Of a DNA stretch of 64,000 nucleotides, positions 1 to 64,000 are shown in pieces; the stretch's first letter is position 1, and each line of letters opens with the position of its first letter. The stretch spans positions 124,001-188,000 of the forward strand of contig JAIOPJ010000033.1 in assembly GCA_021413975.1 (NCBI GenBank). Direction: 5' to 3'. Position numbers and translations under genes: made by a program. The stretch comes from Gemmatimonadota bacterium. Lineage in GTDB: Bacteria > Gemmatimonadota > Gemmatimonadetes > Gemmatimonadales > Gemmatimonadaceae. The notes under the pieces were generated by a model. It did not search any database, was not told where the DNA came from, and saw only the letters and a list, made by a program, of their open reading frames with translations.

Positions 1-795
1 GAGCAGATGGACTGGTCGACGGCACTGTCCGGTGTCGGGACCGTCGTGCATCTGGCGGCGCGCGTGCACATCCTCGGCGAGCGTCGAGGCGATCCGCTCG
101 CGCGATTCCGCGCGGTCAACGTCGCCGGGACGTTGAACCTCGCGCGACAGTGCGCCCAGGCCGGTGTCACGCGATTCGTGTACCTGAGTTCGGTCAAGGT
201 GAATGGCGAGAGCACGCCGCCCGGACATCCGTTCGTCGAGTCGGATGTGCCGGCGCCACAGGATGCCTATGCCGTCAGCAAGCTCGAAGCGGAGCAAGGA
301 CTGTCGGTCGTGTCGGCCCAGACCGGCATGGAGATCGTCATCGTACGACCGCCGCTGGTCTACGGCCCGGGCGTGAAGGCCAACTTCGCCGCACTGATGC
401 GTGCCGTTCAGCGTGGCTGGCCCCTGCCGCTGGGGAGCGTGCGCAATCGTCGCAGTCTGGTGGCGCTTGACAACCTGGTCGACCTCCTCGCGCTGTGCCT
501 CGTGCATCCATCCGCCGCGAACCAGACCTTCCTGGTCAGCGACGGTCTTGACCTGTCGACGCCGGATCTGATCCGCGGCATCGCTGATGCCGCAGGGGTA
601 CGGCCGCGATTGGTGCCAGTGCCGGCCGCGATCCTGCGTCTGGCAGGCATCGCACTCGGCAGGAGAGAGGCCATGGCGCGCTTGTGCGGGAACCTGCAGG
701 TGGACATCTCGAAGGCGCGCGGTCTGCTCGGGTGGAGTCCTCCCGTCACGGTGAGCGAGGGACTGCGCCGCGTCCTGGCCGGTGCGGGGGAATGA
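1..795 (+). CDS. NAD-dependent epimerase/dehydratase, 5' truncated by window edge
   Basis: Extended short-chain dehydrogenase (SDR) acting on a nucleotide sugar, probably a UDP-hexose(NAc) 4-epimerase or dehydratase of the WbpV/WbpP-like group. The reading frame is open from base 1, and the N-terminal GxxGxxG nucleotide loop is missing, so the gene begins upstream. Visible are the catalytic Ser pair (SSVKVNGE, about visible residue 63) and YxxxK (YAVSK, about residues 90-94), followed by the RPPLVYGPG substrate loop typical of the family. Its stop overlaps the start of the next gene, a PglC-like sugar transferase, so the two are co-translated; this pairing of an epimerase with the initiating transferase is common in O-antigen loci. 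The exact substrate cannot be read from the sequence. Confidence 0.85.
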   Translation, partial: EQMDWSTALSGVGTVVHLAARVHILGERRGDPLARFRAVNVAGTLNLARQCAQAGVTRFVYLSSVKVNGESTPPGHPFVESDVPAPQDAYAVSKLEAEQGLSVVSAQTGMEIVIVRPPLVYGPGVKANFAALMRAVQRGWPLPLGSVRNRRSLVALDNLVDLLALCLVHPSAANQTFLVSDGLDLSTPDLIRGIADAAGVRPRLVPVPAAILRLAGIALGRREAMARLCGNLQVDISKARGLLGWSPPVTVSEGLRRVLAGAGE

Positions 796-1355
796 TGAAA
801 CGGGTGTTCGACGTGCTGCTGTCGTTGTCGGCGCTGGCGTTGCTGCTGGTGCCGCTGTTGCTGATCGCGCTGGTCGTGCGAGTCAGCTCGCGCGGTCCCG
901 TGCTCTATTGGTCCGATCGAGTGGGGCGTGACAATGCCCTGTTCCGGATGAGCAAGTTCCGGACGATGCAGGTCGGCACGCCGACGGTCGCCACCCACCT
1001 GCTCGAGGATCCGGCCCGATACCTCACGCCGGTCGGCGCCTTCCTCCGGCGGAGCAGTCTCGACGAGCTGCCGCAGCTCTGGAGCATCCTGAAGGGCGAC
1101 ATGAGCTTCGTCGGACCGCGTCCGGCGTTGTACAACCAACATGATCTGATCGAACTGCGCACACGTTGCGGCGTGCAACGCCTGCGCCCCGGACTCACGG
1201 GATGGGCGCAGGTCAACGGTCGTGACGAACTGCCGATCCCGCAGAAGGTCGAGTTGGATCTGGCCTACCTGCGCCGCCAGTCGCTGTCGTTCGACGCGAG
1301 GATCATTCTCCTGACGGCGCTGCGAGTGCTGCAACGGGACGGCGTGTCGCATTGA
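792..1355 (+). CDS. Initiating phosphosugar transferase (bacterial sugar transferase, PglC/WcaJ C-terminal type)
   Basis: Transfers a phosphosugar from a UDP-sugar to undecaprenyl phosphate, starting assembly of the polysaccharide repeat on the inner membrane. The 187-residue protein is the minimal PglC-size form: one N-terminal hydrophobic segment (about residues 7-30), then KFRTM near residue 55, the catalytic Asp-Glu pair in SSLDELPQ (D91, E92), and DMSFVGPRP, all signatures of the Bac_transf family. The large N-terminal domain of WbaP/WcaJ is absent. The ATG at 792 overlaps the preceding TGA (793-795); a second ATG follows at 795. Upstream is an SDR that likely makes its donor sugar; downstream is the rest of the EPS locus. 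Confidence 0.92.
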   Translation: MMKRVFDVLLSLSALALLLVPLLLIALVVRVSSRGPVLYWSDRVGRDNALFRMSKFRTMQVGTPTVATHLLEDPARYLTPVGAFLRRSSLDELPQLWSILKGDMSFVGPRPALYNQHDLIELRTRCGVQRLRPGLTGWAQVNGRDELPIPQKVELDLAYLRRQSLSFDARIILLTALRVLQRDGVSH

Positions 1356-1595
1356 ACCCGATCGGGTCCCGCGACCGCCGCGCCGGGAGATGCTGCGGTG
1401 TCGTGCACCCAAGCATGAGTCGCAGGCGTCCGTGCACCTCGATCCGGCGGGATGTGAGACAGGGGAGATCCTCATCGTCCAGAGCGCCGCGTGCCGAGCG
1501 GTCGAGGGGTGCCGTAGGCCAAGCGTGCAATCTAGGTTTCCTCTGGTGCCGCTACGGCCAGGGGCGCAATCGAACTCACCGAAAGGAGCTTTGGG

Positions 1596-2576
1596 ATGTC
1601 TGAGGGCGTCATCGTGGTCGGCGGTGGGGGTGGATTCATCGGGGGCCATCTTGTGGCCGCCCTGTCGCGTGACGGCCGCAAGGTGCGTGCGGTGGACATC
1701 AAGCCGAAGTCGGAGTGGTACCAGGTGGTGCCGGGCGTCGAGAGCGTGGTGGCCGACCTGAAGGACCTCGCGCGCTGCCGGGAAGCGGTGGACGGTGCGA
1801 GCGAGGTGTACCAGCTCGCGGCGGACATGGGAGGCATGGGCTTCATCGAGCACAACAAGGCGCTCTGCATGCTCTCCGTGCTGACCAACACCCACATGCT
1901 CGTCGCGGCGAAGGATGCGGGGGTGAGCCGCTTCTTCTTCTCCAGTTCCGCCTGCGTCTACAACGCCGACAAGCAGGTCTCCGCCGACGTCGTCGCGCTG
2001 GTCGAGGAGGACGCGTACCCGGCGATGCCCGAGGATGGCTATGGTTGGGAGAAGCTCTTCTCGGAGCGCATGTGCCGTCACTTCCGCGAGGACTATGGGA
2101 TCCAGGCGCGCGTGGCGCGCTACCACAACGTGTACGGACCGCACGGCACGTGGGACGGCGGGCGCGAGAAGGCGCCGGCGGCGATCTGCCGCAAGGTCAT
2201 CCACGCGAAGGCGACCGGGCGGCACGAGATCGAGATCTGGGGCGATGGCCTGCAGACCCGCTCGTTCATGTACATCGACGACTGCGTGAAGGGCACGCGC
2301 GCGATCATGGCGAGCGAGATCCTCGATCCGATCAATCTCGGGTCCAGCGAGCTGGTGACGATCAACCAACTCGTCTCGATCGCCGAGTCGATCGCCGGGA
2401 TCACGCTCAAGCGGAACTACAATCTCTCCGCTCCCAAGGGTGTCATGGGACGCAACTCCGACAACACGCGGATCCGCGCGGAACTCGGCTGGGAGCCGTC
2501 GATCCCGCTTCGGGACGGCATGGAGCGGACGTACCGTTGGATCGAGAGCGAGTATCGCGCGAAGGCCCCGCGGTGA
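1596..2576 (+). CDS. GDP-mannose 3,5-epimerase-like SDR
   Basis: NAD-dependent sugar-nucleotide epimerase, 326 residues. The glycine-rich loop (GGGGGFIGG, residues 9-17) and YxxxK (Y149, K153) mark an extended SDR. Unlike ordinary epimerases it keeps what the GDP-mannose 3,5-epimerase family uses for double epimerization: a Cys in SSSACVYN (C120) and a Lys in REKAPAAICRK, together with the HNVYGPHGTWDGG loop. The family turns GDP-D-mannose into GDP-L-galactose or GDP-L-gulose; bacterial members are annotated only loosely. An AAAGGAG ribosome site lies at 1579-1585 before the ATG, and a TAGGTT -10-like box at 1533-1538. Product assignment at family level is good; the in vivo substrate is inferred. 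Confidence 0.85.
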   Translation: MSEGVIVVGGGGGFIGGHLVAALSRDGRKVRAVDIKPKSEWYQVVPGVESVVADLKDLARCREAVDGASEVYQLAADMGGMGFIEHNKALCMLSVLTNTHMLVAAKDAGVSRFFFSSSACVYNADKQVSADVVALVEEDAYPAMPEDGYGWEKLFSERMCRHFREDYGIQARVARYHNVYGPHGTWDGGREKAPAAICRKVIHAKATGRHEIEIWGDGLQTRSFMYIDDCVKGTRAIMASEILDPINLGSSELVTINQLVSIAESIAGITLKRNYNLSAPKGVMGRNSDNTRIRAELGWEPSIPLRDGMERTYRWIESEYRAKAPR

Positions 2577-2614
2577 TGGCCCCCGCCGGCTCGGCGGGCA
2601 ACGGGTAGCAGCTC

Positions 2615-3880
2615 ATGGCTCCGATCTCCCCGGCGAAGCGCGACCTCCCGACGGCGCGGACGCTTCTCATCCTCTCGCAGGTGTACCTCCCTGACCCCGC
2701 GAGTGTCGGGCAGCACGTGGCGGACGCCGCCGCGGAGATGGCGCGGCGGGGGTGGCGCGTGGTCGTGTTGACCTCACGGAACGGCTACGACGATCCGTCG
2801 GTCCGCTATCCGTCGCGCGAGGTGCGGGATGGGGTGGAGATCGTGCGCCTTCCCTGGTGCTCGTTCGGGAAGGGGTCCATCGCCGTGCGCCTGATCGGCG
2901 GATTCTCGTTCGTGATCCAGTCGATCCTGCGAGGGCTCGCCGTCGGTCGCGTGAACGTCATCCTCGTGAGCACGTCCCCGCCGATGGCGTCGCTCGGTGC
3001 GTTGGCACTCGCGTGGCTGCGACGGGCGAGCATCAAGTTCTGGATAATGGACCTGAATCCCGATCAGATGGTCGTGCTGGGGAGACTCGCTCCGCACTCG
3101 GTGCCGGTCCGGGTGTTCGACTGGATCAACCGCCGGATCCTGCGCCGGGCGGAGGATGTCGTCGTCCTGGACCGCTTCATGGCCGACCGGGTCAACGCGA
3201 AGCTCCAGGTGCGCGAGAAGCTCTCGATCATCCCGCCGTGGCCGCTCGACGACTACCTCGCACCGGTGCCGCACTCCGAGAATCCGTTCAGGGTCGCGCA
3301 CGGATTGCAGCGGAAGTTCGTCGTGATGTACAGTGGGAATCACGGTCCGACGAATCCGTTCACGACGATCCTCGAGGCCGCCGCGGCGCTCCGGGATGAT
3401 GCACGGATCGTGTTCGTCTTCATCGGCGGCGGGGTCGGGAAGCGCGAGGTGGAGTCGGCCGGCCTGCCGAACGTCCTGTCGCTGCCGTACCAGCCACTGG
3501 ACACGCTGCGCTACTCTCTCTCCGCGGCGGACGTGCACCTGGTGACCATCGGGGACGAGGTGGTCGGCGTCGTCCATCCATGCAAGGTGTACGGGGCCAT
3601 GGCGGTCGCCCGGCCGATCCTGCTGCTGGGTCCGTCCGAATCGCACGTGGGGGACATCCTGGGCGTGGCCTCCCTCGGATGGACGATCCGCCATGGCGAT
3701 GTCGCGGGAGCGGTCGCGCTCCTCCGTTCGTTGCTGGCCATGGCGCCCGCGGACCTCGAGGCGCGAGGAGAGCGGGGGCGCGCCTTGCTCGCGTCCAAGC
3801 TCAGCAAGGCGGCGCTCTGCGGCCGACTTTGCGACGTGGTGGAACGCGGGTCGCGTGATCGAGTCGCGCAGGACTCCTAG
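2615..3880 (+). CDS. Glycosyltransferase, GT4 family (WcaI-like)
   Basis: GT-B fold glycosyltransferase of 421 residues that probably adds one sugar to the lipid-linked repeat on the cytoplasmic face. The N-terminal domain starts with the typical ILSQVYLPDPASVGQH, where a Gly contacts acceptor, and carries hydrophobic stretches (about residues 90-130) as in WcaI-type colanic acid transferases. The C-terminal half has the nucleotide-sugar Rossmann unit (VVMYSGNHGPTNPF, about residue 240) and a degenerate EX7E region around VYGAMAVARPILLLGP. It lies 38 bases behind the epimerase gene and in the same direction. Acceptor and donor are unknown. Confidence 0.85.
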   Translation: MAPISPAKRDLPTARTLLILSQVYLPDPASVGQHVADAAAEMARRGWRVVVLTSRNGYDDPSVRYPSREVRDGVEIVRLPWCSFGKGSIAVRLIGGFSFVIQSILRGLAVGRVNVILVSTSPPMASLGALALAWLRRASIKFWIMDLNPDQMVVLGRLAPHSVPVRVFDWINRRILRRAEDVVVLDRFMADRVNAKLQVREKLSIIPPWPLDDYLAPVPHSENPFRVAHGLQRKFVVMYSGNHGPTNPFTTILEAAAALRDDARIVFVFIGGGVGKREVESAGLPNVLSLPYQPLDTLRYSLSAADVHLVTIGDEVVGVVHPCKVYGAMAVARPILLLGPSESHVGDILGVASLGWTIRHGDVAGAVALLRSLLAMAPADLEARGERGRALLASKLSKAALCGRLCDVVERGSRDRVAQDS

Positions 3881-3905
3881 TCGACCGACCGGGTACGCGG
3901 CGCTC

Positions 3906-3934
3906 TTGTTCGGCGCACACACAGCCGGTATTCT
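3906..3934 (+). promoter_or_regulatory. Promoter upstream of the wzz-like gene
   Basis: TTGTTC at 3906-3911 and TATTCT at 3929-3934 with a 17-base spacer, a good match to the promoter pattern seen elsewhere here. The predicted RNA start near 3942 leaves a leader of about 50 bases before the GTG at 3994; an ATG-AGC-TAG mini-frame sits at 3943. Confidence 0.5.
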
Positions 3935-3993
3935 TCAAGGTCATGAGCTAGCCGTGCACCACGGCAGCCGCCCCGTCACCCGGTAATCTGCGC

Positions 3994-4968
3994 GTGGTCT
4001 CCGAGACCCAAGTCGAGTGGAGTCTTTCCGCGAGCGATGTGCGCGGCTGGCTCCGGACCCACCGGAACTTCCTGGTCGGCGGGGCACTTCTGGGACTGCT
4101 GGCCGGCGTGACCGTCGCGCTGTTCCGCCCTGCCTTGTACCGGGCTTCGACGATCGTACTGGTCTCTTCGGGGTCGAGCGCGGACCTCTCGCAGTTGCGG
4201 GGCCTGGCGTCGCAGTTCGGACTGGCCGGAGCGTTGGGTGGCACCGGCGAGCAGTTCCCACCGGAGCTGGTCGCAGGGCTCGCACGGTCGCCATTCGTCC
4301 TGCTCCCGATCGTCCGCGAGCCGTTGCTCGATTCAGTGCGGAACGCCCCCGGCCGGACGCTCGTCGTCCTCCTGAAGGCGAAAGCGCGCGGTCCTGCGGA
4401 TTCGCCGGAGGAGGAGCGCAAGGCGGTCGATGCCGTGCGCCGACTGAACCGCGTGATCGACGTGGCAGTGGACCGCAAGACGCGGTCGATCTCCCTCAGC
4501 GTGCGGAGCCGGTGGCCCGAGGTGTCGACGGCCGTCGTGCGGCGGGTCGTCGCGGCACTCGATTCCGTGATCTTCGATGTCGCCCGCCAGCGCGCCGCGG
4601 CCGAGCGGCGGTCCATGGAAGCGCGGATCGCCCCGCAGGAGCGACGGCTCATGGATGCCGAGGCGCGCGTGGCGGAGTTCGTGCGCGGCAACCGCGAATA
4701 CAGGATCTCACCGGAGTTGACGTTCGAGTTCGAGCGACTGCAGCGGGTAGTGCAACTGCAGCAGCAGGTCCTGGTCTCGCTGGTCCAGTCCCGGGAGCAG
4801 GCGCTCTCGCGCGAGATGCCGTCGGCGCCCTCGCTGACGGTGATAGAGCCGGTCGTGCAGCCGGTGCTTCCGGAGCCGCGTCGGCGGGCGATGATCCTGG
4901 TGTTCAGCGTCTTCGCCGGCATGCTGATCGGTGGTGTTCTCGCGCACCTGCGCAGCCTCATGGCCTGA
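3994..4968 (+). CDS. Wzz/GumC-type chain-length regulator without kinase domain
   Basis: Inner-membrane polysaccharide co-polymerase, 324 residues, expected to set chain length in the Wzy pathway. Topology is diagnostic: transmembrane segment at about residues 26-44, a large periplasmic part with a coiled-coil-prone Arg/Glu/Ala-rich stretch (about 200-235), and a second membrane segment near the C-terminus (about 300-318) preceded by a Pro-rich motif (VLPEPRRRA). There is no C-terminal Wzc/BY-kinase domain with Walker motifs, and no separate BY-kinase was found nearby. Start is GTG at 3994; no clear SD precedes it. A promoter is visible at 3906-3934. Confidence 0.82.
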   Translation: MVSETQVEWSLSASDVRGWLRTHRNFLVGGALLGLLAGVTVALFRPALYRASTIVLVSSGSSADLSQLRGLASQFGLAGALGGTGEQFPPELVAGLARSPFVLLPIVREPLLDSVRNAPGRTLVVLLKAKARGPADSPEEERKAVDAVRRLNRVIDVAVDRKTRSISLSVRSRWPEVSTAVVRRVVAALDSVIFDVARQRAAAERRSMEARIAPQERRLMDAEARVAEFVRGNREYRISPELTFEFERLQRVVQLQQQVLVSLVQSREQALSREMPSAPSLTVIEPVVQPVLPEPRRRAMILVFSVFAGMLIGGVLAHLRSLMA

Positions 4969-5177
4969 TCGGGCATCCCGCGCTTCGGGTCTCCATCACG
5001 AGGGCTCCCGCGCGAGGCGATGAGGACAGGAAGCTCGCGCGGCAGGCCTCCGCCGCGTGGACACTCGCGCGGCCATGGGGTCTCATGGGGGCATAACTCG
5101 GCTCGCACCCTCTAGATTCCACGAGTGCGGATCGGTCGGGACCAGGCACCTACCACTCGAACGTAGCGTCGAATCTG

Positions 5178-6164
5178 ATGAACGTCCTCATAACCGGGAG
5201 TGCCGGATTCATCGGCGGGCACCTTGTGCGGCGCCTGGCACAGGACGGCCACGAAGTCACCGGGCTCGACCGCCGGCCGACTGCTGCCGTACCCGGTGCC
5301 CGGATGTTGCAGGTGGACCTGCTCGATGCCGGGGCCACTCGTCGCGCGCTCGCCGAGGTCGCGCCGGAGGTGGTGTTCCATCTGGCGGCACGGACCGACT
5401 TGAACGAGACCGAGCATCTCTCGGGATACCGCGACAACATCGACGGCGTCGAGTCGCTGGTGAGTGCCCTCGCGGCCACCCCATCGGTGCGGCGGTGGAT
5501 CTGCACGTCCAGCCAGTTGGTCTGCCGCGTCGGCTACGTCCCACGGGACGATGCCGACTACGCGCCGAGCACCCTCTATGGTGAGAGCAAGGTGTGCACC
5601 GAGCGCATCGTGCGCGCGAGCGACCTGGAACGAGTCCCGTGGACCATCGTGCGGCCGACGACCATCTGGGGTCCCGGCATGAACCCGCACTACCTGCGGT
5701 TCTTCGGGCTCATCCGGGACGGCCGCTACTTCCACGTGGGCCGCGGTCCGACGCGGAAGAGCTACGGCTACGTGGGCAACACCGTCGCGCAGTATCGGGC
5801 GCTCATGGCGGCCCCGCTGGATACGGTGCGCGGGAGGACGTTCTACCTCGCGGACTACGAGCCGCTCGCCCTCGAGGCGTGGGCCGACGGCTTCCGGCGC
5901 GCGCTCGGTGCGCCCCCCATCCGGACCGTTCCGCGAGCCCTCGCCGTCCTCACCGCACGCGTCGGGGACCTGATCGCCCGGGTGCGACCGGGGTTCCCCT
6001 TCACGAGCTTCAGGCTCAACAACGTGCTGACCGAGTATCAGGCCGAGCTCGGTCCGACCCGGGAAGTCTGCGGCGAGTTGCCGTACACCGTCGACCAGGG
6101 GATACTCGCGACGGTCGCTTGGCTCCGTTCCGTCTGGACGTCGCCTCCCGGAGTGGTGCGTTGA
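5178..6164 (+). CDS. NAD-dependent epimerase/dehydratase (UDP-sugar epimerase-like SDR)
   Basis: Extended SDR of 328 residues. The N-terminus begins at once with the nucleotide loop (GSAGFIGGHLVRRL), followed by an Asp-containing second strand, and it has YGESK as the catalytic YxxxK (around residue 136-140) with the preceding Ser pair in CTSSQLV. The RPTTIWGPGMNPHYLRFF loop points to a sugar-nucleotide substrate. It probably makes one of the repeat-unit sugars. Start ATG 5178 is supported by the position of the Rossmann loop. The 209-base gap upstream holds a TAGATT -10-like box at 5113-5118 but no convincing -35 box. Confidence 0.83.
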   Translation: MNVLITGSAGFIGGHLVRRLAQDGHEVTGLDRRPTAAVPGARMLQVDLLDAGATRRALAEVAPEVVFHLAARTDLNETEHLSGYRDNIDGVESLVSALAATPSVRRWICTSSQLVCRVGYVPRDDADYAPSTLYGESKVCTERIVRASDLERVPWTIVRPTTIWGPGMNPHYLRFFGLIRDGRYFHVGRGPTRKSYGYVGNTVAQYRALMAAPLDTVRGRTFYLADYEPLALEAWADGFRRALGAPPIRTVPRALAVLTARVGDLIARVRPGFPFTSFRLNNVLTEYQAELGPTREVCGELPYTVDQGILATVAWLRSVWTSPPGVVR

Positions 6165-6201
6165 AGCCGCTGCGTCCGTCGTTCGCTCCGGGTGGCGCGG
6201 G

Positions 6202-7689
6202 ATGCCAGCGCCGCTGGACTCCCGAGAACCCGACACCCGACCTTCGATGGCACTGAGCAAGGCGGCCGCGGTGCAGTCGCTGGGCATCGTGGGTGCAGTG
6301 GCGCTCGGCGGAGCTGCGCTCGCGCTGCCCCTGATGCAGGGGATGGCGATCATGCTGCCCGTGCTGGCCACGCTGCTGATCGCGGGGACCTTCCTCCTGG
6401 CGCTCCGGGACCGCGCGCAGTGCGGGTTGATCGGCGAGCTCGGGGCGGTGTACGTCTTCTTCATCCTGGCGTACACGCTCTCGCCGGCGTTCACCTTCCT
6501 GGTGCTGAACCTCGATCTCGCGTCAGGGTGGGTGTGGAGCACGCTCGCCCAACTGCTCCCGGATGAATCCGAGATCGGTGCGCATCTCTGGCGGCACGCG
6601 TTGTTCGTCTGCGGGTTCTGCGTCAGCTATCTGTACGCGCGCCGGCCGGCGAGCGAGTCGGTTCCCTCGCCGAAGGTGCTCCCGTGGGATGGCGGCGGGC
6701 TGTTGGTCCCGTTCGTGGTCGTCGTGATCGGCTGCAACGTGTTGCTCTGGCTCTTGTCGGCTCCGGTGACGGAGTACGCCGACCACTATTCCCGCTACGA
6801 CCACCTGGCCGGCCCGGCCCGGGCGCTGGTGTCCGTCACCGTGCGCTTGGAGAGTGGCCTGTTCCTCATCGCGGTGACGCTCGCGTTCATGAACTACCGG
6901 CGATTCGGGGCGATGGGAATCCTGCTGGTGGTCGGCGCGCTCGTCTTCAAGATCCTGAACTCCATGGGGTCCCGGATCGAGGGCCTGTTCGTGCTCCTGA
7001 TCGCGGTCTGCCTCTACCAGACCTACGTCCGTCGCATCAACATGCGGAAGGCCGTCGCCGGCGCCCTCCTCGCCGGTGTGCTGTTCTCGTCGCTGGAGGT
7101 GCTGCGGGAGGTGCGCTTCAACTTCCGCGATGCGGCGGGCCTGCTGCGCGACTCGGGCGTGCAGCCCGCCTCGGAGTTCGGGGCGGTGTTCCTCACCGGA
7201 TTCCACCTGTACTCCGAACGGGCCCAAGGCACGCTGCCGCCGGCCGAGTGGCCGATGTTCTTCAGCGACTTCGTGTCCCTCGTGATGCCGAACAGCTACG
7301 TGCGGTTCAACCCGCAATACTGGTACGCCGACCAGTACTTCCCGAACGCGCCGGTGCCGCCGCAGACCAATGGGCCCATCGCTGACAGTGCCGTCTGGGG
7401 CGGGGAGGCGGACCTGCTGGTCCGCGCCCTGCTCAACGGGCTGCTGTTCGCGTGGCTGACGAACTTCTTCTTCGCGAGGAAGCAGGACTGGCGGGTAGCT
7501 TGCGTGTACGTCTTCTGTTACTCGACGTGCATCATGACACTCAAGTACTCGATCTTCTACCACCTGAATCCGCTGGTGAAGACCGTCCTGCCCGCCATCT
7601 TCGGCGTGATGATCCTGAAGGCCCTCATGCTCGGGCGACGTCGTCCCGCCGCGGACGACCCCGCGGTGCCGGCCCTGGGGGCGCAGTGA
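6202..7689 (+). CDS. wzy: O-antigen/EPS repeat polymerase (Wzy-like membrane protein)
   Basis: Polytopic inner-membrane protein of 495 residues with roughly 11-12 hydrophobic helices and a long periplasmic stretch in the C-terminal half (about residues 310-400, rich in Tyr, Asn and Pro). This shape and its position directly before a Wzx flippase and among glycosyltransferases identify it as the polymerase, a family with almost no sequence conservation. A second in-frame ATG at 6247 is an equally good start, since the first 15 residues are not hydrophobic. Its TGA overlaps the GTG start of the flippase. Function is inferred from topology and context. Confidence 0.72.
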   Translation: MPAPLDSREPDTRPSMALSKAAAVQSLGIVGAVALGGAALALPLMQGMAIMLPVLATLLIAGTFLLALRDRAQCGLIGELGAVYVFFILAYTLSPAFTFLVLNLDLASGWVWSTLAQLLPDESEIGAHLWRHALFVCGFCVSYLYARRPASESVPSPKVLPWDGGGLLVPFVVVVIGCNVLLWLLSAPVTEYADHYSRYDHLAGPARALVSVTVRLESGLFLIAVTLAFMNYRRFGAMGILLVVGALVFKILNSMGSRIEGLFVLLIAVCLYQTYVRRINMRKAVAGALLAGVLFSSLEVLREVRFNFRDAAGLLRDSGVQPASEFGAVFLTGFHLYSERAQGTLPPAEWPMFFSDFVSLVMPNSYVRFNPQYWYADQYFPNAPVPPQTNGPIADSAVWGGEADLLVRALLNGLLFAWLTNFFFARKQDWRVACVYVFCYSTCIMTLKYSIFYHLNPLVKTVLPAIFGVMILKALMLGRRRPAADDPAVPALGAQ

Positions 7690-9215
7690 GCCCAGGCGCC
7701 GGCGGCCCCGAGCGTCAGAGCGACCGACCGGTGGTCCCCGCGATCCTGCCCTCGTCGGTGCGCGGCATCCTCTGGAACCTGCTCGGCGGCCTCTGGGTCG
7801 GAGCGCTCGTCATCGTGTCGACCCCCGTCCTCGTCTCGAACTTCGGCGTGGACCGGTTCGGCGTCATCGGGTTGTGGGTCTCGCTTCAGGTCGTCCTCGG
7901 CCTGTTCGATTTCGGGCTCAGCTCGACGCTGGGAAGGGAGTTGGCGCGCGCCGGGGCGGACGAGTCCGTACAAGGGCATGCGATGGACGTCCTGGTGACG
8001 TTCGAGCGATGCGCGTGGGGGGTCCCGGTTTTGCTGCTCCTCGCCAATCTGGCCATCCGGGCGATGTCGGGACCCGTCTGGTTGTCCTCATCCGTGATCC
8101 CCCCGGCGGAGCTGGCGCGCGCGTTGGACATCATGGTCTTCGCACTCGCGCTGCAGTTCCCGTCCATCCTGTATGCGGGCGGGATGGTCGGGGCGCAGCG
8201 CCATGGCCGACTCAATGCGACGATCTCGGGCATCAACACCCTGCGCTGGGGTGGAGGCGCACTCCTTGCCCTCAAGGGAGTGCAACTCCAGGAGTTCTTC
8301 CTGTTCCAAGCACTGGTGTCCGCCGCCCACTCGCTCTCCCTCAGGGCGATGCTCCGGGCGTCGTTCGCGCCGTCGACCTCGGGCCGGTTCCGGACGTCGA
8401 TCATCCGGCAATACCTTCCCTTCTCGGCGGGCATGGCAGGCACGTCGATCTGTGCCGCCATGATCGGGAACGCGGATCGGCTGCTCATCGGCCAGTTCCT
8501 CACGGCGGCCGAGCTCGGGCGCTACGCGATCGCATTCACGGGATGCAACGTGATCCAGATGATCACCATTCCATTCTACCGGGTCTACTATCCTCGCTAC
8601 TCACAGCTGGTCGCCTCGGGAGACGCCGTGGCGCTCCGCAGGGAGTATCTGGCGAGTTGTCGATGGCTCTCGCTGGTCGTCGTTCCGGTGACGGTGTTCC
8701 TCTGGGTCTTCGCGTCCGATCTGTTGGCCATCTGGCTCGGGAGCGCGCAGCCCGATGCGGCGTCCATCCTCCGGTGGCTCGTCCTCGGCGTCGGCGCCGC
8801 CGCGCTTGGCTGGTTGCAAGGCGCCTTCCAGCAGGCACACGGTATCGTGCGCCTGCACTTCGGGATGCTGCTCGTGGCACTCATGGTCGGGATCCCGTTG
8901 GCCGTTTGGGGGATCCATTCCTTCGGCGTGCTGGGGGCGACCGCCGTCTGGCTCGTCCATGGCGCCGTGACGATCAGCCTCGAGCCTGTGCTCATGCACC
9001 GGTCGCTGCTCCGCCGAGACCTGTGGCGCTGGTACGCGATCGTGCTGCTCGCCCCTTTGCCGGCCAGCCTCGCGGTGGCGATCGCGGCCCGGCAGTGGAT
9101 GCCATCCGGCATGGGACGGTGGACGCTGCTGGCCTGGCTCACCTCGGCCGGGCTCGTCTCACTGGCGGTGGTCTTCCAGTCGCAGGCCATCCTTACGCCG
9201 AGGACGCATGAGTGA
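7686..9215 (+). CDS. wzx: Polysaccharide flippase (Wzx-like, MOP superfamily)
   Basis: Membrane protein of 509 residues that likely moves the undecaprenyl-linked repeat unit across the inner membrane. It has about 12-14 predicted helices starting at WNLLGGLWVGALVIVSTPVLV (about residue 25), and the Polysacc_synt pattern of paired helices with FGLSSTLGRELAR between helix 2 and 3. The GTG at 7686 is chosen because it overlaps the wzy stop (7687-7689) and leaves a short cytoplasmic N-terminus; longer starts would lie inside wzy. The last eight bases overlap the following GT2 gene, so wzy, wzx and GT2 form one translational unit. Confidence 0.87.
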   Translation: MSPGAGGPERQSDRPVVPAILPSSVRGILWNLLGGLWVGALVIVSTPVLVSNFGVDRFGVIGLWVSLQVVLGLFDFGLSSTLGRELARAGADESVQGHAMDVLVTFERCAWGVPVLLLLANLAIRAMSGPVWLSSSVIPPAELARALDIMVFALALQFPSILYAGGMVGAQRHGRLNATISGINTLRWGGGALLALKGVQLQEFFLFQALVSAAHSLSLRAMLRASFAPSTSGRFRTSIIRQYLPFSAGMAGTSICAAMIGNADRLLIGQFLTAAELGRYAIAFTGCNVIQMITIPFYRVYYPRYSQLVASGDAVALRREYLASCRWLSLVVVPVTVFLWVFASDLLAIWLGSAQPDAASILRWLVLGVGAAALGWLQGAFQQAHGIVRLHFGMLLVALMVGIPLAVWGIHSFGVLGATAVWLVHGAVTISLEPVLMHRSLLRRDLWRWYAIVLLAPLPASLAVAIAARQWMPSGMGRWTLLAWLTSAGLVSLAVVFQSQAILTPRTHE

Positions 9216-10536
9216 TCGCATCGTGAAGGCCTCGGACGAGCCTCGATTCACCGTCATCATCCCCACGAAGGATCGGGCGCACTACCTCGAGAAGACGCTG
9301 ACCACGTGCAGCCTGCAGACCTATGCCAACCTCGAGATCATCGTCTCGGATGACGGCAGCACGGATGGCACGCGCGACGTCGTCTCGCGTGCCGCCGCGC
9401 GGGACTCGCGGATCCGGTACGTCTCGCCGGGGAACACGGTGGGGATGCGCGACAATTTCGAGTTCGTCCTCGACCAGGTCCGACCGGGTTTCGTCATGGC
9501 GCTCGGCGGAGACGACGGCCTTCTCCCCGGCGCCATCGAGGGCATGCTCGATGCGCTGCGGCGCACCGGTCAGCAACTCCTCACCTGGCCCGCGCCGGTG
9601 TTCAGCTATGCCGGGGTCCGGACCCCCGGATCCCAGCTTCTGCTCCCGCTCGCTTCCGGGCTGCGCGTCGTCGACTCCGCCGCGGTCCTCGCCCGGCAGG
9701 CGCGCGACCTGAGCTATGTGACGGACCCGGAGTTGCCCATGTTCTACGTCAAGGGCGTGGTGGCGACGGAGCTGGTCGAGCGCGTCCGGTCCCGGTCGCC
9801 CGAGCATCGGTTCTACACCTGCTCCACGCCGGATGGGTACTCGGGCATCGTGCTCGCTGGCGAGGTGGCGCAGTACGCGTATTCCGGGACGCCGTTCTCG
9901 GTCTACGGCGCGTCGCCGAGCTCACAAGGTGCGGCCTATCTGTCGGCGGACGAGAAAGCGAAGCAGCAGTCGGCGGACTTCTTCCGCCTTGCCGCAGGCG
10001 TCCCCATGCATGCGGAACTGGCGTCGCAGCCGTATTCCCCGTTGATCAGTGTGATGACCGCGGACTTCCTCTTGCACGCCCGTGACCTGCCGGGCTGGCC
10101 AGGACGATTCCCCGCGATCGACTACGCCACGTTGCTGCGGAAGGCCCTCCATGAGCTCTCGCACGGGCTCTATTCCAGGCCTCGCGTGCCGCGGGAGCTC
10201 GAGATCCTCCATCGGATCGCGGAACGCCACGGTCTCGGCGGGGCCTTCCGGGAGCAGGTTCGCCGCGGCCGCCGCTCGCGGGCCAAGCCGCCGTTCGCCG
10301 GCTCGGGGATCCGCCCGGACACGCTATTCTTCGATGGAGAGGCGTTCGGGATCCACGATATCGTTGACGCCGTGTTCTTCTGCCGACTGGCTCGTTCCGC
10401 CTCCGGCGCCGTCGGTCTCAGGTCTTCCGTCTCGGCGCTCGTTCGCTCGATCAGGTACCGGCTCACCTCCCTGCGGCAGGGCGATCCATTCCCCGACGAA
10501 GCGGAGTGGCTGACCCGCAATCCGGATGCGTCCTAG
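9208..10536 (+). CDS. Glycosyltransferase family 2
   Basis: GT-A fold glycosyltransferase, 442 residues. The first 110 residues hold the family signature: FTVIIPTKDRAHYLEKTL, IIVSDDGSTDGT (residues 44-55), and GDDG (residues 101-104) as the metal-binding DxD equivalent. A C-terminal part of about 200 residues has no recognised domain and no clear membrane helices. It overlaps wzx by eight bases and the next gene by eleven. It probably adds a sugar to the growing repeat unit; donor and acceptor cannot be deduced. Confidence 0.86.
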   Translation: MSDRIVKASDEPRFTVIIPTKDRAHYLEKTLTTCSLQTYANLEIIVSDDGSTDGTRDVVSRAAARDSRIRYVSPGNTVGMRDNFEFVLDQVRPGFVMALGGDDGLLPGAIEGMLDALRRTGQQLLTWPAPVFSYAGVRTPGSQLLLPLASGLRVVDSAAVLARQARDLSYVTDPELPMFYVKGVVATELVERVRSRSPEHRFYTCSTPDGYSGIVLAGEVAQYAYSGTPFSVYGASPSSQGAAYLSADEKAKQQSADFFRLAAGVPMHAELASQPYSPLISVMTADFLLHARDLPGWPGRFPAIDYATLLRKALHELSHGLYSRPRVPRELEILHRIAERHGLGGAFREQVRRGRRSRAKPPFAGSGIRPDTLFFDGEAFGIHDIVDAVFFCRLARSASGAVGLRSSVSALVRSIRYRLTSLRQGDPFPDEAEWLTRNPDAS

Positions 10537-11746
10537 GCTCGACGGCCTGCGCTCGAATCCGATCCCAGACCCCACTCCCTCCACTCACGCATTGCTGCCC
10601 ATCTCGTCACCAGAACAGGCGCTCGCTCCCAACCGCATTCTCTTCGTGAATGGGGTGAATACCGCGTTCGGGGGTTCCGTCAGGAACCTCATGTCCGCGT
10701 GGCTGGCATCATTGCGTCGCGCCGGCGCCGAGGTGACCGTGCTCGACACGGTCCCGACGTTCGGGATCCGCCGGAAGGGGGCGTTCTTGTTCGCCCTGTG
10801 GGCGATCTACTTCCTCCCTGGGACGCTCTTCCGGCTGTCGCGATTCCCCGGGTTCGAGATGCTCGTCAAGCTCAGCCCAATCCTCGCGTGGCGGCTCCTG
10901 CGAAGACTGGTCCGCGGGCGGCCGGAACTGGTCGTGTTCTCGCATCACAGCAGCTTCCTCTACAGCCTGTTCGTCGCGCGGCATCGGCGGGTCTTCATCA
11001 TCCAGGACCTCCTGTACGTGCGCGCGCGGTCGATGGGCTATCCGAAGGCACTGTGCAAGCTGCTGTTCAAGGTCGAGTGCAAGGTGTACGGCCTGGCGGA
11101 GCACCTGGTGTCGCTATCCCACGACGAGCTTCGCATCCTGGAACGGTTCCTCGGCCCCCGGATCTCCCTGGCCTCCTGTCTCGACCGGGAGGAGGTGGTC
11201 GCCGGGCTCCCGGCGACGCCTGATCGCCGGATCGCGTTGGTCTCCGACTGGCGGCGCCCCGAGAACCTCCACGGCCTCCTGACGTTCTTCGCACCGGACC
11301 GCGACGCGGGCGGCTCGGGCGAGCGCCACGAGTTCGTCCTGTACGGGTTCGACTCCGCGGCGGCCACCCGCAAGGTCGCCGCGGCCGCTCCGCACACCGG
11401 GCATGCCTTCACGGATGGCGGCACGTATGCGACCTTCACGGACATCCAACAGGTGTTCTTCCTGGTGCCGATCTACCTGGGGGCCGGGATCAAGAGGAAG
11501 ACGCTGGAGACGTTGCAGTCCGGACGCTACGTGCTCGGCACGCCGGCCGCGTTCATCGGCCTGCGGCCGGGCTTCCTGAAGGATCGCGCACTCACCGTCG
11601 CCTCTCCCCGCGACATCGTGCTCCCGGATTCGGTACCGCTGGACATCGGCGAGGCGTTCCGCAAGTACTACTTCCAGGAATTCGGCGACATCGGCGAGTT
11701 GCTGGTCGGCTTCCTCGGTCCCGCCGCTGCCGGTCGGCGTCGTTGA
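10526..11746 (+). CDS. Putative GT-B glycosyltransferase
   Basis: Protein of 406 residues. Recognition rests on the GT-B style N-terminus (ILFVNGVNTAFGGSVRNLM, with the glycine-rich acceptor loop) and on the C-terminal nucleotide-sugar region FLVPIYLGAGIKRKTLETL, in which GAGIKxKxLE is a typical donor-binding turn of GT4/GT1-like enzymes. A hydrophobic segment (about residues 85-110) may anchor it to the membrane. The first 35 residues are Pro/Ser-rich and may not be translated; the conserved part starts near residue 36, so a later non-ATG start is possible. It lies between GT2 and the aminosugar cassette. Confidence 0.68.
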   Translation: MRPRLDGLRSNPIPDPTPSTHALLPISSPEQALAPNRILFVNGVNTAFGGSVRNLMSAWLASLRRAGAEVTVLDTVPTFGIRRKGAFLFALWAIYFLPGTLFRLSRFPGFEMLVKLSPILAWRLLRRLVRGRPELVVFSHHSSFLYSLFVARHRRVFIIQDLLYVRARSMGYPKALCKLLFKVECKVYGLAEHLVSLSHDELRILERFLGPRISLASCLDREEVVAGLPATPDRRIALVSDWRRPENLHGLLTFFAPDRDAGGSGERHEFVLYGFDSAAATRKVAAAAPHTGHAFTDGGTYATFTDIQQVFFLVPIYLGAGIKRKTLETLQSGRYVLGTPAAFIGLRPGFLKDRALTVASPRDIVLPDSVPLDIGEAFRKYYFQEFGDIGELLVGFLGPAAAGRRR

Positions 11747-11774
11747 CCCATCCCCTATTGCCAAGGAGACATGC

Positions 11775-12632
11775 GTGACGCGGGTACTGGTGACTGGAGC
11801 CTCCGGGATGCTCGGGAATGCCGTGCTCCGTTCGTTCGCGGGAGAGCCGGCATTCGAGGTCTTCGGGACCGCGCGGTCGTCGCAGGTCCTTCGACACTTC
11901 GACCCGGGCACGGCGAGTCGTGTGCTGACCGGTTTCGACCTGATGAACGAGGATGACCTCACCATCCTGTTCGAGCGCACCCGTCCTGACATCGTGATCC
12001 ACTGCGCAGGCCTCGTGAAGCAGCTTCAGGAGTCGAACGATCCGCTGCGGGCGATCCCGGTGAACGCGCTGCTCCCGCACCGCCTCTCGCGCCTGTGCGG
12101 GATCGCCGGTGCGCGACTGATCCACATCAGCACGGACTGCGTGTTCTCGGGGAAGACCGGGGGCTACGTGGAAGGGGACGCGCCGGACGCGCTCGACCTG
12201 TACGGCCGGAGCAAGTTGCTCGGGGAGGTCGCGGGGCCGCACGCGGTGACGCTCCGGACATCCATCATCGGCCATGAACTCGAGGGAAGTCGGAGTCTGG
12301 TCAACTGGTTCCTCGCGCAGACGGGCGATGTCCGCGGGTTCACGCGCGCGATCTTCTCGGGGCTGCCGACCGTCGAGCTCGCGCGCGTGATCCAGGCGCA
12401 CGTGATCCCCGACTCCACGCTCCAGGGCTTGTACCACGTCTCCGCGGACCCGATCAGCAAGCACGACCTCCTCCTCCTGCTGGCCCGCGCGTACGGCAAG
12501 GAGGTCCGGATCATCCCGGACGACACCGTCACGATCGATCGGTCATTGGACTCCTCGCGGTTCCGCGAGGCGACCGGATATGTTCCAGCGGCGTGGCCGG
12601 AGCTGGTGCGGCGCATGCGGGAATCACACTAA
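11775..12632 (+). CDS. RmlD-type SDR reductase of an N-acetyl-L-6-deoxyhexosamine pathway
   Basis: SDR of 285 residues resembling dTDP-4-dehydrorhamnose reductase: GASGMLGNAVL loop at the N-terminus, HISTDCVFSGKTGGY, and YGRSK as YxxxK. It is directly followed by a CapE/FnlA-type 4,6-dehydratase and a WecB/FnlC-type 2-epimerase. In UDP-L-FucNAc pathways the middle enzyme is CapF/FnlB, about 370 residues with a C-terminal cupin; this protein lacks the cupin and looks like the RmlD homologue WbvR of UDP-L-QuiNAc pathways. GTG at 11775 is supported by AAGGAG at 11763-11768, six bases upstream; the ATG at 11771 is in another frame. The sugar assignment is inference. Confidence 0.84.
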   Translation: MTRVLVTGASGMLGNAVLRSFAGEPAFEVFGTARSSQVLRHFDPGTASRVLTGFDLMNEDDLTILFERTRPDIVIHCAGLVKQLQESNDPLRAIPVNALLPHRLSRLCGIAGARLIHISTDCVFSGKTGGYVEGDAPDALDLYGRSKLLGEVAGPHAVTLRTSIIGHELEGSRSLVNWFLAQTGDVRGFTRAIFSGLPTVELARVIQAHVIPDSTLQGLYHVSADPISKHDLLLLLARAYGKEVRIIPDDTVTIDRSLDSSRFREATGYVPAAWPELVRRMRESH

Positions 12633-12643
12633 ATCAATCGAAC

Positions 12644-13687
12644 ATGTTCTCTGGGAAGACGCTCCTCATCTCGGGTGGCACCGGCTCCTTCGGCAATGCC
12701 GTCCTGCGACGGTTCCTCTCGGCCGAGATGCGCGAGATCCGCATCCTGAGCCGCGACGAGAAGAAGCAGGACGACATGCGCAAGCGGTACGGTGCGGCGA
12801 ACCTGAAGTTCTACCTCGGGGATGTCCGGGATTTCCGGAGCGTGCAGCACGCGATGAAGGGCGTCGACTACGTCTTCCACGCCGCGGCGCTGAAGCAGGT
12901 CCCCTCCTGCGAGTTCCACCCGATGCAGGCGGTCCAGACGAACGTGATGGGGACCGAGAACGTCCTGCTCGCCGCGGTCGAGGCCGACGTCGAGCGCGTC
13001 ATCTGCCTCTCCACGGACAAGGCGGTGTACCCGATCAACGCGATGGGGATCAGCAAGGCGATGATGGAGAAGGTCATGGTCGCCACGAGCCGGAACATCG
13101 CGAGTGGCGGCACCGTGATCTGCGGGACGCGGTACGGCAACGTCATGGCCTCGCGCGGCTCGGTCATCCCGCTGTTCGTCGAGCAGGTGCTGGCCGGGCG
13201 GCCGATCACCGTCACCGACCCCGACATGACGCGATTCATGATGTCGCTCGATGAGGCCGTCACGCTCGTGCTCCACGCGTTCCAGCACGGCAGCAACGGG
13301 GACATCTTCGTCCAGAAGTCGCCGGCGGCGACCGTCGCGACGCTGGCGCGTGCCGTACTGTCCGTCATGGGCAGGCCCGACCACCCCATCCGGACCATCG
13401 GTACCCGGCACGGGGAGAAGCTCTTCGAGGTGTTGCTCGGGCGCGAGGAGATGGCGTCCGCGGTCGACACGGGGGCGTACTTCCGGATCCCCCCCGACGG
13501 ACGCGACCTCAACTACGAGAAGTTCTTCGACGAGGGCAGCGCGCGGGCCACGCTCAGTACCCACGGGGAGGACTACAACTCCCACAACGCCGAACGGCTC
13601 GACGAGGAACGGATGAAGGCGCTGCTCCTGACGCTGGAGTACATGCGGCGCATCTCACGGGGAGAGCCCGCGGAGGTGGACGCCTGA
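12644..13687 (+). CDS. UDP-GlcNAc 4,6-dehydratase (5-inverting), CapE/FnlA/WbjB type
   Basis: First enzyme of UDP-L-FucNAc/L-QuiNAc/L-RhaNAc synthesis: 4,6-dehydration with C5 inversion of UDP-GlcNAc. The 347-residue SDR has the GGTGSFGNAVLRRF loop, the hallmark SRDEKKQDDMRKRY after strand 2, HAAALKQVPSCEFHPMQAVQTNV, and LSTDKAVYPINAMGISK. In the catalytic YxxxK position the Tyr is Met (MGISK), as is known for WbpM/CapE-type dehydratases. ATG 12644 is chosen because the Rossmann loop follows within ten residues; a more upstream start would overlap the reductase gene. Its TGA overlaps the ATG of the 2-epimerase by one base. Confidence 0.93.
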   Translation: MFSGKTLLISGGTGSFGNAVLRRFLSAEMREIRILSRDEKKQDDMRKRYGAANLKFYLGDVRDFRSVQHAMKGVDYVFHAAALKQVPSCEFHPMQAVQTNVMGTENVLLAAVEADVERVICLSTDKAVYPINAMGISKAMMEKVMVATSRNIASGGTVICGTRYGNVMASRGSVIPLFVEQVLAGRPITVTDPDMTRFMMSLDEAVTLVLHAFQHGSNGDIFVQKSPAATVATLARAVLSVMGRPDHPIRTIGTRHGEKLFEVLLGREEMASAVDTGAYFRIPPDGRDLNYEKFFDEGSARATLSTHGEDYNSHNAERLDEERMKALLLTLEYMRRISRGEPAEVDA

Positions 13688-14841
13688 TGTCGACGCGCCT
13701 CAGGGTCATCACGGTGGTGGGGACGCGACCGGAGATCATCCGGCTCTCGCGGGTGATCGAGAAGCTCGATCGCTATTGCGATCACACGCTCGTCCACACC
13801 GGACAGAACTACGACTACGAGTTGAACCAGATCTTCTTCGATGACCTCGGGATCCGTCGGCCCGATCACTTCCTGGAAGCGGTGGGCGAGACCGTCGCCG
13901 ATACGATCGGCAACATCATCAGCGCGGTCGACAAGGTCTTCGCCCGCGTGGCGCCCGATGCGCTGCTCCTGCTCGGCGACACGAACAGCTGCCTCGCCGT
14001 GATCCCGGCCAAGCGCCGCAAGATCCCGATCTTCCACCTGGAGGCCGGCAATCGCTGCTTCGACATGCGTGTCCCCGAGGAGATCAACCGGCGGATCGTC
14101 GATCACACGTCGGACGTGAACCTGACGTACAGCGACATCGCCCGCGAATGCCTCCTTCGGGAGGGGATGTCGCCGGACCTCGTCATCAAGACGGGGAGCC
14201 CGATGCACGAGGTCCTCGCGCACTACCGCGGGAGCATCGATCGGTCCGATGTCGTAGATCGCCTCGGACTCACGCCGCGCCGCTTCTTCGTCGTCAGCGC
14301 CCACCGTGAGGAGAACGTCGATTCGCCGGTGCAGTTCCGCGGTCTCGTCCACGTGCTCAACGACCTCGCGGCGACGTTCGAGGTGCCCGTGATCGTCTCG
14401 ACGCATCCGCGCACCCAGCAACGGATCGATGGAGCCGGCATCTCGTTCCACCCCCTCGTGCGGCTGCTGAAGCCGCTGGGGTTCTTCGACTACGTCAAGC
14501 TCCAGATGGAGGCCCGGGCCGTGCTCTCGGACAGCGGGACGATCAGTGAGGAGTCCTCCATCCTCAACTTCCCGGCGCTCAACATCCGGCAGGCCCAGGA
14601 GCGCCACGAGGCGCTCGAGGAAGCGTCCGTGATGATGGTCGGGCTCAACCCGGACCGGATCAGGCAGGGCCTGGCCATCCTCGACGATCAGCCGCGGGGC
14701 GACGACCGGCTCCTGCGTCCCGTTGCCGATTACGGCATGCCGAACGTGAGCGAGAAGATCGTCAGGATCATCCACAGCCACACGGACTACGTGCGCCGCG
14801 TGGTCTGGAAACAGTACGAGGGTGGCGCCAGCGCCGGCTGA
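13687..14841 (+). CDS. UDP-N-acetylglucosamine 2-epimerase family (WecB/FnlC/CapG)
   Basis: Non-hydrolysing 2-epimerase, 384 residues, GT-B-like fold without a cofactor. Family landmarks are GTRPEIIRLSRVI at the start, HTGQNYDYELNQIFF, LLLGDTNS, HLEAGNRCFDMRVPEEINR, SAHREEN (about residue 203) and DSGTISEESSILNFPAL (about residue 280). The CFDMRVPEE variant is typical of the FnlC/CapG subgroup acting on L-sugars rather than of WecB proper. It forms a one-base overlap with the dehydratase and completes the three-step cassette that starts at 11775. Confidence 0.93.
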   Translation: MSTRLRVITVVGTRPEIIRLSRVIEKLDRYCDHTLVHTGQNYDYELNQIFFDDLGIRRPDHFLEAVGETVADTIGNIISAVDKVFARVAPDALLLLGDTNSCLAVIPAKRRKIPIFHLEAGNRCFDMRVPEEINRRIVDHTSDVNLTYSDIARECLLREGMSPDLVIKTGSPMHEVLAHYRGSIDRSDVVDRLGLTPRRFFVVSAHREENVDSPVQFRGLVHVLNDLAATFEVPVIVSTHPRTQQRIDGAGISFHPLVRLLKPLGFFDYVKLQMEARAVLSDSGTISEESSILNFPALNIRQAQERHEALEEASVMMVGLNPDRIRQGLAILDDQPRGDDRLLRPVADYGMPNVSEKIVRIIHSHTDYVRRVVWKQYEGGASAG

Positions 14842-14886
14842 CGGCCGTCCCGGGGCCCGTCCGTAGCCTTCTTCGAGGGCAGTAGA

Positions 14887-15861
14887 ATGCATCCTCATCT
14901 CCGACGAGTTCTGCCGCTGGTGGATGTCGTGGCCGCGCCGTTCGTGCTGTTCTCGGCGCTGGTCCTCAAGTCGGTGCGGCGCCTCGGGGTGCAGCGAGTC
15001 CCCCTGTGCCGGTCGATACTCATGCGCGTCGGGGTCTTTCCCATTCGGCGGCACTATCACGAGCCGCAGTTCGACAATCGGTCGCCCAGGCAGGACTTCG
15101 CGATCGACCGGGTTCTCCCCGGGATCGACTTGAACGAAGCGGGGCAGTTGGAGTTCCTGGAGCGACTGACGTACGCGGCGGAGCTCGCGGACTTGCCGTC
15201 GCATCCGACGCCGGGACGGCTCGAGTTCCACCTCGAGAACGCCTCCTTCACCTCAGGGGATGCCGAGTACCTGTATCAGGTCATCCGCGCGCTGAAGCCT
15301 CGACGGATCCTGGAGGTGGGTAGCGGCAACTCGACCCTGATGGCCGTCAAGGCAGTCACACGGAATGCCTCCGAGGACGCGTCCTATCGATGCCAACTCG
15401 TCTGCATCGAGCCGTATGAGATGCCCTGGCTCGAACGGCTCGGCGTGACGGTGCTCCGCCAGCGGGTGGAGGAGGTCGAGGCGTCGGTGTTCGCGGACCT
15501 GGACGATGGCGATCTCCTCTTCATCGACTCCTCGCACGTGATCCGGCCGGAGGGGGACGTGCTGTTCGAGTTCCTCCAGTTGCTTCCGACCCTGCGGCCC
15601 GGCGTGATCGTGCACGTGCACGACATCTTCACGCCGAAGAACTACCGCAGGGAGTGGATGGTGGAGGAGGTGCGCCTCTGGAACGAGCAGTACCTGCTCG
15701 AGGCGTTCCTGACGGACAATCGCGAGTGGGAAGTGATCGGTGCGCTGAACTACCTGCACCACAACCACTTCGCGCGGCTGAAGCAGGTGGCGCCGTTCTC
15801 GCGACCGGAAGTCCTGCCCGGATCATTCTACATGAGGAGGGTCGGGGGCCGCGGGTCCTGA
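14887..15861 (+). CDS. Class I SAM-dependent methyltransferase-like protein
   Basis: Protein of 324 residues with an N-terminal hydrophobic stretch (about residues 10-30) and a Rossmann methyltransferase core from about residue 125. ILEVGSGNSTLMAV is motif I for SAM binding, VCIEPYEMPWL the acidic end of strand 2, and LFIDSSHVIRPEGD with VIVHVHDIF later strands, as in the Methyltransf_24 group. It closes the plus-strand EPS cluster and may O-methylate a sugar of the repeat. Acceptor unknown. The 169-base gap to the convergent SLBB gene shows no U-tract terminator. Confidence 0.78.
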   Translation: MHPHLRRVLPLVDVVAAPFVLFSALVLKSVRRLGVQRVPLCRSILMRVGVFPIRRHYHEPQFDNRSPRQDFAIDRVLPGIDLNEAGQLEFLERLTYAAELADLPSHPTPGRLEFHLENASFTSGDAEYLYQVIRALKPRRILEVGSGNSTLMAVKAVTRNASEDASYRCQLVCIEPYEMPWLERLGVTVLRQRVEEVEASVFADLDDGDLLFIDSSHVIRPEGDVLFEFLQLLPTLRPGVIVHVHDIFTPKNYRREWMVEEVRLWNEQYLLEAFLTDNREWEVIGALNYLHHNHFARLKQVAPFSRPEVLPGSFYMRRVGGRGS

Positions 15862-16030
15862 GACTGCGACGAGTACGTCCTCCCGGAGGAAGAGGTCGAG
15901 GGGCCGCCGTTGCCAGGCGGTCACCCTCACCATCCCCCGCTGATGACGCGCGCTGCGGATCATTCGGCTGACTGTCGGGCTTCGGCTCCCTGGGCGCGTA
16001 CCACAGATGCGCCGTGAGCTCACCGGCCGC

Positions 16031-18592
16031 TCAACGCAACAGCACGAGCACCGTCGCGATGCTCGCGAGCGTCTGCGCGACGATCTGCACCGTCAGCGCG
16101 ATGCGTTGCACGTTCTGTGAGTTATCCGCCTCGACCGGGACCACCACCGTCGCCCCTTCACGCGGTTTCGGATCCAGCGGGATGAGCCAGAACAGCCGCT
16201 GCCGGGCCTGGATCTTCCCGTTCGGCTGGATCACGTACGCGCGCCGCTCGCTCCCGTTCAGCGCACCGCCTCCGGACGCGCGGATGTAGTACCCGATCCG
16301 CTTCCCCTCATGCGTGATGACGGTCGGAGCATTCACGGCACCGCGAATCTCGACCGTCGATCTCCGGGAAGGCACGTCGAGCGAGTCCCCGTTGATCAGC
16401 ACGAGGTCATCCGTGGACCCCCGCTGCCGCATCGCCCGACCGAGAGCAAGCCCCACACGCGACCGCTCGAACGAGACGGTCTGCGTCGAATCCATCTCCA
16501 CACCCCGCCGGAACGACGTCGCCGCCGTCTGGCGCCCGAAGTACGCCGCATCCACCGCGGCGGCCGGTGTGAAGCCGCCTGCCCGCTTCACGAGATCGCT
16601 GAGCGTCTCCGTCTTGCTGACCAGCGTGTATCGTCCCGGGAACCGTACCTCACCGGTCAGGACGACCGACCGCGGCGTCTCCCAGTCCGGCTGCTGCATG
16701 ATCAGCACGTTGTCATATGGTTGCAGCGCGACCTCCGCCGTCGACCGACTCCCCGCCGTCGCCTCACCGAGCGGCCCGGGATACGGCACCCCGGCCACGT
16801 AGTCCCCGATGTAGCTCGAATCGAGCGGCACCCTGAGCGTGACCGCGGTGTGCCCGCCACGCCGATCCTCGGGCACGCGCGCCACCTCGGCCTCACGCAG
16901 GTACGCCCCCGCCCGGAGCCCTCCGGCGGAGAGCACGAGGTCACGCAGCGTCATTCCCTCACGCCACGGATACTGCCCGCTCCGCCGCACCGACCCGCCG
17001 ATCGCGACGTACCGATCCGGCCGGAACTCGGTGAGGGAGAAGACGGTGATCTCGTCGTCCTCCTGCAGCAACAGGTCGTTCGCGGCCTGGCCGGTGGTGT
17101 CCCGCAGCGCGGTGCGCAGCTGGATCCGGGTGGAGTCGGGACGGAGGCGCGTGATGCTGACCTGTCCGAGGTACGCATCCGGCTTGAGCCCTCCGGCCTG
17201 GCGCAGCGCATCGCTCAGCTTGAGACCGGTGCGGAATCCCTGCGACCCGGCGTTCCACACATGCCCGAGCACGGACACGCGCCCGCGCACGCGGTCGGAG
17301 ATGGGAAGGGCGCGCAGTTCGTCCCCGCCGGTGAGCGGCAGGCTCGGATACGACGCGATCCCTCCCGAGGCCCCGGCCGCCACGTCGATCACCACGCGGT
17401 CCTGGCCCCCGACTCCGCGCTCGGCGGGTGGGACGAGTCGCGTGAGCAGCACTCGGGACGTCACGGCGGTCGGCCGGAAACCGCCGGCCGACACGAGCGC
17501 GTCGCGGACCCCCTCGCCGGCGCGCAACTCGTACGTCGCGGGCCGGATGACCTCGCCGGTCACGCGGACGCGCGGGCCATGAGGCCCGACGAACACGATG
17601 TCGCCGTTCTCGAGGCGCCGGTCCGATCCGCGCTCACCCTTCAGGAGATAGTCGTACAGGTCCACCGTCGCCACGACGGCGCCGCCGCGCCGCACCGTCA
17701 CGGCCCGGAACGTTCCCTCCTCGGTCGGGCCACCGGCCGCGTAGAGCGCGGTCATGGCCGTCGCCGTGCTGGCCACCCGGTAGCTGGAAGGGCGGGCGAC
17801 ATCGCCGGTCACGAAGACCTGGATCGCCCGAAGCCGCGAGACACTCACGGAGAACTTGGTGCGCGCATCGGCGCCACGCCGGACGCCGGAATAGCTGCGG
17901 GCGAGCCGCTCGTAGAGCAGGTCCTCGAGCTGCGACATGGTCAGGTTCGCCACGCTGAGCTGGCCGACCTGCGGGATCACGATGAATCCCTCGCGCGTGA
18001 TCGGCAGCGTGTGCGCGAGCTCGACCTCGCCCGTCAGGATGAGCACCAACTCGTCCCCGGGGCCAAGGCGATAGTCCGGACCGACGGGGCCGTCCATGAC
18101 GGGGATGAACTCGCTGGTGGCGTTCCGGAACAACGAGAGCCCGAAGAGTGCGTACGAGGCCTTCTCCTGTTCCGCGGTGCGCTCGACATCGTCACGCACG
18201 GTCACGACCGCAGGGCTGGCGTCGCGATTCGCCGCGGCAGGCTGCTGCCTCAGCATGGTGCGCATCACGGTCGCATCGTCGTTGCTGGAGATGCCCAGGC
18301 GCTCGAGCGCGGTCACGATGTCGGACGTCGGAGCAGCGCCGTTCCCGGCGCCTCCCGGGAGGTAGGCGTCGAGGAAGTTCTCCGGATACCCCTCGGCACG
18401 CAGCCGCTGCCGCACCTGATCGGCGCTCATCCCGCTCGTCATCAGCCGCTGCCGGACCTGCGTCGCCAACTCCGGCCGTGCCTGGAGAAGGGCCTGCGCC
18501 TCCGAGGGCGACGGGCGTTGGGCGACGGCCGCAACAGAGGTGGCGGCCATCGCGACAGCGATGCAAAGGAGCTTGGACACGCGCTGGGTCAT
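16031..18592 (-). CDS. Large SLBB polysaccharide export protein (Wza/BexD-like)
   Basis: Outer-membrane or periplasmic polysaccharide exporter, 853 residues, more than twice the size of Wza. Start ATG 18592 is chosen because a clean signal peptide follows (MTQRVSKLLCIAVAMAATSVAAVAQ region); no lipobox Cys is present. After a charged linker comes the Poly_export domain (LGPGDELVLILTGEVEL, about residue 175) and then about six SLBB-type repeats, each beginning with a V-x-V-x-G-x-V strand and ending in AGG (for example VFVTGDVARPSSY, VRVTGEVIRPATY, VAIGGSVRRSGQY, VVLTGEVRFPGRY). A hydrophobic helix closes the protein, as in Wza. It is transcribed against the rest of the EPS locus from its own promoter at 18631-18659. 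Confidence 0.88.
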   Translation of the reverse strand: MTQRVSKLLCIAVAMAATSVAAVAQRPSPSEAQALLQARPELATQVRQRLMTSGMSADQVRQRLRAEGYPENFLDAYLPGGAGNGAAPTSDIVTALERLGISSNDDATVMRTMLRQQPAAANRDASPAVVTVRDDVERTAEQEKASYALFGLSLFRNATSEFIPVMDGPVGPDYRLGPGDELVLILTGEVELAHTLPITREGFIVIPQVGQLSVANLTMSQLEDLLYERLARSYSGVRRGADARTKFSVSVSRLRAIQVFVTGDVARPSSYRVASTATAMTALYAAGGPTEEGTFRAVTVRRGGAVVATVDLYDYLLKGERGSDRRLENGDIVFVGPHGPRVRVTGEVIRPATYELRAGEGVRDALVSAGGFRPTAVTSRVLLTRLVPPAERGVGGQDRVVIDVAAGASGGIASYPSLPLTGGDELRALPISDRVRGRVSVLGHVWNAGSQGFRTGLKLSDALRQAGGLKPDAYLGQVSITRLRPDSTRIQLRTALRDTTGQAANDLLLQEDDEITVFSLTEFRPDRYVAIGGSVRRSGQYPWREGMTLRDLVLSAGGLRAGAYLREAEVARVPEDRRGGHTAVTLRVPLDSSYIGDYVAGVPYPGPLGEATAGSRSTAEVALQPYDNVLIMQQPDWETPRSVVLTGEVRFPGRYTLVSKTETLSDLVKRAGGFTPAAAVDAAYFGRQTAATSFRRGVEMDSTQTVSFERSRVGLALGRAMRQRGSTDDLVLINGDSLDVPSRRSTVEIRGAVNAPTVITHEGKRIGYYIRASGGGALNGSERRAYVIQPNGKIQARQRLFWLIPLDPKPREGATVVVPVEADNSQNVQRIALTVQIVAQTLASIATVLVLLR

Positions 18593-18630
18593 CGGGGGGA
18601 TGGGTGGTGAGGACTGCGGTTCCGACCTCG

Positions 18631-18659
18631 AACTTAGTCCGACGCCCGTCGATACCCAA
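18631..18659 (-). promoter_or_regulatory. Promoter of the SLBB export gene
   Basis: On the minus strand TTGGGT (18659-18654) and TAAGTT (18636-18631) are separated by 17 bases. The expected RNA start near 18624 gives a leader of about 30 bases before the ATG at 18592. Confidence 0.6.
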
Positions 18660-18768
18660 GACTGCAGGGGGACGGACCGGCCCGGTCCACCGAAACGGCG
18701 GACCACCGGGTAACGACAGGGCGGGAGCAGAAGCCGCGCTCGACCGCGTGGATCCGAGACACCGTCAA

Positions 18769-18842
18769 TGGGCGCGGAGGGGCTCGAACCCCCGACCTCT
18801 GCTGTGTGAAAGCAGCGCTCTAACCAGCTGAGCTACGCGCCC
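18769..18842 (-). tRNA. tRNA-Val (CAC)
   Basis: Full cloverleaf on the minus strand: acceptor GGGCGCG pairs with CGCGCCC, discriminator A, D-arm GCTC/GAGC, anticodon stem CTGCT/AGCAG with loop TTCACAC, so anticodon CAC reading GTG, and a GGTTCGAGC T-loop. CCA is not encoded. It has its own promoter at 18854-18882. Confidence 0.95.
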
Positions 18843-18853
18843 GGCAAGCCCTG

Positions 18854-18882
18854 AATCTATCCGAACACCGAGGGCGGTTCAA
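18854..18882 (-). promoter_or_regulatory. Promoter of tRNA-Val
   Basis: Minus strand TTGAAC (18882-18877), 17-base spacer, TAGATT (18859-18854). The -10 box ends 11 bases before the mature tRNA 5' end at 18842. Read-through from the tRNA upstream is also possible. Confidence 0.62.
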
Positions 18883-18915
18883 GTGAGCCCCATCTTCCAT
18901 CCTCGATCCTGAGAA

Positions 18916-18988
18916 TGGGCCCAGCAGGATTCGAACCTGCGCACTTCGGATTATGAGTCCGCCGCTCTAACCGCTGAGCTATGGGCCC
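18916..18988 (-). tRNA. tRNA with CAT anticodon (tRNA-Ile2 or elongator tRNA-Met)
   Basis: Cloverleaf on the minus strand: acceptor GGGCCCA/TGGGCCC, discriminator A, anticodon loop CTCATAA, T-arm GGTTCGAATCC. The CAT anticodon is shared by Met tRNAs and by tRNA-Ile2, where C34 becomes lysidine. The short D-loop (AGCTCAGCGGTTAGAGC) resembles the E. coli Ile2 tRNA more than elongator Met, so Ile2 is favoured; sequence alone does not settle it. It is not initiator tRNA: the acceptor pair 1-72 is a normal G-C. Confidence 0.9.
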
Positions 18989-18998
18989 GACTGGCGAA

Positions 18999-19026
18999 GT
19001 CTTACCCCGTTCAACCGACGCAGCAA
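18999..19026 (-). promoter_or_regulatory. Promoter of the CAT-anticodon tRNA
   Basis: Minus strand TTGCTG (19026-19021), 16-base spacer, TAAGAC (19004-18999), ending 10 bases before the tRNA 5' end at 18988. Confidence 0.5.
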
Positions 19027-19069
19027 GCAGCGTCCATGGCTCCATTGCCTCCTCGCGACCCCGATCCGC

Positions 19070-20554
19070 ATGTTTCGACGATTCTCACTTCCCCTCCGCG
19101 CCATGTCCCGACGTGTCTTCGCTCTGGTCGTGTCGATCTGCGCTACCGCCTGTCGTGACGACGTCGTGTCTCCCAACACCGACGCGGCGGCCGCCATACT
19201 CGACTCCGTCGCTGTCCCCGCGACGAACGTCCTCAGCCGGCGCGTCTTCGCGAGACTGTCCAACGCGGATTCCGCCTGGGTGATCGTCACGGGCGTCGGC
19301 GATCAGGTGCAGCGAACGCCGGCAGCGCGCGTGTCCGATGGACCGCAGGAGTTCCTCGTCCTCGGGCTTCGGCAATCCACGCAGTATTCGCTGCAGGTGG
19401 TCGCGCGCTCGAGTGGGGGGCGACTGACGACCAGCGACCCCATCCCGATGACGACGGACAGCGTGCCCGCCCCGCTCCGGGCCGTCCGCTTCGACGTCAC
19501 CGGAACGGCATCGGCGGGCTTCACGATGTTTCACATCAACGTCGACAGCACCGGATACGTCGTGATCTTCGACTCGCTCGGTGCGCTTCGCTGGTACTTC
19601 AGCGCTTCCCCATTCATGCCGAACGGGAACGTCGGCGACGTCCGACAGTTGCGTGGCGGTGGCTTCCTTGTCTACCTCGGACTCTCCTCGGGGTGGCAAC
19701 CCGTGGTCGGTCGCTTCGTCCAGATCTCGAACGGGGGCACGATCGTCCGGAGTATCCCGACGCCGGCACCGCTGTACACCGACAATCACGAGATCGTGCC
19801 GTTGTATGATGGCGACTCGCTCACGGGCGCGCTGTTCGCCGCGTACGACTTGCGCACTGTCGACATGACGACGTACGGAGGAGCCGACACGGCGCAGATC
19901 GCGGGACACTATCTCCTCCGCCAGACGCTCGGCGGCGGGACCGAGTTCTTCTGGAGCGCGTGGGATCATCTCCGGATCGTCGACTGGATCGAAGAGCCTC
20001 TCGCGTTCAAGGCCCGGTCTCCGTTCGACTTCGACCATCCGAATGCCATCGCGATCGATCGCGATGGCAACTATGTCGTGTCGTGGCGCCACCTCGGCGA
20101 GATCAACAAGATCGACGCGCGCACCGGAGCGATCCTCTGGCGCTGGGGAGGGGCCAACAATCAGTTCTCGTTCGTTGACGATCCGCTCGGCTTCTTCAGC
20201 GGGCAGCACTCGATCGTCGTGCTGGCGAATGGCAACTACCTCCTCTACGACAACGGGTTGCGCCACGCGCCGCCCGAATCCCGCGCCGCGGAGTATCGAC
20301 TCGATCCCCGGCTTCGGACCGCCACTCTCGTCTGGCAGTATCGCCATTCGCCGCCGATCTACACGCCGTTCACGGGGTCGGTGCAGCGACTCTCGAACGG
20401 CAACACGCTCATCGGCTGGGCGGGCGTCGCTGTCGCTTCCGAGGTGACGCCGGGCGGGCAGCTCGCATGGGAGGGAAGGCTGACCCATCCCCGAGGAGTC
20501 ATCACGTATCGCGCGACTCGGATCGGCAACCTGTACCGTAGCGTCGAACCCTGA
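19070..20554 (+). CDS. Arylsulfotransferase (ASST)-family exported lipoprotein
   Basis: Predicted secreted beta-propeller protein of 494 residues. The N-terminus has a signal sequence ending in a lipobox-like ATAC (Cys about 25 residues in), so it is probably a lipoprotein. A fibronectin-like linker (about 35-130) precedes the ASST-type core: FHINVDSTGYVVIFDSLGALRWYF, NHEIVPL, DFDHPNAIAIDRDGNYVVSWRH, GAILWRWGG, and GQHSIVVLANGNYLLYDNG, which carry the conserved His and Asn of arylsulfotransferase families. Members move sulfate between phenolic compounds in the periplasm; whether this one is active is unknown. A second ATG at 19103 would also give a signal peptide. It stands alone between tRNA genes and a GT4 gene. 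Confidence 0.78.
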   Translation: MFRRFSLPLRAMSRRVFALVVSICATACRDDVVSPNTDAAAAILDSVAVPATNVLSRRVFARLSNADSAWVIVTGVGDQVQRTPAARVSDGPQEFLVLGLRQSTQYSLQVVARSSGGRLTTSDPIPMTTDSVPAPLRAVRFDVTGTASAGFTMFHINVDSTGYVVIFDSLGALRWYFSASPFMPNGNVGDVRQLRGGGFLVYLGLSSGWQPVVGRFVQISNGGTIVRSIPTPAPLYTDNHEIVPLYDGDSLTGALFAAYDLRTVDMTTYGGADTAQIAGHYLLRQTLGGGTEFFWSAWDHLRIVDWIEEPLAFKARSPFDFDHPNAIAIDRDGNYVVSWRHLGEINKIDARTGAILWRWGGANNQFSFVDDPLGFFSGQHSIVVLANGNYLLYDNGLRHAPPESRAAEYRLDPRLRTATLVWQYRHSPPIYTPFTGSVQRLSNGNTLIGWAGVAVASEVTPGGQLAWEGRLTHPRGVITYRATRIGNLYRSVEP

Positions 20555-20693
20555 GTCCGCCTCCGAGCGGATAGGGACGGACACTCTCGGTCAGGACGAC
20601 GGGTTCGCGAAGACTCGCGACTCCTGCGGTGCGCACCCGGCGGTCTGTCCGATGCAGGTCTCCCACGCCGGGTGGCGTGCGATATCTTCAGCA

Positions 20694-21896
20694 GTGCCCC
20701 CGAAGCTCGCCGCAACCGTTCAGCCCGGCTCTGACCGGCCCCTCCCGCCTCGCATAGCCGTCGCCATCGTCGTCGACTGGCTCGCCCGGTCCGGCGGCGC
20801 CGAGCTCGTCATCCGGGAGCTCCTCGCCGCCTTCCCCCACGCGACCCTCTTCGCCCTCTTCGACGTCATGCCCCCGGCCGACCGCGCGGCGATCACCGAC
20901 CGCCCGGCCCGCACGAGCTTCATGCAGCACATCCCCGGCATCGCGCGCCGCTACCGCTCGCTCCTGCCGATCATGCCCTTCGCCATCCGGTCGCTCGACC
21001 TGAGCGCGTTCGACCTGATCATCTCGAGCAACCACGCCGTCGCCAAGGGAGTGCGCGTGCGCGAGGGGCAGTTCCATCTCTGCTACTGCCACTCCCCCAT
21101 GCGCTATGCGTGGGACATGCGCGACGACTACCTCGCGGACCACGGCATCACCGGACTCAACGCGCTCGCTGCGCGCGTGTTGCTCCGCCGCATCCGCGAC
21201 TGGGATCGGTCCTCGGCTGCGGGCGTCGATCGCTTCGTCGTGAATTCGCACTTCGTGGGGGAACGCGTCCGCCGCAACTATGGCCGCGAGAGCGTGGTGT
21301 TGCATCCGCCCGTCGACATCGACTTCTTCACGCCGGCGGGGACACACGAGCCCGACCTCTACGTCACCGCCAGCCGTCAGGTCGCCTACAAGAGGATCGA
21401 TCGGATCGTCGAGGCCTTCCGCGCGCTCCCCGACCGCCGCCTCGTCGTGCTCGGCGACGGTCCCGAGCACGACCGCATCCACGCCGCAGCGGCCGGCGCA
21501 CCGAACATCTCACTGCTCGGCGAAGTGCCTCGCACCGGGCTCCTCGGTTGGTTCCGCAAGGCCCGTGCCTTCGTCTTCGCCGCCGAAGAGGACTTCGGCA
21601 TCGTCCCGCTCGAGGCGCAGGCCTGCGGCACGCCGGTGATCGCGTTGGGGCGGGGCGGGGCGCTCGAGACGGTGCGCGGCGAGGCCGGCATGGATCGCAC
21701 CGGACTCTTCTTCCCCGACGATTCCGCGGCGAGCATCGCGCAGGCCGTCCGGGATTTCGAGGCGCTCACCGTCGCGCCGAGCGCGTCAGCCTGCCGCGCG
21801 AACGCCGAGCGGTTCGCGGCAGCGCGATTCAGGGAGGGACTGTTGCGCGAGGTGAGGGACGGCTGGAACGCTGCACGAGCGAACGCCGAACGTTAG
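20694..21896 (+). CDS. Glycosyltransferase, GT4 family
   Basis: GT-B glycosyltransferase of 400 residues. VVDWLARSGGAELVIREL gives the acceptor-side glycine loop; HLCYCHSPMRYAWDM is a signature of WbaZ-like mannosyltransferases; VTASRQVAYKRIDRIVEAF and LLGDGPEHDRI mark the donor domain; and EEDFGIVPLEAQACGTPVIA is the EX7E motif. GTG 20694 is chosen because a TATCTT -10-like box (20683-20688) ends five bases before it, which puts the upstream ATG at 20652 ahead of the likely RNA start; this choice is tentative. It is separate from the main EPS locus and convergent with hldA, so it may act in lipopolysaccharide core or EPS synthesis. Confidence 0.85.
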   Translation: MPPKLAATVQPGSDRPLPPRIAVAIVVDWLARSGGAELVIRELLAAFPHATLFALFDVMPPADRAAITDRPARTSFMQHIPGIARRYRSLLPIMPFAIRSLDLSAFDLIISSNHAVAKGVRVREGQFHLCYCHSPMRYAWDMRDDYLADHGITGLNALAARVLLRRIRDWDRSSAAGVDRFVVNSHFVGERVRRNYGRESVVLHPPVDIDFFTPAGTHEPDLYVTASRQVAYKRIDRIVEAFRALPDRRLVVLGDGPEHDRIHAAAAGAPNISLLGEVPRTGLLGWFRKARAFVFAAEEDFGIVPLEAQACGTPVIALGRGGALETVRGEAGMDRTGLFFPDDSAASIAQAVRDFEALTVAPSASACRANAERFAAARFREGLLREVRDGWNAARANAER

Positions 21897-21903
21897 AACT
21901 CGC

Positions 21904-21945
21904 GAGCGACGAGCGACGTCTCGGGAGCGATGAACGACGTCTCGG
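21904..21945. repeat. Imperfect 21-base tandem duplication between convergent genes
   Basis: Two adjacent units, 21904-21924 and 21925-21945, agree at 17 of 21 positions; the shared core is ACGACGTCTCGG-like. It sits between the GT4 stop and the 3' end of hldA. No function is evident. Confidence 0.5.
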
Positions 21946-21950
21946 ACAAG

Positions 21951-22943
21951 CTACGACGCGTCGTACGCCTCGAGGATCTCCCCCGGACTCACCGTCGCCG
22001 CGCCCGTCTTCCCGACCTCCACCCCGGCCGCGTAGTTCGCGATCACCGCCGCCTCGAGGTGCGTCGCCCCCACCGCGAGCATCGCCGCGAGCCACGCAGT
22101 CACCGTGTCGCCCGCGCCCACCACGTCGTACACCTCGCGCGCCGTCGTCGGGATCCGATGGATCACCCCGTCGGGCTCGATCAACGCCATGCCGCGCTCG
22201 CTCAACGTGAGCAGCAGCCGCTCGGCCCCCAGCCGCTTGAGGACGGCGGGGAGCGCCTCCGGATGCTCCAGGTCGACCGTGGCCCCCAACGCCGAGTCGA
22301 GTTCGCGCCGGTTCGGCTTGAAGACCGTCGCGCCCGCGTACGCGAAGAAGTTGCGGTACTTGGGATCGACGACGATCGGGATCCCGCGCTTCTTGGCCGC
22401 GGCGACCGCACGTCGGATCACCGGTTCGATCAGCACACCCTTGTTGTAGTCCTCCAGGACGAGCGCATCCGCCTCCGACACCGCGAGATCCACCGCGGCG
22501 ATCAGCGCCTCGACCTCGGCGCCGTCGAGGTCGCTGTCGACCTCCTCGTCGACCCGCACCACCTGCTGACCCCGCGCGACGATGCGCGTCTTGGTCGTGG
22601 TCGGCCGGTCGGTGGTGATGAGCCCCCGTGGGTCGGCGCCGAGCAACTCGAACATGGTGCGGAACTGCGCCCCCGAGGCGTCGTCGCCGAGCGCCGCCAC
22701 CAGCTCGGCGCGCGCGCCGAGAGCGACCGCATTCTGCGCCACGTTCGCGGCACCGCCGAGCGCCTGCCGGCGTTCGCGCACCAGCACCACCGGCACGGGC
22801 GCTTCGGGGGAGATGCGCTCCACGTCGCCGCGCAGGTAGATGTCGAGCATGGCGTCCCCGATGATCGCGATCCGGGTGCGCGCGCCCTCAGGGGCCTCGA
22901 CGAGGGTCTGGAGTCTCTGGCGGCTGATCAGGTCTTTCGGCAT
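21951..22943 (-). CDS. hldA: D-glycero-beta-D-manno-heptose-7-phosphate kinase (RfaE domain I)
   Basis: PfkB-family kinase of 330 residues making heptose-1,7-bisphosphate for ADP-heptose, a lipopolysaccharide core precursor. Typical of RfaE1: IAIIGDAMLDIYLRGDVERISPEAPVPV opening (split across residues 24-50), GGAANVAQN, VLEDYNKGVL, VDPKYRN, and PfkB motif DVVGAGDTVTA near residue 270 with the catalytic Asp. The nucleotidyltransferase domain of bifunctional HldE is absent, so a separate HldC should exist elsewhere. A CATCTT box ends seven bases before the ATG and there is no SD, consistent with a leaderless message. Confidence 0.92.
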   Translation of the reverse strand: MPKDLISRQRLQTLVEAPEGARTRIAIIGDAMLDIYLRGDVERISPEAPVPVVLVRERRQALGGAANVAQNAVALGARAELVAALGDDASGAQFRTMFELLGADPRGLITTDRPTTTKTRIVARGQQVVRVDEEVDSDLDGAEVEALIAAVDLAVSEADALVLEDYNKGVLIEPVIRRAVAAAKKRGIPIVVDPKYRNFFAYAGATVFKPNRRELDSALGATVDLEHPEALPAVLKRLGAERLLLTLSERGMALIEPDGVIHRIPTTAREVYDVVGAGDTVTAWLAAMLAVGATHLEAAVIANYAAGVEVGKTGAATVSPGEILEAYDAS

Positions 22944-23002
22944 GCGGGGAAAGATGCGTAAACTCCCGCCGCGCGCCCACTGCTGCCCTCAATCCCATCG
23001 AC

Positions 23003-23956
23003 GTGCGCCAGGCCCACCCGCCGCGAATCCTCCCAGCCGTGCTCCTCGCGGCGGTTCTCGGCATCTCCGTTAGCGGGCCGCTCGCGCGACTCTCCGCCGC
23101 GGCACCGCTCGCGATCGCTGCCTGGCGTCTCGGGCTCTCGGTGGGGCTCATCAGCATCTTCCTGGTCGCCACCGGGAGTTGGCGCGAGTACCGGTCGCTG
23201 GCGCGCCGAGACCTCCTGATCGCGCTCGGCGCCGGCGCGGTGCTGGCGTTGCACTTCTGGAGCTGGATCATGTCGATCTCGCTCACGACGGTCGCGGCGA
23301 GCATCGTCCTCGTGAATCTGCATCCCGTGGTGATGGTCGCCGGCTCTGCGCTCTTCCTGCACGAGCACCCCACTCGCGCACAGGTGTCGGGCATCGCGGT
23401 GGCGATGCTGGGCGCCGTCGTCGTGGCCTATGGGGACGCGGGCGGCACCGCGACCGCTCCCAACGCGTTCGCCGGCGATCTCCTGGCCCTCATCGGTGCG
23501 GCGACGGTGGGCGTGTACTACCTCGTGGGCCGCTCGCTCCGCCAGCGGCTCTCGCTCTGGCCGTACGTAGGGCTGGTCTATGGCGCCTGTCTCGCGGTCG
23601 TGCTCCTGCTCGCGACGATTACCGGCGTGCCGCTCTGGTCGCAGCCGGCCCGCGAGATGTGGATCTTCGCCGGCATCGCCCTCGGCCCCATGATGCTCGG
23701 CCACACCGGCTTCAACTGGTCGTTGCGCCACGTGCCGGCGTATGTGGTGAGTCTCGCGCTCCTCGCCGAGCCGGTGGGTGCGACGCTGTTGGCGGCCTTT
23801 CTCCCTGGGATCGCCGAGACGCCGAGCCCTTGGACGATGACCGGCGGCGTCGTGATCCTCGTGGGACTGGCGGTCGGCACGCTCGGCGGCGCGCGCGATG
23901 CCGCACCCGATCCGGATATCGATCCCGCACCCGATCCAACCGACCCTCGACGTTAG
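23003..23956 (+). CDS. EamA/DMT-superfamily transporter
   Basis: Inner-membrane permease of 317 residues with ten predicted helices in two EamA repeats (about 10-135 and 150-290). The repeat signature is visible as HFWSWIMSISLTTVAASIVLVNLHPV in the first half and MMLGHTGFNWSLRHVPAYVVSLALLAEPV in the second, a common arrangement in metabolite exporters of the RhtA/YdcZ-like kind. Start GTG 23003. It is divergent from hldA; a TAAACT box at 22959-22964 may be its -10. The C-terminal tail is rich in Asp and Pro (DPDIDPAPDP). Substrate unknown. Confidence 0.85.
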   Translation: MRQAHPPRILPAVLLAAVLGISVSGPLARLSAAAPLAIAAWRLGLSVGLISIFLVATGSWREYRSLARRDLLIALGAGAVLALHFWSWIMSISLTTVAASIVLVNLHPVVMVAGSALFLHEHPTRAQVSGIAVAMLGAVVVAYGDAGGTATAPNAFAGDLLALIGAATVGVYYLVGRSLRQRLSLWPYVGLVYGACLAVVLLLATITGVPLWSQPAREMWIFAGIALGPMMLGHTGFNWSLRHVPAYVVSLALLAEPVGATLLAAFLPGIAETPSPWTMTGGVVILVGLAVGTLGGARDAAPDPDIDPAPDPTDPRR

Positions 23957-23969
23957 CTTTCCCCGCACG

Positions 23970-25268
23970 ATGCCCGAGCGCCTCTCCCCTCCGAAGTCGA
24001 TCAAGGAGATCTGCAGCACCCTCGAGCGCGCCGGCCATGAGGCCTGGTGCGTCGGCGGCGCCGTGCGCGACGCCCTGCTCGGCATCCCCACCCTCGACTG
24101 GGACATCGCCACCTCGGCGCACCCCGAGCAGGTCCAGAAGCTCTTCCGTCGCACCATCCCGGTCGGCATCCAGTTCGGGACGGTCGGCGTGCTCGACCGC
24201 GACGGCGTCCTGCACGAGGTCACCACGTTCCGGCACGACGTCGAGACCGACGGACGTCATGCCGTGGTGCGCTACGGCGCCTCGCTCGACGAGGACCTCG
24301 CCCGGCGCGACTTCACGATGAACGCCATCGCCGTGCACGCCGAGCGCCTCGAGGTGCGCGATCCGTTCGACGGTCGCGGGGACCTCGAGCGGAAGCTCGT
24401 GCGCTGCGTGGGCGAGGCGAGCGAGCGCATGCGCGAGGACCGGCTGCGCGCCCTGCGGGCGCTCCGCTTCGCCGGCCGCTTCGGCTTCGCGATCGAGCCG
24501 GCGACGTGGCAGGCGATCAAGGAGAGCGCGCCGCACCTCGGCCGCCTGTCGGTGGAGCGGGTCAAGCAGGAACTCGAGAAGGTCATGGAGCAGGTCGCGC
24601 GCCCGTCGCAGACGCTCGAGCGGTATCGCGAGGCGGGCGTCTTCGGCACGCTGATCCCCGCGCTCGCCGACGTACCCACGGCGCGTTTCGCGGCCATCGA
24701 CCACCTCGCGCGGCCGGGCCTCAAGGGGCGCCCGGACCGCCGCGCGCTCCGTCTCGCGGCGCTCTTCGTGGAGCCCGGTGTCGCTCCGGCGCGCGACCTC
24801 GAGCGCACGCTCAAGGCGCTCAAGTACAGCAACGTCGAGGCGCGCGCGGCGGTGGTGCTCGCCGAGGCGGGGGCCGTGGTCCTCTCAACCGGCGTGGACG
24901 ATGTGACGCTGAGGCGCGCGGTCGCCCGCATCGGGCGCCTCACGCTCGCGAGCGCCGCGCGCCTGCGCTGGGCCCGTGGCGCCGCCGAGCTGGGGCCGCA
25001 AGCCACGGAGGACCAGCGCCGCACCGCCCGCCTGGCCGGCATCCGCCTCTATCGGCGCGCCGTGCGCATCGCCTGGCGCGACCCGCTCACCATCGGCGAC
25101 CTCGCCGTCGACGGCGATGACCTGCGCTCGGCCGGCGTCCCCCCCGGCCGCGCCATGGGCGACACCCTCCAACGGCTCCTCGAGCTCGTGCTCGACGACC
25201 CCGCGAAGAACGAGCGCGAGACGCTGCTCGCCGACATCCGAGCCACGTTGGCGGGGCCGTCCCGTTAG
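23970..25268 (+). CDS. cca: CCA tRNA nucleotidyltransferase / poly(A) polymerase family
   Basis: Class II nucleotidyltransferase of 432 residues that adds or repairs the tRNA 3' CCA; neither tRNA here encodes CCA. The head domain shows CVGGAVRDALLGIPTLDWDIATSA with the GGxVRD loop and the DxD metal ligands, then RRDFTMNAIAV and the EDRLRALRALRFAGRFGF neck motif that fixes base specificity. ATG 23970 is placed so that the protein starts 24 residues later than the longest frame, just before the conserved helix and after the EamA stop. No HD domain motif was recognised in the C-terminal part. CCA-adding is favoured over poly(A) polymerase but not proven. Confidence 0.88.
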   Translation: MPERLSPPKSIKEICSTLERAGHEAWCVGGAVRDALLGIPTLDWDIATSAHPEQVQKLFRRTIPVGIQFGTVGVLDRDGVLHEVTTFRHDVETDGRHAVVRYGASLDEDLARRDFTMNAIAVHAERLEVRDPFDGRGDLERKLVRCVGEASERMREDRLRALRALRFAGRFGFAIEPATWQAIKESAPHLGRLSVERVKQELEKVMEQVARPSQTLERYREAGVFGTLIPALADVPTARFAAIDHLARPGLKGRPDRRALRLAALFVEPGVAPARDLERTLKALKYSNVEARAAVVLAEAGAVVLSTGVDDVTLRRAVARIGRLTLASAARLRWARGAAELGPQATEDQRRTARLAGIRLYRRAVRIAWRDPLTIGDLAVDGDDLRSAGVPPGRAMGDTLQRLLELVLDDPAKNERETLLADIRATLAGPSR

Positions 25269-25280
25269 GTTTCGGAGACC

Positions 25281-26294
25281 ATGCTCGCCCTGAATCTCGA
25301 CGTCGAAGTCACGCGCGCGGACGTCGTCGAATCGCAGCACCGTGTGCACGCTGCCGTCATCGGGGCCGACGAGGTCCTCGTCGCCGCCGCGCGCGACGCG
25401 CATCTGGTCTCCATGTGGCGGTCCTGCGCGAAGTTCTTCCAGGTGATCCCGTTCCTCGCGTCGGGCGGCTTCGAACAGCTGGGCTGGGACAACGAGCAGC
25501 TGGCACTCGCGGTCGCGTCGCACGGCGGCGAGCCGGAGCACCTCGCGGTCGCCGCGCGCATGCTCGCCTCGCTGGGTCTCGAGGAGGGCGACCTCGCCTG
25601 CGGACCGCATGAGCCGCTCTCGTCGCGCGGCGCGAAGCTCTGGCGCGAGAGCGGCCAGCCCCTCACGCGCCTGCACAACAACTGCTCGGGCAAGCATGCG
25701 GCGATGCTCGCGCGGGCCAAGACCTCGGGGTGGGCGACGCGCGGCTACGAGCAGGTCGACCATCCCGTACAGCGCGCCTGCCTCGGCGAGGTCTCGTCGT
25801 GGACGGGCGTGCCGCTCGACGACATGCCCGTGGGCGTCGACGGCTGCGGCGTCGCGGTCATGGCGCTCCCGCTCGACCGCATGGCGCTCGCGTATTCGCG
25901 CTGGGGCCGCGCCGTGCAGGCCGGCGAGGAGATCCCCGCTCGCGTGGCCGCCTCCGTGCGCAGGTATCCGCACCTCCTCGGCGGGACCGACCGGTTCGAC
26001 ACCGTCCTCCTGCAGGAGACCAACGGCACGATCATCGCCAAGGTCGGCGCCGAAGGCGTGCATTCGGTGGCCGTGCCCGGGATGGGGCTGGGGATCGCGA
26101 TCAAGGTCGAGGACGGCGCGCTGCGGGCCCAGCATGTGGCGGTGCTCGCGGCCTTGCAGCAGCTCGGCGTGCTCCCGGCCGAACTGCCTCCCCGGCTGGC
26201 CGACTTCGCCATGCGCCCGGTGCGCAACACCCGAGGCGAGCACGTGGGCGAGATCCGGCCGGTGCTCGGAAGCGTCCGCTCCGCGGCGCAGTAG
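25281..26294 (+). CDS. Asparaginase II family protein
   Basis: Protein of 337 residues of the Asparaginase_II family (the thermolabile Rhizobium etli type), unrelated to E. coli AnsA/AnsB; it hydrolyses L-asparagine to aspartate and ammonia. Recognisable blocks are VVESQHRVHAAVIG near the start, FFQVIPFLASGG, LAVASHGGEPEHLAVA, LHNNCSGKHAAMLA with the conserved N-C-S-G-K-H run, and GVDGCGVAVMALPLDRMA. These include the Ser, Lys and Cys residues used by this family. It follows cca by 12 bases and precedes a CMD-family gene by 4, forming a small operon. A TAGGTT box at 25266-25271 overlaps the cca stop. Confidence 0.9.
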   Translation: MLALNLDVEVTRADVVESQHRVHAAVIGADEVLVAAARDAHLVSMWRSCAKFFQVIPFLASGGFEQLGWDNEQLALAVASHGGEPEHLAVAARMLASLGLEEGDLACGPHEPLSSRGAKLWRESGQPLTRLHNNCSGKHAAMLARAKTSGWATRGYEQVDHPVQRACLGEVSSWTGVPLDDMPVGVDGCGVAVMALPLDRMALAYSRWGRAVQAGEEIPARVAASVRRYPHLLGGTDRFDTVLLQETNGTIIAKVGAEGVHSVAVPGMGLGIAIKVEDGALRAQHVAVLAALQQLGVLPAELPPRLADFAMRPVRNTRGEHVGEIRPVLGSVRSAAQ

Positions 26295-26298
26295 AACG

Positions 26299-26964
26299 AT
26301 GATGCCGACCGTCGCATCGGATGGCATCGTGGCGCTCGATCCCCGGGCCGCTGCCCTCATCCGTCTCTCGGCGCGCATCGCGCGCGGCGGCGAGGAGGCC
26401 ATGCGGCAGGGGTGCATCGAATGCGTCGGTGCCCAGGTGCCGGTGCAGTGGGTCGAGGAACTCTTGTTGCAGTCGTATCTCTTCTGCGGCTTCCCGCGCA
26501 CGCTCAATGCGACGCGCGAGTGGCGGCGGATCTCCGGGGTGGTCGCGCCCGTCGCTTCGCCGGGAGCGACCCGGGATCCGGCGGCGTCGGGTGCGGAGTA
26601 CGAGCGGTGGCGCGCGCAGGGCGAAGCCACCTGCGCGATCGTCTACGGCGGGTTCTACGCGAAGCTGCGCCACAACATCGTCGCGCTCCACCCGGAGCTC
26701 GACGAGTGGATGATCGTGGAGGGGTACGGCAAGATCCTCTCGCGACCGGGGCTCGCGCTCCCGCTGCGCGAGCTCTGCATCGTCGCCGCCTGCGTCGCGG
26801 CATCGCAGGAACGGCAGCTGCACTCGCACCTGCACGGGTCGCTCAACGCCGGAGTGCCCGCGGCCGAGGTGCGGCAGAGCCTGCAGGCACTGAACGGCGT
26901 CGTTGCCGACGACGACCTGCTCCGTGCCGGATTGTTGCTGGACCGCGTACTCGGAAAGTCGTAA
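26299..26964 (+). CDS. Carboxymuconolactone decarboxylase (CMD)/AhpD-like protein
   Basis: Protein of 221 residues with the CMD fold in its C-terminal half: PLRELCIVAACVAASQERQLHSHLHGSLNAG matches the family helix-turn region (split around residues 160-190), ending in GVPAAEVRQSLQAL. The peroxidatic CxxC of AhpD is absent; only single Cys residues occur, so alkyl hydroperoxidase activity is unlikely. The ATG-ATG pair at 26299/26302 is the start, since upstream sequence lies inside the asparaginase gene. Role unknown; sits between asparaginase and obg. Confidence 0.78.
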   Translation: MMPTVASDGIVALDPRAAALIRLSARIARGGEEAMRQGCIECVGAQVPVQWVEELLLQSYLFCGFPRTLNATREWRRISGVVAPVASPGATRDPAASGAEYERWRAQGEATCAIVYGGFYAKLRHNIVALHPELDEWMIVEGYGKILSRPGLALPLRELCIVAACVAASQERQLHSHLHGSLNAGVPAAEVRQSLQALNGVVADDDLLRAGLLLDRVLGKS

Positions 26965-26973
26965 GCAGTAACT

Positions 26974-26997
26974 CTCTTCCTCCATCATTCAGCCTTA
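26974..26997 (+). repeat. Pyrimidine-rich intergenic repeat copy before obg
   Basis: CTCTTCCTCCATCATTCAGCC resembles the CATCCTCCATCC/CAGCCTTCATCC units found at 42.2 and 54.8 kb. It occupies most of the 40-base gap before obg. Similarity judged by eye. Confidence 0.4.
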
Positions 26998-27004
26998 AGC
27001 ATAC

Positions 27005-28033
27005 GTGTTCATCGACATCGTCACCGTCCGTGTAGCCGCCGGCACCGGCGGCTCCGGCTGCACCTCGTTCCGTCGCGAGAAGTTCGCCCCCATGGGCGGC
27101 CCCGACGGTGGCGAGGGAGGGAAGGGCGGCGACGTGATCGTGCGCGGCGAGTCCAATCTCTCCACGCTCCTCGACTTCACGTACCGCGACAAGTGGGCGG
27201 CGGAGCGCGGCCAGCATGGCATGGGCAACAACAAGACCGGCGCCTCCGGAGAGGACATCATCCTGCCGGTGCCCCCCGGCACCGTGATCCGCGACAAGGA
27301 GACGGGCGAGCGCCTCGGCGAGATCATCGAGCACGGGCAGGAGATCCGCGTCGCCAAGGGGGGACGTGGCGGCAAGGGGAACTCGTTCTTCGCCACCGCC
27401 ACGCACCAGTCGCCGCGCGAGTGGCAGCCGGGCGAGGAAGGCGAGGAGCGGACACTGGAGTTCGAGCTCAAGCTGATCGCCGACATCGGCCTCGTGGGTC
27501 AGCCCAACGCCGGCAAGTCGACGCTCCTCTCGGTCATCTCCGCGGCACGCCCCAAGATCGCCGACTATCCCTTCACCACGCTCCAGCCGAACCTCGGCGT
27601 CGTGCAGCTCACCGACTCGCGCACCTTCGTGGTCGCCGACATCCCCGGCATCATCGAGGGCGCGCACGAGGGGAAGGGGCTGGGACTGCAGTTCCTGCGG
27701 CACATCGAGCGCACCCGCATGCTCGCCTTCCTGATCCCGATCGACACCATGGACTGGCAGGCCGAGTACGACCAGCTGCGCACGGAGATCGCGAGCTACT
27801 CGGCCGAACTCGCGCGGAAGCCGCACTGTGTCGTCTTCACCAAGCTCGACCTCCTGGGCGAGCACTATGTGCCGGAGATCGAGGCGCCCGACGCGTTCGG
27901 GAAGTACTCGATCTCGGCGGCGGGCCGGCTCGGCCTCGAGGAACTCAAGGCGGCCTGGTGGAGCCGGCTGCTCGAGATGCGGAAGAGCGCTGAACTGCAG
28001 AAGGCCGAAGAGGCTCGGCAGGCGCGCGGGTGA
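27005..28033 (+). CDS. obg: GTPase Obg/CgtA
   Basis: Ribosome-associated GTPase essential for large-subunit maturation. Of 342 residues, the first 158 are the glycine-rich Obg domain (FRREKFAPMGGPDGGEGGKGGD), then the G domain with G1 GQPNAGKSTLL (about residues 165-175), a switch with YPFTTLQPNLG, G3 DIPGIIEGA and G4 FTKLD. The protein ends soon after the G domain, so the OCT domain of longer Obg proteins is missing. Start GTG 27005 puts the conserved FIDIV at the N-terminus. The last four bases overlap dprA. Confidence 0.97.
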   Translation: MFIDIVTVRVAAGTGGSGCTSFRREKFAPMGGPDGGEGGKGGDVIVRGESNLSTLLDFTYRDKWAAERGQHGMGNNKTGASGEDIILPVPPGTVIRDKETGERLGEIIEHGQEIRVAKGGRGGKGNSFFATATHQSPREWQPGEEGEERTLEFELKLIADIGLVGQPNAGKSTLLSVISAARPKIADYPFTTLQPNLGVVQLTDSRTFVVADIPGIIEGAHEGKGLGLQFLRHIERTRMLAFLIPIDTMDWQAEYDQLRTEIASYSAELARKPHCVVFTKLDLLGEHYVPEIEAPDAFGKYSISAAGRLGLEELKAAWWSRLLEMRKSAELQKAEEARQARG

Positions 28034-28932
28034 GGCGCGCCGAGGTCCTGGGCCCGCGCGAACCGCGCTGGATCGGCGCCCAGGACCTCCCAGAGTGCTT
28101 CCGCGAGCTTTCGCGCCCGCCGGCGGGTTTGTGGTGCCTCGGGGACGCGGGTTCGCTCGCCGGCGTTCCCGATGGCCATGTGGCGATCGTGGGGACCCGT
28201 GAGGCCTCTCCCTATGGGATCCGCGTCGCCGAGCGACTGGCGGCTGCCTGCGCCAAGGCAGGGCTGGTGGTGGTGAGCGGACTCGCCCGCGGGGTGGACG
28301 CCGCCGCGCACCGCGCGGCCCTCGCCGAGGGTGGCCGGACGATCGGGGTGCAGGGGACCGGGGTCGACGTGCCCTATCCGGCCTCCCACCGGACCCTTCA
28401 CGATGCTCTCGTTCAGCGGGGGACCGTGATCTCCGAGATGGAGCCGGGCACCCGGGCCACGCCCGGATGCTTTCCTCGCCGGAACCGTCTGATCGCGGCC
28501 CTCTGCCGCGTGACCCTTGTGGTCGAGGCCGGGTTCAAATCGGGGGCCATCAACACCGCATCCCAGGCGCTTGACCTCGGCCGTACGGTCGCCGCCGTTC
28601 CGGGCCGAATCGACGACCCGGGTTCGTCGGGCGCCAATCTGCTCATCAGGGACGGCGCCCAGGTCATAACCGAGATCGCGGACCTATTGGCGCTGTTCGG
28701 GCCGGAGTTCGCCCTGCGGTACGGGGAGAGTCTGCGGCCGCGGTCGGAAGGCGTGGTTGCCGGGAGGGATCAGGCCGGGGGGAGCACGGGGCGTCAGCCG
28801 TTGGGTCCGGGACTCAAGGAGGAAGAGCAGGGTCCCGGAGGGTCACCTCGGGAACTCGCGGAGGGACTGCTCCGGGCCGAGCTCGACGGTTCGTTGCGTC
28901 GGGTCGGTCCGGGCTTGATGGCTCCGTGGTAG
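28030..28932 (+). CDS. dprA: DNA processing protein DprA (Smf)
   Basis: Single-strand DNA-binding RecA loader for transformation. The 300-residue protein shows the Rossmann core: VAIVGTREASPYG (about residue 52), VVSGLARGVDAAAHRAAL, TIGVQGTGVDVPYPASHRTL, ISEMEPGTRATPGCFPRRNRLIAALC and VVEAGFKSGAINTASQA. The N-terminal SAM-like domain is very short and the C-terminal winged helix appears reduced. It overlaps obg by four bases. In many bacteria topA follows; here a 710-base AT-rich gap follows instead. Confidence 0.93.
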   Translation: MRRAEVLGPREPRWIGAQDLPECFRELSRPPAGLWCLGDAGSLAGVPDGHVAIVGTREASPYGIRVAERLAAACAKAGLVVVSGLARGVDAAAHRAALAEGGRTIGVQGTGVDVPYPASHRTLHDALVQRGTVISEMEPGTRATPGCFPRRNRLIAALCRVTLVVEAGFKSGAINTASQALDLGRTVAAVPGRIDDPGSSGANLLIRDGAQVITEIADLLALFGPEFALRYGESLRPRSEGVVAGRDQAGGSTGRQPLGPGLKEEEQGPGGSPRELAEGLLRAELDGSLRRVGPGLMAPW

Positions 28933-29087
28933 CTGTCTCTCACGCGAGAGCGCCCCGACTTGGCTAGACTTAGGCGCGAGATTGTTCGGCGGCGGGTTCG
29001 GCCGGAAGGGCCAAGGGAGCTAGGGGAGATCCTGCCCGGTCCGGCCGCGTCGATTCGCAGCATTTCGTGGGCGGGCCGTGACCGGAC

Positions 29088-29096
29088 TTATCCACA
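29088..29096 (+). other. DnaA box 1 (perfect)
   Basis: TTATCCACA, an exact match to the DnaA consensus, on the plus strand. Confidence 0.7.
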
Positions 29097-29338
29097 CGGT
29101 TGCTCGGCTCATGCTTGGCGCTCTTGATTGCAGTCATCGAGAACGGACTCCCCTCACCAGCTCAACCCACGCGAGCCTACCGAACCATGAACACCGTCGC
29201 GGAGAAGACAGGGAAGGCCGCATTGGTGAAGAACCGTAAGAAGAGTCATATTGGCATGTTTGCGAACGGGCAACTCCGAAGTCGCTCCGGCACTGACACC
29301 GCTCGAAGCTAGAGTCTATTCGAGGTCTCCGAGTCGAC

Positions 29339-29347
29339 TGTGGATAA
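29339..29347 (-). other. DnaA box 2 (perfect)
   Basis: TGTGGATAA on the plus strand, i.e. TTATCCACA on the minus strand, 250 bases from box 1. Confidence 0.7.
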
Positions 29348-29460
29348 GTCGGAGACGGCCGCCAGGGCGGGGGAGCTTGCAGAAGGTGCCAGATCTCCTG
29401 GTTGAGAGGCAGATCAACCACTTCGCGCGCCGTCGACTCGATGGCATCGGTCGGAGCCGA

Positions 29461-29560
29461 GCACTGATACTAGACTTCAAGTATGTTATTGATTCAAATA
29501 GCTAATGAGTTGTAGTTAAATGGTTTGACAAATCACTTTAAGTCATTCTCAGCTAGGCTT
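29461..29560. other. AT-rich unwinding-element candidate
   Basis: 33 of 100 bases are G or C, against about two thirds in flanking genes. It lies between DnaA boxes 2 and 3, as a DNA unwinding element would. The low GC is directly counted; the function is inferred. Confidence 0.55.
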
Positions 29561-29642
29561 TCAGGCCGCTGCGGAGACGATCAGAGCCCGACTCCGTGCG
29601 CGCAACAGCTCTAGACCTCCCGCACTCAGCATCTCAATCCAG

Positions 29643-30818
29643 TTGAACCACACTGAACCGAACGCCTGGAGTCACGGAGACGTGGTTTATCCACACGTCT
29701 ACATCCATGTGCCCTTCTGCGTCCGTCGATGCTCGTACTGCGACTTCGCGATCGCCGTCCGAAAGGATGTCCCGGTCGCTGCGTTCGTTGACGCCATAAT
29801 GGCTGAGTTGGTAACGCGCGGAAGTTCCATCGATGCCACCAGGCTTCGATCACTCTATCTTGGCGGCGGGACGCCGTCGAAGCTCGGCGGACCAGGTGTC
29901 GCCGCACTTCTCAACAAGATCGCACGGAGTGCCGGTGTGGATGACTTTTCCACATCCGGTGGAGAACTCGAGATCACGGTCGAGGCGAATCCTGAGGACG
30001 TCTCGGCGGAGGCTTCCGACCTTTGGGCGGCGGCGGGGGTCAACCGGGTCTCCCTCGGCGTCCAGAGCTTTCACCCTGAAGTGCTCGAGTGGATGCACCG
30101 GGCGCACGGTCCACAGGCCCCAGGGGAGGCGGTCGCGAAGCTCCGCGACGCCGGCATCGACGACATATCCATAGATCTGATCTTCGCCCTTCCAGGGAAC
30201 CTGAGCCGGGACTGGGAGCGGGACCTCGCGCAGGCGCTCGAGCTGAAGCCGACCCACATCTCCCTGTATGGCCTGACCGTCGAGTCCAAGACCCCCCTCG
30301 GTCGCTGGACCGCCCGCGGGGAGGTCGTCGAAGCGCCTGAGGATCGGTACGCGGACGAGTTCATGGAGGCTCATCGGCTGCTGTCCGGAGCGGGTTTCGA
30401 CCACTATGAAGTGTCCAACTACGGCCTCCCCGGTCGAATGGCCCGGCACAACTCGGCCTACTGGATCGGGGCGCCCTACTTGGGGCTCGGCCCCTCAGCC
30501 CACGGATTCGACGGCGATCGCCGTCGGTGGAACGTGCCCGCCTACGCGGACTGGGCTACCCGTGTGGGTCGCGGTGAGGACCCGCGGGGCGGGGACGAAC
30601 TCCTCACCGCGTCGGAGCGGGAATCGGAGGCGGTCTACCTCGGACTTCGCACTTCCGGTGGACTTACTATCCGTGATAGTGAGATAACGACGGTTACTCC
30701 TTGGATAGACGCAGGCTGGGCGACGTTGGTGGACCGCACGCTGACACTGTCACCGCAGGGGTGGCTCAGGCTCGATTCGATCGCCGCCGCCTTGACTTCC
30801 ATCCGAAGTCGTTCGTAA
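29643..30818 (+). CDS. hemW: Radical SAM heme chaperone HemW (HemN-like)
   Basis: Radical SAM protein of 391 residues. VYIHVPFCVRRCSYCDF contains the CxxxCxxC iron-sulfur motif (about residue 25), followed by the family's LYLGGGTPSKL, EITVEANPEDV, VNRVSLGVQSF and SIDLIFALPG. HemW proteins deliver heme and differ from coproporphyrinogen dehydrogenase HemN; the CxxxCxxC lacks the extra Cys (CxxxCxxCxC) of true HemN. Possible starts are TTG 29643 and GTG 29682; neither has a well-spaced SD. The third DnaA box (29687-29695) lies inside the first codons. The hrcA promoter is inside its 3' end. Confidence 0.92.
   Translation: MNHTEPNAWSHGDVVYPHVYIHVPFCVRRCSYCDFAIAVRKDVPVAAFVDAIMAELVTRGSSIDATRLRSLYLGGGTPSKLGGPGVAALLNKIARSAGVDDFSTSGGELEITVEANPEDVSAEASDLWAAAGVNRVSLGVQSFHPEVLEWMHRAHGPQAPGEAVAKLRDAGIDDISIDLIFALPGNLSRDWERDLAQALELKPTHISLYGLTVESKTPLGRWTARGEVVEAPEDRYADEFMEAHRLLSGAGFDHYEVSNYGLPGRMARHNSAYWIGAPYLGLGPSAHGFDGDRRRWNVPAYADWATRVGRGEDPRGGDELLTASERESEAVYLGLRTSGGLTIRDSEITTVTPWIDAGWATLVDRTLTLSPQGWLRLDSIAAALTSIRSRS
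29687..29695 (+). other. DnaA box 3 (perfect)
   Basis: TTATCCACA at the 5' end of hemW. Two one-mismatch boxes follow inside the gene as an inverted pair: TGTGGATGA 29936-29944 and TTTTCCACA 29946-29954. Confidence 0.65.
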
Positions 30819-30821
30819 TCT
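30792..30821 (+). promoter_or_regulatory. hrcA promoter (leaderless)
   Basis: TTGACT at 30792-30797, 18-base spacer, TAATCT at 30816-30821. The -10 box ends seven bases before the hrcA ATG (30829), so the RNA should begin at the start codon. No CIRCE inverted repeat is seen here. Confidence 0.72.
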
Positions 30822-30828
30822 TAGACTT

Positions 30829-31887
30829 ATGGCCCTCCACGAGCTCTCAGAACGCGAACGTCGAGTCCTCGAGGCGGTCGTGCGATCCTATGTGGAGACG
30901 GCAGAGCCCGCGGGGTCGAGGACGATCTCCAGACGCTCCGGCATCGGAGTGTCCCCCGCGACGGTCCGCAACACCATGGCGGACCTCGAGGAGAAGGGCT
31001 TCCTCTTCCATCCGCACACCTCCGCCGGCCGGATCCCCACGGACAAGGCCTACCGCGTCTACGTCGACGACCTGATGCGGGTCGAGCCACCGGCGGCGAT
31101 CGATCGGGACCGCCTGGCGGAGCAGATCACGGGCGGTGGCTCGGCGATCGAGACCATCCTCAGGCGTGCGGCGCAATCGCTTGGCGTGCTCACGCAGGAA
31201 CTCGGGCTCGCGATCGGGCCGCGGCTCGACCAGACCATCCTGCTCAGGCTCGAGCTCGTCCGACTGACCTCGGAGAAGCTCATCCTGGTGCTCACGCTCA
31301 AGGGCGGCACCGTACGGACGATCTTCATCGAGATCCGCGGCGAGATCGCCGACGACGCGATCTCGGTGGTGCAGCAGGTGCTGAACGAGCGCCTCGGGGG
31401 ACTCTCCCTCGCCGAGATCCGCTCCAGCCTCGGCACGCGGCTGCGGGACGCGACTCCCGGCGGCGACGCCCATGAACTGCTGAACATCTTCCTGCAGGAA
31501 GGCGAGTCGCTGTTCGACGTGGCCTCGCCGCTCGAGGCGGACGCGGTGGTGCTCGGCCAGGCCTCGATCCTCGTCGACCAGCCGGAGTTCGCGAGCGGCG
31601 AGTCGATGAAGCGACTGATCACGCTCACCGAGACGCGCTCCGAGCTCGCCACGCTGCTGCGCGACCGCGCGTCGGCCCCCGGAGCGGGCGCGACCGGTGT
31701 CTCGATCACGATCGGCGACGAGCACGGCTCCTTGCTGCTCGGCGGCCTCACGCTGGTGACGGCCGAATACCGCGCGGGAAGCCTCACCGGTGTGATCGGC
31801 GTGATCGGGCCGACGCGGATGCCGTACGAGAAGGTGATCTCGCTCGTGTCGCACACCTCGTCGCTGGTGTCGGACCTGCTGACGTGA
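30829..31887 (+). CDS. hrcA: Heat-inducible transcription repressor HrcA
   Basis: Repressor of class I heat-shock genes that binds CIRCE operators and is kept active by GroEL. The 352-residue protein has the N-terminal winged helix (VLEAVVRSYVETAEPAGSRT and GVSPATVRNTMADLEEKGFL), the TSAGRIPTDKAYRVYVD junction, and the C-terminal dimer domain ending GVIGVIGPTRMPYEKVISLV. Start ATG 30829 sits seven bases behind a strong -10 box. It heads a group with a Ser/Thr kinase gene and dnaJ; dnaK, grpE and groEL are not in the window. Confidence 0.97.
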   Translation: MALHELSERERRVLEAVVRSYVETAEPAGSRTISRRSGIGVSPATVRNTMADLEEKGFLFHPHTSAGRIPTDKAYRVYVDDLMRVEPPAAIDRDRLAEQITGGGSAIETILRRAAQSLGVLTQELGLAIGPRLDQTILLRLELVRLTSEKLILVLTLKGGTVRTIFIEIRGEIADDAISVVQQVLNERLGGLSLAEIRSSLGTRLRDATPGGDAHELLNIFLQEGESLFDVASPLEADAVVLGQASILVDQPEFASGESMKRLITLTETRSELATLLRDRASAPGAGATGVSITIGDEHGSLLLGGLTLVTAEYRAGSLTGVIGVIGPTRMPYEKVISLVSHTSSLVSDLLT

Positions 31888-31929
31888 CGCCCCTCGCGCG
31901 GGCATGCGACGCGCGACATCCTTGAGAGC

Positions 31930-33831
31930 ATGGTGAACCATCCCGAGCGCGTGGATCCGCTCTTCCTCGAGTTCCAGCTCGCGGTGGCGGGCCGATACTC
32001 GATCGACCGGGAGCTCGGGCGCGGCGGCATGGGCGTGGTCTACCTCGCGCGCGACGTCCAGCTCGACCGTCCGGTGGCGATCAAGCTCCTGCCGCCCGAG
32101 CGCGCGCTCGACGAGGCGCTCCGCGAGCGGTTCCTCCGTGAGGCGCGGCTCGCCGCCAAGCTCTCGCACCCGAACATCATCCCGATCTTCGCGGTCGACG
32201 AGACCGACGGATTCGTGTTCTACGTGATGGCCTTCGTGGACGGCGAGACGCTCGGCGAGTGCGTCCGCGCGCGCGGGCCGATGGCGGCCTCCGAGGCCAC
32301 GCGCGTGCTGCGTGAAGTGGCCTGGGCGCTGGGACATGCGCATGGGCAGGGCGTGGTGCATCGCGACGTGAAGCCGGACAACATCATGCTCGAGCGCGGG
32401 ACGGGCCGTGCCCTCGTGACCGACTTCGGGATCGCCGCGGCGCTCGGGACCGACGACGGCCCCGAAGTCGCGGGGACGCCGGAGTACATGAGCCCCGAGC
32501 AGGCGCTGGGCGGGGAGCTCGATGCGCGGAGCGATCTCTACGGACTCGGCGCCACGGCGTACTTCCTCTGCGCGGGCCGCCCGCCCTTCAGCGGCGCCCG
32601 CGCCGTGGATGTGCTGGCGAAACAGGTCGCGACGGCGGCACCGGCCCTCTCGAGCGTGGGCGCATCGGTACCGCGGAAACTCGCGCACCTGATCGAGAAG
32701 TGCCTGGCGAAGGAGCCGAAGCACCGTCCCGCGAGCGCGCAGCATCTCGCGGAGCAGTTGACGCTCGCCGTGGAGCAGCGCCGCGAGGTGCCGGCGGCGC
32801 TGCGTGCGTTCGTGAAGCGCGACGGTCGCTTCACGGGAGGGGGGACTCTCGTCGTCGGGTACGTCGGACTGATGGGTGCGGTGCCAATCGTGATCGGGCT
32901 CGGTCCGTTCCTTGGCGTCGGAGTGATCGCCGCCACGATGCTGGGCATCCCCTTCGCCGCCATGACGATGGGTGCGCGCGGCCTGATCAGGCGGGGGTTC
33001 TCCCTCGCCGATGTCGGATCGGCGTTCGAGAGCGAGATCGAGCAGTTGCGGGAGGAATTCTCGTCGTCGGGTCGAGTCGAGCGGAAGCAGCTGGAAAGGG
33101 CCGCGGGCATCGCCGCGATGGGTGCGGGTTTCTCGATGATGGCGCTCATGTGGGTGTCCGGGATCGCCACCGGTGATTTCGCCGGCGCGTCGCTCGCCGC
33201 GAACTTCATCCCGTTCGCAGGGCTCTCGACGATCGGGGCGCTCGCGGTGCGTCAGGTGCTGCGCGCGCGGCGCCCCCATGCCTCACCCGAGTCGTGGGCC
33301 AAGCTCTGGGCGGGACGAGTGGGCCGCGCGGCCTTCGCCCTCGCACGCAAGCTCGGCGCCCGTCCGGCCGCAGGCGCATCGACGACCCACCGCGCGACGG
33401 AGATGGCGATCGGCATGGCCGCCGGTGAACTCTTCGCGTCGCTCCCGAAGGTCACGCAGAAGGCCCTCGGCGACGTACCGGGGATCGTGAACAACCTGCA
33501 GAAGGACGCGGCCTCGCTGCGCACGCGGCTCGACCAGCTGAACGAGTCGCTCGCCGACGCGGGGGATGCGGCGACCGGCCCCGAGTACGCCGAACTGCGA
33601 GAGGTGCGCGACGAGTTGGCCAAGCGACACCGCGACGTGATCACGACGCTCGAGACCACGCGACTCAACCTGCTCCGGCTGCACGCCGGCGCCGCGACCG
33701 TCGACGGGCTCACGACCCACTTCGACCTCGCTGACGAGGTCTCGCATGAGGTGCGGCGCCTGCTCGAGGCGCGCGGGGAGGTGGAGCGCTACCTCAAGTT
33801 CCCGTCGCCGCCGCGACCGACGCCCGGCTGA
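31930..33831 (+). CDS. Membrane Ser/Thr protein kinase (PknB/Stk type)
   Basis: Hanks-type kinase of 633 residues. The catalytic domain (about residues 20-280) shows LGRGGMGVVYLARD, VAIKLL with the catalytic Lys, HRDVKPDN (about residue 143), DFG (about 165) and GTPEYMSPEQ. It is followed by four hydrophobic segments (about 303-345 and 395-440) instead of the single helix plus PASTA repeats of PknB. The last 170 residues are charged and coiled-coil-prone (KDAASLRTRLDQLNESLADAGD). All catalytic residues are present. It lies between hrcA and dnaJ, so a role in stress signalling is suggested by position only. Confidence 0.93.
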   Translation: MVNHPERVDPLFLEFQLAVAGRYSIDRELGRGGMGVVYLARDVQLDRPVAIKLLPPERALDEALRERFLREARLAAKLSHPNIIPIFAVDETDGFVFYVMAFVDGETLGECVRARGPMAASEATRVLREVAWALGHAHGQGVVHRDVKPDNIMLERGTGRALVTDFGIAAALGTDDGPEVAGTPEYMSPEQALGGELDARSDLYGLGATAYFLCAGRPPFSGARAVDVLAKQVATAAPALSSVGASVPRKLAHLIEKCLAKEPKHRPASAQHLAEQLTLAVEQRREVPAALRAFVKRDGRFTGGGTLVVGYVGLMGAVPIVIGLGPFLGVGVIAATMLGIPFAAMTMGARGLIRRGFSLADVGSAFESEIEQLREEFSSSGRVERKQLERAAGIAAMGAGFSMMALMWVSGIATGDFAGASLAANFIPFAGLSTIGALAVRQVLRARRPHASPESWAKLWAGRVGRAAFALARKLGARPAAGASTTHRATEMAIGMAAGELFASLPKVTQKALGDVPGIVNNLQKDAASLRTRLDQLNESLADAGDAATGPEYAELREVRDELAKRHRDVITTLETTRLNLLRLHAGAATVDGLTTHFDLADEVSHEVRRLLEARGEVERYLKFPSPPRPTPG

Positions 33832-33909
33832 TCGAGCGGCCGGGTCGCGGTCTTCGGCGACTGACCCCGCCCTTGCCGCCGCGTGGCACCGCCCTTGCCT
33901 CATAGCCGT

Positions 33910-33946
33910 TAGCTTCCTCTTGGGCCCCGCCAGCACGGCAGGGGCC
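33910..33946 (+). promoter_or_regulatory. dnaJ leader: -10-like box and 5' hairpin
   Basis: TAGCTT at 33910-33915 would start an RNA near 33922, directly at a hairpin: GGCCCCGCC (33923-33931) pairs with GGC-A-GGGGCC (33937-33946). No CIRCE element and no clear -35 box were seen. The hairpin could stabilise the message or affect translation of dnaJ 20 bases further on. Confidence 0.4.
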
Positions 33947-33965
33947 AGTCACCCTGGCGTCCATC

Positions 33966-35105
33966 ATGGCCGATTTCTACACAACGCTCGGTGTCGCGAA
34001 GACCGCTTCGGACGACGAGATCAAGCAGGCATATCGCAAGCTCGCGATGCAGTTCCACCCCGACCGGAACGGGGGCTCCAAGGAGGCCGAGGAGAAGTTC
34101 AAGGAGATCACCGAGGCGTATGACGTCCTCCGCGATCCCCAGAAGCGGGCCGCGTTCGATCGCTACGGCGAGGCCGGATTGCGCGGTGGCGGAGCCGGCG
34201 GGGCGGGGGGCTTCCACCATGTGGACCTCTCCGAAGCACTCAACATCTTCATGCGCGACTTCGGCCTCGGCGACCTCTTCGGAGGGGCAGGCGGCGGCCG
34301 CCAGCAGAGTGGTCCTCGCTCGGGCGCCGATGTGAAGGTCGACCTCGACCTCTCCATGCTCGAGGTGGCGACGGGCGTCTCCAAGCAGGTGAAGATGAAG
34401 CTGCTCGACCCCTGCGAACGCTGCAAAGGCGCCGGCGCCGAGCCGGGGACGCAGACGCAGCGCTGCGCGACCTGCGCCGGGCAGGGCGAGGTGCGTCGCG
34501 CGCAGCAGAGCTTCTTCGGTCAGTTCGTGAGCGTCGCGCCCTGCCCGACCTGTCGGGGCGAGGGCGTGCAGATCACGAGCCCGTGCAAGTCGTGCCGCGG
34601 CGAAGGGCGGCAGCGTGGCGAGCACACGATCGACATCAAGGTGCCGGCCGGCGTCTCGTCGGGGCAGTACATGCACCTGCGCGGCGTCGGCAACGCCGGC
34701 GTGCGCGGCGGCCCGCGCGGCGACGTGATCGTGGTCTTCGACGTGGTCGAGGACGATCGGTTCGAGCGCGACGGCGAGGATCTCTACTGCGAGTCGCTGG
34801 TGACCTATCCGCAGCTGGTGCTGGGCGCGGACATCGAAGTGCCCGGCGTGACCGGTGCGCTCACGCTCAAGATCCCCTCAGGGACGCAGAGCGGGCACGT
34901 CTTCACGATGCGCGGCAAGGGATTGCCGCGCGTGAACGCCAGCGGCGTGGGCGACCTGCATGTGCGTGTGCAGGTCTGGACACCGCAGGACCTCGGACGC
35001 GAAGAGGAGCGACTGATCGAACAGCTGCAGGCGGTGCAGTCCAAGCCCCCCGAGCAGCGGGAGAAGGGATTCTGGGCCAAGATGAAGGAAGTGATCTCAG
35101 GATGA
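33966..35105 (+). CDS. dnaJ: Chaperone protein DnaJ
   Basis: Hsp40 co-chaperone of 379 residues that stimulates DnaK. The J domain (1-68) has the HPD tripeptide in MQFHPDRNGG; a Gly/Phe-rich part follows; the zinc domain (about 149-215) holds four CxxCxGxG units (CERCKGAG, CATCAGQG, CPTCRGEG, CKSCRGEG); and the C-terminal substrate domains end at about 345. All elements of a type I DnaJ are intact. It is followed by prmA after 15 bases. Confidence 0.98.
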   Translation: MADFYTTLGVAKTASDDEIKQAYRKLAMQFHPDRNGGSKEAEEKFKEITEAYDVLRDPQKRAAFDRYGEAGLRGGGAGGAGGFHHVDLSEALNIFMRDFGLGDLFGGAGGGRQQSGPRSGADVKVDLDLSMLEVATGVSKQVKMKLLDPCERCKGAGAEPGTQTQRCATCAGQGEVRRAQQSFFGQFVSVAPCPTCRGEGVQITSPCKSCRGEGRQRGEHTIDIKVPAGVSSGQYMHLRGVGNAGVRGGPRGDVIVVFDVVEDDRFERDGEDLYCESLVTYPQLVLGADIEVPGVTGALTLKIPSGTQSGHVFTMRGKGLPRVNASGVGDLHVRVQVWTPQDLGREEERLIEQLQAVQSKPPEQREKGFWAKMKEVISG

Positions 35106-35120
35106 GGAGGCGCGCGTAGC

Positions 35121-35942
35121 ATGTGGCACCGGGTCCAGCTCACGCCGTCGCATCGCGACCGCGCCGAGGCGGTCGCGGCGGCGATGTTCGCGGCGGGCGC
35201 CGAAGGGGTGCATGAGGACGCGGATCGGCTCATCACCCATCTGCCGGCGGAACAGGACCCGGCCCTGTTCATCGCGTCGGTGAGGGCGGCCGACGCGGAG
35301 ATGGGCGCGGAGACGGGCACGCTCGAGGACGTCGATTGGTCCGAGCGGTGGCGTGACCGGATCACGTCGCACCGACTGGGCAAGCTCACCGTCACGCCGC
35401 CCTGGCTCGCGGCGGGGATGGACCCGGCGACCACCGTCGTGATCGAGCCCGCCATGGCCTTCGGCACGGGAGAGCATCCCACCACGCGCGGCGTGGTGCG
35501 GCTCATGCAGGCGGTGGTCCGTCCCGGCGACTCGGTCGCCGACCTGGGCTCCGGCAGTGCGATCCTCGCGATCGCCGCGGTGAAGCTCGGTGCGGGACGC
35601 GCCTTCGCGATCGAGATGGACCATGACTCGATCGGCAACGCCGAGGAGAACGTGGCGGCGAACGGGGTCGGGGACCGCGTCGCGGTGCTCGAGGGCGATG
35701 CCTTCGCCCTGCTGCCGATCGTCGCGCCGGTGCGGATCATCCTCGCGAACATCATCTCCTCGGTGCTGGTCGAGCTCCTGCCGCTCATCGCGGAGTCGCT
35801 CGCGCCCCGTGGCGTCGTCATCCTCAGCGGGATCCTCGTGGAGGAGCGCCCGCGCATGCTCGACGTGCTCGCGAGCGAGGGGTGGCGCGTGGAGGCCGAG
35901 GATGACGAGGACCTCTGGTGGTCGGTCCGGGTGTCGCGATGA
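35121..35942 (+). CDS. prmA: Ribosomal protein L11 methyltransferase
   Basis: SAM-dependent enzyme of 273 residues that trimethylates ribosomal protein L11. The N-terminal substrate domain contains DWSERWRDRI; the catalytic domain has the diagnostic PAMAFGTGEHPTTRGVVRLM, then VADLGSGSAILAIAA as SAM motif I and ILANIISSVL as the N-[IL]-[IL] active-site region. Gene order dnaJ-prmA-rsmE is widespread. Its TGA overlaps the ATG of rsmE. Confidence 0.95.
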   Translation: MWHRVQLTPSHRDRAEAVAAAMFAAGAEGVHEDADRLITHLPAEQDPALFIASVRAADAEMGAETGTLEDVDWSERWRDRITSHRLGKLTVTPPWLAAGMDPATTVVIEPAMAFGTGEHPTTRGVVRLMQAVVRPGDSVADLGSGSAILAIAAVKLGAGRAFAIEMDHDSIGNAEENVAANGVGDRVAVLEGDAFALLPIVAPVRIILANIISSVLVELLPLIAESLAPRGVVILSGILVEERPRMLDVLASEGWRVEAEDDEDLWWSVRVSR

Positions 35943-36733
35943 GCCTGCCCACCTTCGTCACCGACGACCCGTTCTCCGCTCCCGGCAACGTCACGTTGGG
36001 CGAGGACGCGGCGCATCACATGCGGGTGCGGCGCCTCGAGACCGGTGTGCGCGTCGGGCTCGTGGACGGCGCCGGGATGCGCGGCGAAGGGGTGCTCACG
36101 CAGCTCGCCAAGCGGCATGCGATCGTGAGCATCGAGACGGCGGAGGCGGTCGAACCCGCGGCGCCGATCCACCTGCTGCTGTCGGTCGCCGACAAGGACC
36201 GCATGCTCTGGCTCGCCGAGAAGGTGACGGAGTTGGAACTCGCGAGCTGGCGCCCCGTCTCGTTCCGGCGCAGCCGGAACGTGAACCCGCGGGGCGAGGG
36301 GCCGACGTTCCAGCAGAAGGTGAGGATGCGGATGGCGGCCGCGCTGGAGCAGAGTCGCGGGGCCTTCCTGCCGGTGCTCTATCCGGAGGCGACGGTGGAG
36401 CACGCGATCGCGGCGCGCCCGACCGGGGCCTGTCTGGTGATGCAGCAGGGGGGCCGTCCGATCTTCGAGGCCCTGACGCCGCTGATCGCTTCCGCGCGCG
36501 AACGCGGTGACCCACTGCCCGTCGTCACGCTGGCCGTCGGCCCCGAAGGGGGCTTCGAACCGGCCGAGATGGACGCGTTCGAGACGGCGGGATTCCTCCC
36601 GGTCACGCTGGGACGCAACATCCTCCGCTTCGAGACGGCGGCGCAATCGGGCCTGGCGGCCGTGCGGGCGATGCTCGAACTCGTGACCGACCCCGACGCG
36701 ATCCGCGTGGACCCCAACGGAATGGACCGATGA
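35939..36733 (+). CDS. rsmE: 16S rRNA (uracil-1498-N3)-methyltransferase
   Basis: SPOUT-class methyltransferase, 264 residues. An N-terminal PUA-like domain (HHMRVRRLETGVRVGLVDGAG) precedes the knotted domain with DRMLWLAEKVTEL, RMAAALEQSRGAFLPVL, LAVGPEGGFEPAEMDAF and VTLGRNILRFETAA, all RsmE hallmarks. ATG 35939 overlaps the prmA stop (35940-35942); the seven codons upstream are part of prmA. The last four bases overlap the HIT gene. Confidence 0.95.
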   Translation: MSLPTFVTDDPFSAPGNVTLGEDAAHHMRVRRLETGVRVGLVDGAGMRGEGVLTQLAKRHAIVSIETAEAVEPAAPIHLLLSVADKDRMLWLAEKVTELELASWRPVSFRRSRNVNPRGEGPTFQQKVRMRMAAALEQSRGAFLPVLYPEATVEHAIAARPTGACLVMQQGGRPIFEALTPLIASARERGDPLPVVTLAVGPEGGFEPAEMDAFETAGFLPVTLGRNILRFETAAQSGLAAVRAMLELVTDPDAIRVDPNGMDR

Positions 36734-37068
36734 CCGACTGCCTCTTCTGCCGGATCGTGCGCGGGGAGATCCCCGCGGCGAAGGTCGCGGAGACCGACGA
36801 GTGCCTCGCCTTCCGTGACATCGCGCCGCAGGCGCCGGTGCACGTGCTCATCATCCCGCGGAAGCACTTCGGGTCGCTGGACGAGGTGCCGGACGCCAGC
36901 GTGGTGGGGGCCATGTCGATGCTCGCCCAGCAGGTGGCGCGCTCGGAGGGGATCGCCGCCGCGGGGTACCGCTGCGTGATCAACACGGGCGCGCACGGGG
37001 GGCAGACCGTCGGGCACTTGCATATGCACCTGCTGGGCGGCCGCGCGCACGGCTGGCCGCCGGGTTGA
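36730..37068 (+). CDS. hinT: HIT-family purine nucleoside phosphoramidase-like protein
   Basis: Histidine-triad protein of 112 residues, HinT class. It starts with the CLFCRIVRGEIPAAKV signature, has FRDIAPQAPVHVLIIPRKH, and ends with the catalytic triad GHLHMHLLGG. HinT enzymes split AMP-lysine and other adenosine phosphoramidates; cellular role is often unclear. Its ATG overlaps the rsmE stop. Confidence 0.94.
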   Translation: MTDCLFCRIVRGEIPAAKVAETDECLAFRDIAPQAPVHVLIIPRKHFGSLDEVPDASVVGAMSMLAQQVARSEGIAAAGYRCVINTGAHGGQTVGHLHMHLLGGRAHGWPPG

Positions 37069-37113
37069 CCGCTGGGTTCGCCTGCCTGTCCGGCCCGAAC
37101 TAAGGCGCTCCGC

Positions 37114-37142
37114 TTGCCCTATGTCGCGCGTTGGCCTATCGT
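37114..37142 (+). promoter_or_regulatory. Promoter of the rpsU operon
   Basis: TTGCCC (37114-37119) and TATCGT (37137-37142) with 17 bases between. It gives an RNA start near 37150 and a leader of about 55 bases that carries the purine-rich SD of rpsU. Confidence 0.5.
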
Positions 37143-37205
37143 TATGGGCTAACATCATCCAGTCCCCAGCCGGCGCACAAACGCCACGAAGGGGGGAAGA
37201 CCAGT

Positions 37206-37394
37206 TTGTCGGAAATCATCATCCACGATGACGAGAACTTCGAGCGCGCGCTGAAGCGCTTCAAGAAGAAGTGCGAGAAGGCCGGGATCCTTTCGGACCT
37301 GCGCAAGCATCGTCACTACGAGAAGCCGAGCGAGAAGCGGAAGCGGAAGCTCAACACCGCGCAACGCAAGAACCGTCGCACGCGCTCCAACTGA
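37206..37394 (+). CDS. rpsU: 30S ribosomal protein S21
   Basis: Small basic ribosomal protein, 62 residues, that helps 16S rRNA pair with messages. [21 protein letters not shown] and the [14 protein letters not shown] tail are typical. The start is TTG 37206, preceded by the purine run AAGGGGGGAAGA at about 37189-37200; the frame upstream of it has no S21 similarity. Its stop overlaps the yqeY start by one base. Confidence 0.95.
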
Positions 37395-37837
37395 TGTCGG
37401 CGCTGGCGGCACGGTTCCAGGGCGAGCTCAATGTCGCCCGCAAGGCGCAGGACAAGGGTCGCGTCCTGTTGCTGGGCACCGTGCTGTCGGACATCAAGAA
37501 TCGCGAGATCGAGCTGAAGCGGGCCCTCGCCGACGACGACGTCGTCGAGGTGCTCCGCAAGGCGATCAAGCGTCGGCGGGAGTCCGTCGAGATGTATGAA
37601 CAGGCCGGCCGGAACGAGCTGGCCGCCGTGGAACGACAGGAAGCCGACGCCCTCGCGCTCTGGCTCCCGGTGGCGCCGTCGGACGACGACGTCCGCGCCG
37701 CGGTCCGCGCCGCCATCGCCGCCGGCGCCACGAACATCGGTGCCGTGATGGGCAAGGTGATGCCCGCCTTCAAGGGCCGGCTCGATGGCACCGTGATCAA
37801 TCGCATCGCGCGCGAGGAACTCGGTCCGCCCGCGTGA
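37394..37837 (+). CDS. yqeY: GatB/YqeY domain protein
   Basis: Protein of 147 residues of the YqeY family, related to the C-terminal tRNA-binding domain of GatB. LGTVLSDIKNREIELKRAL, YEQAGRNELAAVERQEADAL and the GAVMGKVMPAFKGRLDG end are conserved blocks. It is often found between rpsU and dnaG. Biochemical role unknown, possibly linked to tRNA amidation. Start ATG 37394 shares a base with the rpsU stop. Confidence 0.93.
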   Translation: MSALAARFQGELNVARKAQDKGRVLLLGTVLSDIKNREIELKRALADDDVVEVLRKAIKRRRESVEMYEQAGRNELAAVERQEADALALWLPVAPSDDDVRAAVRAAIAAGATNIGAVMGKVMPAFKGRLDGTVINRIAREELGPPA

Positions 37838-40296
37838 CCTTCCAGGCGCACGCCCTCGACGTCCTCGAGTTCGCGCGGCTGCTCGATCATGTCGCGGGTC
37901 ATGCTTCCAGCTCACCGGGCGCCGAGCGCATTCGCGCCCTGCGCCCGTTGCGCGTGGGGGGGACGCACCTCGATCGTGACGAGGCGCTCGACGCGCTGCG
38001 CGCGGAGCATGGCCGCGTGGCCGCCATGCGGGCCCTCATCAAGGGCGAGGGCGGGTGGCGGCCCGAGGCGGTGCCCGATCTCACCGACGCGCTCGTCAGG
38101 CTGCGGGTCGCGGGCACCTCGTGGACGGGCAAGGAACTGCGCAGCGCCGGCGTCCTGCTCCAGTCGTCGCGCCGCACGCAGCTCGCCCTGCGTGACGAGG
38201 CGAAGCATCCCGCCGCGCGCGCCCCGCTCGCGCGCTACGCCGACGCGCTGATCGCGCGGGAGTCGATCGAGCGCCGGATCGAGCAGGTGCTCAACGAGGA
38301 TGGCGAGATCAAGGACGACGCCTCGCCGCAGCTGCGGCGCATCCGACGCGAGATGCGCGGCGCCGAGGGCGACCTGGTGCGGTTGCTCGAACGACTGATG
38401 TCCAAGCTCGAGTCGCATCATCGCGTGGACGACGGATCGGTCACGCTCCGCAATGGGCGCTACGTCATCCCGGTGCGGCGCGAGGGGCGCGGCTCGCTCG
38501 GCGGCATCGTGCACGACAGCTCGCACTCGGGGCAGACACTCTTCGTGGAGCCGCCCGCCGCCGTCGAGGCCGGGAACCGGATCCGCGAACTCGAGGCCGA
38601 GGAGATCGCGGAGTGCGAGCGGATCCTGCTCGAGCTCACCGAGGCGCTGCGGCCGGAGCGCGAGGATCTCTCGTCGGCGCAGGAGGCGCTCATCGCGCTC
38701 GATGCGATCTACGGCCGCGCGCGCTACACGCTCGCGGCCGAGTGCGCCGACGCCGACCTGGTGGCCGCGCGCGACGGCTTCCACGTGCGCGAAGGACGTC
38801 ATCCGCTGCTGCTGGCGCAGGGGGTGAACGTGGTCTCGTTCGACCTCGCCATGCACCCCGATGAGCGCACCCTGCTCGTCTCCGGCCCGAACACCGGCGG
38901 CAAGACGGTGCTGCTCAAGGCGCTGGCCCTCTGTTCGCTCATGGTGCAGAGCGGCATCCCGGCGCCGGTCGGTCCCGAGAGCCGGATCCCCTGCTTCGAC
39001 GACGTCTTCGCCGACATCGGGGACGAGCAGAGTCTCGAGGCCTCGCTCTCGACGTTCAGCGCGCACCTGAAGCACCTCACCGCGATCCTCGAGAACGCCT
39101 CCGCCGACGCGCTCGTGTTGATCGACGAACTGGGCTCCGGCACCGACCCGCTCGAGGGGGCCGCCCTCGGCGGCGCGATCCTCGAGGAGCTCACGCGGCG
39201 AGGGACGACCACCGTCGCCACGACGCATCTGGGTGCGCTCAAGGAGCTGGCGAGCGAAGTTCCCGGCGTGGTCAACGCCTCGCTCCAGTTCGACGCCGAG
39301 CGCCTCGCGCCGACGTATCGCCTGATCAAGGGGATCCCGGGCCGTTCCTACGGCATCGCGATCGCTCGGCGGCTGAACATGCCGGCCGCGGTCCTGGCGC
39401 GCGCGGAGGAGCGGGTGCCGCAGATGGAGCGCGACCTGAGCGCGCTCCTCGCCGACGTCGAGCGCCGCGCCGACGGCCTCGGCAAGCGCGAGCGGGAGGT
39501 GGCCGCGACGCAGGAGCACCTGCAGTGGCAGACCGATCGCATCGAGGTGCGGGAGCGGACGCTCAAGGAGCAGGAGCGCGCGTTCGAGCGTGAGTCGCGC
39601 AAGGACACGCGGCGCTATCTGCTCGAGGCGCGCAAGGAGGTCGAGCGCACGATCAAGGAACTCAAGGCGGCAGGCGCGTCGGCGATCGACGCGCGTGCCG
39701 TGGAGGCCCGACGGGGACTCGAGGTGCGCGCGGCGAGCGAACAGCAGGCGCTCGAGGCGCTCGACGCCGCGGAGCGGTCGGCCGCGCTGGCTTCCGCACG
39801 CGCCCGCGCCGAGCGGGGCGAGACGCGATCGGCCGATGCGCGGGCCGCCGAGCTCGCGCCCGGCGACGCGGTCGCCGTGGGAACGCTGGGAGGCAAGACC
39901 GGGAAGCTGCTGGAACGGCGCGGCGCCGACGCGGTGGTCACGGTCGGCTCCCTCAAGATGACGGTGCCGTTCGACACGCTCCGGCGACTCTCGGCGCGGC
40001 ACCTGCGCGAGGAGCGCGTGGAGGTGGCCATCATCGACGCGCCCGAGATCGACGCGAAGCCCGAGGTGGACGTGCGGGGCGTGCGCGTGCACGAGGTGGA
40101 CGACCTCGTGATGCAGGCGCTCGACAGCGCCATCCGCGCCGACCTCGCGCTGCTGCGGATCATCCACGGCAAGGGCACCGGCGCGCTGCGCGAGCGCGTG
40201 ACGCAGATGCTCAAGGGTGACAAGCGGGTCAAGAGCTTCCGCCTCGGCGCGTGGAACGAGGGCGGGGCGGGCGTGACCGTGGCGGAGCTCCGGTGA
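37834..40296 (+). CDS. mutS2: Endonuclease MutS2
   Basis: MutS-like ATPase of 820 residues without mismatch-binding domains, with roles in ribosome collision rescue and in suppressing recombination. The core and clamp (about 1-330) are followed by the ATPase with Walker A GPNTGGKT (about 350-358), LVLIDELGSGTDPLEG as Walker B and TTVATTHLGALK. A long coiled coil (about 515-660) leads to a KOW-like part and the C-terminal Smr nuclease domain (VDVRGVRVHEVDDL ... IIHGKGTGALR, about 745-800). Start GTG 37834 overlaps yqeY; its stop overlaps dnaG. Confidence 0.96.
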   Translation: MTFQAHALDVLEFARLLDHVAGHASSSPGAERIRALRPLRVGGTHLDRDEALDALRAEHGRVAAMRALIKGEGGWRPEAVPDLTDALVRLRVAGTSWTGKELRSAGVLLQSSRRTQLALRDEAKHPAARAPLARYADALIARESIERRIEQVLNEDGEIKDDASPQLRRIRREMRGAEGDLVRLLERLMSKLESHHRVDDGSVTLRNGRYVIPVRREGRGSLGGIVHDSSHSGQTLFVEPPAAVEAGNRIRELEAEEIAECERILLELTEALRPEREDLSSAQEALIALDAIYGRARYTLAAECADADLVAARDGFHVREGRHPLLLAQGVNVVSFDLAMHPDERTLLVSGPNTGGKTVLLKALALCSLMVQSGIPAPVGPESRIPCFDDVFADIGDEQSLEASLSTFSAHLKHLTAILENASADALVLIDELGSGTDPLEGAALGGAILEELTRRGTTTVATTHLGALKELASEVPGVVNASLQFDAERLAPTYRLIKGIPGRSYGIAIARRLNMPAAVLARAEERVPQMERDLSALLADVERRADGLGKREREVAATQEHLQWQTDRIEVRERTLKEQERAFERESRKDTRRYLLEARKEVERTIKELKAAGASAIDARAVEARRGLEVRAASEQQALEALDAAERSAALASARARAERGETRSADARAAELAPGDAVAVGTLGGKTGKLLERRGADAVVTVGSLKMTVPFDTLRRLSARHLREERVEVAIIDAPEIDAKPEVDVRGVRVHEVDDLVMQALDSAIRADLALLRIIHGKGTGALRERVTQMLKGDKRVKSFRLGAWNEGGAGVTVAELR

Positions 40297-42221
40297 TCCC
40301 CGACGAGGTCGTCGAGCTGGTGGCGCAGCAGGCCGACATCGTCGCGATCATCGGCGAGCATGTGCGCCTGAAGAAGACGGGGTCGGTCTGGCGGGGACCG
40401 TGCCCGTTCCATCAGGGGACCAACGCCAACTTCTCGGTCATGCCGCGTGGCGGGTACACCTGCTTCGTGTGCGGCGAGAAGGGGTCGGTCTTCACCTTCG
40501 TGCAGAAGCGACTCGGGATGAGCTTCGTGGAAGCGGTGAAGTACGTCGGCGAGAAGTGCGGCGTGGAGGTGAAGGAGACCGAGCGGAAGCGTGACGGTCC
40601 GGACCCGCGCGAGCCGATGTGGGAACTGCAGGCGACGGTGGGGGAGTACTTCTCGCGCGTGTTGTGGGACGCACCCGGTGGCGCGGCGGCACGCGAGTAC
40701 CTCGCGAGCCGCGACGTGACGCGGCCGGTGGCCGAACGGTTCGGGCTCGGGTTCGCTCCGCGCGAGGTGGGTGCCATGCGGGCGCACCTCAACGGGCTCG
40801 GCTACGACGACGCGCGCCTGCTCGCGGCGGGTCTGCTCGTGCGGCGCGACGAGACGGAGGAGCCGCGCCCGCGCTTCCGCGACCGCCTCATGTTCCCGAT
40901 CCACGACGTGAGCGCGCACGTGGTCGGGTTCGGCGGCCGCCTGCTCGGACCGGGGGAGCCCAAGTACCTCAACTCGTCCGACTCGGAGATCTTCCAGAAG
41001 GGCAAGCTGCTCTACAACCTGCAGAACGCGCGCAATCCGATCCGTCGCGACGAGCGGGTGATCCTGGTGGAGGGCTACTTCGACGCGCTCCGGCTCGTGG
41101 CCGCGGGGATCGAGTGCGTCGTCGCGCCGATGGGGACCGCGCTCACCGAGCAGCAGGCCGATCTCCTGACCAAGTACTCGCGCCACGTCTTCCTGCTCTA
41201 CGATTCGGACGGGCCGGGGCAGAAGGCGACGTTCCGCGCCGCCGACGTGCTGCTCGCCAAGGGGCTCGAGGTGCGCGTGGTCACCCTGCCCGAGGGCGAG
41301 GATCCCGACACCTTCGTGCGCAAGCAGGGACGCGAGGCGGTGGACAAGCTGGTCGAGGGCGCGCTCGATGTGTTCGATCGCAAGGTGCAGCTGCTCGAGC
41401 GCGCGGGATGGTTCGCCGACCTGCAGCACAAGCGGCGCGCGCTCGACCGGCTCCTGCCGACGATCCGCGCGGCGAGTGACCCGGTGACACGCGACCTCTA
41501 CTTGGCGCGTGCGGCGCAGGCCGCGGGCATCGCCCGGGAAGTGCTGCTCAGCGAGCTGCACACCGTGCGACGGGGCAGCGGAGCCCGTGCGACGGCCACG
41601 CGCAAGGTGGAGCGTCCGTCGGCCGGCCGCGCCGAGGCGGGGCCCGACGACATGTGGCCCGACGCGCCACCGCCCGAGGCGGAGCCGGTGCCGACCGGAC
41701 CGTACAAGTCGGAAGTGGAGCAGGGCGGCGCCGAGCAGACGCTGCTGCGGGTGTTGTTGACCCAGCCGGTGTGGCAGGACCAGATCATCGAGGAACTCGG
41801 GAAGATCGAGGCGGAGGAGTCGCCGGGCGGTGAGTCGGACGAACGGGACGCGCTTGGGGAGGACGCGCCAGGCGTGCTGCGCGACCCGATCTACCGCGCG
41901 ATCTACGAGGCGACGCTGCGTCACGGCGCCGACGCCCCGCCCGAGGTGATCGCCGAGGAGCTGTGGCCGCATGCGGTGCGCGTCTACGAGGACCTGCGCG
42001 GCGAGAAGGAGGCGGTGGTGGATGCCAAGAAGAGCATCGCCGACGGGCTCCGCATGCTCCGGGGGCGCTCGGTCGAGGCGCGGATCCGGTCCCTCGAGTC
42101 GCTGCTGGCCCTCGCGAGCACCGACGAGAAGGATCGGATCAATGTGGCGATCAAGCGCTTGACCGACGAGAAACGGGCGCTGGGAGTGCAGTCCTGGGGG
42201 TCGGTGCGGCGACGGCGCTGA
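40293..42221 (+). CDS. dnaG: DNA primase
   Basis: Makes RNA primers at the replication fork; 642 residues. The zinc domain has CPFH and CFVCGEKGS (about residues 36-62), the RNA polymerase domain has the FGLGFAP and GGR-type blocks, and the Toprim core shows ILVEGYFDALRL (about 255) and LLYDSDGPGQKA. The C-terminal DnaB-binding part is helical and charged. GTG 40293 overlaps the mutS2 TGA; sequence upstream of it is inside mutS2. The rpsU-yqeY-mutS2-dnaG order is a variant of the macromolecular-synthesis operon, without rpoD following. Confidence 0.96.
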   Translation: MIPDEVVELVAQQADIVAIIGEHVRLKKTGSVWRGPCPFHQGTNANFSVMPRGGYTCFVCGEKGSVFTFVQKRLGMSFVEAVKYVGEKCGVEVKETERKRDGPDPREPMWELQATVGEYFSRVLWDAPGGAAAREYLASRDVTRPVAERFGLGFAPREVGAMRAHLNGLGYDDARLLAAGLLVRRDETEEPRPRFRDRLMFPIHDVSAHVVGFGGRLLGPGEPKYLNSSDSEIFQKGKLLYNLQNARNPIRRDERVILVEGYFDALRLVAAGIECVVAPMGTALTEQQADLLTKYSRHVFLLYDSDGPGQKATFRAADVLLAKGLEVRVVTLPEGEDPDTFVRKQGREAVDKLVEGALDVFDRKVQLLERAGWFADLQHKRRALDRLLPTIRAASDPVTRDLYLARAAQAAGIAREVLLSELHTVRRGSGARATATRKVERPSAGRAEAGPDDMWPDAPPPEAEPVPTGPYKSEVEQGGAEQTLLRVLLTQPVWQDQIIEELGKIEAEESPGGESDERDALGEDAPGVLRDPIYRAIYEATLRHGADAPPEVIAEELWPHAVRVYEDLRGEKEAVVDAKKSIADGLRMLRGRSVEARIRSLESLLALASTDEKDRINVAIKRLTDEKRALGVQSWGSVRRRR

Positions 42222-42224
42222 CTC

Positions 42225-42256
42225 GGGGATGGAGGCTGGAGGATGAAGGCTGAAGG
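42225..42256 (-). repeat. Intergenic pyrimidine/purine repeat, copy A
   Basis: Purine-rich on the plus strand right after the dnaG stop. Its minus strand contains CATCCTCCAGCCTCCATCC, identical at 18 of 19 positions to plus-strand copy B at 54.8 kb. Downstream at 42266-42282 is a perfect CGGGGC/GCCCCG hairpin, and at 42349-42376 a related pyrimidine run (CCCATCTCCCATCTCACATC). Confidence 0.6.
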
Positions 42257-42382
42257 AAATGCCGGCGGGGCGCTTTGCCCCGGGCAGTGGAGGTTCGGGC
42301 CGCAATGAGCCAAGTTTATCCAGAGATGACGGGCGGGTTCCCACTCCCCTCTCCCATCTCCCATCTCACATCTCAGAGAATC

Positions 42383-43084
42383 ATGTCCGACATCCAGTCC
42401 CTGCTCGCCCTGCAGAACGACGACCTCGTCATCCACGATCTCGAGACGCGCCTCGCGGCGCTCGAACCGCGGATCCGCGAACTCGACAGCCGGCGGCAGC
42501 GGATCGTCGACGGCCTCGACCGGCAGGGCGCGCTGGTGTCGGCGGAGGAGAAGAAGCAGGCGTTCCTGCGGGACAAGATCGCGGAGCACCGGGCGTTGAT
42601 CGACCGCAACCAAGCACAGCTCGATGCGGTGAAGACGATGCGGCAGGCGACGGCGGCGGCGTCGCAGATGGAGCAGGCGAAGAAGATCGTCGCCGGGGAG
42701 GAGAGTGACCTGCTCGTCCTCAACCGCAAGCTCGAGGAGTTGCGCGGCGTGCTGCACAAGCTGCAATCCGACCTGGCCGCCTGCGAGGCCGAGCAGGCGA
42801 CGGCACGCACCGAGGTGGCCGGCGAACGTGCGGCGATCGACGGGGACCTCGCGACGGCGCACGCCAAGCGCACGGTGACTGCCGAGCAGGTGCCAGCCGC
42901 GCTCCGGAGCCGCTACGACCGCATCAGGAACAAGAAGCGCGTGCACGTGCTCGTGCCGCTGAATGCGCTCGCGTGCGGTGCCTGCGACACGGCGATCCCG
43001 ATGCAGCGCCGGCACGCGATGATGTCGGGCACCACGATCGAGCTCTGCGAAGTGTGTGGCGTCCTGATGTACCAGGCGGTGTGA
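42383..43084 (+). CDS. C4-type zinc-ribbon coiled-coil protein
   Basis: Protein of 233 residues: a long antiparallel coiled coil (about 1-180, rich in Leu, Glu and Arg heptads) and a C-terminal zinc ribbon with CGACDTAIP and CEVCGVLMY. This is the zf-RING_7/CT398 family, proposed to bind nucleic acid or protein partners in secretion or transcription; function not established. ATG 42383 is chosen because the coiled coil begins at once and upstream codons lie in repeat sequence. Its stop overlaps the GTG of recJ. Confidence 0.9.
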   Translation: MSDIQSLLALQNDDLVIHDLETRLAALEPRIRELDSRRQRIVDGLDRQGALVSAEEKKQAFLRDKIAEHRALIDRNQAQLDAVKTMRQATAAASQMEQAKKIVAGEESDLLVLNRKLEELRGVLHKLQSDLAACEAEQATARTEVAGERAAIDGDLATAHAKRTVTAEQVPAALRSRYDRIRNKKRVHVLVPLNALACGACDTAIPMQRRHAMMSGTTIELCEVCGVLMYQAV

Positions 43085-44838
43085 GCTACACGCGTCCCGC
43101 GGCGCGGTGGGAGAGCGTTCCCGCCGCGCCAGCCGGCGTCGCCGAGGAACTCGCCTCCGCGCTGAGACCCAGCGGTGACCGTGCGGGACAGGCGGCGGTC
43201 CCGCTCGCGATCTGCCGCCTCCTCGCCGCGCGCGGCATCCGGTCGGTGGAGGAGGCGAAGCGGTTCCTGCGCCCCGCGCTCGAGCATCTCGAGTCCCCCG
43301 ACACGTTGATCGACCTCCCGCGCGCCGCCGAGCGGCTGGCGCAGGCGGTGCGCGCCGGCGAGATGATCCTCGTGCATGGCGACTACGACGTCGACGGCAT
43401 CTGCTCGACCACGCTCATGACGCGCGCACTGCGCCTCGTCGGTGGCAAGGTGACGCCGTTCATCCCCGACCGGGTGAAGGACGGGTACGACCTCGGCGCC
43501 GCGGGAGTCGAGGCCGCGCGGGCCGTGGGGGCGCGCGTGGTGCTCACCTGCGACTGCGGCACGACCGCGCTCGCGCCCGCCACGGCCCTGCGCGAGGAAG
43601 GGATCGACCTGATCATCTCGGATCACCACCTGCCGGGGGCGTCGCTGCCGGTGGCGTTCGCGATCATCAATCCGCGGCGGGTGGACTGCACGTCGGCGGA
43701 CAAGGACCTGGCGGCCGTCGGTGTGGCGTACAAGCTCGCGCTCGAAGTCACGCGCCTGCTGGGTGGCGACGAGGGCGCCGTGCACGCGATGCTCGACTTG
43801 GTCGCGCTGGCCACGGTCGCCGACGTCGCGCCGTTGCGCGGCGAGAACCGCGTGTTCGTGCGCCTCGGGCTCAAGCGGATGCAGGAGTCGCCCAACCGCG
43901 GGCTCGCGGCGCTCATCCGCGCCGCGCGGCTCGACGGCAAGCCGCTGACCGCGGGTCGTATCGGCTTCACGCTCGCGCCGCGGCTCAATGCGCTCGGCCG
44001 TCTGCGACTGGCCATCCGCGGCGTGGAGCTGCTCCTGGCCGAGGACGATGCGACGGCCAACGGCATCGCGCGGGAGTGCGAGGAACTCAACGAGGCTCGG
44101 CAGGCGATGGACCGCGGCATCCTCGACGAGGCGATGCGCCGGATCGACGCGATGGACCTCGACGCGACCTGGGGCATCGTCCTCGACTCGACCGGGTGGC
44201 ATCCCGGCGTGATCGGCATCGTGGCGTCGCGCGTGGTGGAGCGGACCGGCCGCCCGGCGATGATGATCGCGGTGCAGGACGGCGTGGGGAAGGGCAGCGG
44301 CCGATCGATCGGCGCCTTCGACCTGCACGACGCGCTCGAGCGCTGCGACGACCTGCTGGTGAAGCATGGCGGGCACCGCGCCGCGGCGGGACTGACGATC
44401 GAGGCAGCGCGGATCCCCGAGTTCGCGGCGCGGTTCAACGCGGTCGCACGCGAACTGCTCAAGCCCGGGGATCTCGTCCCCCGGTTGCGCACCGACCTGG
44501 AACTGCCGCTCGACGACGCCGACGAGGCGTTCGAACGGGCGCTGCGGCACATGGAGCCGTTCGGCGTGGGGAATCCCGGCCCGGTGATGATCGCGCGCGG
44601 CGTGCGCGTGGCGTCCGGGGTGCGGAAGATCGGGACCGACGGCGTGAAGGTGGCGCTGGAGACCTCGCGAGGTCCGCTCGACAGCGTCGGCTGGGGGATG
44701 GCCGCGCGTGCAGGGGAACTGCGCGCCGGCGCTCTCTTCGACGTGGCGTACCGGTTGGACGTGAACGAGTACCAGGGCAAGCGGACCTTGCAGGCGGTGC
44801 TGCAGGATTTCCGCGCGTCGGGAAGCGCCGGTGCCTGA
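43081..44838 (+). CDS. recJ: Single-strand-specific DNA exonuclease RecJ
   Basis: 5'-3' exonuclease of repair and recombination, 585 residues. DHH-phosphoesterase motifs are clear: VHGDYDVDGICSTTLM (I, about residue 99), LTCDCGTTA (II), IISDHHLPG (III, about 179) and LATVADVAPL (IV); GRLNALGR-like and the DHHA1 motif GGHRAAAGLTI follow, then an OB-type C-terminal part (RGVRVASGVRKIG). All metal ligands are present. GTG 43081 overlaps the previous stop. It overlaps rsmD by eight bases. Confidence 0.96.
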   Translation: MSYTRPAARWESVPAAPAGVAEELASALRPSGDRAGQAAVPLAICRLLAARGIRSVEEAKRFLRPALEHLESPDTLIDLPRAAERLAQAVRAGEMILVHGDYDVDGICSTTLMTRALRLVGGKVTPFIPDRVKDGYDLGAAGVEAARAVGARVVLTCDCGTTALAPATALREEGIDLIISDHHLPGASLPVAFAIINPRRVDCTSADKDLAAVGVAYKLALEVTRLLGGDEGAVHAMLDLVALATVADVAPLRGENRVFVRLGLKRMQESPNRGLAALIRAARLDGKPLTAGRIGFTLAPRLNALGRLRLAIRGVELLLAEDDATANGIARECEELNEARQAMDRGILDEAMRRIDAMDLDATWGIVLDSTGWHPGVIGIVASRVVERTGRPAMMIAVQDGVGKGSGRSIGAFDLHDALERCDDLLVKHGGHRAAAGLTIEAARIPEFAARFNAVARELLKPGDLVPRLRTDLELPLDDADEAFERALRHMEPFGVGNPGPVMIARGVRVASGVRKIGTDGVKVALETSRGPLDSVGWGMAARAGELRAGALFDVAYRLDVNEYQGKRTLQAVLQDFRASGSAGA

Positions 44839-45379
44839 GTTGCGCATCATCGCGGGAGAATGGCGCGGCCGGCGGATCACCGTGCCGCCGGGGACGGTGC
44901 GTCCGACCGCCGATCGCGTGCGAGAGGCGTGGATGAGCATCGTCCGTCCGAGGCTCGTGGGTGCTCGCGTCCTGGACCTCTGTGCCGGCTCGGGTGCGCT
45001 CGGGCTCGAGGCGCTGTCGCGCGGCGCAGCCCACTGCGACTTCGTCGAGTCCGACCCGAAGGTCTGCGCGGCGCTGCGTGCGAACATCGCCGCGCTCGGT
45101 GCGGAGGACCGCGCGACCGTACACCGGGCCGAAGCCGGGGCGTTCGTACTGGACAGGGCCGAGCGGTGGGACCTCGCGTTCGCCGACCCTCCGTATGCGG
45201 AACCGACGGCGGCGGCTCTGAGCGCGCGATGGATCGCCGCGCCGTTCGCCGCGGTCCTCGCCGTCGAGCACGAGGGGGAGACGCCGATGCCGCCGCCACA
45301 GCCTGGCGCGACGCTCGACGTCCGCCGATACGGACGGACGGCGGTGAGCATCTATTCGCTCGACTCCGAGGCCTCATGA
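44831..45379 (+). CDS. rsmD: 16S rRNA (guanine-966-N2)-methyltransferase
   Basis: SAM-dependent rRNA methyltransferase of 182 residues. LRIIAGEWRGRRI and RPTADRVREAWMSIV form the N-terminal signature, VLDLCAGSGALGLEALSRGA is SAM motif I, and FADPPYAE is the catalytic DPPY. GTG 44831 gives the family's usual N-terminus and overlaps recJ. coaD, its usual partner, follows after one intervening gene. Confidence 0.95.
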   Translation: MPELRIIAGEWRGRRITVPPGTVRPTADRVREAWMSIVRPRLVGARVLDLCAGSGALGLEALSRGAAHCDFVESDPKVCAALRANIAALGAEDRATVHRAEAGAFVLDRAERWDLAFADPPYAEPTAAALSARWIAAPFAAVLAVEHEGETPMPPPQPGATLDVRRYGRTAVSIYSLDSEAS

Positions 45380-47313
45380 GCGTCGAGGGCGGTGCCTCGG
45401 CGACATCGATGCCGCGACACATGATGCGGGGCCTCGTCGCGTCGTCATGGGCGGCGCAGGCGGCGTTCGTGCTCGCGGGCGTGCTGAGCGGCACCCGATT
45501 CCCCACGCTCCGACTCGCCCCGTGGGTCTCGGTCGTCCTCGTATCCCTCATCTACGGGGCGGCGATCGCGGCGACGCTCTTCCCTCGGTGGCTGCGCACA
45601 CGCGCCATCAGGACGCTGTGCCACACCGTGGCGGCAGGCGTCTCGGCGCGATTCGTCATCCCGCTCCTGCTCCTTCCGCCCGCGCTGAATCGGGCCGAGG
45701 CGGTCTCCGTCGAGCAGCTCCGGCGTCTCTCGGTGGCGCAGGAGCAGCATCGCCTCCGCTTCGGGACGTATGCCACGGACGTGGCCTCCGTCGAGGGCCT
45801 GTCGCCAGCGGCCGCCTCGGGGGACCTCCGGATCACCATCGCCGGCGATTCGGGTTGGTCCGCACGGCTGACCTTCGACGGCGTCTCGTGCGAGATCAGC
45901 GTCCGTGACCTCGCTTGGCGGCGCGGCGGAGCCGTGTCCGACGGTGTGCCACGGTGCGCGCGACCGATCGCCCGCCGTCCGCAACAGGCCGTGCACGTGC
46001 TGCCCCGCGTGGGCCGGGACGAGTCGCCATTCACCCCGGCCGATCTGCGGGGCTCATGGCCCCAGCACCGCGCCGATGCTGAACGCACCGGCCGGGCTCC
46101 GGGTGGCGAGCCGGGTGCCGACGACGGCCCTTCGTGGACCACACGGGTCGCGGGCGAGTTGCGCGCCTCCGCGGCGATCGCCGGCGACCAGGTCATCGTC
46201 GGAGCGCACGGGAACGGCGAGCTGGCCGCGATCCACCGCGTGACCGGCGCGCTCGGTTGGCGGATCCGTCTTCCCAACTGGGTCCATCATGAGCCGGTCG
46301 TGGGGCGGGATGCGATCGTCGCGACGTTCGGCAACAACGAGTACTGGCAACGATCCGCCGGGCGCCCCGTGTCGTTCGGAACACCCCCGGGTGGCGTGGC
46401 CGCCGTCGAGCGCGGCACCGGCGTGCTGCGCTGGATCCGGTACACCGAGGGCTCCGTCATGGGGGCACCGGTCCTGTTCGGGGAGAGCGTGATCACCCTC
46501 GGTTCGCGCGGGAAGGTCAGCGCGTGGCGTTTGGAGGATGGCGGGCTGCTGTGGGAGTCCGCGCTCGACTCCATCACGGCGGCGCCGATGAGCAATCCGC
46601 TGGTGGCGGACTCCTTGGTCGTGGTCTCGGCAGAGCCCGCGCGCTGGTGCGTGTTCGATGCTCGGAACGGCCGCCGACTGCTTTGCCGGTCGGTGGACGG
46701 CGTGGTGGCGGGCTTCGGGCACTCCAGCCCGGCCCTGCATGGCGGACTGCTCGTGCAGGTGGGCATAGGCACACCGAGCGGGTGGCGGTTCAAGATCGCG
46801 AGGATCGCCCAGCGACTCCTCGCGTTCCCCCTGGATCCCATGAGTCCGCCCCGCGGAGCAGCACAGGATGTCGTGATCACGGGCTCGGAAGTTGAAAACG
46901 GTGACGTCCGGTGGAAGATTGTGGTCTCTGGAACGAGTCGGGCGGTCGCGGGGCACATCGCCGGGACGCCCGTGTTCTCCGACAGTTCGATCTATGTCCC
47001 TCTCCCCACGATCGGTGTGATCGTTGCGCTCGATGCCGCGACCGGGCGTTTACGCTGGCGGACGGAGGTCGAGCCGGCTCGGGGGTCCCTCACCCTGCTC
47101 GACGGACGGGTCTTCGTGGCGACGACGGGAGGATCGATCCTCGATCTCGATGCGGTCTCGGGGCGCGTGCTCTGCCGTTCCGGGTTGATGGGCGTCAGTG
47201 ATCGTGCCGGACTGACGACCGGAGCCGGCGCCGGGATCCTCACCTTGCTCGACGGTACCGTGATCTCCGCCCCGCTCGGCGATTGGGCGCAGTGCCGGTC
47301 GCCGGAACGATGA
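45376..47313 (+). CDS. Membrane protein with pilin-like segment and PQQ-type beta-propeller
   Basis: Protein of 645 residues with an unusual build. Three hydrophobic helices lie at about 17-40, 48-70 and 85-105. Then comes a segment resembling the start of mature type IV pilin globular domains (RRLSVAQEQHRLRFGTYATD, about 120-140). From about residue 260 to the end it is a beta-propeller of PQQ/WD40-like repeats (VIVGAHGNGELAAIHRVTG, VAAVERGTGVLRW, VIVALDAATGRLRWRTEV). It splits the common rsmD-coaD pair, with a four-base overlap to rsmD. ATG 45376 is the start, since upstream frame lies in rsmD. Function unknown; perhaps an envelope sensor or scaffold. Confidence 0.72.
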   Translation: MSVEGGASATSMPRHMMRGLVASSWAAQAAFVLAGVLSGTRFPTLRLAPWVSVVLVSLIYGAAIAATLFPRWLRTRAIRTLCHTVAAGVSARFVIPLLLLPPALNRAEAVSVEQLRRLSVAQEQHRLRFGTYATDVASVEGLSPAAASGDLRITIAGDSGWSARLTFDGVSCEISVRDLAWRRGGAVSDGVPRCARPIARRPQQAVHVLPRVGRDESPFTPADLRGSWPQHRADAERTGRAPGGEPGADDGPSWTTRVAGELRASAAIAGDQVIVGAHGNGELAAIHRVTGALGWRIRLPNWVHHEPVVGRDAIVATFGNNEYWQRSAGRPVSFGTPPGGVAAVERGTGVLRWIRYTEGSVMGAPVLFGESVITLGSRGKVSAWRLEDGGLLWESALDSITAAPMSNPLVADSLVVVSAEPARWCVFDARNGRRLLCRSVDGVVAGFGHSSPALHGGLLVQVGIGTPSGWRFKIARIAQRLLAFPLDPMSPPRGAAQDVVITGSEVENGDVRWKIVVSGTSRAVAGHIAGTPVFSDSSIYVPLPTIGVIVALDAATGRLRWRTEVEPARGSLTLLDGRVFVATTGGSILDLDAVSGRVLCRSGLMGVSDRAGLTTGAGAGILTLLDGTVISAPLGDWAQCRSPER

Positions 47314-47365
47314 AGCACGTCCCGACCTCTCGAATCGCCCCCTCTCGGCCCTGGCGGAACTGACG

Positions 47366-47884
47366 ATGCCCAAAGTGGCACTGTACGCGGGAAGCTTCGA
47401 CCCGATCACGAACGGGCACGCGGACCTGATCCGCCGCTCGCTCAAGTTCATCGACCGGCTGGTGGTCGGCGTCGCGGTGAACGTCTCCAAGCAGCCGCTC
47501 TTCACGGTGGAGGAGCGGATCACGCTCATCCGTTCGGCGCTCGACGACGACCCCCGGATCGAGGTCCGCGCCTTCAGCGGCCTGGTGGTCGACTTCGCGC
47601 GGGTGGCGGGGGCCCAGATCGTGCTCCGCGGCCTGCGGGCGGTCGCCGATTTCGAGTACGAGTACCAGATGGCGCTCATGAACCGGCACCTCGCGCCGCT
47701 GCTCGAGACGATGTTCATGGTCCCCTCGCTCGAAGTGAGCTACCTGAGCTCCTCGCTCGTGCGCGAGGTGGCGCGGTTCGGCGGCGACATCGAGGCGCTC
47801 GTCCATCCGGCGGTCGCCAAGGCGTTGCGCACCAAGTACCAGTCCCCATCTTTCACTGCGAACCCCGGCCAGAGCGCGCCATGA
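47366..47884 (+). CDS. coaD: Phosphopantetheine adenylyltransferase
   Basis: Fourth step of coenzyme A synthesis, 4'-phosphopantetheine plus ATP to dephospho-CoA. The 172-residue protein carries YAGSFDPITNGHADLI with the T/HxGH motif, VVGVAVNVSKQPLFTVEER, VLRGLRAVADFEYEYQMALMN (split) and SYLSSSLVREVA. Length is standard. The last four bases overlap the STAS gene, linking it to the partner-switching module by transcription only. Confidence 0.97.
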   Translation: MPKVALYAGSFDPITNGHADLIRRSLKFIDRLVVGVAVNVSKQPLFTVEERITLIRSALDDDPRIEVRAFSGLVVDFARVAGAQIVLRGLRAVADFEYEYQMALMNRHLAPLLETMFMVPSLEVSYLSSSLVREVARFGGDIEALVHPAVAKALRTKYQSPSFTANPGQSAP

Positions 47885-48213
47885 GCCTGCAGGTCATCAA
47901 GCACGGCGACGTCGTCGTCGTCGAAGTGGACGGTCAGCTGATCGTCGGCAATCGTCAGGAACTGAAACAGCGGGTGCTCGACGAGGCGGAGGCGGGGGCC
48001 CGCAAGGTGCTCATCGACTTCGCCAAGGCCGGCTACATCGACAGCTCCGGCCTCGGCGTCCTCGTCTCGCTCGCCAAGCGCCTGCGCGAGCTCGGCGGCG
48101 ACCTCCGGCTCGCGAACCTCAACGACGACCTGCAGACGCTGTTCGAGCTCACCAAGCTCGACTCGCTCTTCCAGATCGCCGACACGCGAGAGCGCGCCCT
48201 CGAGAGTTTCTAG
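47881..48213 (+). CDS. STAS-domain anti-sigma factor antagonist
   Basis: SpoIIAA/RsbV-like protein of 110 residues. The phosphorylatable Ser lies in YIDSSGLGVLVSLA (S55), the central STAS feature; VLIDFAKAG is the preceding strand. In partner switching, the dephosphorylated antagonist binds an RsbW-type kinase and frees a sigma factor or other target. The kinase and phosphatase genes follow directly, so the switch is complete apart from its output. Confidence 0.93.
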   Translation: MSLQVIKHGDVVVVEVDGQLIVGNRQELKQRVLDEAEAGARKVLIDFAKAGYIDSSGLGVLVSLAKRLRELGGDLRLANLNDDLQTLFELTKLDSLFQIADTRERALESF

Positions 48214-48633
48214 ATGGCGTCGAACGCGGCGCTGGACCTTCGCTTCCCGAGCGATGTCCAGCAGATCGAGGGGATCGTCGCGCAGGTCGTCCGGAGCTGT
48301 CGCGCGTGCCGCTTCGCCGGCCGGCAACTCAGCCTCAACGTGCCGGTGGCGCTCACCGAGGCGCTCTCCAACGCGATCCTGCGCGGCAACGGCGAGGGTG
48401 CGGGGAAGCATGTGCGCCTGCGCGCCGACGTGACCGAACTGCGCCTCGTGCTCGAGGTCGAGGACGAGGGCGAGGGGTTCGACCTGGAGGCCTGCACGCA
48501 GGACCCCACGACGTCCGAGAACCTCGCCCGCGAGGACGGACGCGGGCTCTTCCTCATGCGGTCGCTCATGGATCGCGTCGAACGATTCCGCGGCGACGGC
48601 AACGTCGTCCGTCTCACGCTGCTCCGGCGCTGA
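48214..48633 (+). CDS. RsbW/SpoIIAB-like anti-sigma kinase (HATPase_c)
   Basis: GHKL ATPase of 139 residues starting on the base after the STAS stop. N box ALTEALSNAILRGN (E49, N53), G1 box DEGEGFD (about 84-90) and G2 GRGLFLMRSLMD (about 109-120) are intact, so it should bind ATP and phosphorylate the STAS protein. The Cys-rich RSCRACRF near residue 30 is unusual. Target sigma factor is not encoded in the window. Confidence 0.93.
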   Translation: MASNAALDLRFPSDVQQIEGIVAQVVRSCRACRFAGRQLSLNVPVALTEALSNAILRGNGEGAGKHVRLRADVTELRLVLEVEDEGEGFDLEACTQDPTTSENLAREDGRGLFLMRSLMDRVERFRGDGNVVRLTLLRR

Positions 48634-48643
48634 GCCGCCCGGG

Positions 48644-50236
48644 ATGAGCGACGTCGCGCGCGTCCTCGACGCCTTCAGCGAGGTCTACGGCTGCGGGGCC
48701 GTGCTCTGGCTGCGCGGGGCCGAGGCGATCGAGGTGGCGGCCACCTCCGGCGGGGACGTCACGCCGCCCATGATCGAGCTGCTCGGCGACGACGAGACGG
48801 TCCGCTCGCGCGACACCGCGCTCGGGCGCCAGCTCGTCGCGCGCATCCCGGGCCGCACGCACGCCTGGCTCGGCATCGGTCCCGTCGCCGACGACGATGC
48901 CGAGCCACGGCGCTGGATGCGCGTGCTGGTCCCGGTGCTCTCGCAGGTGCTGCAGAGCCAGTGGGAAGCGTCGCGCGCGGCCGACGAACTCGCCGAGCGC
49001 TACGAGGAGATCAACCTCCTCTACTCGATCAGCGAGATCCTCGGCCGCACCGTCACGCTCGAGGAGGCCACGCGGACGATCCTGCTCGAGGTGGCCGAGA
49101 CGGTCGGCGCGGAGTACGGCGCGCTCTTCGTGCACGACGCCTCCTCGGGCCTCCTGAGGCCCGTGACCACGCTCCGGGTCGCGGGGGCGCTCGTGCCGCT
49201 GGCGATCCCGACCGACGATCCGCTGAGCGTGACGGCGCGGGTCTTCCGCACGCGCCATGCCCTGCTCGTGAACGCCGGGGTGCTCGAGAGCGACCTCGAG
49301 GCCCCCTTCCGTCAGGGAGCGATGCTCACCGTGCCGATCGTCTGGACGACGCCCGAGGGCGGCATCCCGCTCGGCGTCGTCTGCCTCTCCGGTCGTCGTT
49401 CGGGCGCGTCGTTCACGGCCGGGGACGAGAAGCTCGTGGCCGCGGTGGGGTCGCAGATCGGGACGGCGATCCAGAACGCACGGCTCGTGCGCGCCACGCT
49501 CGACCAGGAACGACTCGCCTCGGAGATGCGGCTCGCCCACGACCTGCAGTTGCGCCTGCTCCCTGACTCGCGCGTCGTCGCGCCCGATGCCATCTGCGCC
49601 GCCCGCGTGGAAGCGGCCGACGGGGTCGGCGGTGATTTCTACCACCTCTTCCGGCTCGGCGACCGGCGCACGGGCGTGCTCATCGGCGACGTCTCGAGCC
49701 ATGGCTACCGGGCGGCGCTCATCATGGCGCTCGTCATGAGCGCCGCCGCGATCCATGCACAGACCACGGCCGACCCGGCCGAGACCGTGCAGGCGTTGCT
49801 CGCGACCGTGGAGGAGGAACTGCGCGAGACCGAGATGTTCCTCAGTCTCTGCTACGTCGTGATCGACCCGGTGGCCGGGACCGTGCGGTGGACCAACACC
49901 GGACATCCGCACGCGTTCGTGATCTCCGCCGGCGGGGAAGCGACGCGACTCGCCGCGACCGACCCGCCGCTCGGGCTCGGACCGGAGGGGCTGCACGGCG
50001 ACTCGCGGCCCTGGTCGGCGGGCGACCTGCTCGTGATGTTCACCGACGGCGTGAGCGATGCCCGCGACGCGCGCGGCGCGGCGCTCGGCGAACCGCGCGT
50101 CCTCGACGTGCTCCGCGCCCGCCGCCGCGAGTTGCCCTCGCGGATCGTCGACGGCGTCTTCGCGCTCGTCGAGGGGCACATGGGGCGCATGCGGCCGCAT
50201 GACGACCAGGCGGTCGTCGTCCTGCGCACCGCCTGA
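48644..50236 (+). CDS. GAF-containing PP2C phosphatase (RsbU/SpoIIE type)
   Basis: Protein of 530 residues. An N-terminal region of about 115 residues of unknown type is followed by a GAF domain (about 120-285) and a SpoIIE-class PP2C domain (about 310-528). Metal-binding Asp residues are visible in DGVGGDFYHL, IGDVSSHGYRAALIMAL, VMFTDGVSDARD and DDQAVVVL. It should dephosphorylate the STAS antagonist when the GAF domain senses its signal, closing the switch made by the two preceding genes. Confidence 0.93.
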   Translation: MSDVARVLDAFSEVYGCGAVLWLRGAEAIEVAATSGGDVTPPMIELLGDDETVRSRDTALGRQLVARIPGRTHAWLGIGPVADDDAEPRRWMRVLVPVLSQVLQSQWEASRAADELAERYEEINLLYSISEILGRTVTLEEATRTILLEVAETVGAEYGALFVHDASSGLLRPVTTLRVAGALVPLAIPTDDPLSVTARVFRTRHALLVNAGVLESDLEAPFRQGAMLTVPIVWTTPEGGIPLGVVCLSGRRSGASFTAGDEKLVAAVGSQIGTAIQNARLVRATLDQERLASEMRLAHDLQLRLLPDSRVVAPDAICAARVEAADGVGGDFYHLFRLGDRRTGVLIGDVSSHGYRAALIMALVMSAAAIHAQTTADPAETVQALLATVEEELRETEMFLSLCYVVIDPVAGTVRWTNTGHPHAFVISAGGEATRLAATDPPLGLGPEGLHGDSRPWSAGDLLVMFTDGVSDARDARGAALGEPRVLDVLRARRRELPSRIVDGVFALVEGHMGRMRPHDDQAVVVLRTA

Positions 50237-50252
50237 GCGGGGCGCGCCCCGC

Positions 50253-51050
50253 ATGGAGACGCCGCGCGCCAAGAAGCGCCTCGGACAGCATTTCCTCACC
50301 GACGCGCGACTGCTCGGTCGCATCGCCGACACCCTCGGCGCGACGCGGGACGACACCGTCATCGAGATCGGCCCCGGCCGCGGGGCGCTCACGGCGCAGC
50401 TGCTCGAGCGCGCCGGGCGCGTGATCGCCATCGAGCTCGATCGCGACCTCATCCCGCTGCTGCGCGAGCGCTGGAAGGACGAGCCGCGCTTCACCCTCAT
50501 CGAGGGCGACGTGCTCGAGCAGGACCTCGCCGCCCTCGCCGGCGGGCCGTACCTGCTCGCGGGGAACGTGCCCTACAACATCACGACGCCGATCCTCTTC
50601 CACGCCATGCGGCGCCCCCGCCCGGCGCGGGCGGTCTACCTCGTGCAGAAGGAGGTCGCCGACCGCATCGTGGCGCCGCCGGACGGCGACGACTACGGCG
50701 CGCTCTCGGTGAATGTGCAGGCACTCGCCAGGGCCGAGCTGCTGTTCGGCGTCGCGGCGCGGGCGTTCAAGCCGCCGCCCAAGGTGGAGTCGGCGGTGGT
50801 GCGCATCACGCCGCGCACCGATCCGGTCGTGCGCGAGGACGAGGAGGAGCCCTTCCGGCTCCTCGTGCAGGGCGCGTTCGGCCTGCGACGGAAACAGTTG
50901 CGGCGGGTGCTGCGCACGCTCTGGTCGCTCGACGCCGAGCAGGCGGACGCCGTGCTCGCGCGTGCGGGGCTCAGCGGGGATGTGCGTCCCGAGGTGCTCG
51001 GGGCCGAGGCGTTCGCGGCGCTGCTCCGGGCGCGCTCGACCGTCGGCTAA
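50253..51050 (+). CDS. rsmA: 16S rRNA dimethyladenosine transferase
   Basis: KsgA: dimethylates A1518 and A1519 of 16S rRNA. The 265-residue protein has KKRLGQHFLTDARLL, EIGPGRGALTAQLLERA as motif I, GDVLEQDL, and the catalytic NVPYNITTPILF (NxPY), then the C-terminal FKPPPKVESAVVRI. ATG 50253 follows the phosphatase stop by 16 bases; upstream frame is inside that gene. Its stop is one base from the convergent rex stop. Confidence 0.97.
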   Translation: METPRAKKRLGQHFLTDARLLGRIADTLGATRDDTVIEIGPGRGALTAQLLERAGRVIAIELDRDLIPLLRERWKDEPRFTLIEGDVLEQDLAALAGGPYLLAGNVPYNITTPILFHAMRRPRPARAVYLVQKEVADRIVAPPDGDDYGALSVNVQALARAELLFGVAARAFKPPPKVESAVVRITPRTDPVVREDEEEPFRLLVQGAFGLRRKQLRRVLRTLWSLDAEQADAVLARAGLSGDVRPEVLGAEAFAALLRARSTVG

Positions 51051-51051
51051 C

Positions 51052-51687
51052 CTACGACGCGCGCTCTTCGGGGTGGCTGAGCCCGAAGGCGAGGATCTCG
51101 AGCTCGGTCGCCATGTTCACCGCGCGCAGGGTGACACCCTTGGGCACGTGGATCTGTGCCGGCGCGAAGTTGAGCACCGCCTTCACCCCCGCCTTGGTGA
51201 CGCGGTCCACGAGCGCCTGGGCCGCGTCCCCGGGCACACAGAGCACCGCGATCTGCGGCTTGAGCCGCTGGATGTCGCGCTCCAGTTCCGCGTCGGCGCG
51301 CACGGTGATGTCGTCGAGCGTGACACCGATGCGTGACGGGTCCTTGTCGTAGACGCCGACGACGTTGAAGCCGCGCTGCGTGAAGCCGCGATACTGCGCG
51401 AGCGCCGCCCCGATCTTCCCCGCGCCGATGATCACGACGCTCCAGCTGCGGTGCAACCCGAGGATCTCCCGGATCGACCCGATGAGGTCGCGCACGCCGT
51501 AGCCGAGCCCGCGCTTGCCGAACGACCCGAAGAACGAGAGGTCCTTGCGCACCTGCGCGGAGGTCGTGCCACCAGAGAGGGCGAGCTCGCCGCTCGAGAT
51601 GGTGGCCTGGCCCTGCGTCTCGAACTCCTCCAGGAAGCGGAGGTAGAGCGAGAGGCGACGGACGGTGGATTCGGCGATGTGCTTCAC
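51052..51687 (-). CDS. rex: Redox-sensing transcriptional repressor Rex
   Basis: NADH/NAD+-responsive repressor. The winged helix (ESTVRRLSLYLRFLEEFE ... TSAQVRKDLSFFGSFGKRG, about 5-62) is followed by a Rossmann domain with GAGKIG (88-93) and VYDKD, and an FAPAQIHVP end. The longest frame begins at GTG 51720, but that codon lies inside the Rex operator and before the predicted RNA start; the promoter at 51721-51749 makes GTG 51687 the better start (211 residues), which also fits family N-termini. A perfect operator over the promoter implies autorepression. Confidence 0.93.
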   Translation of the reverse strand: MKHIAESTVRRLSLYLRFLEEFETQGQATISSGELALSGGTTSAQVRKDLSFFGSFGKRGLGYGVRDLIGSIREILGLHRSWSVVIIGAGKIGAALAQYRGFTQRGFNVVGVYDKDPSRIGVTLDDITVRADAELERDIQRLKPQIAVLCVPGDAAQALVDRVTKAGVKAVLNFAPAQIHVPKGVTLRAVNMATELEILAFGLSHPEERAS

Positions 51688-51704
51688 TGGGCGGGGAAGA
51701 GGGC

Positions 51705-51722
51705 TTGTGAAATCATTCACAA
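51705..51722. promoter_or_regulatory. Rex operator (ROP)
   Basis: TTGTGAAATCATTCACAA, an exact match to TTGTGAA-N4-TTCACAA. It covers the end of the rex -10 box and the predicted RNA start, so bound Rex would block its own promoter. It could also affect the divergent exonuclease gene, whose -10 box lies 75 bases away. Confidence 0.88.
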
Positions 51723-51749
51723 ACTATCGGATCGTCGGCCGGGACTCAA
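51721..51749 (-). promoter_or_regulatory. rex promoter
   Basis: Minus strand TTGAGT (51749-51744), 17-base spacer, TAGTTT (51726-51721). RNA start expected near 51714, inside the Rex operator and downstream of the GTG at 51720. Confidence 0.7.
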
Positions 51750-51796
51750 TGGCCCTTCGGCGGCGGATTGCGCCTGTCCCGGCGCGCCGAGGCCCT

Positions 51797-51802
51797 TAGG
51801 TT
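51797..51802 (+). promoter_or_regulatory. -10 box of the exonuclease gene (leaderless)
   Basis: TAGGTT ends seven bases before the ATG at 51810. A weak -35 (CTGTCC, 51774-51779) is 17 bases upstream. No SD is present. Confidence 0.5.
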
Positions 51803-51809
51803 GCGCCCC

Positions 51810-52451
51810 ATGGAACTGCACATGCTCCCCTATGTCGTGGTGGACGTCGAGACCACGGGGGGGCAACCCGGCGGCGCCGACCGCGTCACCGAGGTGGCGG
51901 CGGTTCACGTCGACGGGAACGTGGTGAGTCTCGCGTTCCATTCGCTCGTGAATCCCCGGCGGCCGATCCCGTGGCACATCACCCGACTCACCGGCATCGA
52001 CGACGCGATGGTGCGCGACGCCCCGACGTTCCCCGACATCGCAGGGGAGTTCGCGGCGCATCTGGTCGGCCGCGTGTTCGTGGCGCACAACGCGAGCTTC
52101 GACTTCGGGTTCCTGAGCGCCGAGTTCGCCCGGGTGGCGCCAACGCCGCTCGGCGAGTTGCTGCTGGCGCAACTCTGCACGGTGCGCCTGTCGCGGAAGC
52201 TCCTCGCGCACCTGCCGCGCCGGAACCTCGACGCGGTGTCGCACCACTATGGCGTGACGATCGAGGACCGCCATCGCGCGTCGGGCGACGCGCTGGCGAC
52301 GGCGCAGGTCCTGCTCGGGCTGCTGCGCGACGCCTCACACCGGGGCGTGCACACCTGGGCCGATCTCGATGTGCTGCTCGGTGCGCGCACGGCCCGGGCG
52401 AAGCGGTTGCGCGCGTTCCCGAGCGCGACGGATGGCGCCGAGGGGGCGTAG
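51810..52451 (+). CDS. 3'-5' exonuclease, DnaQ/PolC-epsilon like
   Basis: DEDDh exonuclease of 213 residues. Exo I is VVVDVETTGGQPG, Exo II HNASFDFGFLSAEF, and Exo III HRASGDALATAQ with the catalytic His; GIDDAMVRDAP lies between. It is a stand-alone protein like PolC-type exonuclease or RNase T-like enzymes, not fused to a polymerase or GIY-YIG domain. ATG 51810 is preceded by a -10 box at seven bases and no SD, so it is probably leaderless; the longer frame from 51768 would start before the RNA. Whether it proofreads Pol III or acts in repair is not visible. Confidence 0.9.
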   Translation: MELHMLPYVVVDVETTGGQPGGADRVTEVAAVHVDGNVVSLAFHSLVNPRRPIPWHITRLTGIDDAMVRDAPTFPDIAGEFAAHLVGRVFVAHNASFDFGFLSAEFARVAPTPLGELLLAQLCTVRLSRKLLAHLPRRNLDAVSHHYGVTIEDRHRASGDALATAQVLLGLLRDASHRGVHTWADLDVLLGARTARAKRLRAFPSATDGAEGA

Positions 52452-52469
52452 CCGGCGGCGATCCTCCGC

Positions 52470-52475
52470 TAAGTT
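52470..52475 (+). promoter_or_regulatory. -10 box of the MBL hydrolase gene (leaderless)
   Basis: TAAGTT ends six bases before the ATG at 52482; no SD and no good -35 box were found. Confidence 0.42.
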
Positions 52476-52481
52476 ATCGGC

Positions 52482-53360
52482 ATGCCCGCTCCCACTCCGC
52501 TGCACGACTCCCGCCTCCTGGGCCGCACCCGCATCCACGCCCTGCAAGCGGGCGGCCAGCGCCTCGACGGCGGCGCCATGTTCGGCGTGGTTCCCAAGCC
52601 GCTCTGGGAGAAGCGCATCGCCGCCGACGACCGCAACCGCATCCCGCTCGGCATGCGCTGCCTGCTCGTGGAGCATGCCGACGGACTCGTGCTGCTCGAC
52701 ACCGGGGTGGGGAACAAGGAGGACCGGAAGTTCCTCGACATCTATGCATGCGAGTCCGAGGTCCCCGGGTATCGCTCGATGCTCGACGCGGCGATCGCGG
52801 CCGCGGGATACACGGCCGCGGACATCAAGGTCGTGATCAACACGCATCTGCACTTCGATCATGCGGGTGGCAACACCATGGTGACGGCCGACGGGCGGAT
52901 CGAGCCGGCCTTCCCGAACGCGCGCTACTACGTGCACGCGGGCGAACTCGAGTATGCCACGCACACGAACGAGCGGACGGCGGCGAGCTACTTCCCGCGG
53001 AACTGGGAGCCGCTGCGCGCCTCCGGTCAGCTCACGGTCGTCGACGGACTCTCGGAACTCGTCCCCGGCATCCGCATGCGGCCTACCCCCGGGCACACCC
53101 CGCATCACCAGAGCATCGTGATCGACGGCGGCGGCGAGACCGCCGTCTTCCTGGGCGACGTCTGCCCGACGGCGGCGCATGTGCCGTTGCCCTGGATCAT
53201 GGGGTACGACGTGGAGCCCCTGCGGACGCTCGAATCGAAGCGTTCGCTGTGGGCGGACGCCGAAGCGGGAGGCTGGCTGGTCGTCTTCGAGCACGATGCC
53301 ACCACGGCGTGGGGGCGGATCGGGCGAGGGGCCAAGTCGCACGTGCTGGCCCCCGCTTGA
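52482..53360 (+). CDS. MBL-fold metallo-hydrolase
   Basis: Metallo-beta-lactamase fold enzyme of 292 residues. The zinc site motif is NTHLHFDHAGGN (HxHxDH); TPGHTPHHQS supplies the next His and FLGDVCPTAAH the bridging Asp; a late His is in FEHDATTAWGR. The N-terminal IPLGMRCLLVEHADGLVLLDTG and overall size resemble lactonase- and YtnP-like quorum-quenching enzymes, but substrate cannot be told from sequence. It stands alone between the exonuclease and infC; its stop overlaps the infC -35 region. Confidence 0.88.
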   Translation: MPAPTPLHDSRLLGRTRIHALQAGGQRLDGGAMFGVVPKPLWEKRIAADDRNRIPLGMRCLLVEHADGLVLLDTGVGNKEDRKFLDIYACESEVPGYRSMLDAAIAAAGYTAADIKVVINTHLHFDHAGGNTMVTADGRIEPAFPNARYYVHAGELEYATHTNERTAASYFPRNWEPLRASGQLTVVDGLSELVPGIRMRPTPGHTPHHQSIVIDGGGETAVFLGDVCPTAAHVPLPWIMGYDVEPLRTLESKRSLWADAEAGGWLVVFEHDATTAWGRIGRGAKSHVLAPA

Positions 53361-53385
53361 CCTAACCCCTCCCCCCGCCTAGCTT
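53357..53385 (+). promoter_or_regulatory. Promoter of the infC-rpmI-rplT operon
   Basis: TTGACC (53357-53362), 17-base spacer, TAGCTT (53380-53385): the best consensus promoter in the window. RNA start is expected near 53392, giving a leader of about 190 bases. The -35 box overlaps the end of the preceding gene. Confidence 0.78.
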
Positions 53386-53406
53386 TAGCGGACAATCTGG
53401 TAAAGC

Positions 53407-53505
53407 GGGTGAGCCTGTTGCTCGCCCCACCCTCTGGCCTTCGCCTTCATGGGCGTCGTGCTGCAGGAGTCCGAAGCACCCGGCCCCGCGGCGAGTGAAC
53501 GCCGC
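53407..53505 (+). promoter_or_regulatory. infC leader: upstream hairpins and antiterminator strand
   Basis: Hairpin A pairs GGGTGAGC (53407-53414) with GCTCGCCC (53420-53427) around a five-base loop. Hairpin B pairs GCGGCG (53488-53493) with CGCCGC (53500-53505). Between them GGAGTCCG (53466-53473) can pair with CGGGCTCC (53525-53532), the 5' arm of the downstream terminator, giving a competing structure. Confidence 0.5.
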
Positions 53506-53521
53506 ACGGGGGTCGTTGGCT

Positions 53522-53560
53522 ACGCGGGCTCCGTCAAAAGGGGTCCGCGTTTCTGTTTTC
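53522..53560 (+). terminator. Attenuator hairpin in the infC leader
   Basis: An 11-base-pair stem with two G-U pairs, ACGCGGGCTCC (53522-53532) with GGGGTCCGCGT (53540-53550), loop GTCAAAA, followed by the T-rich TTCTGTTTTC. It lies after the operon promoter and before the infC SD, so it can only work as a conditional terminator. L20-dependent attenuation of this operon is known in Bacillus; here it is inferred. Confidence 0.65.
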
Positions 53561-53582
53561 CTCTTCAGTTAGGAGCCGTCGT

Positions 53583-54101
53583 ATCCAGGACACCACCAAG
53601 CGGGGCCCGCGCATCAACCGGCAGATCCGAATCAGCCCGCTCCGCGTCATCGGCGCTGATGGAGCCCAGCTGGGTGTGATCGAAGTCGATGTGGCCCTGA
53701 ACATGGCGGCAGAGGCCGGGCTCGACCTGGTCGAGGTCGCGCCGTTGGCCCGGCCCCCGGTCGTCCGGATCATGGACTACGGGAAGTACAAGTTCGAGCA
53801 GGCCAAGCAGGCGCGGCAGGCGAAGAAGAAGCAGCACATCATCCAGCTGAAGGAAGTGAAGTACCGTCCCGGCATCGAGAAGCACGACTTCGACACGAAG
53901 ACCAATCACGCCCGGTCGTTCATCGGAGACGGCAACAAGGTGAAGGTGACGTTGATGTTCCGTGGCCGGCAGATCGCGCATCCCGAGATCGGCATGGCCG
54001 TGGTGGAGCGGGTCGCCCAGACGCTCGCCGACGTCGCGAAGGTGGAGACGCCGGCACGGCTCGAAGGGAAGGCCCTCACGATGATCCTCACGCCGAAATA
54101 A
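53583..54101 (+). CDS. infC: Translation initiation factor IF-3 (ATC start)
   Basis: Keeps ribosomal subunits apart and checks start-codon choice. The 172-residue protein has [46 protein letters not shown] (both split) and C-terminal domain [24 protein letters not shown]. No ATG, GTG or TTG stands at the conserved N-terminus; ATC at 53583 is preceded by AGGAG (53571-53575) at seven bases, and the encoded [12 protein letters not shown] fits the family start. Non-canonical AUU/AUC starts let IF-3 repress its own synthesis in E. coli and many bacteria. The next ATG, at 53676, would remove a third of the N-domain. Confidence 0.93.
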
Positions 54102-54117
54102 AGGACAAGGCGGACCA

Positions 54118-54315
54118 ATGCCGAAGATGAAGACCCACAAGGGCGCCAAGAAGCGCTTCTCCGTCACCGCGAAGGGCAAGGTGCGGCGGCTCAAGGCGTA
54201 CAAGAGCCACATCCTCACCAAGAAGACCTCCAAGCGGAAGCGCAATCTCCGCCGCCCCACGACCGTTACGACCAACGGCGAAGCCAAGAACCTGAAGCGC
54301 CTGTTGCAGGCCTGA
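54118..54315 (+). CDS. rpmI: 50S ribosomal protein L35
   Basis: Basic ribosomal protein of 65 residues. [14 protein letters not shown] and [18 protein letters not shown] are diagnostic. It follows infC by 16 bases and precedes rplT by 12, the universal infC-rpmI-rplT order. Confidence 0.97.
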
Positions 54316-54327
54316 GGAGCTCCGACC

Positions 54328-54693
54328 ATGACACGCGTCAAGTCCAACGTGGTGCGCCTCAAGCGCAAGAAGCAGATCATGAAGGCGGCCAAGGGCGCCT
54401 TCGGTGGCCGGTCCAAGCTCTGGAAGGCCGCGAAGGAAGGCGTCGAGCGCGGCTGGGTCTACGCCTACCGGGATCGCAAGAACAAGAAGCGCGACTTCCG
54501 CAAGCTCTGGATCATGCGCATCAATGCCGCCGCCCGTCTCAACGGCATGAGCTACAGCACGTTCATCAACGGCATGCAGTCGGCCGGGATCGAGGTGGAT
54601 CGCAAGATCCTCGCCGACCTCGCGGTCCGCGATGCCGCCGCGTTCACGCTGATCGCCGAGAAGGCGCAGGCGGCGCTGAAGACGGCGAAGTAG
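54328..54693 (+). CDS. rplT: 50S ribosomal protein L20
   Basis: rRNA-binding assembly protein of 121 residues. The N-terminal basic helix [20 protein letters not shown], the [21 protein letters not shown] block and the globular [12 protein letters not shown] part are typical. In several bacteria L20 represses this operon by binding a leader or internal RNA mimic of its 23S site, relevant to the structured leader upstream. A strong terminator follows at 54716. Confidence 0.97.
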
Positions 54694-54715
54694 GCTCACG
54701 GATGAAGGATGGAAG

Positions 54716-54759
54716 AGTGGCGGGCGGCGGAGATCTCCGCGGCCCGCCACTTTCTTTCT
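54716..54759 (+). terminator. Terminator after rplT
   Basis: A near-perfect 36-base palindrome (54716-54751): ten pairs from AGTGGCGGGC with GCCCGCCACT, one mismatch, then seven more pairs to a central AGATCT, followed by TTCTTTCT. Ends the infC operon before pheS. Confidence 0.85.
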
Positions 54760-54795
54760 GCGCCCGGTCCGCGCACTGCGGGGACGCCTTATCTT

Positions 54796-54822
54796 TCATC
54801 CTCCATCCTCCAGCCTTCATCC
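54796..54822 (+). repeat. Intergenic pyrimidine repeat, copy B
   Basis: Pyrimidine-only strand just before the pheS start containing CATCCTCCAGCCTTCATCC, 18 of 19 identical to the minus strand of copy A at 42.2 kb. A purine-rich partial inverted copy (GGATGAAGGATGGA, about 54700-54713) lies on the other side of the terminator, right after rplT. Confidence 0.6.
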
Positions 54823-54826
54823 GTCC

Positions 54827-55861
54827 GTGACTCTCGCCGAGTTCATCGCCGCGCTCGACCTCCTCGCCGCCGAAGCCCCGGCCCGCATCGCCGCGGCCGC
54901 CGACCTCGACGCGTGGACCGAGGTCCGCAATGCGCTCGTGGGCCGCCAGTCGGGCCGGCTCACCGACATCATGTCGGGACTCGGTGCGCTTCCCAAGGAG
55001 GATCGCCGCGAGGCCGGACAGCGCGCGAACGGCGCCAAGGCGGCCATCGACGACGCGCTCGAGGTGCGCCGGGCCGCGCTGGCCGCCGCGGCGCCCGCGA
55101 GCGGACCGACGATCGACCCCACGCTGCCCGCGCGAGCGCGCTGGAAGGGCGCGGTGCATCCGGTCTCGCTCGTGATCGACGAGGTCGTCGAGATCTTCCG
55201 CGAGCTCGGCTTCACCATCGCCCTCGGCCCCGAGGCCGAGCACGCCTGGTACAACTTCGGCGCGCTCAACTTCCCGGACGATCATCCGGCGATGGACCTG
55301 CACGACACGCTCTACCTCGGCGAGGATCAGGTGCTCCGCACGCACACCTCGCCGGTGCAGGTGCGCACGCTGCAGCAGTACCCGCCGCCGGTGCGCGTGC
55401 TCGCGCCGGGGAACGTCTACCGGCGCGACTTCTTCGATCCGTCCCACGCGCCGATGTTCGCGCAGATCGAGGGACTCGTGGTGGACGAGGGGGTGAGCTT
55501 CGCCGATCTCAAGGCGACGCTCGCGCACTTCGCGCGCCGCTTCTTCGGCGCCGGCACGAAGACGCGCTTCCGCCCGAGCTACTTCCCGTTCACCGAGCCG
55601 AGCGCGGAGATGGACGTGCAGTGCGGCGTCTGCTCCGGCGCGGGGTGCAGTGTCTGCAAGCAGTCGGGGTGGGTCGAGATCCTCGGCTCGGGGATGGTGC
55701 ACCCGGCGGTGCTCGAGGCCGCGGGCCTCGACAGCGAACGCTACACGGGGTGGGCGTTCGGCATGGGGCCGGCGCGCACGGCGATCTCGCGCCACGGCAT
55801 CCCCGACATCCGCATCCTCTACGATTCCGACGTCCGCTTCCTGGACCAGTTCACCCGATGA
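54827..55861 (+). CDS. pheS: Phenylalanyl-tRNA synthetase alpha subunit
   Basis: Catalytic subunit of 344 residues. The N-terminal coiled coil (about 1-90) is followed by the class II core: HPVSLVIDEVVEIF, DDHPAMDLHDTLYL as motif 1 and 2 region, LLRTHTSPVQVR-like block, GNVYRRDFFDPSHAPMFAQIEGL and FRPSYFPFTEPSAEMDV, ending GWAFGMGPARTAISRHGIPDIR (motif 3, split). GTG 54827 gives the expected length. pheT follows after 34 bases. A Cys-rich loop (CGVCSGAGCSVCKQSG) may bind zinc. Confidence 0.97.
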   Translation: MTLAEFIAALDLLAAEAPARIAAAADLDAWTEVRNALVGRQSGRLTDIMSGLGALPKEDRREAGQRANGAKAAIDDALEVRRAALAAAAPASGPTIDPTLPARARWKGAVHPVSLVIDEVVEIFRELGFTIALGPEAEHAWYNFGALNFPDDHPAMDLHDTLYLGEDQVLRTHTSPVQVRTLQQYPPPVRVLAPGNVYRRDFFDPSHAPMFAQIEGLVVDEGVSFADLKATLAHFARRFFGAGTKTRFRPSYFPFTEPSAEMDVQCGVCSGAGCSVCKQSGWVEILGSGMVHPAVLEAAGLDSERYTGWAFGMGPARTAISRHGIPDIRILYDSDVRFLDQFTR

Positions 55862-55895
55862 CGCGCGCCCGCCCGACCGACGACCGAGCCACCGC

Positions 55896-58343
55896 ATGAA
55901 CATCTCGCACGAGTGGCTCGCCCGCTTCGTCCCGCACGGCCGCGACGCCGCGGCCGTGCGCGACCTGATCACCGCGCACGTCGCGACCGTCGAGGGCTTC
56001 GAGCGCCTGCGCGCGGACCTCGAGCCGTTCGTGGTCGCGCGCGTGGTGGAGAGCGAGCGGATCCCCGACACCAAGCTCTCGTTCAACAAGGTCGACGACG
56101 GCAGCGGCACGCTGCTCGAGGTCGTGTGCGGTGCGCCCAACGTGACCGTCGGCGCGCGGTACCCGTTCGCCCGGTCGGGCACCATGATGCCCGCGGGCTT
56201 CAGGATCGAGAAGAAGAGGATCCGCGGCCTCACCTCCAACGGGATGCTCTGCTCGGCGCGCGAACTGGGCCTGGGCGAGGAACACGACGGCATCCTCGCG
56301 CTCGACACCGACGCGGCCCCCGGCACCGCGTTGCTCACGGTGCTGCCGCTCGGTGACGTGCGCCTGGTGATCGACGTGCTGCCGAACCGGCCGGACCTGC
56401 TCTCGCACCTCGGCGTCGCGCGTGAGATCGCGGCGCTCACCGGCACGGCGATGCAGCGGCCGGCCGAGCTCGCGGCGCTCGGGGCGGTGCCGGGCGCACC
56501 GGCGCGCGGCGACGACCAGGTGCGCGCCGCCGGACTCGAGGTGCGCCTCGACGATGTCGCCGACTGCCCGCAGTACGGCGCGGCGATCATCAGCGGGCTC
56601 ACCGTCGGTCCGAGCCCCGACTGGCTCAAGCGTTGCGTGGAAGCGGTGGGCGGGCGTTCGATCAACAACATCGTCGACGCGACCAACTACCTGCTGCACG
56701 GATTCGGTCAGCCCGTGCATGCCTTCGACGCGACGAAGATCGGTGGCGACACGCTCGTCGTCCGCCGCGCGCGCGCGGGCGAGACGCTCGTGACGCTCGA
56801 CGGGACGGAACGCAAGCTCGATCCGTCGATGCTGGTGATCGCGGACGCCGCGGTGCCGGTAGCGCTCGCCGGCGTGATGGGCGGCCGGGCCAGCGAGGTG
56901 ACCGACGCGACGACGAAGGTCGTGCTCGAAGTGGCGCAGTTCGCCCCGCGGGTCGTGCGCGCCAGCCGGCGCCGCGCCGGACTCTCCACGGACGCGAGCT
57001 ATCGGTACGAGCGGGGGATCGACGCCGCGGCCCTCGGCGAGATGCTGTCGCTCGGCGCCGCGCTCATCGCCCACGTGGGCGGTGGGCGCGTCGACGCGCT
57101 GCTCCACGCCGGGTCGGCCCCGGCGCGACGAGCGAGCGTCACGGTCCGTCCGTCCCGCGTCGCGCTGCTGCTCGGGGAGATCGTCGGCGGTGACGAGATC
57201 GGTCGCCTGCTCACGTCGATCGGCTTCGCGTGCGAGGCCGGCTCCGCCGGTGCGCTCGACGTCACGCCGCCGAGCTGGCGTCACGACATCGCGCGCGAAG
57301 TGGATCTCATCGAGGAGATCGCCCGGCTGCGCGGCTTCGATCGCTTGCCCGACACGTTGCACGGGGCGCGGCCCGGGACGGTGCCGGATCATCCGCTCTT
57401 CACGGCGTATCGCCGCGTGCGCGACGCGCTCGTCGCCGAAGGGCTGCACGAGGTGCGCCCGCTGCCGTTCACGTCGGGGCGAGCGGCCGGTCCCGATGGT
57501 GCGGACCTCGTGCGCGTGTCGAATCCGCTGGCCGAGGACGAGCCGTTCCTGCGCCGGTCGGTGCTCGACACGCTCGCGCGCCGCGCCGAGTACAACCTGA
57601 ACCGCATGCAAGGCGATCTGCGATTCTTCGAAGTGGGCACGACCTTCACGGCGCAGGGCAGGGCGCTCCCGCGCGAGGAACAGCATGTCGGCCTGCTGGT
57701 GATGGGGGCGCGCCGTCCGGTGCATTTCACCGAGGCGCAGCCGCCGGCCTTCGATGAATGGGACGCCAAGGCGCTCGCCGGCACGCTCGCGGCCGCCGCC
57801 TATCCGGGTGCGGAGATCGCGATGGTCCCGGGCGAGTCGCCGATCCTCTGGCGGGTGCAGGCCGGAGGCGTCGTGATCGGCGAGGTCAGTCGGTTGACCC
57901 TCGATGCACCGGTCTGGGCCAAGCCCGCGTTCGGCGTGGAGATCCTGCTGGGCGAGATGCCGAGCACCCCGGTCGCGGGGCGCGGCGGGCACGCGCACGC
58001 CGCGGCCCCGGCGCGATCGCGTGCCGCGGAGCCGGTGCGGTACCGCGCGCTCCCGGTCACGCCGACGGCGGAGTTCGACCTCGCACTGCTCGTTCCCGAC
58101 GCCGTGCTCGCGGCGCAGGTGGAGTCGGTGCTGCGCACGGTCTCCGGGCCGCAGCTCGAGCGGTGCGAACTGTTCGACGAGTTCCGTGGCGCCGGAGTGC
58201 CCGCGGGTTCGCGGTCACTCGCGTGGCGATTGACGTTCCGGCATCCGGAGCGCACCCTTCGCGAGAAGGAGATCGAGGGACGGCGTACGCTCGTGCTCAA
58301 GACCCTGGAGGCACAACTCGGTGTCCGACCGCGCACAGCCTGA
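55896..58343 (+). CDS. pheT: Phenylalanyl-tRNA synthetase beta subunit
   Basis: Editing and tRNA-binding subunit of 815 residues. From the N-terminus: MNISHEWLARFVP, an EMAP/OB tRNA-binding domain (about 38-150, with VVCGAPNV and IRGLTSNGMLCSARELGL), the B3/4 editing domain (about 205-385, SINNIVDATNYLLHGFGQPVHAF region split), B5 (about 410-480), the catalytic-like core, and the C-terminal FDX-ACB anticodon domain (LPVTPTAEFDLALLVPD to the end). ATG 55896 fits; upstream frame lies in pheS. The last 23 bases overlap the next gene. Confidence 0.97.
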   Translation: MNISHEWLARFVPHGRDAAAVRDLITAHVATVEGFERLRADLEPFVVARVVESERIPDTKLSFNKVDDGSGTLLEVVCGAPNVTVGARYPFARSGTMMPAGFRIEKKRIRGLTSNGMLCSARELGLGEEHDGILALDTDAAPGTALLTVLPLGDVRLVIDVLPNRPDLLSHLGVAREIAALTGTAMQRPAELAALGAVPGAPARGDDQVRAAGLEVRLDDVADCPQYGAAIISGLTVGPSPDWLKRCVEAVGGRSINNIVDATNYLLHGFGQPVHAFDATKIGGDTLVVRRARAGETLVTLDGTERKLDPSMLVIADAAVPVALAGVMGGRASEVTDATTKVVLEVAQFAPRVVRASRRRAGLSTDASYRYERGIDAAALGEMLSLGAALIAHVGGGRVDALLHAGSAPARRASVTVRPSRVALLLGEIVGGDEIGRLLTSIGFACEAGSAGALDVTPPSWRHDIAREVDLIEEIARLRGFDRLPDTLHGARPGTVPDHPLFTAYRRVRDALVAEGLHEVRPLPFTSGRAAGPDGADLVRVSNPLAEDEPFLRRSVLDTLARRAEYNLNRMQGDLRFFEVGTTFTAQGRALPREEQHVGLLVMGARRPVHFTEAQPPAFDEWDAKALAGTLAAAAYPGAEIAMVPGESPILWRVQAGGVVIGEVSRLTLDAPVWAKPAFGVEILLGEMPSTPVAGRGGHAHAAAPARSRAAEPVRYRALPVTPTAEFDLALLVPDAVLAAQVESVLRTVSGPQLERCELFDEFRGAGVPAGSRSLAWRLTFRHPERTLREKEIEGRRTLVLKTLEAQLGVRPRTA

Positions 58344-58626
58344 GCCCGGCTCGACCCTCGCGTTCCGCGAGCTCGAGCACCTGGTCCGCAATCTCGGCGA
58401 GGAGCTCTCGACGTTCCGTCGCCGGGCGCATCAGGCCGAGTCGCGCCTGAAGGCGCTCGGCAACTCCGACGCGGGGGATGCCGCCGCCGAGGAACGGGTC
58501 TCCGCGCTCGAGGCGGAGAACGCACGGTTGCGCTCCCGGCTCGAGCAGGCGAGCGCGCGCACGCGCGCGATGCTCGACCGCGTACGGTTCCTGCGCCAGC
58601 AACATGTCCTCGGGAGCGAGCCGTGA
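58321..58626 (+). CDS. Small coiled-coil protein between pheT and zapA (ZapB-like?)
   Basis: Protein of 101 residues that is almost entirely one predicted coiled coil in two parts (about 14-50 and 58-95, with Leu/Ala/Arg/Glu heptads). GTG 58321 overlaps pheT by 23 bases, and its stop overlaps the zapA start. No catalytic motif and no membrane segment are seen. The tight link with zapA and its shape suggest a partner in the divisome layer, as ZapB is for ZapA, but there is no sequence evidence beyond the coiled coil. Confidence 0.72.
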   Translation: MSDRAQPEPGSTLAFRELEHLVRNLGEELSTFRRRAHQAESRLKALGNSDAGDAAAEERVSALEAENARLRSRLEQASARTRAMLDRVRFLRQQHVLGSEP

Positions 58627-58922
58627 CCGTGCATTCGACGCGCATCAGGATCGTGGGGGAGGAATACACGATCCGCTCCGACGTGCCCCCGGAGCACACG
58701 AAGGCGATCGCCGCGCATGTCGATGCGGCGATCCGCCGCGTGCTCGAGAGCCCCGCGATCACCGATCCCGGCAAGGCGGCGATCCTCGCGGCGATGTCGA
58801 TCACCGACGAGCTCTTCCGCGAACGTGCGGCGCAGGAGGCCCTGTCGGCGGAGATGCGGAATCTGTCGGGTGAGTTGCGGCGCTGGCTGCCGCCCGGCAA
58901 GCGCGGCGAGACCGCCGGCTGA
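58623..58922 (+). CDS. zapA: Cell division protein ZapA
   Basis: FtsZ-bundling protein of 99 residues. STRIRIVGEEYTIRSDVPPEH is the N-terminal beta-hairpin typical of ZapA (I-x-G-x-x-Y), followed by HVDAAIRRVLE, ILAAMSITDELFRE and a dimer coiled coil to the end. GTG 58623 overlaps the previous stop by four bases. In many bacteria zapA lies next to a 6S RNA gene; a candidate structured RNA is found 0.6 kb downstream. Confidence 0.92.
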   Translation: MTVHSTRIRIVGEEYTIRSDVPPEHTKAIAAHVDAAIRRVLESPAITDPGKAAILAAMSITDELFRERAAQEALSAEMRNLSGELRRWLPPGKRGETAG

Positions 58923-58940
58923 TCGCGTGGTCCCTCGGCG

Positions 58941-59387
58941 CTACTCGCCGAGGACCTGACGCACCGCCTCGGACAACGACCGCACGGTGAACGGCTTGAG
59001 CAGGAAGACGATGCCCTTCGCGTCGGGCACGGTATCCCGCATCTCCGACTCGGAGTAACCGCTCGAGAGCACCGCCGGGAGCTCGGGCCGGAGCAGGCGC
59101 ATGGCGGTCAGCGCCTGCGCGCCATTCAAGCGCGGCATGGAGAGATCGAGGAGCACGAGCCTCCAGCGCTCCGGATCGGCCTTGAAGACGGCCACGGCGG
59201 CCTCTCCATCCTCGCAACGCGTGACCGTCAGGCCGATGCGTTCGAGCGCCCGCGCCGTCACGGTGAGCACCCCGATCTCGTCGTCGGCGACGATCACCTC
59301 GCCCGTGCCGTGCCACGCGAACGGCCGCGGCCCGCTGTCGGGTTCGACGCTCGGTGAGCGGTCAGGAGGAGTGCCACTCGAGTTCAC
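58941..59387 (-). CDS. Stand-alone response-regulator receiver protein
   Basis: CheY-like receiver of 148 residues. Phosphorylation residues are present: Asp pair in VIVADDEIGVL, phospho-acceptor Asp in LVLLDLSMPRLNG, Thr/Ser switch in AVLSSGYSE, and Lys in FLLKPFTVRSL. No output domain follows. GTG 59387 is preferred; the frame also extends to GTG 59456, but the extra 23 residues are not conserved-looking. It is convergent with zapA and divergent from the RNA candidate and rny. Cognate kinase not in the window. Confidence 0.85.
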   Translation of the reverse strand: MNSSGTPPDRSPSVEPDSGPRPFAWHGTGEVIVADDEIGVLTVTARALERIGLTVTRCEDGEAAVAVFKADPERWRLVLLDLSMPRLNGAQALTAMRLLRPELPAVLSSGYSESEMRDTVPDAKGIVFLLKPFTVRSLSEAVRQVLGE

Positions 59388-59475
59388 GAACGTGAAGTAC
59401 GCGCCGCATTCGCCCACGGCGCAATACCCCTCGCGTCCACATATTCCGACAGTCACTTACAGGAGTACAGAATCG

Positions 59476-59504
59476 TTGCGTTTTCCGGGGGGGGAACGTA
59501 GGTT
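59476..59504 (+). promoter_or_regulatory. Promoter of the candidate RNA / rny
   Basis: TTGCGT (59476-59481), exactly 17 bases, TAGGTT (59499-59504). RNA start near 59511, at the base of the long stem described next. Confidence 0.65.
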
Positions 59505-59510
59505 CCCGCG

Positions 59511-59660
59511 GAGCAGGTACGAAGGCTCGTAGGTGCAAGCGCTCCCATCAGTTAGCCCGCCCCATCGCGCACCCCACGTCGGTGCCAGATCGGACGGCCG
59601 GCAGGTGGAGAGCGATCGCACCAGGCGGGCCGGAGTGCTTCCCTTTGTACGCGGCGCTCG
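59511..59660 (+). ncRNA. Candidate structured RNA, 6S-like, before rny
   Basis: About 150 bases that can pair end to end. GAGC (59511-59514) with GCTC (59656-59659); GTACGAAGG (59517-59525) with CCTTTGTAC (59642-59650); AAGCGCTCC (59537-59545) with GGAGTGCTT (59632-59640); GCCCGCC (59555-59561) with GGCGGGC (59624-59630); then ATCGC/GCGAT and an apical GCACC/GGTGC hairpin. Large one-sided bulges lie at 59526-59536 and 59546-59554. A long rod with a bulge, its own promoter and nearness to zapA recall 6S RNA, but the 3' side of the bulge is only one base, so this could instead be a novel RNA or a structured leader of rny. Pairing found by eye. Confidence 0.5.
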
Positions 59661-59688
59661 CAGGCCGCCTTCGCAATAGAGTGTCAAC

Positions 59689-61278
59689 ATGGGAATCGAG
59701 CTGGCTATCGCGATCGCGATAGGCGTCACCCTCGTGGTCGCCTCTCCGATCGCGTTCGTATTCGGAAGCCGGAAGGGAAGGGCGGCGGAGGAAGCCGCCC
59801 GGCGCGCCGCCGGCGAATCGGCAGGGCAGGTCGCCAAGCGCATCGTGGCCGAGGCCGAGCGCGAGGCGGAGTCCTCCAAGAAGCAGGCCCTCCTCTCCGG
59901 CAAGGAAGAGGTGATGAAGGTGCGCGAGGCCTGGGAACTCGAGGCCCGCAAGCGCCGCGAGGAGGTCGAGCGCGTCGAGAAGCGCGTGGTCGAGCGTGAG
60001 CAGCAGCTCGACAAGAAGGTCGACCTCGTCGACGGGAAGGAACGGGACCTCGGTCGCCGGGCCAGCGAGCTCGGACGGCGCGAGAAGCTCCTCGAGGATC
60101 GCCAGACCGAACTGGACGGGCTCGTGGGCGAGGAGCGCCGCCGCCTCGAACAGCTCGCCGGCCTGAGCGCCTCGGAAGCCAAGGCCGAGCTCATCCGGCG
60201 GCTCGAGGAGGAGGCGCAGGCCGACGCCGGCAACCGGATCCGCGAGATCCGCGAGTCGGCCAAGCGGAACGCCGACCGCGAAGCCAAGAAGATCGTCGCC
60301 CTGGCCGTGCAGCGGATCGCCGCCGAGCACACCGCGGAGATCACGGCGAGTGCGGTGGCGCTGCCCAAGGACGACATGAAGGGGCGCATCATCGGTCGCG
60401 AGGGACGGAACATCCGGGCCTTCGAGCTCGCGACCGGTGTGGACGTCATCATCGACGACACGCCCGACACGGTGGTGGTGTCGTGCTTCGACCCGGTGCG
60501 GCGCGAGGTCGCGCGGCTGGCGCTCGAGAAGCTCGTCGCCGACGGGCGCATCCACCCGGGGCGCATCGAGGAGGTCGTCGAGAAGTCCCGGAAGGAAGTG
60601 GAGGCCGGCATCATCGAGACGGGCGAACAGGCCGCGTACGAGGTGGGGGTGCACGGACTGCACCCGGAGATCATCAAGCTGATCGGCCGCATGAAGTGGC
60701 GGACCAGCTACGGCCAGAACATCCTCTTCCATTCGAAGGAAGTGGCCTTCCTCGCCGGCATCATGGCCGCCGAGCTCGGGCTCGACGTGGCCATGGCCAA
60801 GCGCGGCGCGCTGCTGCACGACATCGGCAAGGTCCTCACGCACGATCACGAGGGCACGCACGTCCAGCTCGGCGTGGAGGTGGCGACGAAGTACGGCGAG
60901 CACCCGCTCGTGGTGAACTGCATCGCCGCGCACCACGACGACGTGCCGCACGAGAGCGAGGTCTCGGTGCTCGTGCAGGCCGGCGACGCGATCTCGGGCT
61001 CCCGCCCGGGGGCGCGGCGTGAGGCGTTCGAGACCTACGTCAAGCGCCTCGAGGGGCTGGAGAAGATCGCGGCCAGCTACAAGGGCGTCGATCGCGTGTT
61101 CGCGATCCAGGCGGGCCGCGAGATCCGCGTGATCGTGAACCCCGACATGGTCGACGACAACCGGATGAATTCGCTCACCGAGGAGATCGCGCGCCGCGTG
61201 GAGTCCGAGTTGCAGTACCCGGGCCAGATCAAGGTCGTCGCCATCCGTGAGATGAGGAGCTCGAACATTGCCCGCTGA
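59689..61278 (+). CDS. rny: Ribonuclease Y
   Basis: Membrane-bound endoribonuclease that starts mRNA decay, 529 residues. A single N-terminal transmembrane helix (about 3-25) leads into a long coiled coil (about 35-200, Glu/Arg/Lys-rich), a KH domain ([17 protein letters not shown], about 225-290) and an HD domain with [18 protein letters not shown] and [12 protein letters not shown]. The catalytic His-Asp pair is present. ATG 59689 is supported by the immediate membrane helix. It overlaps folD by 11 bases. Confidence 0.97.
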
Positions 61279-62167
61279 ACTGATCGACGGCGTCGCGATC
61301 GCGGCGCGGGTGCGCCTCCGCGTCGCGCAGGAGACGGCCGAACTCAAGAAACTGGGCATCACGCCGGGCCTCACCGCCGTGCTGGTCGGCGCCGACCCTG
61401 CCAGCGCCGTCTACGTCGCGAGCAAGGAGAAGGCGTGCAAGGAGGCCGGCATGAACGGCGAGTCGATCCGCCTGAGCGCCGAGACGTCCGAGTCCGACCT
61501 GCTCGCGCTGATCGACCGCCTCAATGCCGACCCCGCGGTGCATGGGATCCTCGTGCAGATGCCGCTGCCGAAGCACATCGACAGCCAGAAGGTCATCCGC
61601 CAGATCGCGCCGGCGAAGGACGTGGACGGCTTCCACCCGTTCAACGTCGGGAAGCTCTTCACCGGGGACCAGGACGGGTTCGCCCCCTGCACACCGGCGG
61701 GCGTGCAGGTGATGCTCACCGAGGCCGGCATCGAGACCTCGGGGAAGGAGGCGGTGATCCTCGGCCGCAGCAACATCGTCGGCAAGCCGATGGCGGCGCT
61801 CCTGATCCAGAGCGGCAAGGGTGCGGACTGCACCGTGACGATCTGTCACTCGCGCACCAAGGACCTCGCCTCGCACACGCGTCGGGCCGACATCCTGATC
61901 GCGGCCATCGGCCGGCCCGAGATGGTCACTGCCGACATGGTCAAGCCCGGCGCGGTCGTGATCGACGTCGGCATCAATCGCGTGGACGACCCTGCCGCAC
62001 CGAAGGGCTATCGCATCGTCGGGGACGTGAAGTTCGACGAAGTGAGTCGCGTCGCGTCGAAGATCTCCCCGGTCCCCGGTGGCGTGGGGCGGATGACGAT
62101 CGCGATGCTGCTGGCGAACACGGTGCGCGCGGCCCGCCTGCGCCACGAGGCCACGGCCGGCGCGTGA
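61268..62167 (+). CDS. folD: Methylenetetrahydrofolate dehydrogenase/cyclohydrolase
   Basis: Bifunctional one-carbon enzyme of 299 residues. [14 protein letters not shown] has the catalytic Tyr and Lys, [10 protein letters not shown] and [14 protein letters not shown] follow, and the NADP domain has [31 protein letters not shown] and the C-terminal TPVPGGVG-type [15 protein letters not shown]. The start is TTG 61268 inside the end of rny; no better start fits the conserved N-terminus. xseA follows with a four-base overlap. Confidence 0.96.
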
Positions 62168-63438
62168 GCCACGCCGGCGCCACCTCCGCCGAGGCGCTGT
62201 CCGTCCACGCACTCACGAGTGCCGCGAAGGATGTGCTCGAGGGCGCCTTCCCCAGGCTCTGGGTGCGCGGAGAGGTCTCCGGCTACAAGAAGTACCCGAG
62301 CGGGCACTGGTACTTCACGTTGAAGGACGCCGAGGCGCAGATCCCGTCGGTCGTCTGGAAGGGCAGCACCGCCCGGATCCGCGAGAAGCTCGAGGACGGA
62401 CTGCAGGTGCGCGCCTACGGCCAGCTCACCGTCTGGCCCGCGAGCGGCAAGATGCAGTTCGTGGTCACGGCGATCGAGGCCGACGGCGAGGGTCTCTGGC
62501 AGAAGCGGTTCGACGAGACCAAGGCGCGGCTCGAGAAGGACGGGCTGCTCGACCCCGCCCGCAAGCGCGCGCTGCCGCGCTTCCCGCGCACGGTCGCGGT
62601 GATCACGAGTTCGGAGGCGGCCGCGCTGCGCGACGTGATCGCCGTGATCGGGCGGCGCAATCCCGGCGTGCACGTCGTGGTGATCCCCGCCGCGGTGCAG
62701 GGCGAGGCCGCGCCCGAGTCGCTGCTCGGGGCCCTCGATCGGCTCGCGCGCTGGGTGGGGGGCGACGCCGAGTGGCGCGGCGTGGCGATCCCCGCGCCCG
62801 AGGTCCTGATCATCGGGCGCGGCGGCGGGTCGCGCGAGGACCTCTGGGCCTTCAATCACGAGGGGGTCGCCCGGGCGATCGCGGCCTGCCCGGTCCCGAC
62901 GATCTCCGCCGTGGGTCACGAGACCGACGTCACCATCGCCGACCTCGTGGCCGACCTCCGGGCCGCGACCCCGAGCGTGGCCGCCGAGCATGCCGTGCCG
63001 GTGCTGGCCGAGGTGCGGGAGCTGGTGACCCAGCTCGCGGGCATGATGGCCGACGGCCTGCAGGACCGGATCCAGGTGGCGCGCCGTGACCTCGACCGGC
63101 GCGCCGATGCGCTCTCGCGCCGCGCCCAGCTGGTGGTGGAACGCCGACGCGTGCGCGTCGACCGGGTCGCGGCCCGGCTCGCGCCGCAGGGGCTCCGTTC
63201 GGTCGAGCGGCGACGGGCGCGCATGGAGACCCTCGGCGCGATGCTCGAGGCGCGGAGCCCCCTGGCCGTGTTCGCGCGCGGGTTCGCCGTCGCCCGGGGC
63301 GCGGATGGCGCAACTTTGGCGCAGCGCGCGGCGTTCATCCCGGGGACGCCGTTCGACCTGTTGCTGCGGGACGGGCGCGTGCGGGCCACGACCGACTCGG
63401 TGCACACCGACGCCCCTCATCTGCGGACGGACGCATGA
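62164..63438 (+). CDS. xseA: Exodeoxyribonuclease VII large subunit
   Basis: Catalytic subunit of 424 residues. The N-terminal OB domain has [24 protein letters not shown], and the catalytic part has [70 protein letters not shown] (all family hallmarks), then the long helical C-terminus. GTG 62164 overlaps the folD stop. It ends four bases into xseB, the small subunit. Confidence 0.97.
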
Positions 63439-63638
63439 CCTTCGAACAGACCCTCTCCCGACTCGAACAGATCGCCGCCTCCCTCGATCGCGACGACCTC
63501 CCGCTCGAGGAGGCGCTCAAGCTGTTCGAGGAGGGCATCACGCGCCTGCGCGAGGCCTCGGCCGCGCTCGCGGACGCGGACGGCAAGGTGCGCACGCTGA
63601 TCGAGCAGTCGGACGGCGTCTTCGAGGCGAAGGAATGA
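63435..63638 (+). CDS. xseB: Exodeoxyribonuclease VII small subunit
   Basis: Helical partner of XseA, 67 residues. [33 protein letters not shown] (split) matches the family pattern of a short helix, the LP-LEEAL turn and a long second helix. Overlaps both neighbours by four bases. Confidence 0.95.
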
Positions 63639-64000
63639 ACGCGACCGGCCTCACGCCGATCGACTTCGCGCTCGACCGGGCCGCCGTGGCGCGGGCGCTG
63701 GAGCAGCTGGTGGCGCGGACGCTGGCGGGAGAGACCGGGCCGGTCGCCGACGCGATCCGCTATGCGCTCGTCGGCGAGGGGAAACGCCTGCGGGCGATCC
63801 TCGTGATGGAGGCGTACCGGGCCGCGGGCGGCACGGGGGACGTGAGCGCCCTCGCCGCGGCGGTCGAGGTCGTCCACGCGTACTCGCTCGTGCACGACGA
63901 CCTCCCCTGCATGGACGACGACGACATGCGGCGCGGCCGTGCGACGGTGCACAAGGTCTACGGCGTCGGAGCGGCGACGGCCGCCGGCATGGCGATGGTG
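63635..64000 (+). CDS. ispA: Geranyl/farnesyl diphosphate synthase, 3' cut by window edge
   Basis: First 122 residues of a trans-prenyltransferase that makes C15-C20 isoprenoid diphosphates. [13 protein letters not shown] contains the GK-R substrate-binding motif, and [26 protein letters not shown] is the first Asp-rich motif region (DDxxxxD, with the two-residue insertion of type II bacterial FPP synthases). ATG 63635 overlaps the xseB stop. The xseA-xseB-ispA order is widespread, usually followed by dxs, which would lie beyond the window. Confidence 0.93.

Follow-up and report, generated by a model that had tools for sequence, protein, structure and literature searches.

A conserved cluster of predicted DnaA boxes around an AT-rich palindrome at hemW in a genus of the Gemmatimonadaceae: a probable distal locus controlling DnaA or hemW, and not oriC

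What does a cluster of DnaA boxes do between dprA and hemW, and partly inside hemW, of a member of the Gemmatimonadaceae? A sequence-only reading of the 64,000-nucleotide stretch analysed here (the window), which lies on a 205.6-kb contig (C36) of the source assembly (G000; relatives are numbered G0xx), had offered three answers: an origin of replication, a DnaA-binding control locus like datA or DARS, and a DnaA-regulated hemW promoter. The five boxes on which it relied, three exact copies of TTATCCACA and an inverted pair with one mismatch each, are all present at the positions and on the strands it gave (Table 1). It was also right that the genes on both sides run in the same direction, the order on a single strand being obgE, dprA, hemW, hrcA, a Ser/Thr kinase gene (31930-33831, between hrcA and dnaJ), dnaJ and a prmA-like gene. 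The likely GTG start of hemW (29682) is separated from the stop codon of dprA (28932) by 749 bp with a GC content of 57.8%; one other apparent gap in the window, at 36.7-37.8 kb, is filled by small ORFs. The AT-rich dip reported upstream of hemW is present, and the 33% GC over 100 bases and 27% over 60 bases claimed for it are slightly off (Table 1). Nowhere else on the contig is a 100-base window as AT-rich as in this dip (33% at 10-base steps, the next being 46%).

Table 1. Coordinates of genes, DnaA boxes and the AT-rich palindrome element at hemW, as positions in the window.
Feature	Position	Strand	Remarks
dprA	28030..28932	+	upstream neighbour; NCBIfam dprA, 213.7 bits, over cut-off
Exact DnaA box TTATCCACA	29088-29096	+	-447 relative to the centre of the palindrome (upstream arm); 8/14 same-genus loci with one between -415 and -491
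Exact DnaA box TTATCCACA	29339-29347	-	-196 from palindrome centre; counterparts at -192 (G006) and -202 (G013 and G014)
AT-rich element	29462..29561	n/a	32% GC; 25% over 29482-29541
Imperfect palindrome, 26 bp, pattern TGANAANNNACNTNANNTNNTTNTCA	29526..29551	+	at end of AT dip
hemW	29682..30818	+	NCBIfam TIGR00539 HemW, 237.1 bits, over cut-off; start inferred as GTG 29682
Exact DnaA box TTATCCACA	29687-29695	+	over hemW codons 2-5
Inverted pair of DnaA-like boxes inside hemW	29936..29954		TCATCCACA 29936-29944 (-); TTTTCCACA 29946-29954 (+)
hrcA	30829..31887	+	directly after hemW; NCBIfam hrcA, 267.7 bits, over cut-off

A genome-wide scan for TTATCCACA, suggested as a check by the earlier reading, found 8 exact copies in the 3.08-Mb assembly, 3 of which fall at hemW within 608 bp. 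When one mismatch was allowed, the window contained 9 sites against 1.64 expected, a number reached in 0 of 100 shuffles, and five of the nine sit in 0.87 kb at hemW. Similarly, the proportion of TTWTCCACA sites located at hemW was 4/9 in G000, 3/6 in G012, 2/7 in G005, 2/8 in G015 and 3/4 in G010; hemW is the largest cluster of this motif in G000, G012 and G010, whereas in G005 and G015 a single further close pair equals it. Single boxes and pairs were also seen at some distance from the locus. For example, an exact box at G000:C36:114183-114191, 9.8 kb before the window, lies upstream of recA (gene read by eye) with a 46% GC dip near it, G003 carries an exact box 41 kb from hemW, and close pairs of TTTTCCACA occur 56 and 53 kb from hemW in G005 and G015, respectively.

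The earlier reading had named a lack of the boxes in relatives as part of what would speak against it; the relatives keep them, and the cluster of predicted DnaA boxes at hemW is conserved throughout the source genus. The start of hemW is present in 15 same-genus genomes, and at least two boxes were found at hemW in each of them (13 with full loci, plus G004 and G006; G002 and G007 are without the hemW start and are left out), and exact ones in 13 of the 15, G014 and G006 having none. Of the 54 exact boxes in these 15 genomes, 20 are concentrated in approximately 1.2 kb at hemW. Thirteen same-genus 1-kb regions together contained 48 boxes with at most one mismatch, 17 of them exact, at 2-5 per locus, compared to a mean of 1.3 (maximum 4) for 60 dinucleotide shuffles and a mean of 1.7 for 300 permuted motifs, for which one motif gave the maximum of 33. 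Seven loci from other genera of the family yielded 2 boxes in total, both in one genome. Within the genus it is the number of boxes that is steady (2-5) while their positions drift: boxes flank the palindrome on both sides in 10 of 14 loci and are all downstream in the remaining 4. The downstream boxes fall roughly between +100 and +200 and between +270 and +430, counted from the palindrome centre.

The boxes inside hemW coincide with a stretch of coding sequence that, by codon alignment, is 4-7 codons longer in the source genus than in 21 loci of other genera. This longer stretch typically reads V-D-K-F-S-T and is absent from 15 loci of two other genera of the family, g25 and g42; locus L136 carries a different insert. 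At least one box of the inverted pair falls within the longer stretch in 12 of 13 loci, with neither present in G014. Both boxes, at no more than one mismatch, occur in only three of the 13 (G000, G013 and G015), and among 179 family genomes the strict form of the pair was found only in the hemW genes of G013 and G008. In G012 the HemW match (C1:1893241-1894359) includes one internal TGA, which may be an error or mark a broken gene.

The AT-rich dip is likewise a feature of the genus, with 15-32% GC per 60 bp in 13 of 13 loci as compared to minima of 42-62% in seven loci from other genera of the family. The palindrome has a wider distribution. Its strict form is present in 29 of the 179 genomes of the family, always as a single copy (14/17 in the source genus, 10/18 in g25 and 5/11 in g42) and was not found in the remaining 32 genera scanned; 15 positions are invariant across the 29 sequences, and G004 retains the core in the absence of the strict form. 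In 28 of the 29 cases the palindrome could be placed upstream of hemW, 55-229 nt before the HemW N-terminal motif where measured, the number being 28 rather than 29 because locus L138 lacks a HemW motif by the pattern used. A comparison of 100 loci, which counted some genomes twice and left out loci with less than 700 bp upstream or without the HemW motif, showed that in 98 of them hemW is preceded, on its own strand, by an ORF carrying a dprA-like motif. The dprA-hemW gap is shorter than 100 bp in 1 of 27 loci with the palindrome (at most 3 substitutions) versus 48 of 71 without it. Exact boxes accompany the palindrome in 3 of 10 g25 loci and in 0 of 5 g42 loci; four of the five g42 loci have no nearby box, and the fifth has a single one-mismatch site far upstream. 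Because boxes are this sparse beside the g25 and g42 palindromes, the palindrome probably predates the array of boxes. Moreover, since palindrome and dip occur in g42 mostly without boxes, they would have a role apart from DnaA.

Several identities for the palindrome were considered and rejected. As the operator of a regulon it should recur, and a second site is absent from a total of 1.83 Mb sampled from three genomes, where a weight-matrix scan scored at best 12.2 outside hemW versus at least 43 for the 29 members. As dif, with XerC and XerD arms, it is contradicted by a dif-like site with a shared core located elsewhere in 12 of 17 same-genus genomes (for example at C50:42225 in G000 and at 1479036 in G005). 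This argument is not made for G012, which gave only two weak matches, one of them in the hemW dip at 1894570, nor for G015, which gave none. A scan limited to sampled stretches gave one weak match. As a CIRCE operator for HrcA (TTAGCACTC-N9-GAGTGCTAA) it can be set aside, a CIRCE-like site (1-3 mismatches) being present elsewhere in 6 of 6 genomes. An alignment of the palindromes (29526-29551 in the source genome) from all three genera shows outer and inner repeats offset by one base on the left, which is unusual for a simple dimer site.

How, then, might the locus function? Judging from its sequence features, it probably controls either DnaA, at a distance from the origin, or hemW. The reading that we prefer, with a probability of roughly 0.48, is a DnaA-binding control locus outside oriC, similar to datA and DARS or to the box clusters of Bacillus subtilis, that would tune replication initiation. 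According to this proposal, DnaA would bind boxes around an AT-rich, palindrome-bearing centre, namely upstream of it (often by about 450 bp), around the start of hemW, and within hemW some 400 bp downstream. A different protein at the palindrome would probably help to gather the DnaA-bound boxes, possibly by looping, and the bound DnaA would be either kept away from oriC or altered in its nucleotide state. Such a control locus is favored over a simple operator because the site is unique, the array is maintained in number, boxes lie within the gene and the chromosomal place is steady.

This last point could be measured in three genomes. Measured from the box on the oriC side, hemW lies 1.38 Mb away in G012, 1.37 Mb away in G005 (counted through the ends of its main contig, which were treated as joined) and 1.35 Mb away in G015 (on one contig), always on the same arm relative to dnaA. 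A dif-like site lies at 1.479 Mb in G005, 278 kb beyond hemW, and the skew maximum of G012 is located about 285 kb beyond hemW. Therefore, hemW sits approximately 83% of the way along one arm from the oriC candidate to dif (G005) or to the skew maximum (G012). A locus this close to the terminus in two genomes would be duplicated late, such that its copy number relative to oriC would vary through the cell cycle. The constant place of the locus may, on the other hand, reflect plain synteny.

Comparison with characterized systems gives a mixed picture. The E. coli consensus for IHF is WATCAANNNNTTR, and it was found among the boxes at 1 of 14 loci; the consensus is that of E. coli, and the partner could differ in this phylum. 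In the published descriptions available for these loci, datA, DARS1 and DARS2 of E. coli keep both their sequence and their distance to oriC, and relocation of datA near the terminus results in asynchronous initiation (PMC4585315). The B. subtilis box clusters are described as binding free DnaA, with early initiation in a strain without all six (PMC5295017, PMC13220808). The same descriptions attribute loci outside oriC that set the nucleotide state of DnaA to E. coli, and B. subtilis is said there to have box clusters only (PMC4585315, PMC5295017, PMC13220808). The hemW locus resembles datA, as portrayed in that account, in having several non-oriC DnaA boxes around a central protein site and a preserved distance to oriC (PMC4585315), the boxes being predicted high-affinity sites and the distance 1.35-1.38 Mb on the same arm in 3 genomes. 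It differs from datA in being far from oriC, in having boxes partly within a gene and in lacking the IHF consensus in 13 of 14 loci. With DARS1 and DARS2, again as described there, it shares multiple non-oriC boxes and a preserved place on the arm (PMC4585315); in contrast to them, it has no core of three boxes at constant spacing in any of 14 loci, and, unlike DARS2, 13 of these lack the IHF consensus. Like the B. subtilis clusters it comprises multiple DnaA boxes outside oriC, yet it forms a single principal cluster, located toward the terminus, whose centre is AT-rich and which carries a unique palindrome. Our literature search returned no paper linking hemW with the term DnaA box; one paper came up for Gemmatimonas in connection with oriC and DnaA boxes (PMC5109545), and among papers on Gemmatimonadetes replication origins and DnaA none, as judged by title, concerned such a locus.

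One might imagine that Gemmatimonadaceae evolved this type of control independently: a lineage-specific AT-rich palindrome element would have arisen between dprA and hemW, whereupon one genus would have built a box array around it, even within an extra stretch of hemW, to reset DnaA late in each replication round together with a partner that is neither IHF nor Fis. We consider this scenario possible but less probable than not. Conservation of such a cluster in a third phylum, where a one-of-a-kind site could point to the partner protein, would allow a test of whether this kind of control has originated repeatedly. Several observations count against the control-locus reading in general, including the box-less palindromes of g42, the 4 of 14 loci with all boxes downstream, the full pair inside hemW in only 3 of 13 loci, the one permuted motif that scored 33, the two genomes (G014 and G006) without an exact box and the 13 of 14 loci without an IHF consensus.

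The main rival, which we consider a possible but less probable explanation, is that the dip and palindrome constitute the promoter and operator of hemW (and hrcA), and that DnaA bound around and within the gene would repress or activate it, tying haem delivery to the replication cycle. The constant association of the palindrome with hemW (28 of 29) keeps this explanation alive, and it also fits the wider dprA-hemW gap in loci with the palindrome, the third exact box covering the hemW start, and an AT dip beside argH and argR on another contig (see below), which implies that such dips need not be unwinding elements. However, a palindrome that is unique in the genomes scanned would be odd for a regulon operator, the boxes continue for 250 nt within the coding sequence and vary in place, and a consensus scan at hemW found no sigma-70-like promoter, although boxes do sit at the hemW start. 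Control of DnaA and control of hemW could both hold together. Hence these two of the three answers originally offered, the datA/DARS-like locus and the DnaA-regulated hemW promoter, survive because the cluster is conserved through the genus, and sequence alone cannot choose between them.

An improbable alternative is that the site has nothing to do with DnaA, being instead a hemW operator or an RNA hairpin next to which box-like sequences were kept for other reasons. The box-less palindromes in g42 are in keeping with this idea, as is a modest covariation when the palindrome is folded as a bulged hairpin, which would also be expected of a DNA operator. Against it stand the enrichment of boxes and the box-bearing extra stretch of hemW, and a search of Rfam over 28000-31500 returned zero matches up to E = 1. 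We rejected the RNA hairpin as an identity for the palindrome, the covariation being modest and not decisive.

The remaining alternatives concern replication origins. As the sequence-only reading had claimed, dnaA does not adjoin hemW; it is found on another contig (C33, at 44.4 kb). About 18 kb from dnaA, an AT dip of 33% GC lies between same-strand boxes at 62706 and 62819 (113 bp apart), and parS-like sites follow approximately 3 kb beyond this pair, with parA and parB adjoining (read by eye from ORFs). We consider this box pair around an AT dip near parS (G000:C33:62706-62827) the likely best candidate for oriC. G012, G005, G010 and G015 likewise have a box with parS about 3 kb further on (G011 also has parS), and the pair around a dip has a counterpart in G012 and less exact ones in G005 and G015. 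On C33 the strand-corrected skew is -0.031 at 50-60 kb and +0.017 at 70-80 kb, the change occurring around the box pair, dip and parS; it is again negative (-0.020) at 90-100 kb, plus-strand genes are absent from 60-70 kb, and raw cumulative skew has a flat minimum whose lowest point is at 92-94 kb. G012, a single contig, was sampled in 74 stretches amounting to about 45% of its chromosome. Its skew switches from negative to positive at a point 40-60 kb from dnaA, some 30-40 kb beyond the box pair, and reverses once more near 1.61 Mb, which leaves hemW (1.894 Mb) inside one arm. The 20 stretches sampled from G005 were too noisy for a conclusion.

A second, part-time origin firing from hemW besides oriC is very unlikely. 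The anatomy at hemW does resemble that of an origin, and raw skew in G012 is weak on the oriC side of hemW (-0.017, -0.013 and -0.009 in succession) as compared to -0.030 on the dif side. However, this weakness tracks gene orientation, and third-position skew corrected for strand over both gene strands is alike on the two sides, at -0.038 (dif side) versus -0.043 (oriC side) in G012 and -0.012 versus -0.009, both near zero, in G000. The early hint from raw skew was gone after extra sampling of G012 and strand correction.

Least probable of all is the main chromosomal oriC at hemW, despite boxes that surround an AT-rich dip with the lowest GC per 100 bp (33%) in the 1.08 Mb of G012 scanned, where the candidate on the parS side comes next (36%, tied with a spot 2 kb off), and despite a cumulative skew minimum close by within the window (25-26 kb), where strand-corrected skew is equal on both sides. 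Among the marks of an origin, hemW has the cluster of DnaA boxes and, by composition, an AT-rich element like those that unwind; neither a sign change in GC skew nor nearness to dnaA or parS was found there. The hemW locus is not oriC because skew, dnaA and parS agree on a location elsewhere, and this exclusion is independent of where exactly the origin lies. Thus the first of the answers originally offered fails by the GC-skew test put forward along with it, skew turning elsewhere, beside dnaA and parS. The case cautions that even the combination of DnaA boxes with an AT dip and a local minimum of skew is no proof of an origin. The dip mentioned above, at 93.28 kb, is the second most AT-rich spot of C33; it lies beside argH and argR (read by eye) and has no box with at most one mismatch. 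Finally, a box was seen where we did not expect one: in two related-family genomes an exact DnaA box lies 15 bp from a dif-like site (G031:C3:139423-139468 and G035:C2:62589-62634).
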